Source of the DNA: Conexibacter woesei Iso977N
Lineage (GTDB): Bacteria > Actinomycetota > Thermoleophilia > Solirubrobacterales > Solirubrobacteraceae
Assembly (NCBI RefSeq): GCF_000424625.1
Contig: NZ_AUKG01000003.1
Coordinates: forward strand, 372,001-436,000
Length of the DNA stretch: 64,000 nucleotides
Direction: 5' to 3'
Part shown: piece after piece, positions 1-64,000 of the stretch
Layout: every line of letters begins with the position of its first letter
Position numbering within the stretch: the first letter of the stretch is position 1
Program-made: the position numbers and the translations under genes
Notes under the pieces: generated by a model
Seen by the model: the letters and a program-made list of their open reading frames with translations, nothing else
Databases searched by the model: none
Told to the model about the DNA's origin: nothing

Positions 1-1
1 G

Positions 2-3680
<3,679 letters not shown>

Positions 3681-3698
3681 TCCTACAGGTTGGTTGGC

Positions 3699-3728
3699 CG
3701 CCCCGGCGCGCGTGCTTTCGCCGGGGCG
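3699..3728. terminator. bidirectional terminator hairpin
   Basis: Ten-base perfect inverted repeat CGCCCCGGCG / CGCCGGGGCG with a 10-base loop, placed between the convergent mdh gene and the small winged-helix gene. It lacks a clear U-tract, which is common for actinobacterial terminators. Confidence 0.65.
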
Positions 3729-3736
3729 ACCGACAC

Positions 3737-4177
3737 CTAGGACTTGGCGGGCTCCATCGGATGCCAGCCCCTGCCCTCCTTGCGGATCTGCCCCTCCTTC
3801 TGGAGGCCGGGCAGGACGCGGTAGAGGTAGTTCTGCTGGATGCCCATCTGCTCGGCGATCTCGGGGATCGTGATGCCGGGGTTGGTCTGGACCAGCTCCA
3901 GCGCCTGCCTGCCGCGCGTGCCGGTGCCGCGCGGGCGCCCGCGGCGGCCGTTGCCGCTGCCGCTGCTGCTGCCGCCGGACCCGCCGGAGCCGGAGTTGCC
4001 CGACCCGCCACCGCTGCTGCTGCGGCGGCGCGAGGCGACGCCGGGCGCGGGCTGCGTGCCGACGCCGTCGAGCGCGGCGACCGCGGCTTCGAGACGGTGG
4101 AACTCGTCGACCAGTGGACGGAGCTCCTTGAGACGCTCCTGCATCTCGCGCCGCTTCTCGTCCAGGAAATCTGCCAT
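3737..4177 (-). CDS. coiled-coil/AT-hook-like/winged-helix DNA-binding protein
   Basis: Protein of 146 aa in three parts. Residues 1-40 are a charged helix (DEKRREMQERLKELRPLVDE) likely to form a coiled coil. Residues 48-85 are a Ser/Gly linker ending in a basic GRRGRPRGTGTRG stretch, which resembles an AT-hook. Residues 88-146 read as a helix-turn-helix (NPGITIPEIAEQMGIQQNYLYR, given here in two parts: NPGITIPEIAEQMG and IQQNYLYRVLPGLQ). I infer a small nucleoid-associated or regulatory DNA-binding protein. Target genes cannot be told. It converges on mdh and diverges from the gene at 4241, with 63 bases between the two starts. Confidence 0.75.
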   Translation of the reverse strand: MADFLDEKRREMQERLKELRPLVDEFHRLEAAVAALDGVGTQPAPGVASRRRSSSGGGSGNSGSGGSGGSSSGSGNGRRGRPRGTGTRGRQALELVQTNPGITIPEIAEQMGIQQNYLYRVLPGLQKEGQIRKEGRGWHPMEPAKS

Positions 4178-4240
4178 GTCGGTTGAACTGCCTTCAGGTA
4201 GTTACTGTTACTGGAAGTTGTCAGTGTCACACGGACGGAG

Positions 4241-4789
4241 GTGGTGGTCAACTTGCGGCGCAAGGTGACATGCAGCACGACGACGCGGACCGGTGAGGCC
4301 GCGGCGCTGCTGATCGCGCAGCTGGACCTCGTGGCGCTGACGCTGCTCGGTGGCGCGGAGGCCGAGGCGTTGGCGGAGGACCTGGCCGGCGCGGCGGTCG
4401 CGCAGGGCTACGAGCCGCGCGTGCGCGCCGGTGGCTGGGCCGACGCGGCCGGGGCCGACCTGGTGGTGTTGGATGGTCTGCGCGACGACACGGGCGCAGA
4501 GATCGCCGCGCGCTGCGCGGGGGCGGTGGTGGTCGTGGCGTCCGGGGATCCGCTGGCCGACGTGGCGCGGCTGCTGGCCGAGACGCGGCTACCGCGTGCG
4601 CGGATCATCGGCGTGGACGTGGCGGGCAAGGGCGCGCTGACCGCGGCGGCCGAGGCGGTCCGGGTGGTCGACGCGGTCCTGCGCGACCGGCGCGGCGCGC
4701 TGGCGGTGGCGGTGCAGGCGCTGGAGGACGACGCGGTCGCGCTGCGCGACGCGCGGATCGGCGCGGGCGGGGTCCAGGCGATCCTGTAG
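4241..4789 (+). CDS. degenerate malate/lactate dehydrogenase-like protein
   Basis: Protein of 182 aa that reads as a collapsed LDH/MDH. Residues 19-66 follow the Rossmann order (ALLIAQLDLVALTLLG, then GAEAEALAEDLAGAA, then WADAAGADLVVLDG), but the glycine loop is TCSTTTRTG rather than GAGAVG. The C-terminal 50 residues (AAAEAVRVVDAVLRDRRGAL, VALRDARIGAGGVQAIL) match the final helix and strands of MDH, where the family reads like 'VLPVSVYLEG...GLKDV..GVP.VLG.NGVE.II'. The middle third, with the catalytic Asp/His pair and substrate arginines, is missing. Activity as a dehydrogenase is very unlikely. The start could also be TTG 4253 or GTG 4265. The open frame and clean codon use argue for a retained protein rather than a pseudogene. 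The family link is my reading and needs a profile search. Confidence 0.65.
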   Translation: MVVNLRRKVTCSTTTRTGEAAALLIAQLDLVALTLLGGAEAEALAEDLAGAAVAQGYEPRVRAGGWADAAGADLVVLDGLRDDTGAEIAARCAGAVVVVASGDPLADVARLLAETRLPRARIIGVDVAGKGALTAAAEAVRVVDAVLRDRRGALAVAVQALEDDAVALRDARIGAGGVQAIL

Positions 4790-4819
4790 GGGTCGCCCGG
4801 CGCCGCGGCGCGCCGCGCG

Positions 4820-5260
4820 TTAGCCGCGCGCTTCCTTCTCGGCCAAGGCCTTCAACTTGCGCAGGGACGCGTCGGCCTGCGTGCGCGGCTGGCCGCCGAC
4901 GAGCGCGCGCGAGGCGACGGCGCCGAGCGGGCCGAGCGGGGCCTTGAACTCGTTGCGGTAGTCGAAGTGGGTGCCGCCCTTGCCGTTGTCGGCGAGGCGG
5001 TACTCGGTCTCGGCGTGCGAACGCGCGGGGCCGCGGCCCTTCCAGATCGCGTGGGTCGGCGCCTTGGACTTGTCCAGGTGCCAGTGGACCTTGAAGTTGG
5101 CGCCGCGGAGATGGAGCATCTGCACCATCTCGTCGTCCTCGTGGGAGATCAGGCGACGATGGATCGTCACCCACTCCTCCAGGCGGCGCGGGTCCATGAC
5201 CAGCTTCCAGACGGCCTCGACGGGCGCGTCGATGTCGATAGTCGTGGACACTTCGCTCAC
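4820..5260 (-). CDS. SRPBCC (START/Bet v1-like) family protein
   Basis: 146 aa with GTG start. The opening TTIDIDAPVEAVWKLVMDP followed by RRLEEWV is the classic first strand and helix of the polyketide cyclase/dehydrase and lipid-binding SRPBCC fold. FKVHWHLDKSKAP and GGTHFDYRNEFKAPLGPLG are the later strands, and the long C-terminal helix ends in LKALAEKEARG. Such proteins bind a hydrophobic ligand in a cavity, but the ligand cannot be predicted. It lies 27 bases after the NAD(P)-binding protein gene on the same strand, so the two may form a small unit. A -10 hexamer nine bases before its start suggests a separate promoter too. Confidence 0.85.
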   Translation of the reverse strand: MSEVSTTIDIDAPVEAVWKLVMDPRRLEEWVTIHRRLISHEDDEMVQMLHLRGANFKVHWHLDKSKAPTHAIWKGRGPARSHAETEYRLADNGKGGTHFDYRNEFKAPLGPLGAVASRALVGGQPRTQADASLRKLKALAEKEARG

Positions 5261-5269
5261 TGCCGCCTC

Positions 5270-5275
5270 ACCCTA
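5270..5275 (-). promoter_or_regulatory. -10 hexamer of SRPBCC gene
   Basis: On the minus strand TAGGGT ends nine bases before the GTG start of the SRPBCC gene, consistent with leaderless or near-leaderless transcription. Confidence 0.4.
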
Positions 5276-5287
5276 GAGATACGGCGC

Positions 5288-6229
5288 TCAGCGCGCGCGG
5301 AGATCCTCGGTGGCTTCCCAGTCGCCCAGCGCGCGCTCGATCGCGGCGTCGAGCTTGTGCAGCCTGACGTCCAGCAGCTCGGGCGCGCGGGTGTCGCGGG
5401 GCAGGAGGTCGCCGCTGAGGCCCTCCATCAGCGGGCCGATGAGCGCGTGGTCCTCTCCGGCGATCGCGGCGGCGACGCGGGAGCTGACGGGCGTGAGCGC
5501 GAAGTTGAGGTTGATCGGCGGGCGGCCGAGGAGCAGCGCGTCGCGGATCCGGGTGATCAGCGCGCCGTAGCTGACGACCTCGGGGCCGGCGATGTCGAGG
5601 GAGAGCGGTCCTGTGATGGCGTTCGAGGTCGCGGCGGCCAGCAGGTAGGCGAGGACGTCGCGGCCGTCGATCGGCTGCGTGCAGTTGTCGCGCCAGTTGG
5701 GCAGCGGCATGACCGGGACGCGCTCGACGAGGCGCACGAGGAACCGGAACGAGCGCGAGCGCGCGCCGATGACGATCGAGGCCCGGAAGGCGACGGCTTC
5801 CGGCGCGGCGTGCAGCAGCGTTTCCTCGACCGCGAGGCGCGACGCGAGGTGCGTGGAGGCGGCGTAGGCGCTCGGGACGAGCCCGCCGAGGTAGACGACG
5901 CGCCGGACCCCGGCGCGCTGCGCGGCGTCCGCGAACAGCTCCGCGGAGCGCCGCTCGCGGGAGGCGAAGCCGTCGGCCTGCGGCGCCCCCGACTCCATCG
6001 AGTGGATCAGGTAGTAGGCGACGTCGATGCCGTCGAGCGCGCGGTCCAGGCCGGCGCCGGTGGTGGCGTCGCCGGTGACGACGTCCAAGTCCTCCATGTC
6101 GACGCCGGCGGCCGCGACGCGCTCCGGCGCGCGGGCGAACGCGCGCACGTCGTGGCCGACGGCGCGGAGGCGCGGCAGGAGCGCGGCGCCGACGTATCCG
6201 CTGGCGCCCGTGACGAGGACGTGGGCCAT
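5288..6229 (-). CDS. NAD(P)-binding Rossmann-fold protein (atypical SDR/NmrA-like)
   Basis: 313 aa. It opens with MAHVLVTGASGYVGAALLPR, the GxxGxxG dinucleotide motif of atypical short-chain reductases. Further family marks are DVVTGDATTGAGLDRALDG, DVAYYLIHSMES, and GVRRVVYLGGL, as in NAD(P)H-binding proteins of the YwnB/complex I NDUFA9 type. The active-site YxxxK of classical SDRs is not evident. It probably binds NAD(P)H and acts as a reductase or isomerase, with the substrate unknown. The ATG start is fixed by the Rossmann motif. A longer upstream reading lacks homology. Confidence 0.82.
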   Translation of the reverse strand: MAHVLVTGASGYVGAALLPRLRAVGHDVRAFARAPERVAAAGVDMEDLDVVTGDATTGAGLDRALDGIDVAYYLIHSMESGAPQADGFASRERRSAELFADAAQRAGVRRVVYLGGLVPSAYAASTHLASRLAVEETLLHAAPEAVAFRASIVIGARSRSFRFLVRLVERVPVMPLPNWRDNCTQPIDGRDVLAYLLAAATSNAITGPLSLDIAGPEVVSYGALITRIRDALLLGRPPINLNFALTPVSSRVAAAIAGEDHALIGPLMEGLSGDLLPRDTRAPELLDVRLHKLDAAIERALGDWEATEDLRAR

Positions 6230-6327
6230 CGGGTCCCGGCATCGTGCCCGATCGCCGGGTTCGAACCAACACCTACATGTTGACTTAGCAGGTCCGGGTG
6301 GGGTGCGTCGGAGTTCCTGGCGATGTC

Positions 6328-6402
6328 CCCGCAAACACGGAGAAAAGGTGCCCGATTGCCGCTATGTGCAGGTATTTCGGAGCTTTTCCCGGCGTTTGCG
6401 GG
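6328..6402 (+). other. stem-loop in long leader of the Cys-rich small gene
   Basis: Perfect 9-base inverted repeat CCCGCAAAC (6328-6336) and GTTTGCGGG (6394-6402) around a 57-base interior, with an inner AAAAG/CTTTT pairing (6343-6347 with 6383-6387). It lies in the 303-base stretch without a recognised gene between the divergent starts at 6229 and 6533. It does not match a riboswitch class I know and may be a leader structure or operator. Confidence 0.4.
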
Positions 6403-6532
6403 ATGGCGGTTTTCCGTCCGGGTGCAGATGTATGCGATTTGCGGGAACGCCCGTTGCAGCGCCCCTCCCGGACGTGCTTCGATGCTCGACGTCGTGAACG
6501 AGCTGTTGCATCAGAAGGAGACCCCAGGACGG

Positions 6533-6763
6533 ATGTCGAAGGCGCGCGCCCGGAACAAGAAGCCGAGTTGCGAGGAGTGCTACTTCCGCTGCAACATGCT
6601 CTGCGCGCTTTCGGAGGACCGGCCCTGCTCGACCTTCCGCCCCGACCATCCGGAGGGGCTGCGGCCGCCGCGCCAGCTGCGCTTCAACCTGCGTGAGCAG
6701 GGTCGCACGACCGCCGCGTGGGCGTTCCCGTCCGCGCAGGAGCAGGCCGCGCTGCACGCGTAA
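6533..6763 (+). CDS. small cysteine-rich protein
   Basis: 76 aa. After a basic start (MSKARARNKKPS) come five cysteines in CEECYFRCNMLC and RPCSTFRP, a spacing that suggests a metal site or disulfide-linked knot. The rest (LRFNLREQGRTTAAWAFPSA) is not recognised. The start at 6533 is preferred because AAGGAG lies 13 bases upstream. An alternative in-frame ATG at 6482 lacks a ribosome binding site. The opposite strand has no sensible frame. The function is unknown. Confidence 0.65.
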   Translation: MSKARARNKKPSCEECYFRCNMLCALSEDRPCSTFRPDHPEGLRPPRQLRFNLREQGRTTAAWAFPSAQEQAALHA

Positions 6764-6784
6764 GCCGGGGGCGCCGCCGCCCGT

Positions 6785-6790
6785 TAGGGT
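6785..6790 (+). promoter_or_regulatory. -10 hexamer of alcohol dehydrogenase gene
   Basis: TAGGGT ends seven bases before the ATG at 6798, predicting a leaderless transcript. Confidence 0.5.
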
Positions 6791-6797
6791 CGGGGCC

Positions 6798-7904
6798 ATG
6801 AAGATCCGCGCCGCCGTCCTCGAGGAGTTCGCCAAGCCGCTCGTCGTCCAGGAGGTCGATCTGGACGGCCCGGGTCCCGGCGAGGTGCTGGTCCGGCTGC
6901 ATGCGTGTGGCGTCTGCCACACCGACATGTACACGGCGTCGGGCGCCGATCCGTCCGGGTACGCGCCGACGGTGCTGGGGCACGAGGGCGCGGGCGTTGT
7001 TGAGGTGGTCGGCGAGGGCGTGACGGATCTCGCCGTCGGCGATCACGTCGTGACGCTGTTCTCGCCGCAGTGCCGGGAGTGCATCCACTGCAGGTCGGAG
7101 AAGACCAACCTCTGCCTGGCGATCCGCGAGCAGCAGAACTTGGGGTACTTGCCCGACGGGACGACGCGGCTGCATCGCGGCGAGGAGCGGATCCGGCACT
7201 TCATGGGGACCTCGACGTTCGCCGAGGCGACCGTGATGCCGGCGATCGCGCTGGCGAAGATCGACCCGGAGGCGCCGCTGGATGTCGTCGCGACGCTGGC
7301 GTGCGGCGCGACGACCGGGATCGGCGCGGCGCTCTACGTCGCCAGGGTGGAGCAGGGCTCCACGGCGGCGGTCTTCGGGGCCGGCCTGGTCGGGCTGGGC
7401 GCGGTGGCGGGCGCGCGGCTCGCGGGGGCCGAGCGGATCATCTGCATCGACTTGGACGAGGGCCGGCTGGAGCAGGCGCGGGCGCACGGCGCGACCGACA
7501 CGTTCGTCGGCGGTCCGGACGCCGTTCAGGAGATCCTCGACATGACCGACGGCTTCGGGGCGGACTACACGTTCGAGGCGACCGGCAACGTGAAGGTGAT
7601 GCGCCAGGCGGTCGAGTCGGCGCGGATGGGCTGGGGCCTGGCGACCGTCGCCGGCGTCGCCGGGAAGGGCGAGGTCCTGGAGACGATCCCGCGCTACCTC
7701 ATCACCGGCCGCCGCATCGCCGGAGCCTCCTTCGGCGGCGCCAAGGGCCGCGACCGCGTCCCCGAGCTCGTCGACCTCTACATGAACGGCGACCTCGACC
7801 TCGAGTCCTTCGTCACCAACCGCATCGCGCTGGACGACATCAACGACGCCTTCGCGGCGATGGACCGGCACGAGGGCGTGCGGACGGTCATCACCAAGTT
7901 CTAG
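6798..7904 (+). CDS. zinc-dependent alcohol dehydrogenase, class III (formaldehyde dehydrogenase-like)
   Basis: 368 aa medium-chain dehydrogenase. The catalytic zinc cysteine lies in HACGVCHTDMY and the histidine pair in VLGHEGAGVVE. The four structural-zinc cysteines are in CRECIHC and KTNLC, and the cofactor motif is VFGAGLVGLGAV. The block LGYLPDGTTRL then HFMGTSTFAEATV is typical of class III enzymes that oxidise S-(hydroxymethyl)glutathione. In an actinobacterium the thiol partner may instead be mycothiol, which is an inference. It probably acts in formaldehyde or alcohol detoxification. The start is supported by a -10 hexamer seven bases upstream. Confidence 0.92.
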   Translation: MKIRAAVLEEFAKPLVVQEVDLDGPGPGEVLVRLHACGVCHTDMYTASGADPSGYAPTVLGHEGAGVVEVVGEGVTDLAVGDHVVTLFSPQCRECIHCRSEKTNLCLAIREQQNLGYLPDGTTRLHRGEERIRHFMGTSTFAEATVMPAIALAKIDPEAPLDVVATLACGATTGIGAALYVARVEQGSTAAVFGAGLVGLGAVAGARLAGAERIICIDLDEGRLEQARAHGATDTFVGGPDAVQEILDMTDGFGADYTFEATGNVKVMRQAVESARMGWGLATVAGVAGKGEVLETIPRYLITGRRIAGASFGGAKGRDRVPELVDLYMNGDLDLESFVTNRIALDDINDAFAAMDRHEGVRTVITKF

Positions 7905-7922
7905 GACTCGGTACACACGGCC
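7902..7922 (+). repeat. 21-bp direct repeat, copy 1
   Basis: TAGGACTCG-G-TACACACGG-C-CC begins at the stop codon of the alcohol dehydrogenase gene. A second copy at 8079-8099 differs at two bases. The pair brackets 156 bases without a gene and could mark an old insertion or local duplication. Confidence 0.5.
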
Positions 7923-8414
7923 CTGAGCGCTGCGGGCGCCGCCACTACTCGCGACCGCGGACGTCGCCGCCTACGCGCCGACGTCGTGGCAACTGATCCT
8001 TATTGCCTCGGTGCCGCCACGGCCAGCGGTCTTTGCCGCCACCCGCCGCGGCCGTGCCTCGGGCCTGTCCGCATGTCGTAGGACTCGCTACACACGGTCC
8101 CGCGACCGTTCGCAGTATGCCGCCGCCGGCGCGCGGCAGCGCCCACACGCGACCCGACGCCGCCTATCCACGCACGAGGTCTGACGCGGCAGCCGGTAGC
8201 GGATTCTAGGGGTGCGCAGGTGGCCAATGGTGAGTGGCGACCTCCCAACCTGCGCGCACTGTGCGGTCACCTGGCCCCGCGAGCTGCGCTTCTCGGAAAA
8301 GCACGATTCTGACCTCTGAGCAGGCGCGAAGTCATCTTCCGCGGCGGCTGACTTTACGGGCCTCGACAGTAACTGCGAGTCGCTCAGCGACGGAGAGCGC
8401 TAGCCGCGCCTGAG
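7923..8414. other. intergenic stretch without recognisable gene
   Basis: About 490 bases between the alcohol dehydrogenase gene and the atypical gene at 8438. I find no reading frame with family features on either strand. The only structure seen is the second copy of the direct repeat at 8079. Confidence 0.5.
8079..8099 (+). repeat. 21-bp direct repeat, copy 2
   Basis: TAGGACTCG-C-TACACACGG-T-CC, second copy of the repeat at 7902-7922 with two substitutions. Confidence 0.5.
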
Positions 8415-8433
8415 GCGACCCGGATAAGGTCGC
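8415..8433 (+). promoter_or_regulatory. palindrome over -10 hexamer
   Basis: GCGACC and GGTCGC (six-base arms, seven-base spacer) enclose TAAGGT (8425-8430), which ends seven bases before the GTG start at 8438. This is a plausible leaderless promoter with an overlapping operator. Confidence 0.45.
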
Positions 8434-8437
8434 AGGC

Positions 8438-9220
8438 GTGAGCGACGTAGATCCTTTGGCGAGCTCTCGGCGCCGCCTCGCCCGCGCGAAGACCCACCTC
8501 GACGAGTTCTTCGCCGAAATCATCTCCCTGTTGGAGAACGCAGGCGTGGAGCAGACGAAATCCGTCGCCGATGACCTGACGCACACGTGGACGTTCACCA
8601 ACATCCCCACCTTCCCGGAGGAACTTGGCGAGCTCCTTAGTGAGGCGATCCACAACCTCCGGTCGCCGCTGGACCACATCGCCTGGGGCTTCGCACGCCT
8701 CCATAACGATCCGCCCCCGTCGAACACAGCGTTTCCATTCTGTTTGACGCGGGACGAGTGGGAGCGTGCGATGAAGGGTTCGCTGAAGGGCGTACGGCGT
8801 GACGCAGTTGAGGTCATCGACCGCTTCCAGCCCTACCACAGCGCGAATCCGAAGGCCAGCATCCTGTGGATGCTGAATCGCATGTGGAATGAGGACAAGC
8901 ACCGTGTGCCCCACGTTGCTGCCGCGATCATTGTTCTGGCACAGGCCGTGATCCACGAGATGACCGGCGGCGGGATGTATCGGATGGTCCCTCCCGACCC
9001 AATCGTCGACGGAATGGGAGAGATGAAGGTTCTGCCGCCGCCGCCCGGTCCTGACGGAGAACTGTCAATGAACATCGACTTGCACCTGGGGTTAGGTGTC
9101 ACGGTCGCTGACGGCGTCGCTCGCGGTCAAATCCTCAACCAGTTTCTGCCCCAAATCATGGGCTATCTCGACTCGCAAGTGTTGCCCGCGTTCGAGGCGC
9201 TTCTAGAGTCGGAGGGCTAG
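8438..9220 (+). CDS. conserved hypothetical protein, accessory
   Basis: 260 aa, GTG start supported by a -10 hexamer. The protein is mainly helical up to about residue 165, with the motif EAIHNLRSPLDHIAWGFARL near residue 68 and NRMWNEDKHR near 150, which recur in a family of actinobacterial proteins of unknown role. The arginine/histidine pattern recalls HEPN-type helical bundles, but I cannot assign it. The C-terminal third is a beta-rich segment (PPPPGPDGELSMNIDLHLG). Third-position GC looks lower than in the neighbours and the gene is flanked by long non-coding stretches, so recent acquisition is likely. No partner toxin, antitoxin or nuclease is adjacent. Confidence 0.7.
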   Translation: MSDVDPLASSRRRLARAKTHLDEFFAEIISLLENAGVEQTKSVADDLTHTWTFTNIPTFPEELGELLSEAIHNLRSPLDHIAWGFARLHNDPPPSNTAFPFCLTRDEWERAMKGSLKGVRRDAVEVIDRFQPYHSANPKASILWMLNRMWNEDKHRVPHVAAAIIVLAQAVIHEMTGGGMYRMVPPDPIVDGMGEMKVLPPPPGPDGELSMNIDLHLGLGVTVADGVARGQILNQFLPQIMGYLDSQVLPAFEALLESEG

Positions 9221-9604
9221 CGCGAGCGGAAGCCGGCGCGGTAGCGGGAGCGGCGCCGTCGGGCGGCAGATTTTGCAGCGCCCCCAACCTCCGGCGATGG
9301 GCCCGTCGCCGACGGCGTAGCGGCGATTGCTGGCTGCCCCTTGTAGCCATAGTGCAAGACGTGGCAGGAGGGTTACGTCGTCGTGCGGGCGAGAAATGGC
9401 CGGATGGAGGTTCGATGACGTCTTCGACTTGGTGACCCAAAACACGGCCCGGTGCGGTCGAGAACCCGGCGCGGGTATCAGGCCGGCCGAAGGGTTCGAG
9501 CTGATCGTCATCAGCGCGCCGAGGCCAGGGGGCGCCTCTGTGAAGTGGCTTTACGGTGAGTCGATCTAAAGTGGGATCGGCGCGCGCCGGGCCGACATTC
9601 GGAC
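9221..9604. other. intergenic stretch, possible gene remnant
   Basis: About 380 bases. A 57-codon frame (9396-9569, plus strand) ending in ASVKWLYGESI has no recognisable family and a poor upstream region. It may be a remnant. Nothing else is seen. Confidence 0.35.
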
Positions 9605-9918
9605 CTACGCGCGGCGGGGTGCGGCGGGGAAGAGGCTGCGGAGGAGGTGGAGGGGGCGGGCCGGGGTCGGCTCGCGGGAGGTGATGTGGGTCGCGCGCTC
9701 CTGCAGCAGTGACACGGCGTCGGCGGTAGGCACGAAGGGATCCGCGAACCAGCGGGCGTCGTGGATGTCGACGGCGGCGATCAGGTTGCCTGATCGTTCG
9801 GCGACGAGGTGCGGGCCGGGCGTCAGGCGCTGGGAGTCCAGCGAGGCCAGGCGCTTGAGCGACGCGAGGTCCGAAGGGGTCGCTCGGCGGATCGTGATGG
9901 GGAGGGGGAGGAGGTCAT
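9605..9918 (-). pseudogene. frameshifted small conserved protein (GNAT-like N-terminus)
   Basis: Reading the minus strand to the stop at 9605 gives 97 residues with clear order: ITIRRATPSDLASLKRLASL, then GPHLVAERSGNLIAAVDIH, then FADPFVPTADAVSLLQERA. This matches a small actinobacterial family whose first strand and helix resemble acetyltransferases. That frame has no ATG, GTG or TTG between its upstream stop and the conserved region. The expected start, ATG at 9918 (MTSSPSP), is in a different frame: 9918 to 9605 is 314 bases, not a multiple of three. A one-base slip inside the C-rich run 9899-9915 would join them. Either a true mutation or a sequence error in the C tract. The gene diverges from the LysR gene and shares its control region. 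Confidence 0.7.
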
Positions 9919-9941
9919 GGGAGCATGTTCCGGGCTCGACC

Positions 9942-9960
9942 TCATCATGTCCAATGATGA
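9942..9960. promoter_or_regulatory. operator 1, LysR-type
   Basis: TCATCATGTCCAATGATGA: six-base arms TCATCA/TGATGA around seven bases. It contains the T-N11-A core of LysR sites. Its centre is 32 bases (about three helical turns) from a second site of the same form. Confidence 0.65.
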
Positions 9961-9973
9961 CTTGACCTAGCTG

Positions 9974-9992
9974 GCATCATGTTCCGTGATGC
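9974..9992. promoter_or_regulatory. operator 2, LysR-type, over the start codon
   Basis: GCATCATGTTCCGTGATGC: six-base arms GCATCA/TGATGC around seven bases, sharing the frame CATCATGTYC-N2-TGATG with operator 1. It overlaps the lysR start codon, as expected for autorepression. Confidence 0.65.
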
Positions 9993-10924
9993 TCGACCTC
10001 AAGCTGCTCACGACGTTCCGTGAAGTCGCGCACAAGCGCTCGTTCAGCGATGCCGCGGTCACGCTCGGCTACACGCAGCCCGCGGTCTCGCAGCATGTGT
10101 CGCGCCTTGAGGCGACGCTCGGCGTCAGGCTCCTGGAGCGCGACGCGCGCGGCGTGCACCTCACCCCGGCGGGCGAGCTGCTGCTCACGCGCGCGGCGGC
10201 GCTGCTGGACCAGGCGCGGCGTGCGGAGGACGACGTCCGCGAAGCGGCCGGCGCGGGCCGGCCGTGCGTCCGGATCGGCGCGTTCGCCACGCTCGCGGGC
10301 GGGCTGCTCCCGGGCGCGACGCGCGACCTCCGCGCACGCCGCCCCGACCTCCGCCTCGAGGTCAAGGTCTTCGAGCCCGAGGACTCGATCGACGAGCTGC
10401 TCGCCGGCCGCCTCGACGTCGCCACGCTGATCGACTCCGAGCTGATGCCGCTGGCCGTCCGCGACGGCGTCGAGCACGTCTTCCTCTGCGACGACCCGCT
10501 GTTCGTCGTCATGGGCTCCGACCACCCGATGGCCGGCCGCCCGAGCCTCGGCCTCGAGGAGCTGTCCGAGGAGGGCTGGCTGATGCCCGACGTCGGCGGC
10601 ACCTGCCCGGACTCCAACATCGTGCTGCGCGCCTGCCGCGACGCCGGCTTCGAGCCCGACGTCCGCCTCGCCTTCGACGACTACCCCGCGCTGCAGGGGA
10701 TGGCGGCGGCGGGGGTCGGCGTCGCGCTGCTCCCGAGCCTCGCGACCGCGAACCTGCGCTCCGACGTCGCGGTCATCCCGCTGCGCGGCACGCCGCCCGC
10801 GCGCCGGATCCAGGCGGCGATCCGGATCGGCGAGAACGACGAGCTCGTCGACCACGTCATCGAGGCCCTCCGCGCCGCCGGCCGCGCGCTCCCCACCGGC
10901 CGCGCGCTGACCGCCGTGGCATAG
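9989..10924 (+). CDS. LysR family transcriptional regulator
   Basis: 311 aa with an N-terminal winged helix: LLTTFREVAHKRSFSDAA, LGYTQPAVSQHVSRLEATLG, RLLERDARGVHLTPAGELLL are the canonical LTTR segments. Residues 90-295 form the two-lobed periplasmic-binding-like effector domain (RIGAFATLAGGLLPGATRDL to VAVIPLRGTPPARR). The effector is unknown. GTG 9986 is an alternative start. Two matching palindromes 32 bases apart lie directly upstream, and the divergent neighbour is a frameshifted small gene, so autoregulation is likely while the usual divergent target has decayed. Confidence 0.93.
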   Translation: MLDLKLLTTFREVAHKRSFSDAAVTLGYTQPAVSQHVSRLEATLGVRLLERDARGVHLTPAGELLLTRAAALLDQARRAEDDVREAAGAGRPCVRIGAFATLAGGLLPGATRDLRARRPDLRLEVKVFEPEDSIDELLAGRLDVATLIDSELMPLAVRDGVEHVFLCDDPLFVVMGSDHPMAGRPSLGLEELSEEGWLMPDVGGTCPDSNIVLRACRDAGFEPDVRLAFDDYPALQGMAAAGVGVALLPSLATANLRSDVAVIPLRGTPPARRIQAAIRIGENDELVDHVIEALRAAGRALPTGRALTAVA

Positions 10925-10992
10925 GCCTCGTGCCGCTGCAAAACGCCTGACGGGTTTACTCTCCCGCCCCGAGGAGAACCGAAGGGGTCGAA

Positions 10993-11790
10993 GTGCGGAT
11001 CACGGTGCTGGGCAAATCGCCCTCCTGGCAGGACGCCGGAGGGGCATGCAGCGGCTACCTCGTCGAGGAGGCGGGGACCTTCCTGCTGCTCGACTGCGGC
11101 AACGGCGTCTTCTCCAAGCTGCGCCGCTACCGCGACTACGTGGCGATCGACGCCGTCGTCATCAGCCACCTGCACGCCGACCACTTCCTGGACCTCGTCC
11201 CCTACGCCTACGCGCTGACCTACGCGCCGCGCCAGCAGCCGGTGCCGGTCGACCGCTGGCCCGGGACCGACGCGCCCGCCAAGCCCAAGCTCTACGCGCC
11301 TCGCGGCGCGCGCCAGACGTTCCGCAGGATCGTCGGCTCCTGGGGCGCGGAGGACCTGATCGACAACGCGTTCGACATCCACGAGTACGTGCCGGGCGAA
11401 GAAGTACATGTTGGTCCGATGAGCCTCACGTTCCACGAGGTCCCGCACTGGCTGCCCACCTGCGCGGTCGACATCGCGTCCACGCAGAACGGCTCCGGCC
11501 GCTTCACCTACGGCGCCGACACCGCGCCGACCGACGAGCTCGTGAGGTTCGCGGCGAACACCGACCTCCTGATGATCGAGGCGACGCTGCCGCGCCCCGA
11601 GCGCGACGGCATCCGCGGCCACCTCACCCCGGAGGAGGCCGGCGAGCACGGCTCCCGCGCCAAGGTCGGCCGCCTCGTCATCACGCACTTCTCCGACGAG
11701 ATGGACGAGCTCTGGGCCCGCCGGGAAGCCGAGCGCGCGTTCGAAGGACCCGTGTCGGTCGCCCGCGAGGGCGCCGTCTACGAGGTCTAG
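10993..11790 (+). CDS. MBL-fold metallo-hydrolase
   Basis: 265 aa metallo-beta-lactamase-fold protein, probably a binuclear zinc hydrolase of the cyclic phosphodiesterase/RNase Z-like group. The metal motif is SHLHADHF (near residue 57). Later ligands fit FHEVPHW, YGADTA and THFSDEMD. The start MRITVLGKSPSWQDAGGACS resembles ribonuclease Z relatives. The GTG start is preceded by GAGGAG and AAGGGG purine tracts. It reads into the Hsp20 and Lon genes after 16 bases. The substrate cannot be inferred. Confidence 0.88.
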   Translation: MRITVLGKSPSWQDAGGACSGYLVEEAGTFLLLDCGNGVFSKLRRYRDYVAIDAVVISHLHADHFLDLVPYAYALTYAPRQQPVPVDRWPGTDAPAKPKLYAPRGARQTFRRIVGSWGAEDLIDNAFDIHEYVPGEEVHVGPMSLTFHEVPHWLPTCAVDIASTQNGSGRFTYGADTAPTDELVRFAANTDLLMIEATLPRPERDGIRGHLTPEEAGEHGSRAKVGRLVITHFSDEMDELWARREAERAFEGPVSVAREGAVYEV

Positions 11791-11793
11791 CGG

Positions 11794-11799
11794 TACATT
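11794..11799 (+). promoter_or_regulatory. -10 hexamer of hsp20
   Basis: TACATT ends seven bases before the GTG start of the Hsp20 gene, predicting a leaderless hsp20-lon transcript. No CIRCE or HAIR operator is seen next to it. Confidence 0.5.
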
Positions 11800-11806
11800 C
11801 GGGCAC

Positions 11807-12268
11807 GTGCCTCCTGAGCGCGACCTCTTCGCCAACTTCGAGCGCATGCGCCGTGAGATGGACGAGCTGTTCGGCGACGTCTTCGGCGGCGGTGTCCTCG
11901 GCCCGCGCCATCGCGGTGGCTTCTCGCCCGCGGTCGACGTCTTCTACGAGGGCGATCCGCCGCGCGCGGTCGTGCATGCCGAGCTGGCAGGGATCGACCC
12001 GGACGAGATCGGGCTGGAGATCGAGGGGCGCGAGCTGGTGATCGCCGGCCACCGCCGGCCCGCCGACGCCGAGGGCCGCGTCTACCAGCAGCTCGAGATC
12101 GACTTCGGCCCGTTCCGGCGCGTCATCCCGCTCGGCGCCGACGTCGTCGCCGACGCGGCGCGCGCCACCTACCGCGACGGGATCCTGCGCGTGGAGCTGC
12201 CGCTGCAGCGGCCCGAGCCGCGCGCCCGGCGGGTGCCGATCGAGGTACCCGTCGAGGACGAGGTGTAG
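11807..12268 (+). CDS. Hsp20/alpha-crystallin small heat shock protein
   Basis: 153 aa ATP-independent holdase. The alpha-crystallin domain spans about residues 43-135, with FSPAVDVFYEGDPPRAVVHA at its start, the edge strand ELVIAGHRRP, and the closing YRDGILRVELPL. The N-terminal arm (DLFANFERMRREMDELF) is typical of the family. The C-terminal IxI-like segment is VPIEVPV, which could dock in the oligomer. It lies three bases before lon, pairing a holdase with the main ATP-dependent protease. Confidence 0.93.
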   Translation: MPPERDLFANFERMRREMDELFGDVFGGGVLGPRHRGGFSPAVDVFYEGDPPRAVVHAELAGIDPDEIGLEIEGRELVIAGHRRPADAEGRVYQQLEIDFGPFRRVIPLGADVVADAARATYRDGILRVELPLQRPEPRARRVPIEVPVEDEV

Positions 12269-12271
12269 GTC

Positions 12272-14674
<2,403 letters not shown>

Positions 14675-14744
14675 CTGAGTTCACGCCCCGGGCGGGTATG
14701 CTCGCCGAAAGAGCCACCTGACCCCGACCCGAAGAGGGAGCTGC

Positions 14745-15203
14745 ATGGCCAAGAAGAACAAGGCGGCAGTCGCCGCCGGCGCCGTCGAGGCGGCCCGCTC
14801 CAACCCGTACGTCCAGCGCGTGATCGAGGACGACGACCTCCAGGACAACGTCCGCGTTGCCTTCGATGCCGCTCGTGACGCGTACGACCGCCTGTCCTCG
14901 TCGAAGTCGGCGAAGAAGACGATCCAGAACGACAAGAAGCTGCACAAGGACCTGCAGGTCGCCGCGGAGGCCTTGAAGGAGGCCGGCGCGTCGCTCAGCA
15001 ACCCCAAGAAGAAGTCCAAGAAGCGCAGGGGCGGCCTCGGCCGCAAGCTGCTGATCCTGGGCGTCGCCGGTGGTCTGGCGATCGCGCTGTCGGCCGATCT
15101 GCGCTCCAAGGTCCTCGACGCGCTGTTCGGCGCCGAGGAGGAGTTCGACTACACGTCGACCACGACGCCGTCGGCCGCGCCGACGACGGGCGCGACGGCC
15201 TAG
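14745..15203 (+). CDS. lysine-rich single-pass membrane protein, hypothetical
   Basis: 152 aa. The first 70 residues are a helical cytoplasmic region (NPYVQRVIEDDDLQDNVRVA, then AARDAYDRLSSSKSAKKTI). A run of lysines and arginines (NPKKKSKKRRGGLGRK) precedes one membrane segment (LLILGVAGGLAIALSADL). The end is a short Thr/Ala tail after an acidic patch (FGAEEEFDY). A good ribosome binding site, AGAGGGAG, precedes the ATG. Similar proteins are widespread in Solirubrobacterales (from memory). No function is known. Confidence 0.8.
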   Translation: MAKKNKAAVAAGAVEAARSNPYVQRVIEDDDLQDNVRVAFDAARDAYDRLSSSKSAKKTIQNDKKLHKDLQVAAEALKEAGASLSNPKKKSKKRRGGLGRKLLILGVAGGLAIALSADLRSKVLDALFGAEEEFDYTSTTTPSAAPTTGATA

Positions 15204-15236
15204 CGGCTCTCACACCCCTCGTAGTTGTAGGTCTTT

Positions 15237-15270
15237 CGAAGGGCGCTCCGCATGTGCGGGGCGCCCTTCG
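15237..15270 (+). terminator. strong intrinsic terminator hairpin
   Basis: Fifteen-base stem (CGAAGGGCGC-T-CCGC with GCGG-G-GCGCCCTTCG, one G-U pair) and the tetraloop ATGT. It closes the transcript of the membrane protein gene. Confidence 0.8.
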
Positions 15271-15301
15271 TCGTGGTTGGCCGGCCAGCCAGGCGTTCGT
15301 C

Positions 15302-15307
15302 TAAGGT
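15302..15307 (+). promoter_or_regulatory. -10 hexamer of tetR gene
   Basis: TAAGGT ends ten bases before the ATG at 15318. Confidence 0.4.
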
Positions 15308-15317
15308 GGTCTTCGAG

Positions 15318-15920
15318 ATGGAGGCCTCGGCGACCCAGCGCACGCTCAGCGGCGAGAAGGCGCAGCGGATCGTGGACGCGATGCGCTCGTCGGTCGCGCT
15401 GCGCGGCGTCGCGGGCTCGACGTTCGACCACGTCGCGCGCGACGCCGGCGTCTCCCGCGGGTTGTTGCACTACTACTTCGGCTCGAAGGAGCGCCTGCTG
15501 GCCGAGGTCGTCCGGCGCGACACCGAGCTGCGGATGGCGCGCCTGGACGACCAGCTGGCGCGCGCGTCGTCGGCCGCGGACTTCATCGAGATGCTGCGCT
15601 CGACGCTCGAGGCGATGCTGCGCGACGACACCGAGTTCCTCACGTTGGCCTTCGAGGTCTTCACGCTGTCGCGCCGCAACCCGGACATCGCGGCCGAGTA
15701 CCAGCAGCTGGTCCGCCGGACGCGCGAGCAGGTCGCCGCCGTCCTGGCGGCCAAGCAGGACGCGGGCATCCTGACGCTGCACGGCGACCCGGAGGCGATC
15801 GCCGAGATCATCTTCGGCCTCGGCGACGGCCTGGCGCTCCGCCTCCTCGGCGAGCCGGGCCGCGACCACCGCGCGACGGTCGACGCCGGCACGCGCGCGG
15901 TGGCCGCCCTGATCGGCTAG
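15318..15920 (+). CDS. TetR/AcrR family transcriptional regulator
   Basis: 200 aa. The N-terminal helix-turn-helix reads SSVALRGVAGSTFDHVARDA then GVSRGLLHYYFGSKERLLAE, the family signature. Residues 75-195 are the helical ligand-binding and dimerisation part. The start at 15318 is chosen over an upstream GTG because the latter would run through the terminator hairpin. The cognate target is not obvious, since no divergent gene is present. The stop codon lies inside a 20-bp perfect palindrome shared with the convergent gene. Confidence 0.92.
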   Translation: MEASATQRTLSGEKAQRIVDAMRSSVALRGVAGSTFDHVARDAGVSRGLLHYYFGSKERLLAEVVRRDTELRMARLDDQLARASSAADFIEMLRSTLEAMLRDDTEFLTLAFEVFTLSRRNPDIAAEYQQLVRRTREQVAAVLAAKQDAGILTLHGDPEAIAEIIFGLGDGLALRLLGEPGRDHRATVDAGTRAVAALIG

Positions 15921-15928
15921 CCGATCAG
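15909..15928. terminator. 20-bp perfect palindrome containing both convergent stops
   Basis: CTGATCGG-CTAG-CCGATCAG can form an eight-base stem with a four-base loop in either transcript. It holds the tetR stop (TAG) and the stop of the secreted protein gene on the other strand, so it is a compact candidate bidirectional terminator. Confidence 0.5.
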
Positions 15929-16614
15929 CCGTACCAGACGTAGGGCTGGGCGGCGGGGCCGCCGGCCGGGAACGTGTACTTCAACAGCATGCCCGCGCCG
16001 CCCGGGTTGAGCAGGAACACGGCGCCGTTGGGGATCGGCGCGCAGCCCGCGCCGACCTTCGCCGCGACGAGGACCTGGCCGGGGTTGCCCGGGAACGACA
16101 CGCTGCCGTCGGTCCTGGCGAGGTTGGACGGGTTGGTGTGCAGGCCCGGCGTCATGCCCGTGAACGTCGAGCACGCCCTGCCGGCGAGCGAGATCGTGCA
16201 GCTGATGCCGGTGATGGCCATGCTCGTGACGCCGCCGTCGGCGGGGGCGACGATCGGGCCCGCGTAGGCGCCCGGGCCGACGCCGGTGTCGAAGCTCGCC
16301 GCCGCGCAGGCGATCGTTGTCGGCACGCCGGCGGTCCTGCAGCCGGTGAAGCCGGGCGTCGCCGACGCGAACCCGACCCACGGGTTGGTCCCGGCCGCCG
16401 GCGACGGGTTGACGTTGCCGCTGAAGATCATGCCGGTGCAGGCGATCCTCACGGCGCCCGCGTTGATGTCGATGAAGACCGCGGTCGTGGCGGTCAGGAC
16501 GTAGGCCCCGGCGTTGCCCGAGTGCCAGTCGGGTGCGGCGGAAGCGGACGTGGGGGCGGCGGCGAGCGCGATGAGCGCGCAGGCCAGGACGACCATGCGG
16601 GTGAGCTTGGCCAT
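15925..16614 (-). CDS. secreted protein of unknown function
   Basis: 229 aa with a Sec signal peptide (MAKLTRMVVLACALIALAAA, probable cleavage after the following TSASA). The mature part is small-residue rich with six cysteines (IACTG, GCRTAG, IACAA, ISCTI, RACST, GCAPI), enough for three disulfides, and beta-strand-like repeats. No catalytic motif is visible. The ATG start has a good AAGGAGG site. Similar secreted proteins are common in Solirubrobacterales (recollection, not checked). Confidence 0.78.
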   Translation of the reverse strand: MAKLTRMVVLACALIALAAAPTSASAAPDWHSGNAGAYVLTATTAVFIDINAGAVRIACTGMIFSGNVNPSPAAGTNPWVGFASATPGFTGCRTAGVPTTIACAAASFDTGVGPGAYAGPIVAPADGGVTSMAITGISCTISLAGRACSTFTGMTPGLHTNPSNLARTDGSVSFPGNPGQVLVAAKVGAGCAPIPNGAVFLLNPGGAGMLLKYTFPAGGPAAQPYVWYG

Positions 16615-16697
16615 GGTGGGTTCCTCCTTGTGGGAAAGGTCCCCTGCGCTCAGCTATCAGCATCAGCGACCGAGATGGCGCCTCGCAAGAGCCAGCT

Positions 16698-16735
16698 GGC
16701 CGAGCGGCGGCGCTGCGGGCGCGCCGCCGCTGGCC
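16698..16735 (-). terminator. terminator of the large secreted protein gene
   Basis: GGCC-GA-GCGGCGGCG (16698-16712) pairs with CGCCGCCGC-T-GGCC (16722-16735) around a nine-base loop, just beyond the stop of the gene at 16748 on the minus strand. Confidence 0.6.
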
Positions 16736-16747
16736 CGGCGGTCCGGG

Positions 16748-19700
16748 CTACCTCTTCCTCTTGGCCCTGGCCGGCTTCCTCCTGGTGGCCCTCTTGGCCG
16801 CGACCTTCAGCGTGGCCTTCCTGCCGCGGGTGTTGTCGCCCTTGAGGCCGGTGACGGTGATCGTCGCGCGGGTCGCGCTGGCGACCGCCGGGATCGCGAG
16901 GCGGGTGCCCTTCTGGCGGACCATGATCACGCGGCCGTCGGAGAGCGTTGCGCGGATCTCGTAGCGCTTGGCGTTCTTGGCCGTCGACCAAGTGATGGTC
17001 ATGGCCTTGGTCCCGCGGGTCGCCCTGAGGTGCTTGGGCGTCGCGGGCTTGGGCGGCGGCGGTGCGACGTAGCTGGCGACCGTCAGGTTCTTGCGCGGCT
17101 TGCCGTAGGAGGCGACCATCGCGATGATCCTGCGCGTCCCGCCGGGGCCGTCGGCGGGCGTGAAGCGCAGCGTGCCCTCGCTGCCGTGGGCCTTGCCGAG
17201 CGTCTGCGCGGCGCCCTTGCCCTGCTCGGCGAACGTGACCACCTGGCCGGGGACGGAGTTCACCTTGTAGGTCAACTCGCGCTTGCCGCCGGACGCCTTC
17301 CTGACGTGCGCGGTGACCTGCGGCTGCTCCAGCCCGTCGGCGCTCTGGACGCCGGTGATCGCGACCGAGTCGGGCTGCGGGACGACCTGCCACGCGCCCG
17401 CCGCCGGCTTCTTGACCACGAAGTACGTGGTGTTGCTGGTCGCGTCGTGGAAGGCGATCGCCCCCGGCGTCTGCAGCGGGCCGGTCGCGGGCGCGTCGAC
17501 CCGGACGCCGCCCGGCCCGACGAGGCTGACGTGCGGCGGCGCGCCGTTGCCCTGGACGCCGACGACGCCGGTCGGCGCGTCCCTGCCGAACGTGACGGTC
17601 CGCGGTGCGCCCGCCTGCGCGGCTGCGGCGACGGCCTTGAACGGCCCGACGTCGCAGCCCCTGAACATGAACTCCAGGTCGCCGTCCCAGCGGTAGCCGG
17701 CGCCGAAGTCGGCGAGCGTCGTCCTCACGCAGCCGGCGAAGCCGACGGAGCTGAACACGACCTCACCGCCCGCGCAGCCGAGGTCGCCGAGGCAGATCCT
17801 CGCGCTGGCGTCGACGTTGAACGCCGACTTGAACAGCCAGCCGTTGATGTTGGCGTCGGCCTCGAACGCGCCGTCCCTGTAGCCGAGCTGGCCGCCGAAG
17901 GCGACGTAGCCGTTGGTGCGCAGCTCGAAGAACGCGCTGCCGACCGGGATCTTGACGAGCGAGACCCTGCCGTCCGCGCGCAGGATCGCGGGGTCGGTGA
18001 GCGTGAACGTCAGGTCGCCGTCGACGCTGACCGCGGCGACGCCGCCGATCTGCGGCCCGGCGTTGATCGTCACGCCGCCGGTCAACCGCAAGGGGTTGGT
18101 GAACAGGCCGAAGCGGATGTGCTTCAGGTAGGTCGCGCCGAGCGGATCCAGGACGATGCCCGGGCCGGGGAGCGTGAGGTCGTTCTGGAGGTAGTCGAGG
18201 TTGCCGTGGGTGAAGCTGATCTTCGACTCCAGCGACGGGCCCGGGGGCTGGGGCGGCAGGATCAGGGTCGCGCCGCCGGCCCAGTGCACGGTGTCGGCGT
18301 CGTAGTCGAAGAACAGGTCCTTGATCTCCAGCGGCCCGATCAGCGCGTCGCCGACCTTGACGTGCAGCTCGCGCAGGTGGATGCCCGCGATGTTGTCGGC
18401 GCGGATCGTGACGTCGCCGGTCACGCCGCCGAACAGCGCGGGCAGGCCGAGGTGCACGGGGATCTCCGCGCCGCCGTTCTTGAAGTTGATCGACGCCGAG
18501 CCCTTGAGCGGGAAGCCGAGCAGGTCGCCGCCGCCGGAGACGTCGATCGTGCCCAGCGACGCGGTCGAGCCCCTCGGCAGCGTCCAGTTGATCGGCGCCC
18601 TGTAGAGGACGACGTCGCCGACCTTGACGGTCACGCTGGCGCCCGAGGTCGTGATCGTCCGGGCCCTCGGGTCGAACTTCATCTGGCCCGAGCCCAGCTC
18701 GATCCGCAGGCCGTTGATCTTCACGCCGCCGGTCGCGACGTAGGCGCTGCCGACGCGCCTGAAGCAGACGTCGGCGATCACGTCGACCGCGCCGAACGAC
18801 AGCGTCTGGCAGGCGCCGGGCGGGGTCGGGACGGTGGGCGTCGTGCCGGGCAGCGTCACGCCGCCGGGCAGCGAGACGCCGGGCGGCGGCCTGACGAACA
18901 GCGAGGTCGCGAGGTCCGGCAGCGCCTGCATCATGATCGCCGGGTTGCGGGCGCCGGGGGCGACGTCCTCCCAGATCGCGTTGCCGGCGTAGCCGTCGTC
19001 GACCGTGCGCGCGACGACCTTGAGGTCGCCGAGCTGGAAGTTCGGGCCGGGGACGATCGTCTGCTGGTCGCCCCAGAGCTGGCCGCCATTGGCCGACGCG
19101 CGGTAGCTCAGCCCGCTGTTGGCGTCGATGAACAGCGTGTGGAGGATGCCGTTGGCGTCCTCGGTGATGTCGCGCGCGTTGCCGGCGATCGCGCTCGCGC
19201 CGACGGCCAGCGCGGGGCCGAAGGTGTTGTTGTCGGTGTTGATCGAGCGCGTGTAGTACGTGTTGCTGCCGGCGTCGCGGTAGAGCATGAACGTCCCGTT
19301 GGCCCCGGTGACGAGGCGCGGCCTCTCGGCGCCGGGGATCGCCACCTGCGGCGCCCAGCTCGTCGCGATGTTGGGGTTGTTGCTGCACGGGTTGCCGGTG
19401 CAGGTGTAGGTCCGGAAGTACGACGTCCCGTTGGCGTCGGCCCACGCGGCGGCGAACTTGCCGGGCCCGACGAAGACGATCGACGCGTCGTAGGAGTTGT
19501 AGTTGGACAACTGCGCGTAGGTGGTCTCGTACCCCTGCGGGGCGCCGTTGCCGGCCAGCGCCGCGGCCTGGAAGCGGATGCCGCCGGTCGGCGCGGAGAT
19601 CGTCAGGACGCGGCTGAGGCTGGCGTCGTAGGCGATCGGCGTCGGGACCGCGGCCGCGCCGGGCTGGACGCTGCCGATCGGCGTCGGGCCGGTCCAGGAC

Positions 19701-20131
19701 CCGGGCGCGCCGCCGTCGTCCGAGACGTAGGCGAAGTCGGTGTCGGCGCCGGCGCGGCCCGCGATCGTGCCGCAGCAGCGATGGGTGACCAGCAGGACGT
19801 CGCCGTTGGTCTCGACGAAGACGTGCGGGCCGGCGAAGTCGTGGTTGCCGCCGCTCGCCGAGTTGCCGGATGGCGTGAACGTCTGCCCGTTCGTGCAGCC
19901 CGTCCCGCCCAGCGGGATCTGGCAGTAGTTCAGGACGTCGGCCGAGTTGCCGTCCGTGTTGTCCGTGTTCCAGACGACGTGCGTGACGCCGTCGCGGTCG
20001 ACGACCGCGTCCGGGTAGTTGCCGGAGGCGATCTGCGATGCCGCGTGGGCGGCGGCCGGGACGGCGAGCGTGAGGACCAGCAGCAGCGCGGCGAGCGCGA
20101 TGCGCCGGAAGGCAGGAGAAGAGGCGGGCAT
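16748..20131 (-). CDS. large secreted multidomain protein with sialidase-like and Fn3-like parts
   Basis: 1127 aa with a signal peptide (FRRIALAALLLVLTLAVPAA). Residues 30-440 look like a beta-propeller of the BNR/sialidase kind, with repeated aromatic-Asp motifs (DRDGVTHVVWNTDNTDGN, ISEDGG-like DFAYVSDDGGAPGSW, YRASANGGQLWGDQQTI). Residues 470-870 are beta-rich segments with no clear family. Residues 1015-1110 resemble a fibronectin type III domain (PKHLRATRGTKAMTITWSTA). The tail is strongly basic (RRKPARAKRKR), perhaps for wall or nucleic acid contact. Start 20131 is set by the signal peptide. Function unknown; glycan binding is a guess. Confidence 0.75.
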   Translation of the reverse strand: MPASSPAFRRIALAALLLVLTLAVPAAAHAASQIASGNYPDAVVDRDGVTHVVWNTDNTDGNSADVLNYCQIPLGGTGCTNGQTFTPSGNSASGGNHDFAGPHVFVETNGDVLLVTHRCCGTIAGRAGADTDFAYVSDDGGAPGSWTGPTPIGSVQPGAAAVPTPIAYDASLSRVLTISAPTGGIRFQAAALAGNGAPQGYETTYAQLSNYNSYDASIVFVGPGKFAAAWADANGTSYFRTYTCTGNPCSNNPNIATSWAPQVAIPGAERPRLVTGANGTFMLYRDAGSNTYYTRSINTDNNTFGPALAVGASAIAGNARDITEDANGILHTLFIDANSGLSYRASANGGQLWGDQQTIVPGPNFQLGDLKVVARTVDDGYAGNAIWEDVAPGARNPAIMMQALPDLATSLFVRPPPGVSLPGGVTLPGTTPTVPTPPGACQTLSFGAVDVIADVCFRRVGSAYVATGGVKINGLRIELGSGQMKFDPRARTITTSGASVTVKVGDVVLYRAPINWTLPRGSTASLGTIDVSGGGDLLGFPLKGSASINFKNGGAEIPVHLGLPALFGGVTGDVTIRADNIAGIHLRELHVKVGDALIGPLEIKDLFFDYDADTVHWAGGATLILPPQPPGPSLESKISFTHGNLDYLQNDLTLPGPGIVLDPLGATYLKHIRFGLFTNPLRLTGGVTINAGPQIGGVAAVSVDGDLTFTLTDPAILRADGRVSLVKIPVGSAFFELRTNGYVAFGGQLGYRDGAFEADANINGWLFKSAFNVDASARICLGDLGCAGGEVVFSSVGFAGCVRTTLADFGAGYRWDGDLEFMFRGCDVGPFKAVAAAAQAGAPRTVTFGRDAPTGVVGVQGNGAPPHVSLVGPGGVRVDAPATGPLQTPGAIAFHDATSNTTYFVVKKPAAGAWQVVPQPDSVAITGVQSADGLEQPQVTAHVRKASGGKRELTYKVNSVPGQVVTFAEQGKGAAQTLGKAHGSEGTLRFTPADGPGGTRRIIAMVASYGKPRKNLTVASYVAPPPPKPATPKHLRATRGTKAMTITWSTAKNAKRYEIRATLSDGRVIMVRQKGTRLAIPAVASATRATITVTGLKGDNTRGRKATLKVAAKRATRRKPARAKRKR

Positions 20132-20190
20132 CACCGGCCACCATCCCGCGCGCGAGACGGTGTGCCTACCGTCGTTTGGGTGGGTCTGGA

Positions 20191-20254
20191 CGCAAGTTGG
20201 CGCGCAGCCGTCGTGGCCAAACCTCCACATCCCGTGCCGGAACTTGCGCGCAAG
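20191..20254. promoter_or_regulatory. inverted repeat in divergent control region
   Basis: CGCAAGTT (20191-20198) and AACTTGCG (20241-20248) form a perfect eight-base inverted repeat, and the second half is part of the 12-bp palindrome CTTGCGCGCAAG (20243-20254). It lies between the divergent starts at 20131 and 20331 and is a candidate operator. Confidence 0.4.
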
Positions 20255-20330
20255 CTGCGGGAAACCGTGCAGATGCGGCAACGGTGTGGACAACCGCACC
20301 GGATACCGGCAGTCTGGCGCTCTCCTGCCG

Positions 20331-20705
20331 ATGACCGAGCGTCCGGACCCATACCGCAGCGTCGCGCGTGAACTCCTGTGCGTGCTGGCCGACGAAGGCC
20401 GGCCGATGAGCCTGCGCGAGCTTCAGCAACCCGGCAAGCTGCCCGGCGGCGACGCCGCGTTCCAGCTGTCGGTCGCGCGGGTCGCCGGGTTCGTGCGTAC
20501 GGTGCCCGGCACGGTCGGCGACGATCCGGGGGTCGCCCCGCAGCGGGAGCCCTGCTACCAGCCGACGACGCTCGGCTGGATGATCGCGCGCAGGACGTCG
20601 CGCGCCGGCGCGCTGGCCCGCCAGCTGCGGGCCAACGACGACGCCCCGTGGGCGCCGGATCGCCCGGAGCAGTCGGCGCGCGCCGCGCGCCGCCGCGTCG
20701 CCTAG
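20331..20705 (+). CDS. hypothetical small winged-helix-like protein
   Basis: 124 aa. Residues 9-60 could fold as a winged helix (YRSVARELLCVLADEGRPMS followed by LRELQQPGKLPGG and FQLSVARVAGFVRTV). The C-terminal third is basic and low-complexity (ARQLRANDDAPWAPDRPEQS, then ARAARRRVA). Its stop overlaps the convergent gene by four bases. I do not recognise the family, and a DNA-binding role is an inference. Confidence 0.6.
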   Translation: MTERPDPYRSVARELLCVLADEGRPMSLRELQQPGKLPGGDAAFQLSVARVAGFVRTVPGTVGDDPGVAPQREPCYQPTTLGWMIARRTSRAGALARQLRANDDAPWAPDRPEQSARAARRRVA

Positions 20706-21001
20706 AGGCTGCCCGGCAGGTCGCCGGGGTTCGCGCTGCGCGAGCGCCAGTGCTCGGGCAGGTCCGGGTGCTCGAGGAACAGCAGGTGGTCGTCGGTGCC
20801 CGACGCGGCGACCGCGTCCCAGACGAGCGTCAGCGCGGCGTCGAGGTCGTCGGCCTCGACGGTGACGTCGAACGCGCCGTCCGCGTCGGCCTCGCCGACG
20901 CTCGCCTCGTCCGGCAATGCGTCCGCAAGCGCGGCGCGCGCCTCTTCGTCGCGCGGCGTGCCGCCGTGCTGTTCCAGGAGTCCGATCTCGAAGGTGGGCA
21001 T
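20702..21001 (-). CDS. hypothetical acidic protein
   Basis: 99 aa, very acidic. Two halves can be seen: GLLEQHGGTPRDEEARAALA and DDLDAALTLVWDAVAASGTD, then HLLFLEHPDLPEHWR. No signal peptide or membrane segment. It lies ten bases upstream of the glyS stop region on the same strand as, and downstream of, glyS, and may be co-transcribed with it. Function unknown. Confidence 0.65.
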   Translation of the reverse strand: MPTFEIGLLEQHGGTPRDEEARAALADALPDEASVGEADADGAFDVTVEADDLDAALTLVWDAVAASGTDDHLLFLEHPDLPEHWRSRSANPGDLPGSL

Positions 21002-21011
21002 GGCGCGAGTC

Positions 21012-22415
21012 CTACCCGGCGACCTTCGGTGAGACCCAGGGACGCGCGAGGCGCAGCGACAGCTCGTCGGCGAGCTGGTCGATCGGGATCCGCTCCTGCT
21101 GCAGCGAGTCGCGGTCGCGGACGGTGACCGTGCGGTCCTCGAGCGACTCGTGGTCGATCGTGATGCACCACGGCGTGCCGATCTCGTCCTGGCGGCGGTA
21201 GCGCTTGCCGATCGAGCCGCCCTCGTCGTACTCGGTCTGCATGCGCGCCTTCAGCAGCGACTGGACCTCGGCCGCCAGCTCGGGCTGGCCGTCCTTCTTG
21301 ACGAGCGGCAGGATCGCGGCCTTGACCGGCGCGAGCTTCGGGTGGAGACGCAGAACGGTCCGGATGTCGGACTTCTCGGCGGTCCCGAGCTCCTCCTCGT
21401 CGTAGGCGTCGGCGAGGAAGGCGAGCATCGAGCGGCCGACGCCGGCCGCGGGCTCGATGACGTGCGGGACGTAGCGGCCCAGCTCGGGGTCGACGACCTC
21501 GATCGCCTTGCCCGAGCCGTTGCCGTGCGCGGTCAGGTCGAAGTTGCCGCGGTTGGCGATGCCCTCGAGCTCCGACCAGCCGATCGGGAACAGGTACTCG
21601 ACGTCGGCGGTGCCCGACGAGTAGTGGGAGAGCTCGTCCTCGTCGTGGTCGCGCAGGCGCAGGTGGTCCGGGCGCAGGCCGAGCTTCACGTACCAGTCGA
21701 AGCGCGCCTGCTTCCAGTGCTCGTACCAGTCGGCGGCCTGGTCCGGCGGGACGAAGAACTCCATCTCCATCTGCTCGAACTCGAGCGTGCGGAAGATGAA
21801 GTTGCCGGGCGTGATCTCGTTGCGGAACGACTTGCCGACCTGGGCGATGCCGAACGGCGGGCGCCTGCGGGCGAAGGTCAGGACGGTCTTGAAGTCCAGG
21901 AAGATGCCCTGCGCGGTCTCGGGGCGCAGGAAGACGCGGGTGCCGCCGCCCTGGACGGGGCCGATCGCGGTCTCGAACATGAGGTTGAACTCACGCGGCT
22001 CGGTGAGGTCGCAGTCGGGCGTGTCGCCGGGCAGCTGGGAGGGCTTGCGCCCGCAGCGGATCTCGGGCTGGGAGTCCGGGTTCTCACGGGCTTCCGCGAG
22101 GTGGTCGGCGCGGAAGCGCTTCTTGCACGTCTTGCAGTCGACGAGCGGGTCGGTGAAGCCGGCGAGGTGGCCGCTCGACTCCCAGGTCTTGGGGTGCTGG
22201 ATGATCGCGGAGTCCAGGGCGACGACGTCGTCGCGCTCCTGGAGCATCGCGTCCCACCACGCGTCGACGACGTTGCGCTTGAGCAGCACGCCGTAGTGCC
22301 CGTAGTCATAGGTGTTGGCGATGCCGCCGTAGATCTCGCTGGCGGGGAAGATCAGGCCGCGGCGCTTGCACAGCGCCACGATCTTGTCCATCGTCACGAC
22401 GTCCTGGGTGGGCAC
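21012..22415 (-). CDS. glyS: glycine--tRNA ligase, homodimeric type
   Basis: Charges tRNA-Gly. 467 aa, class II, alpha-2 type. The start MPTQDVVTMDKIVALCKRRG is family-typical, and the GTG at 22415 is supported by TAAAGT seven bases upstream. Visible motifs are GLIFPASEIYGGIANTYDYG, the zinc-ribbon-like insert with VDCKTCKKRF and paired cysteines (EIRCGRKP), RPETAQGIFLDFK, and FRNEITPGNFIFRTLEFEQM. The C-terminal anticodon-binding domain is at LKARMQTEYDEGGSIGKRYR. A longer in-frame upstream reading passes through other genes and is rejected. Confidence 0.96.
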   Translation of the reverse strand: MPTQDVVTMDKIVALCKRRGLIFPASEIYGGIANTYDYGHYGVLLKRNVVDAWWDAMLQERDDVVALDSAIIQHPKTWESSGHLAGFTDPLVDCKTCKKRFRADHLAEARENPDSQPEIRCGRKPSQLPGDTPDCDLTEPREFNLMFETAIGPVQGGGTRVFLRPETAQGIFLDFKTVLTFARRRPPFGIAQVGKSFRNEITPGNFIFRTLEFEQMEMEFFVPPDQAADWYEHWKQARFDWYVKLGLRPDHLRLRDHDEDELSHYSSGTADVEYLFPIGWSELEGIANRGNFDLTAHGNGSGKAIEVVDPELGRYVPHVIEPAAGVGRSMLAFLADAYDEEELGTAEKSDIRTVLRLHPKLAPVKAAILPLVKKDGQPELAAEVQSLLKARMQTEYDEGGSIGKRYRRQDEIGTPWCITIDHESLEDRTVTVRDRDSLQQERIPIDQLADELSLRLARPWVSPKVAG

Positions 22416-22422
22416 GCGCGCC

Positions 22423-22428
22423 ACTTTA
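22423..22428 (-). promoter_or_regulatory. -10 hexamer of glyS
   Basis: On the minus strand TAAAGT ends seven bases before the GTG start of glyS, predicting a leaderless mRNA. Confidence 0.5.
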
Positions 22429-22473
22429 CCCGCGGGCGTTGTTCGACCCGTTGCCGTTCCGGCAGGCAGCGCG

Positions 22474-22500
22474 CTGGCACTCGTATAATGCGAGTGCCAA
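22474..22500 (+). promoter_or_regulatory. CIRCE-like HrcA operator over a TATAAT promoter
   Basis: CTGGCACTC-N9-GAGTGCCAA. The CIRCE consensus is TTAGCACTC-N9-GAGTGCTAA: 7 of 9 and 8 of 9 positions match, the core GCACTC/GAGTGC is intact and the spacer is exactly nine. The spacer holds TATAAT (22484-22489), the best -10 in the window. The operator ends on the A of the ATG of the FmdB-like gene, ten bases after the -10. HrcA binding here would block this promoter directly. Confidence 0.7.
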
Positions 22501-22874
22501 TGCCCATCTACGAGTACCGCCGACCCAACGGGACGACCTTCGAGGTCATGCAGAGGATGACCGACGATCCCTTGACGCACGACCCGGACACGGGCGAGCC
22601 GGTCGAGCGCGTCTTCCACCCGGTGGCGGTCCACTTCAAGGGCAAGGGCTTCTACAACACCGACTACGGGACCAAGAGGCGCAACCGCGAGCTGCGCGAG
22701 TCCGCCGAGTCGGGGGCCGACAGGTACGAGGCCGGGCAGGCGGAGAAGAGGAAGGAAGCCAGGGACGCGAAGTCCTCGACGTCCTCCTCCGACTCCACTG
22801 CGAAGCCCGCGAAGTCCTCGGGCTCGGGCGACGGCAAGAAGCCGGCGGCCAAGAAGCCCGCGAAGAAGTCGTAG
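22500..22874 (+). CDS. FmdB-like protein lacking the zinc-ribbon cysteines
   Basis: 124 aa. MPIYEYRRPNGTTFEVMQRM and ERVFHPVAVHFKGKGFYNTD align with the FmdB/CxxC zinc-ribbon family (MPIYEYRCxxCG..., LxxCPxCG..., RVFHPVAIHFKGSGFY). All four expected cysteines are replaced: YRRPNG for YRCxxCG and LTHDPDTGEPV for the second CxxC. The protein has no cysteine at all. After residue 65 it becomes a charged, Lys/Ser/Ala-rich disordered tail (KPAKSSGSGDGKKPAAKKP). Transcription starts almost at the ATG and is probably under HrcA through the CIRCE element. A structural or stress role without zinc is inferred. Confidence 0.8.
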   Translation: MPIYEYRRPNGTTFEVMQRMTDDPLTHDPDTGEPVERVFHPVAVHFKGKGFYNTDYGTKRRNRELRESAESGADRYEAGQAEKRKEARDAKSSTSSSDSTAKPAKSSGSGDGKKPAAKKPAKKS

Positions 22875-22880
22875 GCGCGT

Positions 22881-22886
22881 TACGGT
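22881..22886 (+). promoter_or_regulatory. -10 hexamer before the gene at 22893
   Basis: TACGGT ends six bases before the ATG at 22893. Confidence 0.4.
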
Positions 22887-22892
22887 CGCTTC

Positions 22893-23318
22893 ATGGCCGT
22901 CAAGCACTGGATCCGCTTCGCCATCTTGGTCGTGCCCGTCGGCGTCGTCATCGGGCTCGTGCAGCACCACCGCGCGTCGCGCGCGACGGTCGGCAAGGTC
23001 ACCCAGGCCGTCTTCTTCGATCACCGCGGCGCCGATCGCGTCACGGTCGGCGGGCGGGCGTTCCACGTCTCGCGTCACGTCGTGCAGGGCCACCCGCTGA
23101 TCGTGGCGGTCGCGTCCGACACCAAGGGCCTCAACGACGGAACGGTCAGCCGGGTGTCATCCCGCGGCAGGCTCCAGCTGAGCTGGACGGCGGCCGAGAG
23201 CGGTCCGGTCCGCGCTCGCTTCGTCGACGCCGGTGGGCATCAGACCGTCATCGTCGGCGACATGACCGTCGCGACCGAGCGCGCGATGTCGAACCTCGCG
23301 GCGCGGCTGGCGTCCTAG
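22893..23318 (+). CDS. membrane-anchored hypothetical protein
   Basis: 141 aa. An N-terminal uncleaved-looking signal anchor (WIRFAILVVPVGVVIGLVQ) is followed by an extracytoplasmic beta-rich part (VTQAVFFDHRGADRVTVGGR, SWTAAESGPVRARFVDAGGH). It does not match a family I know. It follows the FmdB-like gene by 18 bases and converges with the LCP gene, whose stop is three bases away. Confidence 0.68.
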   Translation: MAVKHWIRFAILVVPVGVVIGLVQHHRASRATVGKVTQAVFFDHRGADRVTVGGRAFHVSRHVVQGHPLIVAVASDTKGLNDGTVSRVSSRGRLQLSWTAAESGPVRARFVDAGGHQTVIVGDMTVATERAMSNLAARLAS

Positions 23319-23321
23319 GGC

Positions 23322-24509
23322 CTAGCCCCTCAGGAAGCGCGCGACGTCGCGCTGCTTCTCGGCGTCGGAGACGTGGAGGCCGGCGCCGCCGTCGGGTGCG
23401 GTTTCTGCGCCGTCGGGCTTGAGAATGTGGGTCGGCGGGGTGCCGCCGGTGGCGAGCGCGCCGAAGAGGCCGAGGAGGGTCGGGCCCGACATGTCGCTCT
23501 TGAGCGCCTTGGGCGCGTTCCAGGCGATCCAGGGCAGGCGGGGGAACGCGAACGGCGAGGCCACGCGTGACTTCATCGCGCTGAGGATCTTCTGCTGGCG
23601 GCGTGCGCGGGTGAGGTCTGACTCGGCCTTGTTGCAGTCGTTGTGGCGGGTCCGCGCGAGGGCGAGCGCCTGCTTGCCGCTGATGTGCGTCTTGCCGTTC
23701 TTGAGGCGCAGCGTGTAGCCGCCGTTCCTGCTGCCGCCGTTGATCCGGCTGACGACGCAGGAGCCGTTGTAGGTGATCCCGCCCATCGCGTCGATGAGGT
23801 CCGGGAAGTTGGAGAAGTTGACCTCGATCAGGTGGTTGACCTTGATCCCGAGGTACTGCTCGATCGTCTGCACGGCGAGCTTGTCGCCGCCGAAGGCGTA
23901 GGCCGCGTTGATCTTGTTGAGCCCGTGGCCGGGGATGTTGACGATCGTGTCGCGCGGGATCGACAGGCGCGCGTTCTTGCCGCCGCCGACGCGCATGAGC
24001 AGGATCGAGTCGCTGCGGCTCGGGCCGCCGACGTCGGCGCCGGGCTCCTTGGAGCCCTTCGTGCGCGCGTCGGAGCCGAGCACGAGGACCGTGTTCGGGC
24101 TCGTCAGCGGGAAGCCGGCGCCGCCGAGCGAGACCTTCCCGGAGAGGTCGCCCTGCTGGAGCTGGGCGGAGATCAGGAACAGGACGAGCGACAGCGCCAG
24201 CCAGCCGATGACGGCGAGGACGATCCACCTGACGACGCGGCCGATCGTGAGCGCGCGGCCGACGCCGACGCGCGGGCGGCGCGGCAGGCCGGGGAGCGGG
24301 AGGCGGCGCCGGCGCGGAGCGCGGCGGAAGTCCTTGCGGCCGGGCTCGTCGTCTCCGGGGTGGTCGTGCGCGTCGCGCTCGCCCGCGCGGTCGCGGTCGC
24401 GCTCCGGGAGGTCCGGGAAGTCGTCCAGCACCGACCCGCCGCCGCGCTTGAGGAAGCTCGGTCCGGAGCGGTACTTCTTGTACTCGGGCGGGGGATCGGA
24501 GGGGTTCAC
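23322..24509 (-). CDS. LytR-CpsA-Psr (LCP) family wall polymer ligase
   Basis: 395 aa. LCP proteins transfer undecaprenyl-linked wall polymers to peptidoglycan outside the membrane. A 100-residue basic/acidic cytoplasmic leader precedes one membrane segment (WIVLAVIGWLALSLVLFLIS). The LCP domain follows: VLVLGSDARTKG, SRSDSILLMRV, ARLSIPRDTIVNIPG, KINAAYAFGGDKLAVQTIE, and ALALARTRHNDCNKAESDL with the catalytic arginines. The GTG start leaves 24 bases to the divergent ROK kinase gene, so promoters of the two overlap. Confidence 0.92.
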   Translation of the reverse strand: MNPSDPPPEYKKYRSGPSFLKRGGGSVLDDFPDLPERDRDRAGERDAHDHPGDDEPGRKDFRRAPRRRRLPLPGLPRRPRVGVGRALTIGRVVRWIVLAVIGWLALSLVLFLISAQLQQGDLSGKVSLGGAGFPLTSPNTVLVLGSDARTKGSKEPGADVGGPSRSDSILLMRVGGGKNARLSIPRDTIVNIPGHGLNKINAAYAFGGDKLAVQTIEQYLGIKVNHLIEVNFSNFPDLIDAMGGITYNGSCVVSRINGGSRNGGYTLRLKNGKTHISGKQALALARTRHNDCNKAESDLTRARRQQKILSAMKSRVASPFAFPRLPWIAWNAPKALKSDMSGPTLLGLFGALATGGTPPTHILKPDGAETAPDGGAGLHVSDAEKQRDVARFLRG

Positions 24510-24520
24510 GGTGTTGCGGG

Positions 24521-24526
24521 TAGGGT
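24521..24526 (+). promoter_or_regulatory. -10 hexamer of ROK kinase gene
   Basis: TAGGGT ends seven bases before the ATG at 24534, predicting a leaderless mRNA. Confidence 0.5.
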
Positions 24527-24533
24527 GAGGGCC

Positions 24534-25493
24534 ATGTCCGCCGGGTGCGTGATCGGCGTCGATCTCGGCGGAACGAAGTTGCTCGCTGGGGTGGTGGACG
24601 CCGACCTGAACGTCCATCACCGCGTCTTCCGGCATGCCCGCGAGGGCAGGTCCGGCGACGAGCTGCTCGACGTCATCGTCGCGGCGGTCGACGAGGCGCG
24701 CGAGGCAGCGGGTGGAGAGGTTAGGGCAGTCGGCTTGGGTGTCCCGTCGTTGGTGGATCCTGCAACCGGTGTTGCCAACACCACGGTCCACCTGCCGTTG
24801 CGGGATGTTCCGTTAAGGGATGTGATGGCGGAGCGGCTCGGGCTGCCGGTCGCGGTCGACAACGACGCCAACGCGGCGATGGTCGCGGAGCTGCGCGCGG
24901 GCGCCGCGCGGGGTGCTTCCTGCGCCGCGCTGCTGACGCTGGGCACCGGGATCGGCGGCGGGATGGTCGTGGACGGCGCCGTCGTCCGGGGCGCGCACGG
25001 GGGCGCGGGCGAGTGGGGGCACATGGTCATCGCCGCCGACGGGCCGCTTTGCACGTGCGGGAACCGGGGGTGCCTGGAGATGCTGGTGAGCGGCTCTGCG
25101 CTGGGCCGCGCCGCCGCGGAGGCCGCGGCGTCGCTCCCGGACTCCGGGTTCGGGCGCGCGCTGGAGGCGGGGACGGCGATCACGGGGATGCTCGTGACCG
25201 AGCTGGCCCACGACGGCGACCCGGTCGCGCGGGATGTCGTCGCGCGGATGGGGCACTACTTGGGGGTCGGGATCGCGAACGTGGTGAACATCCTGAACCC
25301 GTCGGTCGTCGTCGTCGGCGGGGGCGTGATCGCGGCGGGGGAGATGCTGCTGGCCCCGGCGCGCAGGGTCGTGGCCGAGCGGGCGCTGGCGCCGTCCCGG
25401 GACCAGGTGGAGATCCGCGCGACGCGCTTCGGCGACGCCAGCGGGATGATCGGCGCGGCGATCCTGGCGCAGGACCTGGCGGCGTCGCGATGA
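24534..25493 (+). CDS. glk: ROK family sugar kinase, probable glucokinase
   Basis: 319 aa. ATP-dependent phosphorylation of glucose or a related sugar. DLGGTK opens the phosphate-binding region, and the zinc motif of ROK proteins is CTCGNRGCLE (near residue 165). NDANAAMVAELRAGAARGA and LGTGIGGGMVVDG are the substrate and nucleotide regions. No N-terminal DNA-binding domain is present, so it is an enzyme rather than a repressor. The stop overlaps the rsmI start (ATGA). Confidence 0.9.
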   Translation: MSAGCVIGVDLGGTKLLAGVVDADLNVHHRVFRHAREGRSGDELLDVIVAAVDEAREAAGGEVRAVGLGVPSLVDPATGVANTTVHLPLRDVPLRDVMAERLGLPVAVDNDANAAMVAELRAGAARGASCAALLTLGTGIGGGMVVDGAVVRGAHGGAGEWGHMVIAADGPLCTCGNRGCLEMLVSGSALGRAAAEAAASLPDSGFGRALEAGTAITGMLVTELAHDGDPVARDVVARMGHYLGVGIANVVNILNPSVVVVGGGVIAAGEMLLAPARRVVAERALAPSRDQVEIRATRFGDASGMIGAAILAQDLAASR

Positions 25494-26308
25494 GCGAGTC
25501 CGGGCGGTTGGTGGTGTGCCCGACCCCGATCGGGAACCTGGAGGACATCACGCTGCGGGTGCTGGCCGCGTTGCGCGAGGCGGACGTCGTCGCCTGCGAG
25601 GACACGCGCCACACGCGGGTGTTGTTGGACAAGTACGGCGTCTCGGCCCGGACCGTGAGCTACCACGAGCACAACGAGGCGGGGCGCTCGTCGGAGCTGG
25701 TGTCGCGCATGCAATCGGGAGAGACGGTGGCGCTGGTGAGCGACGCCGGCATGCCGCTGGTCAACGACCCGGGGTTCGTGCTGGTGCAGGCGTGCGTCGC
25801 GGCGGGGATCGGGGTGGAGGTGCTGCCGGGACCGTCGGCCGCGTTGACCGCCTTGGTCGCGTCCGGGTTGCCGTCGGGGACGTGGCGCTTCGTGGGGTTC
25901 CTGCCGCGCAAGGTCGGCGAGTTGTCGTCCTTGCTCTCCTCCGCCGCGGAGACGTTGGTGGCCTTCGAATCGCCCCGCCGCCTCTCGGCCTCGCTCGCGA
26001 CACTCGCCTCACTCGACGCCGACCGCCCGGTCGCGGTGTGCCGCGAGCTGACGAAGCTCCACGAGGAGATCCTGCGCGGCACGGCTTCGGAGTTGTTGCA
26101 GCACTTCACGGAGACCGAGCCGCGCGGGGAGATCGTGGTGGTCATCGGGGCGGCGTCGGAGGAGACGGCGTCGCTCGGCCCGGCGCTGGACGCCTTGTCG
26201 CGGCTGGTCGAGGCGGGCGCCAAGAAGCGCCCGGCGGCGGGCGTCGTCTCCGACCTCACCGGGATCCCGGCGAACACGCTGTACCGGGCGCTGACCGAGG
26301 GCGGCTAG
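25490..26308 (+). CDS. rsmI: 16S rRNA (cytidine-1402-2'-O)-methyltransferase
   Basis: 272 aa, methylates C1402 in the decoding centre of 16S rRNA with S-adenosylmethionine. Family motifs: VVCPTPIGNLEDITLRVL, ACEDTRHTRVLLDKYG, LVSDAGMPLVNDPGFVLV, and EVLPGPSAALTALVASGLP. The C-terminal helix-turn-helix-like end (AAGVVSDLTGIPANTLYRAL) is usual. ATG overlaps the kinase stop by four bases, giving translational coupling. It converges with the gene at 26305 with a four-base overlap. Confidence 0.95.
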   Translation: MSESGRLVVCPTPIGNLEDITLRVLAALREADVVACEDTRHTRVLLDKYGVSARTVSYHEHNEAGRSSELVSRMQSGETVALVSDAGMPLVNDPGFVLVQACVAAGIGVEVLPGPSAALTALVASGLPSGTWRFVGFLPRKVGELSSLLSSAAETLVAFESPRRLSASLATLASLDADRPVAVCRELTKLHEEILRGTASELLQHFTETEPRGEIVVVIGAASEETASLGPALDALSRLVEAGAKKRPAAGVVSDLTGIPANTLYRALTEGG

Positions 26309-26727
26309 CCCGGGCCCGGGCGCGGGCTGAGCCTGCAGCCGGGCGGCACGGCGTTCACGTCGGCCGCGAGCGTGACGCGGCGCCTCGTCTTCAGCCGGCC
26401 GTAGACGTTGATGGTCAACGTCACGCGGTCGCCGGCGCGGAGCCTGCGCAGCGAGGCGCGGTCGAAGTCGTTGTAGAGCGTCTGGCGGTAGCAGTGCCCG
26501 GCCGACTCCCTCATCTTGACCGGCGCGTGGTCGCTGTCGCTCCCGGGGATCGAGAACTCGGCGTGCGCGCCCGTCCGGTCCGGGGCGGTCGGGAGCGTCC
26601 GGTCGAACCGGACGCGCACCTCGAAGGTCGTGCCGATCTTGACGGCGACGGGTGCGCCGACGATCCGAGGGTGCGCCTTCGACAGCGCGGGCGCGACGAC
26701 GGGGAGGGCGAGCGGCATCGTCGACAT
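26305..26727 (-). CDS. hypothetical exported or surface protein
   Basis: 140 aa, beta-rich, with a hydrophobic N-terminus too short for a confident signal peptide (MPLALPVVAPAL). Segments such as KIGTTFEVRVRFDRTLP and RAGDRVTLTINVYGRLKTRR suggest an immunoglobulin-like sandwich, and two cysteines (GHCYRQ, PGCRLS) could form a disulfide. ATG 26718 is an alternative start. Function unknown. Confidence 0.6.
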   Translation of the reverse strand: MSTMPLALPVVAPALSKAHPRIVGAPVAVKIGTTFEVRVRFDRTLPTAPDRTGAHAEFSIPGSDSDHAPVKMRESAGHCYRQTLYNDFDRASLRRLRAGDRVTLTINVYGRLKTRRRVTLAADVNAVPPGCRLSPRPGPG

Positions 26728-26805
26728 CGTGCCCGTTTGCGACGGAACGGCAACGACTCCGCAACGATCCTGCGCAATTCAGGTCTGGGCGGCGGATCGC
26801 GGGCG

Positions 26806-26811
26806 TACCGT
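26806..26811 (+). promoter_or_regulatory. -10 hexamer of M23-like gene
   Basis: TACCGT ends eight bases before the ATG at 26820. Confidence 0.4.
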
Positions 26812-26819
26812 CGCCGTCG

Positions 26820-27506
26820 ATGTCCCGCACAACGCTCATCTCAACGACGTTCCTGGTGGTGCTCGGGGGCGTCGGTCCTGGCGTCGCTGCCGGTGACGAG
26901 CGCTGGCGCCGGCCGTTGCCGGGAGGTGCGGTCGTCGCACCGTTCACGTACGAGCGGGCGGCGCCGTATGCGCACGGCCGGCGCCGGGGCATCGACATCC
27001 AGGGACGCGCCGGAGCGCCGGTCCTGGCGGCCTGCACCGGGACCGTCACCTACGCCGGCCGCGTCCCGCGCCTCGGCCGCGGCGTGACGATCCGCTGCGG
27101 TGATGGGCTCGTCGCGACCGAGCTGGGCCTCTCGAAGACGCTCGTCGCCCGCGGAGCGCACCTCTCCCGCGGCACGCCCCTCGGCCTCCTCGGCCCGGCC
27201 GGAACCCTCCGCCTCGGCGCCCGCCTGGCCTCCGACCCCAAGGCCTACATCAACCCGGAACCCCTGCTCACCGACCAACCACCCCAACTCGCTCCCGTCC
27301 CACCCGCACCACGCCCCCACCGGATCCACCCCAGCCACCCCGAACCACCGCATGCCGCACCCACCTCACGCCCGCTCCCCTGGCCCATCCTCGCCGGCAC
27401 CGCCACCCTCGCCTCCGCCGCACTCGGAGGCACGACGCTCCGCATCCGCCGTCGCCGCCGTCCGCGCCGGGCAACCGGTCGCGTGGCGTTGGGCGGGGGC
27501 CGATAG
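26820..27506 (+). CDS. M23 (LytM) domain protein, metal ligands missing
   Basis: 228 aa. Residues 1-25 form a signal peptide (LISTTFLVVLGGVGPGVAAG). Residues 30-155 follow the LytM fold: VVAPFTYERAAPYAHGRRRG, IDIQGRAGAPVLAACTGTVT, YAGRVPRLGRGVTIR, and HLSRGTPLGLLGPAGTLRLG. An active enzyme needs HxGxD and HxH. Here the first position is Arg55 (RRGID) and the HxH block is LRLGARL, so both are lost and only Asp59 remains. A proline/histidine-rich linker leads to a C-terminal membrane segment (WPILAGTATLASAALGG) and an arginine cluster. Probably a non-catalytic wall-binding or hydrolase-activator protein. Confidence 0.8.
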   Translation: MSRTTLISTTFLVVLGGVGPGVAAGDERWRRPLPGGAVVAPFTYERAAPYAHGRRRGIDIQGRAGAPVLAACTGTVTYAGRVPRLGRGVTIRCGDGLVATELGLSKTLVARGAHLSRGTPLGLLGPAGTLRLGARLASDPKAYINPEPLLTDQPPQLAPVPPAPRPHRIHPSHPEPPHAAPTSRPLPWPILAGTATLASAALGGTTLRIRRRRRPRRATGRVALGGGR

Positions 27507-27521
27507 CGTTAGGAGGCAGAC

Positions 27522-29063
27522 ATGGCCCAGAACTCGTTCTACGTCACGACGCCCATCTACTACGTCAACGCGGCGCCGCATCTGGGGCATGCCTACACGA
27601 CGATCGCTGCGGATGTCATGGCGCGGCATCATCGCCAGAAGGGCGATGACGTCTTCTTCCTCACCGGCACGGACGAGCATGGGGAGCCGGTGGCGCTCGC
27701 GGCGGAGGCGGCGGGGGTCACGCCGCGGGAGCTCGCCGACAAGAACGCCGAGCGGTTCAAGGCGCTGGCGCCGGTCCTGAACGCGACCAACGACTTCTTC
27801 ATCCGGACCTCGGACCCCGAGCACGTCAGGGCGGTCCAGGAGGTCCTGACCAAGGTGAAGGACAACGGCTACGTCGAGCTCGGCGTCTACGAGGGCTGGT
27901 ACTGCCCGCGCTGCGCCGACTTCAAGTCCGAGCAGGAGATCATCGAGGGCAACAAGTGCCCGATCCACCTGATCGAGCTCGACTGGGAGCAGGAGGAGAA
28001 CTACTTCTTCAAGCTCTCGAAGCTCCAGGGCCGCCTGGAGGAGCTGTACGAGAACCACCCGGACTTCGTGGCGCCGCAATCCCGCCGCAACGAGGCGCTG
28101 AGCTTCATCAAGTCCGGCCTCAACGACGTCTCCCTCACGCGCGGGAAGCTCTCGTGGGGCGTCCCGGTCCCGTGGGACGAGAAGCACGTCTTCTACGTCT
28201 GGTTCGACGCGCTCCTGAACTACTACACGGCGCTCACCTACGCCCGCCCGGGCGAGGACCTGCGCGGCGAGTTCTGGCCGGCGTCCTACCACCTGATCGC
28301 CAAGGACATCCTGAAGTTCCACTGCGTCTTCTGGCCGGCGCTCCTGATGGCCGCCGACCTGCCGCTGCCCAGGCGCGTGTTCGTCCACGGCTACCTCCTG
28401 CTCGAGGGCCACAAGATGTCCAAGTCGCTCGGCAACGTGCTCGACCCGTTCGAGGTCATAGACAAGTACGGCAGCGACGCCCTGCGCTTCTACCTCCTGC
28501 GCGACGTCAGCTTCGGCCAGGACGGCTCGGTCTCGACCGCGGACTTCGAGAAGCGCTACGACTCCGAGCTGGCCAACGACTTCGGCAACCTTGCCTCGCG
28601 CACGATCAAGATGCTGATCCGCTACCGCGACGGGGCGGTGCCCCAGGTCGAGCTGGACCCGGCGATGCACGCCGAGTTCGAGGAGCTCAACACCAAGGTG
28701 TCGTCCTTGATCGGCCGCGCCGAGCTGACCCCGGCGCTGGAGGAGATCTGGGTCCGGATCCGCCGCCTCAACGCCTACGTCGGCGACAACGAGCCGTGGA
28801 AGCTGGCGAAGGACCCCGAGCGCGCGGCCGACCTCGACCGCGTCCTCGCCACGCTGATCGAGGGCGTGCGCGTGGTGACGGTCCTGCTCCACCCGTGGAT
28901 CCCGGACCGCGCGGGCAGGCTGCTGCATGCGCTCGGCGCGCCCGAGGATCTCCACGACACCGACCCGTCGCTGACGATCGCCGGCGCGCAGTACGGCGCC
29001 CGCGTCCCGCGCCAGGTCGCCGACATCGAGCCGCTGTTCCCCAAGCAGCAGCAGCCCGCGTGA
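27522..29063 (+). CDS. metG: methionine--tRNA ligase
   Basis: 513 aa class I synthetase charging initiator and elongator tRNA-Met. The HIGH-type signature is [10 protein letters not shown] and the KMSKS loop is [10 protein letters not shown]. One zinc knuckle is visible (CPRC ... NKCPIH). There is no C-terminal dimerisation domain, which fits the shorter form. AGGAGG lies eight bases before the ATG. It heads a tightly packed operon with tatD, rsmA, ispE and two membrane protein genes, each overlapping or within a base of the next. Confidence 0.97.
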
Positions 29064-29809
29064 TCGACTCCCACACCCACCTCGACTCCTGCGCGCCCGA
29101 CGACGCGGCCCTCGTCGCCGCGGCGACGGCCGTCGGCGTCAACCGGATCCTCACGATCGGCCAGGACGGCGCGACCGGCCGCGCGGCGCTCGCCGCCGCC
29201 GAGGCGTTCCCGCAGGTCTACGCCGCGATCGGTCACCACCCCAACCAGGCGACCGGCTTCGACGACGGCCACCTCGCCGAGCTGCAGGCGCTGGCCTCGC
29301 ACGAGCGCTGCCGTGCGATCGGCGAGACCGGCCTGGACCACTTCCGCGACTACGCGCCCGCCGCCGACCAGGTCCGCGCGTTCCACGCGCAGATCGAGCT
29401 GGCCAAGGACACCAACAAGCCGCTGGTCATCCACACGCGCGCGGCCGAGGTCGAGACGATCGCCACGCTGCGCGAGCGGGCGGCCGGGGTCAAGGTCATC
29501 CTGCACTGCTTCTCGATGCCCGACCACCTCGACGAGTGCCTCGCCGAGGGCTGGTTCATCTCGTTCGCCGGGAACGTCACGTACCCCAAGAACGAGGACC
29601 TGGCCGCGGCCGCCGAGCGCGTGCCCGACGACCGCATCCTCGTGGAGACCGACGCGCCGTACCTGACGCCGGTCCCGTACCGCAGGGAGCGCAACCAGCC
29701 CGCGTACGTCACCGAGACCGCGCGCTTCGTCGCCGAGCGCCGCGGTCAGACCTACCAGCAGCTGGACGCCGCCGTCGAGGCGACGGCCGCCGGCCTCTTC
29801 GGGTGGTGA
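29060..29809 (+). CDS. tatD: TatD family deoxyribonuclease
   Basis: 249 aa metal-dependent 3'-5' DNase of the TIM-barrel amidohydrolase group. Metal motifs: IDSHTHLD at the start, [23 protein letters not shown], and the final [13 protein letters not shown]. The GTG start overlaps the metG stop (GTGA). It acts in the cytoplasm in DNA processing or repair. Confidence 0.95.
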
Positions 29810-30669
29810 GCCGCGCCGTGGCCGAGGACGACGCGACGGACGAACCGACGCAACCGACGCAGCCGACGCTGCGGCGGATGCGGGCGTTCGGGATCCGACC
29901 GAAGCGCGATCTCGGGCAGAACTTCCTGATCGACTCCAACATCCTGGGCGTCATCGAGCGGGCGGCGAAGCTCGGCGACCAGGACGTCGTCCTGGAGATC
30001 GGCGGCGGGCTCGGCGTGCTGAGCGAGCATCTCGCGGCGCGCGCGAAGCATGTGCATGTGGTCGAGCTGGACCGCTCGCTGGAGGACGCGCTGCACGACG
30101 CGGTCGACCCCTACAACAACGTCACGCTGCACTTCGGCGACGCGCTCGACCTCGACCTCCAGGCGCTCGACCCCGCGCCGACCAAGGTGGTGGCCAACCT
30201 CCCGTACGGGATCGCGGCCACGGCGATCCTCAACACGGTCTTCGACCTGCCCGGCGTCACGACGTGGGTCGCGATGGTCCAGAAGGAGGTCGGCGAGCGC
30301 TTCGCCGCCCAGGCCGGGACCAGCGCGTACGGCGTCCCGAGCGTCCTCGCGCAGCTCTCCACCGACGTCCGCGTGCACCGCAGCGTGTCGCGCAGCGTCT
30401 TCCACCCGGTCCCGAACGTGGACTCGGTGCTCGTCGTGCTGGAGCGCACCGGGCCGGCGCCGAGCAAGGCGCTCCGGAAGCTCGTCCAGGGCGCGTTCGC
30501 GCACCGGCGCAAGGCGCTGCCGAAGTCGCTCCAGCTCCACGGCGGCGACAAGGCGCTCCGGGACCGGGCGCGCGCCGCGCTCGCCGACCTCGGCCTGCCC
30601 GAGGACGCGCGCGCCGAGCGCCTGACGCCCGAGCAGTTCCGCGCGATGTCGGAGAGGATCGGCGGCTGA
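29806..30669 (+). CDS. rsmA: 16S rRNA dimethyladenosine transferase
   Basis: 287 aa KsgA, dimethylates A1518/A1519 of 16S rRNA. The N-terminal arm leads to RDLGQNFLIDSNIL. SAM motif I is LEIGGGLGVLSEHL, motif IV is NLPYGIAA, and the C-terminal part ends RLTPEQFRAMSERIGG. The GTG start overlaps the tatD stop by four bases. Confidence 0.96.
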   Translation: MSRAVAEDDATDEPTQPTQPTLRRMRAFGIRPKRDLGQNFLIDSNILGVIERAAKLGDQDVVLEIGGGLGVLSEHLAARAKHVHVVELDRSLEDALHDAVDPYNNVTLHFGDALDLDLQALDPAPTKVVANLPYGIAATAILNTVFDLPGVTTWVAMVQKEVGERFAAQAGTSAYGVPSVLAQLSTDVRVHRSVSRSVFHPVPNVDSVLVVLERTGPAPSKALRKLVQGAFAHRRKALPKSLQLHGGDKALRDRARAALADLGLPEDARAERLTPEQFRAMSERIGG

Positions 30670-30670
30670 G

Positions 30671-31543
30671 ATGCGCCTCGAGACCCGCGCCCCCGGGAAG
30701 ATCAACGTCTGCCTGTTCCTCGGCCCGACGCGCGAGCGCGACGGCCGCCACGAGCTGGTGTCGATCATGCAGTCGGTGACGCTCGCCGACCGCCTGCGGA
30801 TCGAGTGGGCGCCCGAGGGCGAGCACCATGATGTGGTCGAGTGCCCCGGCGTCGAGGGCCCCAACCTGGTCGCGACCGCGATCGCCGCGTTCCGGAAGGC
30901 CACGAGCTGGGACGGCGACCGCGTGAAGGTCTCGATCGACAAGCGCCTCCCGGTCGCGGCCGGGATGGCCGGCGGCAGCGCCGACGCGGCGGCCGCGCTG
31001 CGCCTCCTCTCGCGCGTGTCGAAGATCGACGACGACGAGCTGTTGCATCACATCGCGGTGACGCTCGGTGCCGACGTCCCGGCTCAGGTGCGACCGGGGC
31101 GCGTCCTGGCGACCGGCGCGGGGGAGAACGTCGAGCGGATCCCCGGGGTCGCGAGGTACGGCGTGCTCGTGGTGCCCCATCCGGAGCCGCTGCGCACGCC
31201 CGACGTCTTCCGCGAGGCGGATCGGCTGGGGCTGCCGCGGAAGGCCAAGCGGCTGGCGGAGGCGCTCGACGCGGTCAAGGGCGGCGTGAACGACCTCCCG
31301 GACGAGCTGTGCGTCAACGAGCTGGAGCCGGCGGCGCTGTCGCTTCGGCCCGAGTTGAGGGACACGCTCCGACGCGTCCGCGACGCAGGCGCCGACGTCG
31401 CGATGGTCTCCGGCTCCGGCCCCACGGTCCTGGGCCTCTTCCACGACCGCCACGCCGCCAAGCGGGCGCGCGACGAGCACTTCCCCGGCTGCAAGGTCGC
31501 CAAGCCGGTCGGCCCCCACGGCGGCGAGGTGCTCGCCGCGTGA
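30671..31543 (+). CDS. ispE: 4-diphosphocytidyl-2-C-methyl-D-erythritol kinase
   Basis: 290 aa GHMP kinase of the non-mevalonate isoprenoid pathway. APGKINVCLFLGPTRERDGR is the first family block, PVAAGMAGGSADAAAAL the ATP-binding loop, and MVSGSGPTVLGLF motif 3. It begins one base after rsmA, an order (rsmA-ispE) conserved in many bacteria. Its product feeds undecaprenyl and quinone synthesis. Confidence 0.96.
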   Translation: MRLETRAPGKINVCLFLGPTRERDGRHELVSIMQSVTLADRLRIEWAPEGEHHDVVECPGVEGPNLVATAIAAFRKATSWDGDRVKVSIDKRLPVAAGMAGGSADAAAALRLLSRVSKIDDDELLHHIAVTLGADVPAQVRPGRVLATGAGENVERIPGVARYGVLVVPHPEPLRTPDVFREADRLGLPRKAKRLAEALDAVKGGVNDLPDELCVNELEPAALSLRPELRDTLRRVRDAGADVAMVSGSGPTVLGLFHDRHAAKRARDEHFPGCKVAKPVGPHGGEVLAA

Positions 31544-33081
31544 AGCCGGGCCCGCTCGTCGCGGCGGCGGCCATCGCCGCGTTCCTGTTCTTCCGCCGCA
31601 AGAAGCTCGAGCCGACGCTGCTGATCGGCGGCGTGATCGTCGTCATCGGCTGCCTGATCTACGGCTCCGGCCTGATCCAGCTGCCGGACTTCAAGAGGAT
31701 CGTCGAGGACGCCGGGAACACGCTCGGCAACTGGACCTACCTCGTCGTCGGCGTGATGGCGTTCTTCGAGACCGGCGCGTTCGTCGGCCTGATCGCGCCC
31801 GGCGAGACGTTCCTGATCTTCGGCGGCGTGGTCGCGGGGCAGGGGACGATCAGCCTCGTCGTCCTGATCGGGATCACGTGGACGTGCGCGGTGCTCGGCG
31901 ACCTCGCCTCGTTCTACGCGGGCCGCCGGCTCGGCCGCCAGTTCCTGGTCAAGCACGGGCCGAGGGTGCAGATCACCGAGCCGCGGATCAGGCAGGTCGA
32001 GGCGTTCTTCGACCGCCACGGCGGCAAGGCGATCTTCCTCGGCCGCTTCGTCGGGCTCGTGCGCGCGGTCAACCCGTTCCTGGCGGGCAGCAGCGGGATG
32101 CCGTTCCGGCGCTTCCTGCCCTACGACGTCCTCGGCGCGGGCTGCTGGGCGACGATGCTGCTGGTCCTCGGCTACGTCTTCTGGCAGTCGTTCGACAAGG
32201 TGCTGCACTACGCCGAGCAGGGGACGCTCGCGCTCGGCACGGTGATCGTGGTCGTCGCGGCGGCGGTGTGGGCCTACCGCCACTTCCGCGTCGAGGAGAA
32301 CCGCGAGGCCGCCGCGCGTTGGATCGACAAGCAGCTCGACCGTCCGGTCCTGCGGCCGCTGGGCAAGTACATCATCTACCCGGTCGCGCGCTGGCTGCGC
32401 GGGCCGCTGGTCTTCTTCTGGAACCGGATCACGCCCGGCGACCTCGGCCTGGAGCTGACGACGGCGCTGACGATCGCCGCGGTCGGCTCGTTCGCCTACG
32501 CGGCCAACGCGATCGGCCTGAACGACAGGTCGGACATGCCCGGCGACGCGACCGCGTTCCGGTGGGCCGACGACATCCGTGGCGACGCGCTCGACGGGAT
32601 CGCCAGGGCGGTCACGCACCTCGGGTCGCTGCCGGTCGTGGGCGCGGCGACGGTGATCACCATCATCTTGCTGCTCACGCGCCGGCGGATCATCGAGAGC
32701 GCGACGCTCGCGAGCGGGCTGATCATCACCTACGTCGCCGTGCACATCGCGAAGGACGCGGTCGACCGGCCGCGGCCGCCGCACCCGCTGGTCGAGACCG
32801 CCGGGCAGTCGTATCCGAGCGCGCACGCCGCGTACGCGTTCGCGTGGGTGGCGATCGCCGTCGTGCTGACGCGCACGCTGCCCGGGCTGGCGAGGACGAC
32901 CGCGGTGATCACCGCCGCCGTGATCCTCGCCGCGGTCATCGGGCTGACGCGGATCTACCTGCGCGCGCACTACCTCTCCGACGTCATCGGCGGGTGGGGG
33001 ATGGGCGCGACCGTGTTCAGCCTCTGCGGCATGACGGGGCTGGTCGTCGCCTTCCTGCGTCACAATGGGCACCGCACGTGA
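31540..33081 (+). CDS. DedA (SNARE-associated) and PAP2 phosphatase fusion, membrane
   Basis: 513 aa. Residues 50-250 form a DedA/VTT domain: FETGAFVGLIAPGETFLIFG, GDLASFYAGRRLG, and FLGRFVGLVRAVNPFLAGSS with the conserved arginine. Residues 310-505 form a PAP2 domain: KDAVDRPRPP (motif 1), SYPSAHAAYAFA (motif 2) and TRIYLRAHYLSDVIGG (motif 3, active histidine). DedA proteins flip lipid carriers and PAP2 enzymes dephosphorylate polyprenyl pyrophosphate, so the fusion fits undecaprenyl phosphate recycling. That is an inference supported by the ispE neighbour. GTG overlaps the ispE stop. Confidence 0.92.
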   Translation: MKPGPLVAAAAIAAFLFFRRKKLEPTLLIGGVIVVIGCLIYGSGLIQLPDFKRIVEDAGNTLGNWTYLVVGVMAFFETGAFVGLIAPGETFLIFGGVVAGQGTISLVVLIGITWTCAVLGDLASFYAGRRLGRQFLVKHGPRVQITEPRIRQVEAFFDRHGGKAIFLGRFVGLVRAVNPFLAGSSGMPFRRFLPYDVLGAGCWATMLLVLGYVFWQSFDKVLHYAEQGTLALGTVIVVVAAAVWAYRHFRVEENREAAARWIDKQLDRPVLRPLGKYIIYPVARWLRGPLVFFWNRITPGDLGLELTTALTIAAVGSFAYAANAIGLNDRSDMPGDATAFRWADDIRGDALDGIARAVTHLGSLPVVGAATVITIILLLTRRRIIESATLASGLIITYVAVHIAKDAVDRPRPPHPLVETAGQSYPSAHAAYAFAWVAIAVVLTRTLPGLARTTAVITAAVILAAVIGLTRIYLRAHYLSDVIGGWGMGATVFSLCGMTGLVVAFLRHNGHRT

Positions 33082-33302
33082 GCAACACCGAGGTCACCTA
33101 TCTCGTCGGCGCCTGCTGCGCCGTCCTCGGCCTGGCGGCCTACGTCGCGTTCATCCTGGTCCCGGCCTGGACGGCCTACTCCCGGATCTGGCAACGCGCG
33201 GCCGCCGCCGTCCTCAGCCTCTACGTCCTCGCCGCCTTCGTCGGCGTGGGCGCGGCCGGCGGCGCGCTCATCGTGTGGTTCTGGGACCGCATTGGTGTCT
33301 AA
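33078..33302 (+). CDS. small membrane protein, hypothetical
   Basis: 74 aa with two membrane segments: YLVGACCAVLGLAAYVAFIL and AAAAVLSLYVLAAFVGVGAA, ending IVWFWDRIGV. The GTG start overlaps the previous stop by four bases, so it is the last member of the metG operon. It may assist the DedA/PAP2 protein, but nothing in the sequence proves it. Confidence 0.72.
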   Translation: MSNTEVTYLVGACCAVLGLAAYVAFILVPAWTAYSRIWQRAAAAVLSLYVLAAFVGVGAAGGALIVWFWDRIGV

Positions 33303-33351
33303 GAGCTGCCGAAGCGACCAGGTCGCGCTCCTCATACACCGGTTCGGCCCC

Positions 33352-33357
33352 TAAACT
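33352..33357 (+). promoter_or_regulatory. -10 hexamer of pucR-type gene
   Basis: TAAACT ends nine bases before the ATG at 33367. Confidence 0.4.
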
Positions 33358-33366
33358 TCTCCACAT

Positions 33367-34623
33367 ATGTCCAGTCCGGCTCCGAGGACGCCGGCCGGAA
33401 TCGACCTCGAGGCCCTGGATGCCGTCACCGACGCCGTCGAGTCCGGCGCGGGCCTGCCTGAGGTGATCCGTGCTGCTGCGCGCGCGTTCGACGACGCGAG
33501 CCTGGCGCTGACCGACCGGTCCGGCGCCGTGCTGGCCGTCGCCGCGAGGTCGCCGGCGGATGAGCGCGGGCTGCTGGGCGACGCGCCCGGCGTCGAGGTC
33601 CACGACCTGCGCGTCGCGGACGAGACCGTCGGCCAGCTACGGGTCCGTCCGCGCGGCGACGGTGACGGTGACGTGCCGACGATGGTGCTGCGGATCGTCC
33701 TGACGCTCGTCGCGTCCGAGGTCCAGCGGGTCCGGGCGCCGAAGCGCGCCAGCGAGCTGGCGGTCGCGGAGTTCCTGCACGACCTGCTCGGGCGCCGCCT
33801 GACCGACCGCGCCGAGGTCGTCGAGCGCGCCGAGGCGATCGGCGTGGACGTCAGCGCGGGCGCGGCGGTCCTCGTCATCCGCGCGCAGCTGCACGTGCCG
33901 GCCGAGGAGGGCTGGCGCGAGCGGGTCGTCACGGTCGCCGAGCGCGGCGCGAGGGCGGCGGTCCCGGGCACGGTCGTCGCGTCGTCCGGAAGGCCGGACC
34001 CGCGGGGCTCGGAGGTCGCGATCCTGATCCCGGGCGACGACCCGGAGGCGGCGGAGCGCGTCGGCGAGGCGGTCCTGCGCGAGCTCGGCGCGTCGCTGCC
34101 GGGGCACTCGTTCGCGCTGGGCCGGTCGCGGCTGGCGACCGATCCGGGCGACCTGCCGCGCGCGGGCAACGAGGCGCTGCTGGCCGCCAACGTCGCCGAG
34201 GGCGACAGCGGCGAGGAGGGCCACCGCGTCATGGCCTTCGACGACACCGGCGCCTACCGGCTGCTGCTGTCGGCGATGAGCGAGGACCCGGCCGAGCTGC
34301 AGCGCTTCTACGCCGAGACGATCGAACCGCTCGTCGCCTACGACGAGCAGTACGAGACCGACCTCGTGGTGACGGTCGAGGCGTTCCTGGACGCCGACGG
34401 CAACGTCGCGGGCACCGCCCAGCGGCTGTTCACGCACCGCCACACGATCCGCTACCGGCTGGAGCGCGTGCGCGAGCTTTCCGGCCTCGACGTCGGGTCC
34501 ACCGACGGGCGCGAGAAGCTCAGCCTCGGGCTGAAGGCGATGCGCGTGCTCGGGATCGCCGCCCGCGGCGGCCCGGCGACCGAGCAGGGCGCCGGCGGTG
34601 GCCGCGTGCCCCGCCGCGGCTGA
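33367..34623 (+). CDS. PucR/CdaR family transcriptional regulator
   Basis: 418 aa. Residues 25-110 are a GAF-like sensor (FDDASLALTDRSGAVLAVAA). The middle contains a GGDEF-like CdaR region (SFALGRSRLATDPGDLPRAG). The C-terminal PucR helix-turn-helix is AFLDADGNVAGTAQRLFTHR then HTIRYRLERVRELSG. Such regulators respond to purine, sugar diacid or amino acid signals, and the ligand here is unknown. No target gene is adjacent. Confidence 0.9.
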   Translation: MSSPAPRTPAGIDLEALDAVTDAVESGAGLPEVIRAAARAFDDASLALTDRSGAVLAVAARSPADERGLLGDAPGVEVHDLRVADETVGQLRVRPRGDGDGDVPTMVLRIVLTLVASEVQRVRAPKRASELAVAEFLHDLLGRRLTDRAEVVERAEAIGVDVSAGAAVLVIRAQLHVPAEEGWRERVVTVAERGARAAVPGTVVASSGRPDPRGSEVAILIPGDDPEAAERVGEAVLRELGASLPGHSFALGRSRLATDPGDLPRAGNEALLAANVAEGDSGEEGHRVMAFDDTGAYRLLLSAMSEDPAELQRFYAETIEPLVAYDEQYETDLVVTVEAFLDADGNVAGTAQRLFTHRHTIRYRLERVRELSGLDVGSTDGREKLSLGLKAMRVLGIAARGGPATEQGAGGGRVPRRG

Positions 34624-34759
34624 CTGACGCCCCGCGCGCCCGGTCGGCTCGGAGGCCTTGACTTCTCGCGCTGGCGCGAGGACGCTCGGGCGGTCCCCCG
34701 GCTGGGGTAGCCCGCGGTCCCTCGACAGGGGCATTCCGGCCACCCTCGCGGGATGACGT
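34624..34759. other. intergenic stretch with a weak hairpin
   Basis: Non-coding sequence after the PucR-type gene. CTCGCG-CTGG-CGCGAG (34665-34680) is a six-base hairpin that could terminate its transcript. Nothing else is recognised before the structured leader. Confidence 0.4.
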
Positions 34760-34957
34760 TGTCCGGCTTCTGACCGGACATGGGGGAGCGATGAGGAGGT
34801 TTGGAGCCAACTTGAAGAGCGGTAACGCGCCAACTATGATGCTCCCGATGGCGCAGGAAAGCGGGAACCGTTGAAGTCCCCGGAATTCCGAGCGGACATC
34901 GGGTCCTCACCCCACTTGAGAACCGGCCCGCAGGCGCCGAAACCTAGGGGTGAGGGG
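34760..34957 (+). other. structured leader RNA candidate
   Basis: Several pairings stand out before the secreted repeat protein: TGTCCGG/CCGGACA (34760-34780), GGGAGC at 34784 with GCTCCC at 34844, and CCTCACCCC (34905-34913) with GGGGTGAGG (34947-34955). The last strand can also pair, as GGGTGAG, with CTCACCC at 34966-34972, so two helices compete for it. The strand is also the likely ribosome binding site of a short upstream ORF. I could not match it to a known riboswitch class. The conserved B12 box and the core of the c-di-AMP riboswitch are absent. Confidence 0.45.
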
Positions 34958-34990
34958 ATGTCCAGCTCACCCTCAGAACCCTCCGCATGA
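34958..34990 (+). CDS. upstream ORF (10-aa leader peptide)
   Basis: ATG TCC ... GCA TGA encodes MSSSPSEPSA. A purine-rich tract (GGGGTGAGGGG) lies directly before its ATG. Its stop overlaps the start of the secreted repeat protein (ATGA), while that start has no ribosome binding site of its own, so translation of the downstream gene is probably coupled to this peptide. Translating ribosomes would open the hairpin 34948-34972. Confidence 0.4.
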   Translation: MSSSPSEPSA

Positions 34991-36120
34991 AGCACCGCAC
35001 TCACGACCACCTCTTCGCCGCCGCCGGTGTCACCGCGGCGCTCTCGCTCATCGGCACCGGTGCCACGGTGTTGAAGGGGTCGGTCTTCCACTTCGATCAC
35101 TGGCCGCTCGTGGCCGGCGACTCGGCGCGCAACGTGCAGCTGCCGACGGCGCCGATCGCGGTCGCCGAGAACTCCACGCCGGCCGGTCAGAGCACGCGCG
35201 CCGCGCTGCTCGCCGGTGCCACGCGCGTCGGCGGGACCGCGGCGCTGCTGCCGGGCCTCGGCGGGCAGTCGGGCATCGCGGCGATCGGCACGACGATCCC
35301 GGCTCCGGCGGGCGGCTCGCTGCCCGCGGCGGGCGGGGGCAGCGCGACCGAGGGCTCCGGCGCCGGGACGGGCAGCGGCTCGACGACCGGCGCGACCCGC
35401 GTCGCCGCGCAGGACGGATCAGGCTTCAGCGTCGGCCCGCAGCCGTCGTCGTCGATCGACGGCACGCGCGACCCGGCGAACTCCACCGGCACCTCGACCT
35501 CGCCGACCGGCTCGACGCGCGTCGCCTCCGGCGACGACACCGACAACGACGGCATCCCGGACACGTGGGAGAAGAGCCACGGCGCGCCGTCGAACCCGAC
35601 GGACGCCGGCTCGACCGGCGCGACCGGGACGAGCACGGGCGCCGGCGGCTCCACCAGCTCCGCCTTCACGCCGGACCCGGGCACGCCGACCACGAGCGAT
35701 CCGGGCACGACGACGCCTCCGCCGACCGACACCGGCCCCGGTGACGGCGGCACGACCACGACGCCCCCGGACGATGGCGGCTCGACCACGCCTCCGGACG
35801 ACGGCGGCACGACGACGCCTCCGGACGACGGCGGTTCGACGACGCCTCCGGGCGACGGCGGCACGACGACGCCTCCGGCCGACGGCGGCTCGACCACCGC
35901 GCCGACCGACGGCTCGACGACCCCGCCCGCCGACACGACGCCGCCGCCGGCCGAGACCACGCCGCCGCCGGCCGACACGACGCCCGACCCGGCGCCGGCC
36001 CCGGCCGACCCCGCGCCGCCGGCGGACCCGACCCCGGATCCGGGGCAGGGCAGCACGACCACGCAGACTTCTTCGTCGGCCGGCACGGCCAACGCAGCGA
36101 TCCCGTCGAGCGTCCAGTAG
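34987..36120 (+). CDS. secreted Thr/Gly/Pro-rich repeat protein with a TSP3-like calcium motif
   Basis: 377 aa. A signal/anchor segment (LFAAAGVTAALSLIGTGATV) is followed by a low-complexity region. DDTDNDGIPDTWEKSHGAPS near residue 180 is a thrombospondin type 3-like calcium loop. Residues 225-370 are an extended Thr/Pro/Asp region, with a nine-residue unit PPDDGG[ST]TT repeated five times. It resembles a wall-spanning stalk or adhesin linker, but no sorting signal or globular head is visible. Translation is probably coupled to a 10-codon upstream ORF. Confidence 0.78.
   Translation: MKHRTHDHLFAAAGVTAALSLIGTGATVLKGSVFHFDHWPLVAGDSARNVQLPTAPIAVAENSTPAGQSTRAALLAGATRVGGTAALLPGLGGQSGIAAIGTTIPAPAGGSLPAAGGGSATEGSGAGTGSGSTTGATRVAAQDGSGFSVGPQPSSSIDGTRDPANSTGTSTSPTGSTRVASGDDTDNDGIPDTWEKSHGAPSNPTDAGSTGATGTSTGAGGSTSSAFTPDPGTPTTSDPGTTTPPPTDTGPGDGGTTTTPPDDGGSTTPPDDGGTTTPPDDGGSTTPPGDGGTTTPPADGGSTTAPTDGSTTPPADTTPPPAETTPPPADTTPDPAPAPADPAPPADPTPDPGQGSTTTQTSSSAGTANAAIPSSVQ
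35764..35898 (+). repeat. five tandem 27-bp coding repeats
   Basis: Five in-frame units of 27 bases encode PPDDGGSTT, PPDDGGTTT, PPDDGGSTT, PPGDGGTTT and PPADGGSTT. Units alternate Ser and Thr at position 7, which suggests growth by two-unit steps. The tract is prone to copy-number change. Confidence 0.85.
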
Positions 36121-36148
36121 TCCCGCGGCGGCGCGCGGCGCCGCCTCC

Positions 36149-36154
36149 TAGGAT
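36149..36154 (+). promoter_or_regulatory. -10 hexamer of phosphorylase gene
   Basis: TAGGAT ends nine bases before the ATG at 36164. Confidence 0.45.
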
Positions 36155-36163
36155 CCCGGGCAC

Positions 36164-36955
36164 ATGAAGATCGGGATCCTGACGGGCTCGGGCACGTATG
36201 CCCTGCCGGACTTCGCGGACGCCGAGGCGGTCGAGGTCACGACGCCGTTCGGTGGCGTGACCGTCACCGAGGGGCGGTTCGCGGGCGTCGACGTGCTGCA
36301 TGTCTCGCGGCATCTGCCGGGGCATCCGCGGCTGTCGCACCAGGTCACGCACCAGGCGAACGTGTGGGCGCTGCGGGAGCGGGGTGCGGATGCGGTCCTG
36401 GCGGTGACGGTCTGCGGCGCGGTCGATCGCAGCGTCGAGCTGGGGTCGTTGGTCGTCTTCGACGACCTGCACTTCCTGTCCAACCGGCTGCCGGACGGGT
36501 CGATCTGCACGCTGCACACCGAGCCCGGCGCCGCGGACCGCGCGCACTGGGTCTTCGGCAGCCCGTTCCACGGCGCGCTGCGCCAGGCGCTGCTCGAAGG
36601 CGCGGCGGAGGCCGGGCTGGCGGCGCGCGCCGGCGGCGTCTACGGCCACGTGGACGGGCCGCGCTTCAACACGCGGGCCGAGATCCGGACGCTCGCCGCG
36701 GTCGGCGTGACGGCGGTCTCGCAGACCGCGGGGCCCGAGACGGTCCTGTGCGGCGAGGCGAAGATCCCCTATGCCTTGCTCGGCTACGCGACCGACTACG
36801 CCAACGGCGTCGAGGAGGAGCTGCAGCCGGTCGAGAACCTCGTGCGCCTGCTGGAGGCCTCGCCGCGCTCGTTCGCCGCGACGCTCGCCGCCGCGCTGCC
36901 GCGGATCGCGGCGCTGGAGACGCTCGACCCGGTGGGCTCGCATCTCGGCTTCTGA
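36164..36955 (+). CDS. mtnP: S-methyl-5'-thioadenosine phosphorylase / purine nucleoside phosphorylase family
   Basis: 263 aa. It splits a purine nucleoside such as 5'-methylthioadenosine with phosphate. KIGILTGSGTYALPDF opens the phosphate-binding loop. HVSRHLPGHPRLSHQVTHQA gives the conserved RH and HQ residues, VYGHVDGPRFNTRAEIR the family signature, and TAGPETVLCGEAKIPYALL the substrate region. Subgroup (MTAP, inosine or guanosine) cannot be fixed by eye. The following gene overlaps its 3' end. Confidence 0.88.
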   Translation: MKIGILTGSGTYALPDFADAEAVEVTTPFGGVTVTEGRFAGVDVLHVSRHLPGHPRLSHQVTHQANVWALRERGADAVLAVTVCGAVDRSVELGSLVVFDDLHFLSNRLPDGSICTLHTEPGAADRAHWVFGSPFHGALRQALLEGAAEAGLAARAGGVYGHVDGPRFNTRAEIRTLAAVGVTAVSQTAGPETVLCGEAKIPYALLGYATDYANGVEEELQPVENLVRLLEASPRSFAATLAAALPRIAALETLDPVGSHLGF

Positions 36956-37481
36956 GCATCCGCGCGTCGCGCTGCTGGACGCCCTGAGCGCGCCGCGCGA
37001 GCCCGCGCTGCGCGAGGCGCTCGGCCCGGACGGCGACGCCGCGCTGTGCGCCGCCATGCGCGAGCGCGCGCTGGCGTGGGGCCGCGAGCTCGGCGGTGGC
37101 GCCGAGCCGCTGCAGGTCGACGATGTCGCTGCGCTGGCGGGCGACGGTCCCGTCGTCCTGGTGGCGCCCGACGTCCCCGCCCTCGGCGCCGCGCACCGCG
37201 ACGCGATCCGTGCTGACCTCGCCGCGGGCGTCCTGCTGAGCAGCGCCGCGACCGGCGACGGCACGCCGTTCCTGATGGCCCTGAGCACCGCCGACCCCGA
37301 GCTGCTCGCGCTGATCGGCGTGCCCTTCAACGACCTCGTCGCCGCGGCGATGGCCCGGGGTGGCGAGCTCGGCATGCTCCGCGCCGAACGCCGCCTCGCC
37401 TCCATCGGCGACGGCCACGCCCTGCTCGCGGACCCGCTGACGCCGCCCGAGCTGCGCGCGCTGCTGGCGCCGCTCGTCTAG
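36942..37481 (+). CDS. DUF2064-like (TIGR04282-type) nucleotidyl/glycosyltransferase-fold protein, start unclear
   Basis: About 179 aa. Conserved order: HPRVALLDALSAPREPALRE, then VVLVAPDVPALGAAHRDAIR, then GTPFLMALSTADPELLALIG, as in short DUF2064 proteins related to GT-A-fold transferases. The strand typically holding DxD is VAPDVP. The conserved N-terminus has no ATG, GTG or TTG within reach: the only in-frame ATG upstream is at 36771, deep in the phosphorylase gene, and the next one is at 37057, which would delete the first strand. ATC 36942 after GGTGGG is the best-placed codon. A non-standard start or a recent start-codon loss are both possible. Confidence 0.55.
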   Translation: MSASEHPRVALLDALSAPREPALREALGPDGDAALCAAMRERALAWGRELGGGAEPLQVDDVAALAGDGPVVLVAPDVPALGAAHRDAIRADLAAGVLLSSAATGDGTPFLMALSTADPELLALIGVPFNDLVAAAMARGGELGMLRAERRLASIGDGHALLADPLTPPELRALLAPLV

Positions 37482-37489
37482 CTCGTCCC

Positions 37490-38818
37490 TCAGTCGCGCG
37501 AGCTGCGCGCGGACTTGCTGTAGGCCGAGACGACCTTCTCGCACCCGCGCGTGTGGGGCTTGACGCGGCCGTACATGACGGTGTCGCCGCCGGGGCCGCA
37601 GTCGATCGAGGCGGGCCTGCGGGTGAAGGCGAGGATCGAGTCGTTGCCGTTGCCGCCCTTGACGACGTTGGAGCCCGCGCCGCGCAGGCGGACGACGTCG
37701 TCGCCGTCGCCGCCACCGATGACGTTGGAGCCCTCGCCGCCCTGCAGCGCGTCGGCACCGGGGCCGCCGTCGATGTGGTTCGTGCCGCGGCCGCCGTAGA
37801 CCGTGTCGGCGCCCGCGCCGCCGATCAGCTCGTCGTGCGACCTCAGGCCGCCGGACGCGTGGTTGCGGTCGCCCCAGAGGACGTCGTCGCCGGCGCCGCC
37901 GAGCAGCGTGTCGCTCCCGTGGCCGCCGAGCAGGTTGTCGTTGCGGTCGGTGCCGTGGACGGTCGCGCCGTTGTCGGACGCCAGCTCGCGCCGGCCCGCG
38001 GTCGGGTCCTTGACCGCCGGCGCCTCGACGACGTGCTCGCAGTTCGTGATCTCCCCGCGCCGGACCGCCTGGGCGTTGGAGATCCCGCCCGGCTTGTCAT
38101 AGGGGTTGATGACGACCGTGTCGTCGCCCGCGCCGCAGTCGACGCTCGCGACCGCGGTCCCGTTGTTGACGTAGACGACGTCGTCGCCGTCGCCGGCCGC
38201 GATCCGGTCCGGGCCGGAGTCCGCGTAGACGACGTCGTTGCCCGGCCCCGCGTCGATCGTGTCGGCGCCGCTGCCGCCGTGAACGAGGTCGTCGCCGGGG
38301 CCGCCGTCGACCACGTCAGGCGCCGCGCCGCCGTCGAGCACGTCGTTGTCGTTGCCGCCCTCCAGCCGGTCGTGACCGAAGCCGCCGAAGAGCCGGTCCG
38401 GGCCGTCGCCGCCGTCGAGCGTGTCGTCGCCGGAGTCGCCGTCGAGCTCGTCGGCCCCGGCGCCGCCGGTTGCGCCGTCGGCGCCGGTCCCGCCGTCGAG
38501 GTGGTCCGGGCCGATCGACCCGATCAGCCTGTCGCCGCCCTCCTCGCCCAGCAGGACGCCGCCGCCCGCGGCGCGCACGACCAGGCGGTCCGGGCCGGGC
38601 AGGCCGACGACCGGCGCGGCGGCCGGCTGCGAGAGCGGCGGCAGGACCGGCGTCGTCGGCAGCGAGGCGACCGTCGAGACCGCCAGCGCCGGGTTGAGGT
38701 CGGCGGGCAGGGCCGGGAAGTCCGCGGCGCCCGCGGAGGCGGCAGGCACGGCGGCGAGGGCACAGGCGAGAGCGGGCAGCGCGAGGAGGCGCGCGGTGGG
38801 GGCGAAGCGCAGCAGCAT
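37490..38818 (-). CDS. secreted RTX calcium-binding repeat protein
   Basis: 442 aa with a signal peptide (TARLLALPALACALAAVPAA). Residues 95-260 and 320-410 are made of hemolysin-type nonapeptides GGxGxDxLx (for example GGDGPDRLF, GGNDNDVLD, GGAGADTVY, GGHGSDTLL), which form calcium-bound parallel beta rolls. A cysteine-bearing block (DCGAGDDTVV, GEITNCEHV) separates the two arrays and another ends the protein. There is no passenger enzyme domain. In Gram-positive relatives such proteins are surface or biofilm proteins. No type I secretion genes are nearby, fitting Sec export. Confidence 0.9.
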   Translation of the reverse strand: MLLRFAPTARLLALPALACALAAVPAASAGAADFPALPADLNPALAVSTVASLPTTPVLPPLSQPAAAPVVGLPGPDRLVVRAAGGGVLLGEEGGDRLIGSIGPDHLDGGTGADGATGGAGADELDGDSGDDTLDGGDGPDRLFGGFGHDRLEGGNDNDVLDGGAAPDVVDGGPGDDLVHGGSGADTIDAGPGNDVVYADSGPDRIAAGDGDDVVYVNNGTAVASVDCGAGDDTVVINPYDKPGGISNAQAVRRGEITNCEHVVEAPAVKDPTAGRRELASDNGATVHGTDRNDNLLGGHGSDTLLGGAGDDVLWGDRNHASGGLRSHDELIGGAGADTVYGGRGTNHIDGGPGADALQGGEGSNVIGGGDGDDVVRLRGAGSNVVKGGNGNDSILAFTRRPASIDCGPGGDTVMYGRVKPHTRGCEKVVSAYSKSARSSRD

Positions 38819-39194
38819 CACTAATGGCGTCGGCGGCACAGCGACGACGCCCAAGCCCACGCGCCCGTTTGCGGACCAAGATCCGACATGGCACGTCGCC
38901 GCTCTCACGGCCAGCTGGCAGCGGTACGCAACCCCCCGATTGGGCTACTCAGGAACCGGACGTACCTTGATCCCGGCCCGCGGGCAGGGCATGGTGCTGA
39001 CGCATCCTCAGCGCAATGGTTCGCTGACCAACTTGCTGACCTGTCCGACCACAACGGGGGTGGCCGGGCAGGCAGCAGGCCCCTCCGACCCGTCTCGCCG
39101 CGCCTGGACGCAGCCGCGGGAGCTTGATGGGCTGGCGCCCACCGGCGCTCCGCGGCCGCGCCCAGCCACGACGATCCGGGTACGGAGAAGGAGG
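38819..39194. other. intergenic stretch, nothing recognised
   Basis: 376 bases between the RTX gene start and tRNA-Gln. A six-base inverted repeat GGTACG/CGTACC is visible near 38920-38960. A 79-codon plus-strand frame from 38888 lacks any family feature and I do not call it. Confidence 0.4.
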
Positions 39195-39267
39195 CTGGGG
39201 GACGAGGATTCGAACCCCGGATTGCGGGACCAAAACCCGCCGTGTTAGCCGCCTACACCATCCCCCA
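39195..39267 (-). tRNA. tRNA-Gln (anticodon UUG)
   Basis: 73-nt cloverleaf on the minus strand. Acceptor TGGGGGA pairs with TCCCCCA and the discriminator base is G. The anticodon stem GCGGG/CCCGC holds loop TTTTGGT (anticodon UUG), and the T arm is CGGGG-TTCGAAT-CCTCG. No CCA is encoded (CCT follows). It reads CAA and, by wobble, CAG. It is the only tRNA in the window and a potential integration site, although no integrase is present. Confidence 0.95.
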
Positions 39268-39370
39268 GCGGGATGCCGCAGAGTCATTCTGACGTACGCG
39301 CGCCGTGACACCGCGAGGATCGGCCGCCGCGAGCCGCCGCCGCGCCGAGTGGTCAGCCGCTTGCGGCCTC

Positions 39371-39376
39371 TAGCCT
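39371..39376 (+). promoter_or_regulatory. -10 hexamer of glmU
   Basis: TAGCCT ends eight bases before the GTG start of glmU. Confidence 0.45.
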
Positions 39377-39384
39377 TCCGGCGC

Positions 39385-40704
39385 GTGACCTCCTTCACCG
39401 CCGTCGTGATGGCCGCCGGACAGGGCACCCGGATGAAGTCCGCCACGCCCAAGGTCCTGCACGAGATCTGCGGGCGCCCGATGGTCGCGTGGCCCGTCGC
39501 CGCCGCGCAGGAGGCCGGCGCCGAGCGCGTCGTGGTCGTCACCTCGCCGAGCGTCGACCTGGCCGCCGCGCTGCCCGAGGGCACCCGGACCGCCGTCCAG
39601 CCGCAGGCCGACGGGACCGGCGGCGCCGTGCTCGCCGCGCTGCCCGAGACCGCGCCCGGCGTCCCGGTCGTCGTGCTCTCCGGCGACGTCCCGCTCGTCT
39701 CGGCGAGCGCGATCGAGGAGCTGGTCACCGCCCACCTCGGCGCCAACGCCGCCGCCACGATGGCGACCACGCTGCTCGACGACCCCTCCGGCTACGGCCG
39801 CGTCGTCCGCGACGCGGTCGGCCACGTCGAGCGCGTCGTCGAGACCAAGGCGCCCGGCGACGCGACGCCCGAGCAGCTCGAGATCCGCGAGATCAACACG
39901 GGGATCTACTGCTTCGACCACGCGGCGCTGACCGACGCGCTCCCGCAGGTCGGCACCGAGAACGCGCAGGGCGAGAGGTACCTCCCGGACGTCCTGACGC
40001 TGCTGCGCGACCAGGGCCTGATCGTCGCCGCCCACGTCGTCGAGGACTCGGCGCTCACGTTCGGGATCAACGACCGCGTCCAGCTCGCCGACGTCACCGC
40101 GATCGCCCAGCGCCGGATCCACGAGCGCCACATGCGCAACGGCGTGACGATCGTCGACCCGGCCGGCACCTACATCGACGCGACGGTCACGATCGGCCAA
40201 GACACGACGATCGAGCCCGGGACGACGCTGAAGGGCGCGACCACCGTCGGCTCCGGCGCGACGATCAAGCAGTCCTACGTCGTCGACACCGCCGTCGGCG
40301 ACGGCGTCTCGGTCGGCCCGTTCGCCTACCTGCGCCCCGGCACCGAGCTGCAGGCCAACAGCAAGGTCGGCACGTTCGTCGAGGTCAAGAACTCCAACAT
40401 CGGCGAGGGCACGAAGGTCCCGCACCTGAGCTACATCGGCGACGCCGACGTCGGGCCCGCAAGCAACCTCGGCGCGGCCACGATCACGGCCAACTACGAC
40501 AGCAAGTCGAAGACGAAGAGCCGGACCACGATCGGCGCGAACGTCAAGACGTCCGTCGACACGACGCTGGTCTCACCGGTGTCGCTCGGCGACGGCGCCT
40601 ACACTGCCGCTGGGTCGGTCGTCACCAACGACGTCCCGGCCGGTGCGCTCGCCGTCGCGCGAGCGCGCCAGCGCAACATCGAGGGCTACGCGGACCGCGA
40701 CTAA
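39385..40704 (+). CDS. glmU: bifunctional N-acetylglucosamine-1-phosphate uridyltransferase / glucosamine-1-phosphate acetyltransferase
   Basis: 439 aa. Makes UDP-N-acetylglucosamine for peptidoglycan. The N-terminal pyrophosphorylase domain shows VVMAAGQGTRMKSATPKVLH and VVLSGDVPLVSA. The C-terminal left-handed beta helix has hexapeptide repeats (GTYIDATVTIGQDTTIEPGT) and the acetyltransferase residues in ANYDSKSKTKSRTTIGANVK. GTG start. It is followed by prs after 11 bases, the standard glmU-prs pairing. Confidence 0.96.
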   Translation: MTSFTAVVMAAGQGTRMKSATPKVLHEICGRPMVAWPVAAAQEAGAERVVVVTSPSVDLAAALPEGTRTAVQPQADGTGGAVLAALPETAPGVPVVVLSGDVPLVSASAIEELVTAHLGANAAATMATTLLDDPSGYGRVVRDAVGHVERVVETKAPGDATPEQLEIREINTGIYCFDHAALTDALPQVGTENAQGERYLPDVLTLLRDQGLIVAAHVVEDSALTFGINDRVQLADVTAIAQRRIHERHMRNGVTIVDPAGTYIDATVTIGQDTTIEPGTTLKGATTVGSGATIKQSYVVDTAVGDGVSVGPFAYLRPGTELQANSKVGTFVEVKNSNIGEGTKVPHLSYIGDADVGPASNLGAATITANYDSKSKTKSRTTIGANVKTSVDTTLVSPVSLGDGAYTAAGSVVTNDVPAGALAVARARQRNIEGYADRD

Positions 40705-40715
40705 GGACTTCCCGG

Positions 40716-41783
40716 GTGACCAGCCAGCTGTCGGCAGAGGCGATTACGATGCGGAGCGACGTGAGCATCCCGACGCGGACGATGCCGGTGGCGACGAGCC
40801 TTCCGATCGACTACGACAAGCGCCTGATGCTGTTCTCGGGGCGCGCCAACCCCGAGCTCGCAGCCAAGATCGGGAGCAAGCTGGGCGTGGACCTCGGTCC
40901 GATCACGCTCAAGACCTTCAAGAACGGCGAGGTCTACTGCCGCTACGAGGAGTCGATCCGCGGCGCGGACGTCTTCATCATCCAGCCGATCTGCGGCAAC
41001 CCCGCCACGGGCGTCTCCGCCAACGACGCGCTGATGGAGCTGATGGTCATGATCGACGCGGCCGTCGGCGCCAGCGCGCACCGCGTGATCGCCGTGACGC
41101 CGTGGTACGGCTACTCGCGCCAGGACAAGAAGTCCGCGCCGCGCGAGCCGATCAGCGCCCGGCTCGTCGCCCGGATGCTCGAGGCCGCGGGCGCCGACCG
41201 CGTCCTGACGATGGACCTCCACGCGGGCCAGGTCCAGGGCTTCTTCAACATCCCGGTCGACCACATGACCGCGCTGATGATGCTCACCCAGCACTTCGAC
41301 GACATGCAGCTCAACGACCTCGTCGTCGTCGCGCCGGATGCGGGCCGCGTCAAGTTGAACAAGAAGTTCGCGAGCAAGATCGGCGCCGAGCTGGCGATCC
41401 TGGACAAGGAGCGCCCGGCCCAGCAGGTCGCCGAGATCGGCTACGTGATCGGCGACGTCAAGGGCAAGACCGCGGTGATCGTCGACGACATGATCGACAC
41501 GGCCGGCACGTTGAAGGCCGCCGCGCACACGGTCCGCGACGAGGGCGCCGAGCGCGTCTTCGCGGCCGCGACGCACCCGGTGTTCAGCGGCAACGCCTAC
41601 GAGAACCTCGAGGCGGCGGGCTTCGAGAAGATCGTCGTCACCGACACGATCCCGCTGCGGCCGGGTGCGCCCGAGAACATCCAGGTGCTCTCGTGCGCGG
41701 ACCTGCTGACCGACTCGATCCGCCGGATCTTCACCGACGACTCGGTGTCCGAGGTCTTCGGCGGAGAGAACCAGTTGTTCTAG
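40716..41783 (+). CDS. prs: ribose-phosphate pyrophosphokinase
   Basis: 355 aa. Makes PRPP from ribose 5-phosphate and ATP for nucleotide, His and Trp synthesis. LMLFSGRANPELAAKIG begins the conserved part; the ATP loop region is FKNGEVYCRYEESIRG, the metal site is TMDLHAGQVQGFF, and the PRPP loop is VIVDDMIDTAGTLKAAA. GTG 40716 is preceded by AAGGA at good spacing. ATG 40749 is an alternative and leaves the conserved domain complete. Confidence 0.96.
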   Translation: MTSQLSAEAITMRSDVSIPTRTMPVATSLPIDYDKRLMLFSGRANPELAAKIGSKLGVDLGPITLKTFKNGEVYCRYEESIRGADVFIIQPICGNPATGVSANDALMELMVMIDAAVGASAHRVIAVTPWYGYSRQDKKSAPREPISARLVARMLEAAGADRVLTMDLHAGQVQGFFNIPVDHMTALMMLTQHFDDMQLNDLVVVAPDAGRVKLNKKFASKIGAELAILDKERPAQQVAEIGYVIGDVKGKTAVIVDDMIDTAGTLKAAAHTVRDEGAERVFAAATHPVFSGNAYENLEAAGFEKIVVTDTIPLRPGAPENIQVLSCADLLTDSIRRIFTDDSVSEVFGGENQLF

Positions 41784-41790
41784 GCGCGCT

Positions 41791-42108
41791 GTGACGTCCA
41801 CCGCCGCGGCGCTCCTGCAGGACCGCCTCGGGCTCAGCGACGACGAGCTGCTGACGACGCTTGGGGCCGATCCCCTGAGCGTGCTCGGCGGCGACCTCGA
41901 CCACCAGCCCGCGCTGCCGATCCTGCTGACGCTGACCGCGGAGGTCGGCGAGCAGGTCAGCGGCGACGCGCTGCGGCGCTGGGTCCGGGCGTCCGGCCGC
42001 TCCGGGCGGCCGATCGACCTGCTGCTGGCCCAGGACTTCGGCGCGTTCGAGGACGCGCTCGAGGACCTGAAGGACCGCGGCTTCGTGGTCCGCGCCCCCG
42101 GGCGCTAG
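41791..42108 (+). CDS. small protein resembling the MbcA/ParS antitoxin C-terminal domain
   Basis: 105 aa, GTG start seven bases after prs. The second half (ALRRWVRASGRSGRPIDLLL, then AQDFGAFEDALEDLKDRG) resembles the DUF2384 toxin-binding domain (LRxWLxxPNxxLxGxxPIDLL). The N-terminal part (LQDRLGLSDDELLTTLGADP) could be a helix-turn-helix remnant. No RES-domain toxin lies next to it. The link is weak, and it may simply be an uncharacterised actinobacterial protein. Confidence 0.6.
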   Translation: MTSTAAALLQDRLGLSDDELLTTLGADPLSVLGGDLDHQPALPILLTLTAEVGEQVSGDALRRWVRASGRSGRPIDLLLAQDFGAFEDALEDLKDRGFVVRAPGR

Positions 42109-42109
42109 C

Positions 42110-42406
42110 TCAGCGGACGGCCTCGGCGGCCTCCGACTTCTCCTGCCTCTTGTCGCCGGGCCAGACGCCGAAGAGGTGGTTCCAGCCCCTCGCGCCGGCG
42201 CGGTCCACGGCCGCCCGCGTGACCTTGAACGTCACGCCCTGCACGGCCGCCGCCGCCAGGACCTTCGACGTGCTCGCGTCGCGCGTCGTCGCCTTCGGCG
42301 GCTCCTCGTTGTCGAAGATCCCCCAGATGACGTCGAAGAGCTTCTTGGACGCGAAGCCCGCGAGCAGCCCCAGGATGATCCCGAACGGCTTGTAGATCAG
42401 CTTCAT
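42110..42406 (-). CDS. DUF4235 family membrane protein
   Basis: 98 aa. One membrane segment with flanking motif MKLIYKPFGIILGLLAGFAS then KKLFDVIWGIFDNEEPP is the DUF4235 signature found in actinobacteria. The rest is VLAAAAVQGVTFKVTRAAVD and a conserved HLFGVWPGDK. The function of the family is unknown. The ATG start has TAGGTT six bases upstream. Confidence 0.85.
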   Translation of the reverse strand: MKLIYKPFGIILGLLAGFASKKLFDVIWGIFDNEEPPKATTRDASTSKVLAAAAVQGVTFKVTRAAVDRAGARGWNHLFGVWPGDKRQEKSEAAEAVR

Positions 42407-42412
42407 GCCTGG

Positions 42413-42418
42413 AACCTA
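42413..42418 (-). promoter_or_regulatory. -10 hexamer of DUF4235 gene
   Basis: On the minus strand TAGGTT ends six bases before the ATG at 42406. Confidence 0.45.
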
Positions 42419-42512
42419 CCCGCGGACCCGAACTGGCCATCCGGCAGTGCAAGTTCCTACCGCTCGTCCGATCAAACGGGTAGACCTCGCAGGCAGGATC
42501 AGGAGGTAGGAC

Positions 42513-43241
42513 ATGGACGAGCACCAGGAGGACGACGGGCGCGACGCGGAGGGTCTGCTCCGCCGCGCGCTCCTGGACCCGGACGACGCGGCCGCCGTGG
42601 CCCTGAAGGTGCACGGGCTGGCGCTCGCCGACGAGCTCACGGTCGTCTTCCACGGCCGCCGCGACCTCGGGACGATCCAGACCTACGTCGCCAACGGCGG
42701 CCACGGCCACGGCGAGAAGCTCGGCGCGCGCGACCTCCTGCGCGTCCCGGTCGACCTCGACCTGGGGGAGACCCACACGCGCGCGGAGGCGCGCGAGGCC
42801 TACGCCGCGCAGGCGCGCACGTTCCGCGACGCGCTCCAGGCCGCCGACACGGTCCTGGCGATCTGGGCCCAGCCGCTGCAGGACGTCGCCGAGTCGCGGG
42901 TCACGCTCGCGCGCAGCGTCGACCTCGCCGTCGCGCTGCCCGCCCACCGGCTGATGCCGATCGCGCTCGTCGCGCCCGAGCGCCAGCTCGTCGTCGTCCC
43001 GGTCGTCGGCGCGCGCTCGCTGGCCGCGGGCCTGCCGCCGCTCGGCATCGCGTGCGCCCAGCAGGACGTCGCGCACGTCTACCCGCTGCCCGAGGAGCCG
43101 GCCGAGGCGCTGGAGGACTTCCTGGAGCGCGCGGCCGAGCACGCGCGGCTGATGGCCGACCGCCTCGACGCGCAGGAGCGCAGCGTCCAGCGGTTCCTGG
43201 AGATCAACGGGCCGGAGACCGACTGGCCCGCGGCGGGCTGA
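42513..43241 (+). CDS. hypothetical protein
   Basis: 242 aa, cytoplasmic, with a long helical region (TRAEAREAYAAQARTFRDAL) between two mixed alpha/beta parts (ALADELTVVFHGRRDLGTIQ and VAPERQLVVVPVVGARSLAA). The ATG is preceded by a strong AGGAGG site, unlike most genes here, so it is translated from a leadered mRNA. I do not recognise the family. Confidence 0.68.
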   Translation: MDEHQEDDGRDAEGLLRRALLDPDDAAAVALKVHGLALADELTVVFHGRRDLGTIQTYVANGGHGHGEKLGARDLLRVPVDLDLGETHTRAEAREAYAAQARTFRDALQAADTVLAIWAQPLQDVAESRVTLARSVDLAVALPAHRLMPIALVAPERQLVVVPVVGARSLAAGLPPLGIACAQQDVAHVYPLPEEPAEALEDFLERAAEHARLMADRLDAQERSVQRFLEINGPETDWPAAG

Positions 43242-43249
43242 CGCCGGAG

Positions 43250-43255
43250 TAGGCT
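43250..43255 (+). promoter_or_regulatory. -10 hexamer before the gene at 43264
   Basis: TAGGCT ends eight bases before the GTG at 43264. Confidence 0.4.
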
Positions 43256-43263
43256 CCGCGTCG

Positions 43264-43776
43264 GTGTCCGCCTCACCGCCGCCATCGTCGCCTCCGTCAC
43301 CGCAAGCAGCACGCCGCCGCCCGCTGCCGCGCCCGTCCACGAGGGTCGCGGTCATCGCGGCGCTCGCGCTGCTCGTCGTCCTCGTCGGCGGCTTCGCGGC
43401 CACGCGCTGGCTGAGCACCGAGAACCGCGAGCGCGACACGCTCTACGACCTCGTCCGCGCCGAGGCGTCCGGGAACCCCGATGCGGTGCTGAAGCAGCTC
43501 GACGGCTGTGACGCCACGTGCGCCGCGAAGGTCCGCGCGTTCGTGCCCCGGACCAGGGGCGCGGGGGCGGTCAAGATCGCGATGCTGTCATCCGGGACGC
43601 AGTACACGTTCGGCGACAAGACCGGCGTCTCGCGCGTCGTCTGGGTCCACGGCGTGACGTCGCGGCCGATCGTGCAGTGCGTGGTCGTCCGGCGCCATGG
43701 CGGTCCAATGACCGAGCGCTCCGTTAGCCTCCTGCGCCTCGGCGCCCCGCTGGCCGACAACGAGGACTCCTGCTGA
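43264..43776 (+). CDS. single-pass membrane protein, hypothetical
   Basis: 170 aa. A proline-rich cytoplasmic start is followed by one membrane segment (VAVIAALALLVVLVGGFAAT) and an extracytoplasmic domain with paired cysteines (GCDATC) and a further two (VQCVV, DSC). FGDKTGVSRVVWVHGV suggests a small beta domain. Function unknown. Confidence 0.65.
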   Translation: MSASPPPSSPPSPQAARRRPLPRPSTRVAVIAALALLVVLVGGFAATRWLSTENRERDTLYDLVRAEASGNPDAVLKQLDGCDATCAAKVRAFVPRTRGAGAVKIAMLSSGTQYTFGDKTGVSRVVWVHGVTSRPIVQCVVVRRHGGPMTERSVSLLRLGAPLADNEDSC

Positions 43777-43855
43777 CGGCCCCGCGCCGCCGGCTCGGAC
43801 CTTCCTTTCGTCGGACCGCATCGCGCCACCGTCCACGGTGTTCCCCCTCCCCGAG

Positions 43856-45772
43856 ATGCTCCGACGCACCCTTCCGCTGACCTTGATCGCCCTCCTCGCG
43901 CTGGCCCTGCTGGCCGGTCCCGCGAGCGCCCAGTCCCCGCAGGCCAACGCCGCCCAGGCGGACGGCCTGCTGAACAAGACCCTCTACAGGACCGGCGCGT
44001 CCGGCCGCTTCCTGATGGCCGGCACGTGGTACTTCCGCGCCGACGCCACCGGCAACGGCCCGGTCGCCGACAACGCGAGCCCGTCGACCGCGGGCTGGAC
44101 GCCGGTGAGCGTCCCGAACGCCTGGAACGCGAGGGACTACTCCGACGCGTCGTTCGCGGGCGGGGTCGGCTGGTACAAGAAGTCGTTCCACCTGCCGAGC
44201 GCGAAGTCCGCGCTGTCGTGGGTGGTCCGCTTCGAGTCGGTCAACTACCGCTCGAAGGTCTACCTCAACGGCAGGCTGATCGGGAGGAACACCGGCGCCT
44301 ACCTGCCGTTCGAGATCCGCCTGCCGGCGTCGCTGCTCAAGCGCGGCGGTGCGAACGTCCTGGCGATCCGCGTCGACGACCGTCGCTTCCCGACCGACTT
44401 CCCGCCGTCCGGGCTGTCGTCGATCGGCACGCCGACCGGCGGCTGGTGGAACTACGGCGGCCTGCTGCGCGAGGTCTACCTGCGCCAGATCGACAACATC
44501 GACTTCAACACGGTCGCGGTCCTGCCGGACCTGCCGTGCGGGACCTGCGACGCCGCCGTCACCTACAAGACGACGATCCGCAACTTCGGTGACAAGTCCC
44601 AGAAGGTGAGGGTCACCGCGCGGCTGGGCGACCGCAGGGTCGACCTCGGCTCGGCGGCGGTCGGACCGAAGAAGTTCGCGACGTTCACGAAGCGGATCAC
44701 GGTCAAGAGCCCGAGGCTGTGGTCGCCGGACTCGCCGTACCTCTACAACACGTCGTTGACCGCGACCGCGCCGGCGCAGGGCAGGAGGAAGGGCCGGACG
44801 CTCGAGAGCTACTTCGTGCAGACCGGCATCCGCTCGGTCAAGGTGGTCGACGGCCACCTGATGATCAACGGCAAGCCGCTGCACGCGCGCGGCTTCGGCG
44901 TCCACGAGGACTCGCTCGACAGGGGCTTCGCGATCGACGACGCCCAGCGCGAGCAGCAGATCCAGTGGGCGCGCGAAGAGGGCGCGACGATGTTCCGCAG
45001 CCACTACCCGCTGCACCCGTACTACTACGAGCGCATGGACGAGCTCGGGATGGTCGCGTGGACCGAGGTCCCGGTCTACTCGGTCAAGACCAAGTACCTC
45101 AAGGAGCAGAAGGTCCGCAAGCTCGCGGCCAAGGAGCTGGCCAACGCGGTCCGCACCAACATCAACCACCCGTCGATCATCGTGTGGTCGGCGGGCAACG
45201 AGCTGAGCGCGCGGCCCGGCCCGGTCCAGGGCTACTACATCCAGCGCGCGGTCAAGCTGGCGAAGTCGATCGACCCGACGCGGCCCGTGGGCCTGGCGGT
45301 CGCCGGCTACCCGTCGGCCGGCTGCCAGCCGGAGTACGCGCCGCTGGACGTGCTCGGGATCAACGAGTACTTCGGGTGGTACAGCGGTCCGAACGGCCAG
45401 ATCGCGGACCGCACGACGCTGAGCGACTACCTCGACAGCGTGCGCCAGTGCTATCCGAAGAAGGCGATCTTCATCACCGAGACCGGCGCGGAGGCCAACC
45501 GCGACGGCCCGGTCGAGGAGCGCGGGACCTACCAGTTCCAGTCGGACTTCGCGAACTACCACTACGGCGTCTACGCGACCAAGCCGTGGCTGTCGGGCGC
45601 GCTGTGGTGGACGATCGAGGAGTTCGCGGTCAAGCCGGGCTGGGACGGCGGCAACCCGTGGCCGATGCCGCCGATCCACCAGAAGGCGCCGATCACGATG
45701 GCGGGCGTCAAGAAGCCGGTCTTCTACGACCTGCAGCGGATCTACAAGGGCACCAAGCAGTACGGGCCCTAG
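43856..45772 (+). CDS. secreted glycoside hydrolase family 2 enzyme
   Basis: 638 aa with a signal peptide (LRRTLPLTLIALLALALLAG). Order: sugar-binding jelly roll (AWNARDYSDASFAGGVGWYK, VNYRSKVYLNGRLIG), Ig-like domain (residues 225-320), then TIM barrel. Catalytic acid/base is Glu449 in WSAGNELS and the nucleophile Glu542 in FITETGAEA. Closest in form to beta-glucuronidases and beta-galactosidases of GH2; the substrate is not certain. GTG 43838 is an alternative start six codons earlier. It acts outside the cell on plant or microbial glycans. Confidence 0.9.
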   Translation: MLRRTLPLTLIALLALALLAGPASAQSPQANAAQADGLLNKTLYRTGASGRFLMAGTWYFRADATGNGPVADNASPSTAGWTPVSVPNAWNARDYSDASFAGGVGWYKKSFHLPSAKSALSWVVRFESVNYRSKVYLNGRLIGRNTGAYLPFEIRLPASLLKRGGANVLAIRVDDRRFPTDFPPSGLSSIGTPTGGWWNYGGLLREVYLRQIDNIDFNTVAVLPDLPCGTCDAAVTYKTTIRNFGDKSQKVRVTARLGDRRVDLGSAAVGPKKFATFTKRITVKSPRLWSPDSPYLYNTSLTATAPAQGRRKGRTLESYFVQTGIRSVKVVDGHLMINGKPLHARGFGVHEDSLDRGFAIDDAQREQQIQWAREEGATMFRSHYPLHPYYYERMDELGMVAWTEVPVYSVKTKYLKEQKVRKLAAKELANAVRTNINHPSIIVWSAGNELSARPGPVQGYYIQRAVKLAKSIDPTRPVGLAVAGYPSAGCQPEYAPLDVLGINEYFGWYSGPNGQIADRTTLSDYLDSVRQCYPKKAIFITETGAEANRDGPVEERGTYQFQSDFANYHYGVYATKPWLSGALWWTIEEFAVKPGWDGGNPWPMPPIHQKAPITMAGVKKPVFYDLQRIYKGTKQYGP

Positions 45773-45804
45773 CCGATCGTTGGTCTGACGATGGCGCCGA
45801 TGGG

Positions 45805-45810
45805 TACCGT
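45805..45810 (+). promoter_or_regulatory. -10 hexamer of lipoprotein gene
   Basis: TACCGT ends seven bases before the ATG at 45818. This supports that ATG over the one at 45791, which lies upstream of the hexamer. Confidence 0.5.
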
Positions 45811-45817
45811 GCGGGGC

Positions 45818-46723
45818 ATGTCACCCCTCCCCGCACGGATCCTCACCATCGGCGCCGCGTGCGCGGCGACCGCGTTCGCCGCGTCGGGCTGCGGCGCCGG
45901 CGACTCCGCCAGGAGCGCGGCGTCCTCCGCCAGGAACGCGCTCGACCCGGTGGCCCAGGCCGCCGACGTCACCGGTGCGCAGAAGGGCGGCATCGCGATG
46001 ACGATCAGGGGTGAGGTCGGCGCCGCCGGCCAGACGGTCCCGCTGTCGGGCAGCGGCACGTTCGACCGCGCGGGCAAGCTCGGCCAGATGTCGATGACCA
46101 CCTCCGCGGCCGGTCAGACGATCAAGATGGACGAGATCATCAAGGGCCACACGGTCTACGTCACCAGCGACGCCTTCAAGGGCAAGCTGCCCGGCGGCAA
46201 GGACTGGATGAAGCTCGACCTCGACGCGGCCGCCAAGTCGCAGGGGATCGACCTCAGCTCGCTGACCGGTGGTGGCGGCGCGTCGCAGGACCCGTCGCAG
46301 GTGCTCGACTACCTCAAGGGCGCGGGCACGTCGACCAAGGTCGGCGACGAGACGATCAACGGCGTGCCGACGACGCACTACCACGCGGTCATCGACCTCA
46401 AGAAGGCGGCGGCCAAGGGCGGGGCGGACGCCGAGAAGGCGGTCAGCCAGCTGGAGAAGCTGTCGGGCGTGAGCTCGCTGCCGCTCGACGTCTGGATCGA
46501 CAAGGACCACCTGGTCCGGCGCGAGTCGATGAAGTACGACATGACCGTGCAGGGCCAGAGGGCGAGCATGTCGATGACCGTCGACATGACGAAGTACGGC
46601 GTCGACGTGACCGCCAAGCCGCCGGCGGACTCCGACACGATCGACGCGAGCAAGCTGCTCGACTCGCTGGGCAGGTCCGGGTCGCCGGACACGTCGACCG
46701 GCTCGGGCAGCATCAGCGGCTGA
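45818..46723 (+). CDS. lipoprotein, LppX/LprG-like fold possible
   Basis: 301 aa with lipobox FAASGCGAG. The mature protein alternates amphipathic strands (GGIAMTIRGEVGAAGQTVPL, GQMSMTTSAAGQTIKMDEII, and KYDMTVQGQRASMSMTVDM) with a middle helical part, the layout of LolA/LppX-type lipid carriers. YHAVIDLKKAAAKGG and LPLDVWIDKDHLVRRESM fit that family. It may carry a hydrophobic ligand at the outer face of the membrane. Assignment is tentative. Confidence 0.72.
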   Translation: MSPLPARILTIGAACAATAFAASGCGAGDSARSAASSARNALDPVAQAADVTGAQKGGIAMTIRGEVGAAGQTVPLSGSGTFDRAGKLGQMSMTTSAAGQTIKMDEIIKGHTVYVTSDAFKGKLPGGKDWMKLDLDAAAKSQGIDLSSLTGGGGASQDPSQVLDYLKGAGTSTKVGDETINGVPTTHYHAVIDLKKAAAKGGADAEKAVSQLEKLSGVSSLPLDVWIDKDHLVRRESMKYDMTVQGQRASMSMTVDMTKYGVDVTAKPPADSDTIDASKLLDSLGRSGSPDTSTGSGSISG

Positions 46724-46756
46724 GGTTCGAACCGTTCGGCCCTGAAGCGAGAAGGC

Positions 46757-46780
46757 GGTAGCGGGGTCCGCTCCGCTACC
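46757..46780 (+). promoter_or_regulatory. leader hairpin before rplY
   Basis: GGTAGCGG/CCGCTACC, eight-base perfect arms around GGTCCGCT, ending 14 bases before the rplY ATG. The 3' arm also provides TACCAT (46777-46782), a -10 candidate 12 bases from the start. It is either an operator over the promoter or the end of the previous transcript. Confidence 0.4.
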
Positions 46781-46794
46781 ATCAGCCGTCGCTC

Positions 46795-47481
46795 ATGGCC
46801 GATCAGACCACCAAGCTCGACGTCCACGCCCGCGAGGCGGCCCATTCCCGCGAGACCCGCCGCCTGCGCCGCGCCGGCCAGGTCCCCGGCGTGCTCTACG
46901 GCGGCGGGGAGGATCCCGTCGCGTTCGCCGTCAACGCGCGCACGCTGCGCCACGCGCTGGCCGCCAAGGGCGCCGTGCTGGAGCTGACGATCGACGGCAG
47001 GGCCGGCACGCCCGCCGTCCTCAAGGACGCCCAGCGCCACCCGGTGCGCGGCGAGCTGATGCACGTCGACCTCCTGCGCGTCGACCTCAACGTCGCGATC
47101 CAGGCGCCGGTCGCCATCCACCTGGTCGGCGACGAGTCCGCTCCGGGCATCATCGAGGGCGGCATCCTCGAGCACGTCACGCGCGAGCTGACGATCGAGG
47201 CGCTCCCGAACGAGATCCCCGAGTTCATCGAGGTCGACGTCTCCAAGATGGAGATGAACGCCACGATCCAGCTCTCCGAGATCACGGCGCCCAGGGGCAT
47301 CACCTTCCTCGACGACCCCGACGCGACCGTGCTCGCCTCGATCACGCCGCCGAGCGTGTCGACCGAGTCCGACGACGAGGTCGAGACCGAGACCCAGGTC
47401 GTCGGCGAGGCCGCGCCGGCCGACGGCGACGCGGAGGCCGGCGACGACGCCGAGGCCTCCGGCGACGACGCCGCCGAGTAG
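46795..47481 (+). CDS. rplY: 50S ribosomal protein bL25/CTC
   Basis: 228 aa, 5S rRNA-binding protein of the long CTC (general stress) form. N-terminal L25 domain: REAAHSRETRRLRRAGQVPG, VLYGGGEDPVAF. The second domain is LRVDLNVAIQAPVAIHLVGD to GITFLDDPDATVLASITPPS. The last 40 residues are highly acidic (GDAEAGDDAEASGDDAAE). Its stop codon is in the same frame as the pth gene that follows. Confidence 0.95.
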   Translation: MADQTTKLDVHAREAAHSRETRRLRRAGQVPGVLYGGGEDPVAFAVNARTLRHALAAKGAVLELTIDGRAGTPAVLKDAQRHPVRGELMHVDLLRVDLNVAIQAPVAIHLVGDESAPGIIEGGILEHVTRELTIEALPNEIPEFIEVDVSKMEMNATIQLSEITAPRGITFLDDPDATVLASITPPSVSTESDDEVETETQVVGEAAPADGDAEAGDDAEASGDDAAE

Positions 47482-47493
47482 CAAGGCGCTTCG

Positions 47494-48075
47494 CTGAAGC
47501 TCCCGGGTCGTTCGTTCGCGCCCGTCGACTGGCTGGTCGTCGGGCTCGGCAACCCGGGAGCGCAGTACGCCCGGACCCCGCACAACGTGGGGTTCCTGGT
47601 GGCGGAGGCGCTGATCGCGCGCTGGGAGCTCGGCAAGCCGCGCAAGGCGTTCGCCGGGCTCTACGCCGACGGGCGCACGATGCCCGGCGGTCCGCGGGTC
47701 GGTGTGCTGCTGCCGCAGACCTTCATGAACGACTGCGGTCGTTCCGCCGGTCCGGCCCGCGGCACGCTGAAGCTCCCGCTGGACCACGTGATCGCGGTCC
47801 ACGACGAGCTCGACCTCAGGTTCGGCGACCTCCGGACCCGCATGGGCGGCGGTCTCGCCGGCCACAACGGCCTGAAGTCCCTCAAAGCGGGCTTCGGCTC
47901 TCCCGACTTCGCCCGCGTCCGCATCGGCATCGGCCGTCCCGACACGACCGACCCCGAGATCGTCTCCGCCTACGTCCTCGGCAAGTGGCGCCAGCCCGAC
48001 GCCGAGGTGCGCGACCTCGTCGACCGCGCCGCCGACGCCGTCGAGCGCATCATCGACGGCCGCGACGCCCTCTAG
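47494..48075 (+). CDS. pth: peptidyl-tRNA hydrolase, probable CTG start
   Basis: 193 aa. Releases tRNA from stalled peptidyl-tRNA. VVGLGNPGAQYARTPHNVGF holds the catalytic Asn and His, TFMNDCGRSAGPA the second Asn, and VHDELDLRFGDLR the Asp; GGGLAGHNGLKSL is the usual substrate loop. No ATG, GTG or TTG lies between the in-frame rplY stop (47479) and the essential first strand; GTG 47587 would delete the active site. CTG 47494 follows AAGG by seven bases and gives LKLPGRSFAPVDWLVVGLG, so CTG is the likely start. Read-through of the rplY TAG would be the alternative. Confidence 0.9.
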   Translation: MKLPGRSFAPVDWLVVGLGNPGAQYARTPHNVGFLVAEALIARWELGKPRKAFAGLYADGRTMPGGPRVGVLLPQTFMNDCGRSAGPARGTLKLPLDHVIAVHDELDLRFGDLRTRMGGGLAGHNGLKSLKAGFGSPDFARVRIGIGRPDTTDPEIVSAYVLGKWRQPDAEVRDLVDRAADAVERIIDGRDAL

Positions 48076-48132
48076 AGCCAGACGGCAGGGGCCTTCACCA
48101 CGGGCTGCGGTCGCGCTGGCATGCTCGCGCGC

Positions 48133-49911
48133 ATGGCCAGCGCTGCGGTCAAGAAGAGGGCTGCTCAGGCACGACGGCAGCAACGCCTGGCGGCCACCCA
48201 TGGCGGCCCGGATCCGGTGGCCCCGAAGAGGCCCGCGCCGAGCGAGCGCGGCGGGCTGCCGCAGCTCAGCCCCAGGCAGGCGCTCTGGGCGGGCGTCGCG
48301 GGGTTGGTCCTGATCGCGCTGCTCGTCTACGGCTGGTACATCAGGCACGCGGGCCTGTGGGACGACGACTGGGCCGTCACCTCGGCGGTGTTCCGCGATC
48401 GAGCGGACGGCGGCGGCTACTGGGACGGCATCAGGGAGCTGTGGGCCACGACCGCCTGGCGGCCGGTGCTCGTGGTCTACGGCGGCGTGCTCGGGCCGCT
48501 CGGCTGGCACACGTCGCTGCACTCGCTCGTCGTGATCGCGATGACCACGACGATGCTGAGCCTGCTCTACCAGGTGCTGCGCGTCCGCGGGATCGGCTCG
48601 CCGCACGCGTTCGCGATCGCGGCGCTCGCCCTCGTGACGTGGTTCGGCGACTCCGGCGTGCTCTGGATCTCGGGCGGCGCGATCCGGTTGGCCGGCGTCT
48701 TCTACCTCGCGGGGTTGTTGATGGCCTTGAGCGCGCTGAGGCAGGACGACCAGCGCGCTGCACTGCGGCGGCACATCGGCGCCGGCGTGCTCTACCTGCT
48801 GGCCGTGCTCACCTACGAGTCGACCGCCGGGTTCCTCTGGGCGGGCGTGCTGGTCTACCTCGGCGTCGGCCCGAACGGGCGCGTGCTGCGCCGCTGGGGC
48901 GTGGACCTGGCGATCAGCGCGGCCGGCCTCGCCTGGGCGGCGTCGCACACGCCGCGCCCGACGCACAGCCTGAGCGACGACCTCGACCACGCCAGGGCGA
49001 TCCTGCGCGGGTACTGGCAGGTCTACGACGGGATCGTGTCGCCGAGCTGGCTGCCCGATCACACCGCGGGCGTCCTGACGCTCGTCGCACTGGCGATCGG
49101 CGCCGGCTTCCTGATCGCGCGCGCGGCGGGGCGGGCCGCCGGGCCCGGGGTCGACGCGATCTGCCGCTGGGGCTGGCTGCTGGTCATCGGCGTCGTCTAC
49201 ATCGCCGCGGCCTACGTAGTCTTCGTGCCCGGCGACGCCTACTACGTGCCGAACGTCATCGGGGAGTCCAACCGCTTCAACGCGCTGGCCGGCGCGCCGA
49301 GCGTCCTGGTCGGCTACGCGGCGGTGATGGTCCTGGTGACGTCGGTGCTGGCGCTGCGGCGCGACTGGCTGAAGGTCGCGCTCGCCGTCGGGTTGTTGTA
49401 CGCGTTGGGGATGGGCATCACCAGCGCGAGGACCGTGAGGGCCGACCAGCACACGTGGGCGAGCGACTACGAGGTCTCCAAGGGCCTGCTCGCCGAGGTC
49501 AGGCAGAACGTGCCGCACCCGGCGCGCGGGACGTACGTCGTGACGTTCGGCGTGCCCGCCCTGGAGGCGTCGGGCAACCCGGTCTTCTACTCGTCCTGGG
49601 ACCTGAGCTACGCGCTCAGACACCTCTACAGGGACGGCTCGCTCGGCGGCTTCAACGCCTACAACGGCGCCGAGTGCACGCCGAACGGGCTGGCGGTCGC
49701 CGGCGCAACGGACAGCAGCGGGTACTCGACGGCCGACGCCTCGGCCGGTGACGGCGGGGAGCTGACCGCCAGGTACGGCAGGACGATCGCGGTCGACACG
49801 CTCGCGCACAGGGCCTACCCGCTGACCGACGAGCGCGCCTGCGCGCGGGCGCTGAGGACGATCGGCACGCTCGTGACCCCGACGCCGGGGATCGCGATGG
49901 CCGACGGCTGA
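48133..49911 (+). CDS. polytopic membrane protein, glycosyltransferase-like
   Basis: 592 aa. A basic cytoplasmic start (AAVKKRAAQARRQQRLAATH) precedes about ten membrane segments, such as ALWAGVAGLVLIALLVYGWY, LVVIAMTTTMLSLLYQVLRV and WLLVIGVVYIAAAYVVFVPG. After the first segment comes LWDDDWAVTSAVFRDRADGG, an acidic loop placed like the DD motif of GT-C polyprenyl-linked glycosyltransferases. The C-terminal 170 residues are extracytoplasmic. The GT-C link is an inference. ATG 48121 is an alternative start. Confidence 0.65.
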   Translation: MASAAVKKRAAQARRQQRLAATHGGPDPVAPKRPAPSERGGLPQLSPRQALWAGVAGLVLIALLVYGWYIRHAGLWDDDWAVTSAVFRDRADGGGYWDGIRELWATTAWRPVLVVYGGVLGPLGWHTSLHSLVVIAMTTTMLSLLYQVLRVRGIGSPHAFAIAALALVTWFGDSGVLWISGGAIRLAGVFYLAGLLMALSALRQDDQRAALRRHIGAGVLYLLAVLTYESTAGFLWAGVLVYLGVGPNGRVLRRWGVDLAISAAGLAWAASHTPRPTHSLSDDLDHARAILRGYWQVYDGIVSPSWLPDHTAGVLTLVALAIGAGFLIARAAGRAAGPGVDAICRWGWLLVIGVVYIAAAYVVFVPGDAYYVPNVIGESNRFNALAGAPSVLVGYAAVMVLVTSVLALRRDWLKVALAVGLLYALGMGITSARTVRADQHTWASDYEVSKGLLAEVRQNVPHPARGTYVVTFGVPALEASGNPVFYSSWDLSYALRHLYRDGSLGGFNAYNGAECTPNGLAVAGATDSSGYSTADASAGDGGELTARYGRTIAVDTLAHRAYPLTDERACARALRTIGTLVTPTPGIAMADG

Positions 49912-49964
49912 GCCGCCTAGGACATCCGGCCAGCGGCCGCGCACCGTCCCTGGCGCGGCGGCGC

Positions 49965-49970
49965 TACGCT
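49965..49970 (+). promoter_or_regulatory. -10 hexamer of first tandem paralogue
   Basis: TACGCT ends ten bases before the ATG at 49981. Confidence 0.35.
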
Positions 49971-49980
49971 GCGCGGCCGC

Positions 49981-51531
49981 ATGGTCTCTCGCTCGGTCCT
50001 CCTCATCACTCTCGGCGCGCTCATCGCTGGTGGCGCGCCCACCGCCGCCGGCGCGGTCGTGCTCGGTCCGAGCACCGGCTTGACCGCCGCGCCGCCCGTC
50101 AGGGAGACGGTCACGGTGACGTTCACGCCCGCGGCGGTCGCCGCGGCCGGGCTGAGGACGGGCAGCAGGCTCGAGGCCGACTGCGAGCCGGTCCCGCCCA
50201 CGCGCGGCCTCGCCTTCGCGCAGGACGGCGAGCTCGCCGACGACAGCGGCGGCAGCGACGACAACGAGCTGGAGGCCGTCGGCAAGCTCGGGGCCAACGG
50301 CGTCGCAACGCTGACCGTCGAGGACAGCCTCAACGGCAAACCCCCGTTCGCCGGCTACGACGCCTGCGAGCTCGACGTCGTCAAGACGGTCAAGGACGGC
50401 ACCGACTCGTTCGCGGTCGGCGAGATCGGCCTGACGCCCGCGGGCCAGGCCTACGCCGACGAGACCGACCGCGCGGTCGCCCTGCACCACGCGCTCTCGG
50501 CCGCCCAGCAGCCCGGCGGTGGCTACAAGGCCGCGGCCACGGTCGCGGGCGTGACGGCGCTCGCCGCGCCCGGCGACAGCGTTCCCGCGGGGACGATCGG
50601 CTACTGGACCGACGGCCACCAGGCGCTGACGACGACCACCAGCGCCGCCGGCCGTCGCCTGCTGCTCGCCGACCGGGGCGACCTGACGCTCGCGTCCAAC
50701 GTCCTGGACCAGAGCGACCCGTTCGGCGCCAGCGACCTCACCGACCCCGACGCCGCCCTCGGGGCGCTGCTCGGCGGCGCGGTCTCTGGCGGCAACGTGA
50801 AGGCCAAGCCGAAGAAGGACCCCGAGCGCGACGGCAGCAGGCCCAGGCACCTGAGGTCGCGTGACGGCATCACGCCGCTGCCCGGCCTGCGCGCGACGCT
50901 CGCCGGCCGCCGCCTGGTCCTGCGCTTCACCGGCGCGGCAGCGGCGTCCTACCGCGCGATCGAGGGCCGCAAGGTCCGCGCCACCTGCGTGCCGGCCCTG
51001 CCGCGCGTGCTGTTCCCGTCGATCTTCCAGCTGTTCACCGCGAGGTCGTACGCCGTGGCCACCGCCGTGACCCGCGTGCCGCGCAGCGGCGGGCGCGTCG
51101 CGGTCACGCTGCAGGGCAACGGCGCGCCGGACATCTGCATCGTCACCGACGACGGCGTCACGGTCGGGATGGCGCCGGCGACGCGCGCGGGCCGCGTCCG
51201 GATCCAGGACGTCCAAGCGCTCCAACAGCTCTACGCGGTCGTGAGGAAGCTCACGTTCGCGGCCAGGGGCGCGACGGCCTACCGCACGACCGCCGCGGTC
51301 GTCGCGACCGCCCCGAAGCTCGTCGCGCTGTCCGGGCCCACCGCGGCGCCGCCGGCCGGCAGGGTCGGCGTCTGGACCGACGGTGCGCAGCACGCGGTGG
51401 TGGCGATCCGCTCGGCCAGCGGCACGACCTACGGCTACGCCGACGAGGGCGACGGCGTGATCGCCTCCAACACGCTGAGCCTCTACACCGCCGACGGCTT
51501 CGCGTTCCTCGCGCTGCTCGAGGGCAACTGA
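49981..51531 (+). CDS. secreted two-module protein, paralogue 1
   Basis: 516 aa with signal peptide (SVLLITLGALIAGGAPTAAG). Two modules of similar plan can be traced. Each begins with a strand pair ending in Cys (VTVTFTPAAVAAAGLRTGSR then LEADC; and RLVLRFTGAAAASYRAIEGR then KVRATC) and ends with a tryptophan motif (IGYWTDGHQALTTTTSAAGR and VGVWTDGAQHAVVAIRSASG). A Lys/Arg/Asp linker joins the modules near residue 270. The gene is followed after two bases by a diverged copy. No known family is recognised. Confidence 0.7.
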   Translation: MVSRSVLLITLGALIAGGAPTAAGAVVLGPSTGLTAAPPVRETVTVTFTPAAVAAAGLRTGSRLEADCEPVPPTRGLAFAQDGELADDSGGSDDNELEAVGKLGANGVATLTVEDSLNGKPPFAGYDACELDVVKTVKDGTDSFAVGEIGLTPAGQAYADETDRAVALHHALSAAQQPGGGYKAAATVAGVTALAAPGDSVPAGTIGYWTDGHQALTTTTSAAGRRLLLADRGDLTLASNVLDQSDPFGASDLTDPDAALGALLGGAVSGGNVKAKPKKDPERDGSRPRHLRSRDGITPLPGLRATLAGRRLVLRFTGAAAASYRAIEGRKVRATCVPALPRVLFPSIFQLFTARSYAVATAVTRVPRSGGRVAVTLQGNGAPDICIVTDDGVTVGMAPATRAGRVRIQDVQALQQLYAVVRKLTFAARGATAYRTTAAVVATAPKLVALSGPTAAPPAGRVGVWTDGAQHAVVAIRSASGTTYGYADEGDGVIASNTLSLYTADGFAFLALLEGN

Positions 51532-51533
51532 CC

Positions 51534-53135
51534 ATGCGCGCACGTCCTGCCTTCATGATCCGCTCGACACTCCTCACTGCATCCACCACCCTCATCGCCG
51601 CGGCTGCGCTCGTCCCGTCGGCCGGCGCCAAGATCCTCGGGCCGAGCACCGGCGTGAGCGCCGTGCGCACCGGCAGCACCGTGGACGTCAGGTTCACGCC
51701 CGCGGCGCTCGCGACGTCGCGCCTGAAGGCGGGGCGGACCGTGGGCCTCGACTGCAGCGTCGAGAGGCCGCGCTCGCCGCTGCAGCTCGTCGACGCCGAC
51801 AGCCAGGACGCGTCCGGCTCCGACAGCGACCGCACCTGGGGCGACGGGACGGTCGGCGCCGACGGCGTCGCCCACGTCAAGCTGCTCGGCAACACCCCCG
51901 ACAACGTGCCCGGCGCCGCGGACACCTGCGACGTCGAGCGCGTCCACCACGTCGACGCGCACAACACGGACTCCACCTTTGTCGCCGAGGTCCCGCTGAC
52001 GCCCGCGGCCGTGACACGGGTGGACGAGGCCGAGCGGGCGCCCGCGCTGCGCCGCCTGCTCCAGAGGGCCCACACCGCGACCGGCTACCAGCCGGCCGCC
52101 ACGCTCGGCGCGGGCGTGGTCGCGATGGACGCGCCGGACGCCACGCCGCCCGCCGGCCTGATCGGCTACTGGACCGACGGCACCCACGCCGCGGCCGCGA
52201 CGCTCAGCGCCGCGGGCCGCCGCCTGGTGATCCAGGACCTCGGCGGCTACGTCCTGGCCACCAACGTCCTCAACGAGATGGACCCCTACGGCGAGACCGA
52301 CGACATCCCGGCGGACGTCGCCGCCCGCCTCAGGTCGGACGTGAGGACCGAGCCCAAGAGCCCCGACGCCGACAGGACCAGGTCGCCGTTCAGGAGCAAC
52401 ACGCCGCTGGCGCCCGCCGACGGGATCCGCGCGACGGTCAGCGGCCGGCGCGCGACCGTGCGCTTCACGGGCAGGGCCGCCAGGACGCTGCGCGCGCTGC
52501 GCGGCCGGCGCGTCACCATCGGCTGCTCGGCGATCCCGGCGCCGTCGCTGCTCCCGAGCTTCGTCGACCAGGCGCTGCACGCCGAGGGTGGCGCCGGCGT
52601 CGGGCGGGTCCCGGCGCACGGCGACGCGGTCACCGTGACGCTGAAGGGCGGCACGGGCGATGTCTGCTCCGTCATCGACGACTTCCACGCGGTCGCGTTC
52701 GCCGGCGGCACGGCGGCCGGCAAGGCCTGGATGCAGGACCTGGCCGCGCTGACGGTCTTCAACTCCGGCGCGGTCGACTTCGCCGCGCCCGGCGGCCAGG
52801 CCTACAGGACGACCGGCCAGCTCGTCGCCGCCGGCAGGAAGCTGGGCTACGTGGCGATGAGCGGCCCGGACGGCGCGGTCCCGGTCGGCAGGGTCGGGGT
52901 ATGGAGCGACGGCGCGAGGCAGGCCGCGATGGCGGTGGTGTCGCCGTCCGGCCATCGCATGATGGCCGTCGACGACGGCCACGGCCTCTACCGGACGAAC
53001 CTCGTGTCGACGATCTCCTTCCTGACGCTCTACGTCTCGTTCGGGCAGGACGACGGCACGAGCAGCAGCTCGGGCTCCGGCGACAGCTCCGGCTCCTCGA
53101 GCGGCTCGTTCTCGGGCGAGCTCGACAGCAAGTAG
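51534..53135 (+). CDS. secreted two-module protein, paralogue 2
   Basis: 533 aa, signal peptide in TLLTASTTLIAAAALVPSAG. It aligns along its length with the preceding protein: KILGPSTGVSAVRTGSTVDV against VVLGPSTGLTAAPPVRETVT, IGYWTDGTHAAAATLSAAGR, and VGVWSDGARQAAMAVVSPSG. It adds a Ser/Gly tail (SSSSGSGDSSGSSSGSFSG). The two genes are separated by two bases and must be one transcript. An old tandem duplication with strong divergence is implied. ATG 51555 is an alternative start. Confidence 0.7.
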   Translation: MRARPAFMIRSTLLTASTTLIAAAALVPSAGAKILGPSTGVSAVRTGSTVDVRFTPAALATSRLKAGRTVGLDCSVERPRSPLQLVDADSQDASGSDSDRTWGDGTVGADGVAHVKLLGNTPDNVPGAADTCDVERVHHVDAHNTDSTFVAEVPLTPAAVTRVDEAERAPALRRLLQRAHTATGYQPAATLGAGVVAMDAPDATPPAGLIGYWTDGTHAAAATLSAAGRRLVIQDLGGYVLATNVLNEMDPYGETDDIPADVAARLRSDVRTEPKSPDADRTRSPFRSNTPLAPADGIRATVSGRRATVRFTGRAARTLRALRGRRVTIGCSAIPAPSLLPSFVDQALHAEGGAGVGRVPAHGDAVTVTLKGGTGDVCSVIDDFHAVAFAGGTAAGKAWMQDLAALTVFNSGAVDFAAPGGQAYRTTGQLVAAGRKLGYVAMSGPDGAVPVGRVGVWSDGARQAAMAVVSPSGHRMMAVDDGHGLYRTNLVSTISFLTLYVSFGQDDGTSSSSGSGDSSGSSSGSFSGELDSK

Positions 53136-53154
53136 CCCGCCCGCGGCGCGCGAC

Positions 53155-53160
53155 TACCAT
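53155..53160 (+). promoter_or_regulatory. -10 hexamer of mfd
   Basis: TACCAT implies transcription start near 53167. The GTG/ATG at 53161/53164 would then lie outside the mRNA, which favours ATG 53203 or 53212 as the mfd start. Confidence 0.35.
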
Positions 53161-53211
53161 GTGATGCAGCCACCGGCCGCGCGTCCTGCGCGGTCGCTGC
53201 GCATGCCCTAC

Positions 53212-56607
<3,396 letters not shown>

Positions 56608-56630
56608 TGGCGTACGCGACCTGACGATCG

Positions 56631-56646
56631 GCACACGCACGTGTGC
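56631..56646 (+). terminator. hairpin after mfd
   Basis: GCACAC-GCAC-GTGTGC, six-base stem with a four-base loop, 24 bases after the mfd stop. Weak but well placed for termination before the foldase gene. Confidence 0.4.
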
Positions 56647-56688
56647 GGATTGGACACAGGTTTAAGGCCCCGTTCATACGGAGACTGG

Positions 56689-56694
56689 TAGCTT
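56689..56694 (+). promoter_or_regulatory. -10 hexamer of foldase gene
   Basis: TAGCTT ends ten bases before the ATG at 56705. A TTGGAC (56650-56655) lies too far upstream to serve as its -35. Confidence 0.35.
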
Positions 56695-56704
56695 CCGGCG
56701 CGCT

Positions 56705-57898
56705 ATGACATCGCCTCGTCGGTATGCGGCGCTCTTGGGCGCCTTTTTCGTGCTTCCTCTCGCTCTCTCCGCGTGCGGTGACAGCGGCGTCCCCGGGAAC
56801 TCCGTAGCGGACATCGGGGGCGACACGATCAAGACGGAAACCTTCAACCACTGGCTGAACGTCGCCGCGACCTCGCAGGCGCAGTCGACGGGCTCGACGG
56901 CCGCCGCCGTCGTCCCGGATCCACCGAACTTCACGAAGTGCATCGCGAACAAGAAGAAGACGGCGACGAAGCCGGCCAGGGGCCAGCCGACGCCGACCGA
57001 CGCGACGTACAAGACCCAGTGCCAGACGGAGTACAACTCCCTCAAGGACCAGGTCATGCAGTTCCTGATCACGTCCGCGTGGATCGAGGGCGAGTCCGAT
57101 GACCGTGGCGTCAAGGTGGCCGACACCGACGTCAAGAAGGACTTCGACAAGCAGCGCAACCAGAGCTTCCCGAAGGACAAGGACTACCTCGCCTTCCTGA
57201 AGTCGTCCGGCTACGTGCAGGAGGACCTGCTCTACCGGATCCGGGTCCAGGACCTGACGACGAAGCTGCGCACGAAGATCCTCGAGGGGTCCGACAAGGT
57301 CTCCAGCGCGCAGATCGCCGACTACTACAACAAGAACAAGTCGAGGTTCGCGCAGCCCGAGAAGCGCGACCTGCGGATCGTGCTGACCAAGACCGCGGCC
57401 GAGGCCAAGAAGGCCAAGGCGGCGCTGGACTCCGGCCAGTCGTTCAAGCAGGTCGCGGCCAAGTACTCGATCGACCAGGGCACGCGTGACAACGGCGGCC
57501 TGTTGGCGGCGGTCCCGAAGGGCCAGCAGGAGAAGGCGCTGGACGAGGCGACGTTCTCGGCCGACAAGGGCAAGATCGTCGGGCCGGTCAAGACGCAGTT
57601 CGGCTACTACGTCTTCGAGGTCGAGAAGATCACGCCGGGCACGCAGCAGAGCCTTGATCAGTCCAAGGCGTCGATCAAGCAGCTGCTCGTCTCGCAGACG
57701 CAGCAGAACAAGATCAACGCGTTCAGCAAGTCCTTCGAGAAGAAGTGGAAGGACCGCACGGACTGCTCCAAGTCCTACGTGAACGACGACTGCAGCAACG
57801 CTCCGAAGAGGAGCGCGACGACGGCGACCGCCGCCGCGCAGCCGACGCCGCAGACGCAGACGGCGCCCGCCGACTCGGGCACGTCGACGTCGAAGTAG
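56705..57898 (+). CDS. peptidyl-prolyl isomerase lipoprotein (PrsA/SurA-like foldase)
   Basis: 397 aa with lipobox LALSACGDS, so lipid-anchored outside the membrane. A SurA_N-like helical region (residues 25-215) includes VMQFLITSAWIEGESDDRGV. The parvulin domain (about 225-320) shows EKRDLRIVLTKTAAEAKKAK, GQSFKQVAAKYSIDQGTRDN, GGLLAAVPKGQQEKALDEAT, and VGPVKTQFGYYVFEVEKITP. It helps fold secreted proteins. The C-terminal tail is Thr/Ala/Pro-rich. mazG follows after 25 bases. Confidence 0.93.
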   Translation: MTSPRRYAALLGAFFVLPLALSACGDSGVPGNSVADIGGDTIKTETFNHWLNVAATSQAQSTGSTAAAVVPDPPNFTKCIANKKKTATKPARGQPTPTDATYKTQCQTEYNSLKDQVMQFLITSAWIEGESDDRGVKVADTDVKKDFDKQRNQSFPKDKDYLAFLKSSGYVQEDLLYRIRVQDLTTKLRTKILEGSDKVSSAQIADYYNKNKSRFAQPEKRDLRIVLTKTAAEAKKAKAALDSGQSFKQVAAKYSIDQGTRDNGGLLAAVPKGQQEKALDEATFSADKGKIVGPVKTQFGYYVFEVEKITPGTQQSLDQSKASIKQLLVSQTQQNKINAFSKSFEKKWKDRTDCSKSYVNDDCSNAPKRSATTATAAAQPTPQTQTAPADSGTSTSK

Positions 57899-57910
57899 AG
57901 GGTTCGCCGG

Positions 57911-57916
57911 TAGCCT
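57911..57916 (+). promoter_or_regulatory. -10 hexamer of mazG
   Basis: TAGCCT ends seven bases before the GTG at 57924, predicting a leaderless mazG-eno transcript. Confidence 0.5.
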
Positions 57917-57923
57917 GCGGCGG

Positions 57924-60001
<2,078 letters not shown>

Positions 60002-60023
60002 CGCGGGCCGCGCGTCTGTCGGT

Positions 60024-60416
60024 GGCGTTCAGTGCGGGGCGGGCGTGGTGCCGCTCCGGGCCGGCTGGCGCTCATCGATGGGAGAGTGGCGTTTGCGGCG
60101 ACGCTCCACCGTGGCGGTGTGGCTCGGCGTGAGGGCGGCTCCGGGCGAGGGTTCGGGGGCCGAACGGGCGGGTCAACGGCAGTTTGGTGTTCGTATGGAA
60201 CCCCTGGCTGCCGTTGGCGAGGTCAGCGGTGCATTTGGGTCCTCTGCGAGCCACTGTGCACCGTTGACCCTGAGGTTCGGCCCCGAACGGCTCGCCCGGT
60301 CCCGGCGCGACGCTCAGCCACACCGCCGACGGTGGCGTCGCCGCAAACGCCACTCTCCCATCGATGCCCTCCCACGGACGCCTCGCGCCGCCACCAGCGC
60401 ACCGCACTGAGGCGCC
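60024..60416. repeat. 393-bp near-palindrome, MITE-like element candidate
   Basis: Arms 60024-60179 and 60261-60416 are inverted copies with small gaps. The first 32 bases of the inner block are identical in both arms (60073-60104 against 60335-60366; begins CATCGATGGGAGAGTGGC). Outer blocks GGCGTTCAGTGCGG and the inverse of CCGCACTGAGGCGCC also match, and the arms close at GGTCAACGG/CCGTTGACC. The 81-base centre contains shorter pairs (CAACGGCAG/CTGCCGTTG, CGGTGCA/TGCACCG). No transposase or clear target duplication is seen, so it is either a non-autonomous mobile repeat or a very large hairpin RNA. It fills most of the 503 bases between eno and the FtsB-like gene. Confidence 0.8.
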
Positions 60417-60504
60417 ACAGGCAACGGCAGCACCAAGACGCGTCGCGCCGACTTCCGTCGAGATGTGCAGGAACCCGTGGGCTGGGTGGCGAACCGCGCT
60501 GTAG

Positions 60505-60885
60505 ATGTCCCCAGCCCGCCAGTCCGCGGCGCACGCGCGCAACCGACCCTCCACGGAACGTCGCTCTCCGCAGCGGCCGCGTGTGGTCGCGGGCGGTGGG
60601 AGGGCCATCAGGTGGGATCGCGTCGGCCGGGTGGCGTTGCTCGTCGTCCTGATCGGCGTCGTCGGCCTCTATGTCGGGCCGGCGATCAGCTTCGTCTCCA
60701 CCTACCGCGAGGCCAAGGCCCGCCGCGGCGAGGTCCGGACCCTCCAGGCCGAGAACGACCGCCTCCGCGCCCGCAGGAAGGCCCTGCAGTCCAAGTCCAC
60801 GATGGAGCGCGAAGCGCGCCGCCTCGGCCTCGTCAGGCCGGGCGAGAAGCCCTTCATCGTCAGGGGCCTTCCGGGCGATCGCTAG
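60505..60885 (+). CDS. FtsB/DivIC-like septum formation initiator
   Basis: 126 aa. A basic cytoplasmic segment precedes one membrane span (VALLVVLIGVVGLYVGPAIS), then an extracytoplasmic coiled coil (REAKARRGEVRTLQAENDRL, RARRKALQSKSTMEREARRL) and the short family end GLVRPGEKPFIV. It would act in the divisome FtsQBL-type complex. The place after eno is conserved in many actinobacteria. Confidence 0.88.
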   Translation: MSPARQSAAHARNRPSTERRSPQRPRVVAGGGRAIRWDRVGRVALLVVLIGVVGLYVGPAISFVSTYREAKARRGEVRTLQAENDRLRARRKALQSKSTMEREARRLGLVRPGEKPFIVRGLPGDR

Positions 60886-60890
60886 GCCGC

Positions 60891-60896
60891 TAGCCT
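60891..60896 (+). promoter_or_regulatory. -10 hexamer before the gene at 60904
   Basis: TAGCCT ends seven bases before the ATG at 60904. Confidence 0.45.
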
Positions 60897-60903
60897 GGCG
60901 GCG

Positions 60904-61239
60904 ATGTCGGACTTCCAGAGCGCGTCGTTCCAGTGGCGGGAGGGTGAGCGGCGGGTGCGTGAGGCGCTGCCGGATGAGCGGATGGCGATGGATCGGGTCG
61001 TCGAGCGGATCCTGGCGGAGCTGCGGCGGCGGCTTGGTGGGGCGTTCACGATCGATGAGCTGGTCGCCCTGTACGACGCCGGGACCGGCTGGTGCACCGA
61101 CATCGCCTACGCGGTCGCTCCGGGTGCGCCGTGGGCGTGGGATGCCCGGATCACCGCCGACGCGGCGTTCGCCCGCTACGTCCGCGAAGCGATCGACTAC
61201 GCCGGCGGCCGCCAGCTCGACGCGCGCCCGGCGGACTGA
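60904..61239 (+). CDS. conserved hypothetical protein
   Basis: 111 aa, cytoplasmic. FQWREGERRVREALPDERMA and RILAELRRRLGGAFTIDELV, then LYDAGTGWCTDIAYAVAPGA and the helix AFARYVREAIDYAGGRQLDA. The GxGWCTDIA block looks conserved and functional, but I know no activity. The gene ends at a strong bidirectional terminator. Confidence 0.72.
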   Translation: MSDFQSASFQWREGERRVREALPDERMAMDRVVERILAELRRRLGGAFTIDELVALYDAGTGWCTDIAYAVAPGAPWAWDARITADAAFARYVREAIDYAGGRQLDARPAD

Positions 61240-61241
61240 CG

Positions 61242-61282
61242 CAAGTCGTCTGGCCCCCGCTATGGCGGGGTTAGACGACTTG
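61242..61282. terminator. bidirectional terminator
   Basis: CAAGTCGTCT/AGACGACTTG outer arms (10 bases, perfect) and CCCCGC/GCGGGG inner arms around loop TATG. It lies between convergent genes ending at 61239 and 61290. Confidence 0.85.
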
Positions 61283-61289
61283 GACCTGG

Positions 61290-62099
61290 TCAGCGCGGCG
61301 CGAAGCGCTGGTACACCGCGAGCGTGCCGGCGACCTCGTAGCCGAGGCGTCCGTACAACTCGCGGGGCCAGTCGTCGGCGTCGGCGACGATGAACACGAA
61401 GCCGGCGCCCTCCGACACCGCCGCGCGGGTCGCGGCGGCGACGACCGCGCGGCCGTAGCCGTGGCCGCGGTGGTCGGCGAGGCAGACGACGTCTTCGACC
61501 TGCGCCTCGTCGCCGCGGCGCCAGAGGCGCGCCCAGGCGACCGCCGTGCCGTCGTCGCCGACGACCGCGAAGCGGCGCTCGGCCCCGGCACGCGGGCCGT
61601 AGGAGCGGTGGTGCTCCAGCAGCTGGTCGCGGGTGCGCGCGTCGCGGCCGTACTCGGTGTCGGGATCGGTCAGCAGGTAGCGCTCGCAGCCCCGGTCGAC
61701 CGCCTCCACGGAGGCCTCGACGACCGCGACCGCGACCTCCGGCGGAGCGACCGCAGGCACACCGCCGCCGAGCACCATGAACACGTTCTCCGACCGCGCA
61801 TAGCCGCAGCGCGCCACCAGCTCGTTGCGCACGCGCGCGTCCGCCGCCGGCTCGGCCAGCAGCCGCCGGTGTTCCATGCCGTGCCCGCCGAGCAGGCGCT
61901 CGACGTTGCCGTCGATCTCGACCGCCCCCAGGCCACCCCCGGAACCCACGACCCACACGACGTTGCGGTCGTAGACGCGCTCCAAGGACGGCGTCAGGAA
62001 CGCCTGGCCCCACGCGCCGGTCACGACCCTCCCGCCGGACGCGCCCAGCATCGCGCGCTCGAACGCGAAGGCGCGTTCGAGCGGCGACACGGAAGTCAA
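61290..62099 (-). CDS. GNAT family N-acetyltransferase
   Basis: 269 aa. The C-terminal 130 residues show the GNAT fold: AVVGDDGTAVAWARLWRRGD, VEDVVCLADHRGHGYGRAVV with the acetyl-CoA pyrophosphate loop R-G-x-G-x-G/A, AAATRAAVSEGAGFVFIVAD, and LYGRLGYEVAGTLAVYQRF. The N-terminal half resembles a degenerate second GNAT domain (MEHRRLLAEPAADARVRNEL). TTG start at 62099; GTG 62090 is possible. The substrate is unknown. Confidence 0.85.
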   Translation of the reverse strand: MTSVSPLERAFAFERAMLGASGGRVVTGAWGQAFLTPSLERVYDRNVVWVVGSGGGLGAVEIDGNVERLLGGHGMEHRRLLAEPAADARVRNELVARCGYARSENVFMVLGGGVPAVAPPEVAVAVVEASVEAVDRGCERYLLTDPDTEYGRDARTRDQLLEHHRSYGPRAGAERRFAVVGDDGTAVAWARLWRRGDEAQVEDVVCLADHRGHGYGRAVVAAATRAAVSEGAGFVFIVADADDWPRELYGRLGYEVAGTLAVYQRFAPR

Positions 62100-62108
62100 C
62101 GCAGCGAG

Positions 62109-62675
62109 CTACTCGTCGTCGTCGGACGGCGCGTCGTCGTCGTCTCCGACGCGCTTGATGACGATCTGGTCGGCCTCGACCGTCACCTCGACCTGGCGGT
62201 GCCCGGCCCAGTGCTCGGCGTAGACGCCGTCGTCGGCGATCGCCGGGTCGAGCCACAGGCCGTAGCCCTCGTCGCCGTGCTCGAAGGTGCCCTCGTACGA
62301 GGTCGCCTTCCTGGCACGGGCGCGACCGCGGCCACCACGACGGCCACGGCGGCGCTTGGGCGCGTCGCCGTCCTCGTCGTCGGAGTCACCTTCGGCCTCA
62401 GCGGCCTCGGCCTCCTCGGCCTTGCGGGCAGCCTCGGCCTCGAGCTCGGCGGCGATCAGCGCGTCATCCTCGGCGCGCAGGTCGATCTCGTCGTCGAAGT
62501 CGGTGCCTGTGGTCTCCGGAGCCTCACCGTCGGGGAGCAGATCGTTCTCCTTCTTGAAGGCTTCGATCTGCTGGACGGTGACCTCCAGCTGGTGAGCGAT
62601 CCACGCGTCGGTGCGACCCTGGCGCACCCAGGTGCGGATCTGGTTCAGATGAGGACGGAGCGATCGTCTGGCCAT
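62109..62675 (-). CDS. helix-turn-helix/acidic/RG-rich conserved protein
   Basis: 188 aa in four parts. Residues 1-45 resemble a helix-turn-helix ([34 protein letters not shown]). Residues 50-100 are very acidic. Residues 101-120 are an arginine/glycine cluster ([19 protein letters not shown]). Residues 122-175 form a small beta domain ([39 protein letters not shown]). The RG cluster suggests RNA or DNA contact. Similar proteins occur across Thermoleophilia (recollection). Function unknown. Confidence 0.7.
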
Positions 62676-62877
62676 GCGAAGGCCGTCATCCTAGTCGAGA
62701 GTCCGGGCGGTACGTCGGGCCGGTGCGTGACACTCCAGTCCGATGCCCGACCACCGGCGTTCCACTTCGCACAGCCTTCCGGGGCAAGGCATGCCCTTCT
62801 ACGACGTTCCCGGAAATTGAGCGTTTCGCCCCGCTTGCATGTGGGCAACGGCCCTGCGAGACTCGAACGGCCGGTGG

Positions 62878-62893
62878 CAGGGACGTTGGGAGG
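62878..62893 (+). promoter_or_regulatory. two GGA motifs, candidate CsrA autoregulation sites
   Basis: CAGGGACG (62878-62885) fits the CsrA core CANGGANG, and TTGGGAGG (62886-62893) is a second GGA site that is also the ribosome binding site of csrA, nine bases before its ATG. Binding across both would block translation, as known for csrA in other bacteria. Confidence 0.45.
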
Positions 62894-62902
62894 CGTTCAA
62901 CC

Positions 62903-63145
62903 ATGCTCGTACTGACAAGAAAGTCCAACCAGAGCATCATGATCGGAGACGACATCGAAGTCTCCGTGTTGTCCATCATGGGCGAGAAGGTGCGCATCGG
63001 GATCCAGGCCCCGCGGGACATCCCCGTCTTCCGCAAGGAGGTCTACCTGGAGATCCAGCAGGAGCGCAACGGCGCCGTCGCCGACCCGGACGTCCGGGGC
63101 GAGGTCGACGAAGCACTGCGCAAGCTCGGCACCGCAGCCGAGTAG
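62903..63145 (+). CDS. csrA: carbon storage regulator CsrA
   Basis: 80 aa RNA-binding translational regulator. [20 protein letters not shown] and [20 protein letters not shown] cover the five strands, with the RNA-binding Arg at position 6 and IPVxRxE present; the C-terminal helix is [10 protein letters not shown] plus a 20-residue extension. In Gram-positive bacteria CsrA usually controls flagellin with FliW. No flagellar gene is in the window. ATG is fixed by homology. Confidence 0.95.
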
Positions 63146-63194
63146 ACGCTTTCCGGCCAGCTGCGCGCCCGGCGGGGGCCAAGCGCGCGCAGCT

Positions 63195-63434
63195 CTAGCC
63201 CATGACGTAGTACAGCGTCTCGAACATCGCGACCGTGACCAGCACGGCCGTCGCGACGAGGATGAGGTAGAGCAGGCCGAAGCGCATCGACCCGCGCTTG
63301 TGGGTCTTCGCCAGCTGGCGCTGGCGCGTGCGACGCTCGGCCTCGCGACGAAGCCGCTCCGCCTTCTGGCGGTCCTGCTCGATCTCGTCGGTGAACGCCC
63401 GTTCCAGCTGGGCGAGGCTCTCGCGCATGCGCAT
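63195..63434 (-). CDS. small coiled-coil membrane protein
   Basis: 79 aa. A charged helix (LAQLERAFTDEIEQDRQKAE, RLRREAERRTRQRQLAKTHK) is followed by a membrane segment (FGLLYLILVATAVLVTVAMF) and a short end, LYYVMG. It starts 13 bases after the nuclease stop on the same strand. Function unknown. Confidence 0.7.
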   Translation of the reverse strand: MRMRESLAQLERAFTDEIEQDRQKAERLRREAERRTRQRQLAKTHKRGSMRFGLLYLILVATAVLVTVAMFETLYYVMG

Positions 63435-63444
63435 TCGCAGCTGA

Positions 63445-63450
63445 AGGCTA
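63445..63450 (-). promoter_or_regulatory. -10 hexamer of the small membrane protein gene
   Basis: On the minus strand TAGCCT ends ten bases before the ATG at 63434, overlapping the end of the nuclease gene. Confidence 0.35.
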
Positions 63451-63939
63451 CCGCCGACACGCGCTCCACAACCCCTTCCCGGCACGTCGCGCAGCGGACG
63501 CGAGGGCCGCGAACTGACGCGCGTGACCGGTGTTCGGCGCAATCTCCAGCGTCCGGGCGTAGCCCTGCCGGACGAGCTCTGCGTTGACGAACAACCTGTC
63601 GCGCGCCCGGTAGACGTAGGCGAGCAGCCGCCCGTAGCGGTCGCGCCGCTCGGCGCCGTAGACGAGCCGGACGCGCGCGCCGTCCAGCAGCGTGTGCGTG
63701 AACGCCGAGGCGCGCTTCGCGAAGCACTGCACCGGCGTCCCGGGCTTGACGCTCTCCGGCGTGTCGATCCCGATCAGCCGGACGCGCTCGCCCGAGGTGA
63801 GCAGGATCGTGTCGCCGTCCACGACGCGCCGGACCTGCGCAGTGTCGCCGGTCGCCGACGGCGACGAGCCGCAACCGGCGACGGCGGCGAAGGCGAGGGC
63901 GACGAGGATGAGGGCCAGAACGCGGAACACCCGCCTCAC
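63448..63939 (-). CDS. thermonuclease (SNase-like) lipoprotein
   Basis: 163 aa with lipobox AAVAGCGSS, so membrane-anchored outside the cell. The staphylococcal nuclease domain is complete: VRRVVDGDTILL, RVRLIGIDTPESVKPG with the catalytic Arg, Asp and Glu, and RRDRYGRLLAYVY with the second Arg; it closes with FAALASAARRAGKGLWSACR. Cleaves DNA/RNA with calcium. The GTG start overlaps the previous gene on the same strand by three bases. Confidence 0.9.
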   Translation of the reverse strand: MRRVFRVLALILVALAFAAVAGCGSSPSATGDTAQVRRVVDGDTILLTSGERVRLIGIDTPESVKPGTPVQCFAKRASAFTHTLLDGARVRLVYGAERRDRYGRLLAYVYRARDRLFVNAELVRQGYARTLEIAPNTGHARQFAALASAARRAGKGLWSACRR

Positions 63940-64000
63940 CCAAGCGCATCGGCGCGGGCGAGACGGGCGTTCTGCACGAAGTCGTTGCGATCTCTACGCG
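63936..64000 (-). CDS. 3' end of an unidentified gene
   Basis: The minus-strand frame from the window edge reads RRDRNDFVQNARLARADALG and stops at TGA 63936-63938, overlapping the GTG of the nuclease gene (GTGA). The overlap and the codon use fit a real partial gene. Twenty residues are too few to name it. Confidence 0.45.
   Translation of the reverse strand, partial: RRDRNDFVQNARLARADALG

What the first reader, a model, noticed from the sequence alone, without database searches (positions are those of the whole stretch)
60024..60416. 393-bp near-palindrome downstream of eno
Two roughly 155-base inverted arms, with 32 identical bases at the core block, and an 81-base centre that carries further pairs. 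In a single-copy non-coding spot this is far beyond a terminator. It could be a non-autonomous transposable repeat, a REP/BIME-like element, or a long structured RNA. Retained arm symmetry suggests recent origin or selection.
Basis: seen in the sequence. Interest (0 to 1): 0.7.

Follow-up and report, generated by a model that had tools for sequence, protein, structure and literature searches.

The report
Mobile palindromic repeat family behind genes
The long palindrome behind the enolase gene is one of about a dozen diverged copies of a DNA repeat that has moved around this soil actinobacterium's genome and settles just behind genes, where it probably ends or protects their transcripts; it resembles known bacterial palindromic repeats but is much longer.

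Summary
The palindrome is real. It spans about 60007-60430, has an exact 32-base core match, and folds far below shuffled sequence (z about -14). It is not single-copy. The genome (Solirubrobacteraceae, Solirubrobacter-like) holds 11 full or near-full copies of about 250-510 bp (L037 is half-armed), one more copy split across two contig ends, and about 23 sites of the 47-bp inner hairpin outside full copies. The nearest relative has about 12 diverged copies. Two other complete genomes of the genus, and all but one weak hit among 37 further relatives, lack the hairpin. Sites occupied here are empty in relatives (eno, L029, L030, L031, L034, L038), and two of the relative's copies are absent here, so the family has moved recently. 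No target duplication was seen. Copies mostly start within 30 nt of a stop codon. In the relative, 10 of 12 lie between convergent genes; 0 of 23 lie between divergent genes. Each copy is a long stem capped by two (sometimes three) hairpins. Best reading: a non-autonomous, REP/MITE-like composite palindrome that settles at gene 3' ends and probably acts in RNA as a terminator or 3' stabiliser. Defining features of REP and MITE were tested and not met, so it is not filed as either.

The parts
60007..60430 (+). whole element: region homologous to other copies, starting 5 nt after the eno stop codon
   Evidence: 72.6% over 60007-60430 with copy L029; similar limits with L031, L034, L035
60022..60171 (+). 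left outer arm (G+T rich)
   Evidence: self inverted alignment 60022-60418; repeat pairs I1, I2
60270..60418 (+). right outer arm (C+A rich)
60073..60104 (+). 32-base core block, exact reverse complement of 60335-60366; holds the conserved CATCGATGG motif
   Evidence: direct reading; ATCGATGG block invariant in 10 copies
60335..60366 (+). partner of the 32-base core block
60172..60218 (+). inner hairpin A, 47 nt
   Evidence: model R1, 56.2 bits; also occurs outside full copies
60222..60268 (+). inner hairpin B, 47 nt
   Evidence: model R1, 60.1 bits; also occurs outside full copies
58727..60001 (+). eno (enolase), the gene whose 3' end the element follows
   Evidence: 94% protein identity with G001 enolase
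60613..60885 (+). FtsB/DivIC-like small coiled-coil gene downstream (start codon uncertain; the open frame begins at 60505)
   Evidence: conserved next to eno in relatives by tblastn; the name is from general knowledge

Best explanation
It is a copy of a lineage-specific, non-coding, non-autonomous mobile repeat. Each full copy is a composite palindrome: two outer arms of about 110-200 nt, closed by two or three 47-nt hairpins that also occur outside full copies. Shown: dispersal within the genome, recent gain at the eno site and others, and placement just behind stop codons. Inferred: it spreads by copying, perhaps through a single-strand or hairpin intermediate, and it persists because landing at gene 3' ends is harmless or useful. 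Inferred: once transcribed behind eno it folds into a very stable stem that stops the polymerase or protects the mRNA 3' end. Between convergent genes it would do this for both strands.
For: Copies in own genome; subfamilies at 88-96% and 83-88% identity at unlinked sites. Occupied versus empty sites: eno-ftsB spacer without family palindrome in G001, G005, G002, G006; distance between flank matches, here versus relative: L029 469 vs 14 nt, G001 copies 447 vs 98 and 356 vs 15 in the own genome; L030 527 vs 16, L034 669 vs none, L038 453 vs 56; L031 586 vs 117 in G001 and also empty in G005, G002, G006. Position: nearest stop 5,2,18,73,260,-10,-1,13,30,-8,29 nt in own copies; G001 10/12 convergent against a 20% background; 0/23 divergent. 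Structure: z -14. Inner-hairpin covariation 39 cells against 18.4 expected, 0/500 shuffles. Arm mismatches 120 G-U against 57 A-C in the sense direction. In 394 kb of own loci and 160 kb of G001 loci every palindrome over 200 bp is a family copy.
Against: No target duplication and no transposase with matching ends were found, so the moving machinery is unknown. No U-run terminator is predicted. No transcript data. The outer stem shows only 23 of 144 pairs with double changes and no net covariation energy bonus. The G-U excess could come from transcription-linked C-to-T mutation and from shared ancestry of copies. Gene calls rest on open frames and GC3, not on an annotation.
Confidence: 0.7

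Rival explanations
1. An ordinary but oversized terminator: each palindrome grew in place from the resident terminator hairpin by slippage or template switching, and copies look alike through gene conversion or convergence.
For: All full copies lie behind a stop codon, and relatives carry ordinary hairpins there (G005 eno spacer: a 53-nt inverted repeat).
Against: Five unlinked copies are 88-96% identical over about 490 bp with unrelated flanks, and the same sites hold 14-56 nt or less between flank matches in G001. In-place growth does not give the same sequence at unlinked sites.
Confidence: 0.1
2. A REP/REPIN-type element moved by the genome's single IS200-like (RAYT) transposase.
For: One Y1 transposase in the own genome and one in G001. 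In G001 a weak family hairpin lies 11 nt behind the RAYT stop codon. No target duplication, as expected for HUH enzymes. Position behind stop codons matches REPs (PMC3733652).
Against: No GTAG or CGTC tag next to the hairpins. No family hairpin at the own-genome RAYT. RAYT also occurs in G003, G005, G006, where no family hairpin was detected. The G001 hit is borderline (E 0.04 genome-wide).
Confidence: 0.25
3. A structured non-coding RNA or 3'-UTR regulator kept by selection rather than a mobile repeat.
For: Polarity relative to the upstream gene in most copies, G-U excess, covariation in the inner hairpins.
Against: Patchy presence at unrelated genes, empty orthologous sites, no shared occupied site found between G000 and G001, no Rfam match to the element.
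Confidence: 0.12
4. An assembly artefact at a hairpin.
For: Contigs 3 and 2 end inside one other copy.
Against: The window copy is inside a contig, its arms are only 71% alike, and it is diverged from every other copy; G001, held as a single contig, has the same family.
Confidence: 0.02

Closest known systems
REP / BIME / REPIN (repetitive extragenic palindromes)
   Same: Dispersed palindromes in intergenic spaces, often within 20 bp of stop codons and between convergent or co-directional genes; G-T pairing noted in stems (PMC3733652).
   Different: REPs are 20-40 bp, tagged GTAG or CGTC, and usually abundant; here full copies reach about 510 bp, carry no tag, number about a dozen, and the repeating hairpin is 47 bp.
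MITEs (for example Coxiella QMITE2, Chunjie)
   Same: Short (about 500 bp or less), non-coding, inverted-repeat, dispersed, dependent on other machinery.
   Different: MITEs have TIRs of about 4-30 bp, direct repeats at the target, and are AT-rich (PMC10969869); here the arms are over 100 nt, no direct repeats were seen, and the element is GC-rich.
ERIC / YPAL and other stem-loop families
   Same: Whole element folds as one long stem-loop, intergenic, lineage-limited (PMC2267715).
   Different: Much shorter (103-169 bp in that survey), not described there with separately dispersed inner hairpin modules, and reported in Proteobacteria.
TIRtrons (RAYT genes bounded by long TIRs)
   Same: Long inverted repeats tied to a Y1 transposase, with moderately abundant TIR repeat families (PMC3733652).
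   Different: No element-like TIRs bound the RAYT in either genome.

Membership tests
REP (GTAG/CGTC superfamilies) | GTAG or CGTC tetranucleotide at one end of the hairpin | tested here: not met
   21 hairpins outside full copies with 16-nt flanks show no such shared tag
REP (GTAG/CGTC superfamilies) | unit size 20-40 bp | tested here: not met
   47-bp inner unit, full copies up to about 510 bp
REP (GTAG/CGTC superfamilies) | intergenic, close to gene 3' ends | tested here: met
REP/RAYT (REPtron) | cognate RAYT gene flanked by the repeat | tested here: inconclusive
   weak hairpin on one side of the G001 RAYT, none at the own-genome RAYT
MITE | terminal inverted repeats and non-coding | tested here: met
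   open frames inside differ between copies and none is conserved
MITE | target-site direct repeats in young copies | tested here: not met
   occupied and empty junctions show no duplication by eye
MITE | an autonomous relative or transposase sharing the ends | tested here: not met
   all arm matches in own genome and G001 belong to short palindromes or fragments, none brackets a transposase
ERIC | sequence homology to the 127-bp ERIC consensus | not tested
   no ERIC sequence was compared; difference judged from published size and host range only
Known structured RNA (Rfam) | match to a covariance model | tested here: not met
   no match within the element
Intrinsic terminator | hairpin followed by U-run | tested here: not met
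   0 found
Intrinsic terminator | transcription actually ends there | not testable with these tools
   needs RNA-seq or Term-seq

The most novel reading that the evidence does not exclude
A new class of non-autonomous element that specifically captures gene 3' ends, inserting without target duplication directly behind stop codons and installing a long cruciform-capable bidirectional terminator, with the 47-nt hairpin as the transposition substrate of the resident HUH (RAYT) enzyme.
Probability: 0.2. Interest if true: 0.65.

Novelty: new variant of a known kind. Interest (0 to 1): 0.4.

Why it matters
Interspersed palindromes are well studied in Proteobacteria but little in deep-branching actinobacteria. 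This family is unusually long, modular (hairpins inside palindromes, the hairpins also dispersed separately) and was recently active, with clean empty sites, which makes its mode of insertion directly testable. Its exact fit between stop codons suggests it rewrites transcript ends as it spreads. It also shows how such repeats break assemblies.

Tried and rejected
Single-copy palindrome: rejected. Plasmid or phage origin: no match of the window copy or the S1 copy in plasmids, of S1 in phages, or of the inner-hairpin core in viral contigs. Shared occupied sites between G000 and G001: none found; the sites tested are occupied in one and empty in the other (L036 and L032 are ambiguous because extra genes also differ there). 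attC-like site: the hairpin ends (GTCAAC/GTTGAC) do not fit GTTRRRY (by inspection). TIRs around the RAYT: none. Hairpins bracketing genes as cassettes (an AbiEi/DUF559 gene, a Phd-ParE pair): seen, but each hairpin is also simply near a gene end or start, so not pursued. Lenient nucleotide comparison of GC-rich flanks gave mostly composition noise and was dropped.

Full report
The observation. The region 60024-60416 is an imperfect palindrome: ungapped arms of 76 and 67 nt at 78% and 75% complementarity around an 81-nt centre, with an exact 32-base block, 60073-60104 against 60335-60366. Aligned to its own reverse complement it gives E 8e-42. It folds at -293 kcal/mol as RNA against -206 for shuffles, z -14.1, and z -14.2 as DNA. 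Nothing comparable exists elsewhere in the 64-kb window. The centre is two further 47-nt hairpins, so the fold is one long stem capped by two short ones.

It is a family. The window's own genome (5.70 Mb, 9 contigs) has many matches. Extracting and aligning them gives 11 full or near-full copies: the window copy, L029-L036, L038, and L037 with a single arm plus hairpins. A twelfth copy is split between the end of contig 3 and the start of contig 2. Three groups appear: S1 (L030, L032, L033, L034 and the split copy, 88-96% identical over about 490 bp), S2 (L031, L035, L036, 83-88%, with an extra inner stem), and a diverged rest that includes the window copy. The 47-nt hairpin (GTCAACGGTGCATTTGGGTTC-loop-GAACCCAAATGCACCGTTGAC and a CAG variant) gave covariance model R1. 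It finds 45 distinct sites in the own genome, about half of them outside full copies, 13 in G001, none in the complete genomes G002 and G006, and one weak hit among the other 37 relatives. Every palindrome longer than 200 bp in 394 kb of own loci and 160 kb of G001 loci is a family member. The host is a Solirubrobacteraceae member close to Solirubrobacter (eno 81% to S. deserti; 94% to G001).

It has moved. Behind eno, G001, G005, G002 and G006 have 403, 255, 227 and 185 nt before the next gene's conserved block and no family palindrome, against 611 nt here; about 150 nt next to that gene are conserved in G001. For other copies the distance between flank matches, here versus relative, is 469 vs 14 (L029), 527 vs 16 (L030), 669 vs none (L034), 453 vs 56 (L038), 586 vs 117 (L031); the L031 site is also empty in G005, G002 and G006 and the L038 site in G002. 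Conversely two G001 copies are absent from the own genome (447 vs 98 and 356 vs 15). Outgroup emptiness at eno and L031 shows gain rather than loss. No target duplication is visible.

Where it sits. With genes called from open frames and GC3, own full copies lie between tandem (8) or convergent (3) genes, and G001 copies between convergent (10) or tandem (2) genes. None is between divergent genes, although these are about 19% of gene pairs. By hand from these counts, 10 or more convergent of 12 at a 20% background has probability about 5e-6, and 0 divergent of 23 about 0.008. Distances to the nearest stop codon are mostly under 30 nt. In G001 the element often fills the whole convergent spacer. 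In most own copies hairpin A comes first relative to the upstream gene (all but L029 and L038; orientations). Hairpins outside full copies are less strict: 8 convergent, 7 tandem, 6 divergent by the same calls.

How it may work. The inner hairpins covary (39 double-change cells against 18.4 in shuffles). The outer stem has 23 of 144 pairs with double changes but no net covariation bonus, so selection on the stem as a whole is not proven. Between arms, G-U type mismatches in the direction of the upstream gene outnumber A-C type 120 to 57. This fits constraint on the transcript but also fits transcription-linked deamination, and related copies are not independent. There is no U-run terminator. 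I infer a 3'-end function (stopping polymerase or shielding mRNA) because of position and stability, not because it was measured.

What moves it is not known. The own genome has one IS200-like Y1 (RAYT) gene and so does G001. G001 carries a weak family hairpin 11 nt behind that gene; the own-genome ortholog has a different hairpin. RAYT genes also exist in relatives where no family hairpin was found. This is a lead, not a link.

Comparison. The placement matches what is published for REPs: predominantly between convergent and co-directional genes, mostly within 20 bp of stop codons (PMC3733652). But the size, the lack of the GTAG/CGTC tag and the nested build do not match. MITE criteria fail on target repeats and arm length (PMC10969869). 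Known stem-loop families such as ERIC and YPAL are 103-169 bp (PMC2267715). I therefore call it a new variant of the interspersed palindromic repeat kind, not a member of a named family. A full-text search for Solirubrobacter with palindrome and repeat found no description of such repeats judging by the titles and abstracts listed, and that library is incomplete.

Limits.

Noticed in passing
L195:3132-3178 (G001 C1:1466631-1466677): A weak family hairpin lies 11 nt behind the only RAYT (Y1 transposase) gene detected in G001; the own-genome ortholog (L155) has a different hairpin at the same place.
   Followed up: partly
L064:5914-6631: Two 47-nt hairpins bracket a Phd/YefM-ParE toxin-antitoxin pair.
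   Followed up: partly
L048:5845-6814: Two hairpins bracket an AbiEi_4/DUF559 gene; its start codon lies in the loop of one hairpin and its stop codon inside the other.
   Followed up: partly
L039 end (G000 C3:588641-588819) and L042 start (G000 C2:1-226): Two contigs end inside one S1 copy, so the assembly appears to have broken in the middle of the palindrome and the contigs may be neighbours.
   Followed up: partly
L034:6050-6250: The right end of this copy carries further tandem repeats (about 70 bp) of the element end.
   Followed up: no
L065:1-441 and L066:5896-6342: The start of contig 4 and the end of contig 1 share an aldehyde dehydrogenase 3' end followed by a family hairpin, so these contigs may overlap.
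   Followed up: no
L155:1213-1253: A GGCTGAGCC...GGCTCAGCC hairpin directly behind the own-genome RAYT gene could be that enzyme's own repeat; copies elsewhere were not sought.
   Followed up: no
window 60813-60913: Sub-threshold SAM-IV riboswitch match (21.2 bits against a cut-off of 38); most likely chance, as it overlaps the end of the ftsB-like gene.
   Followed up: no
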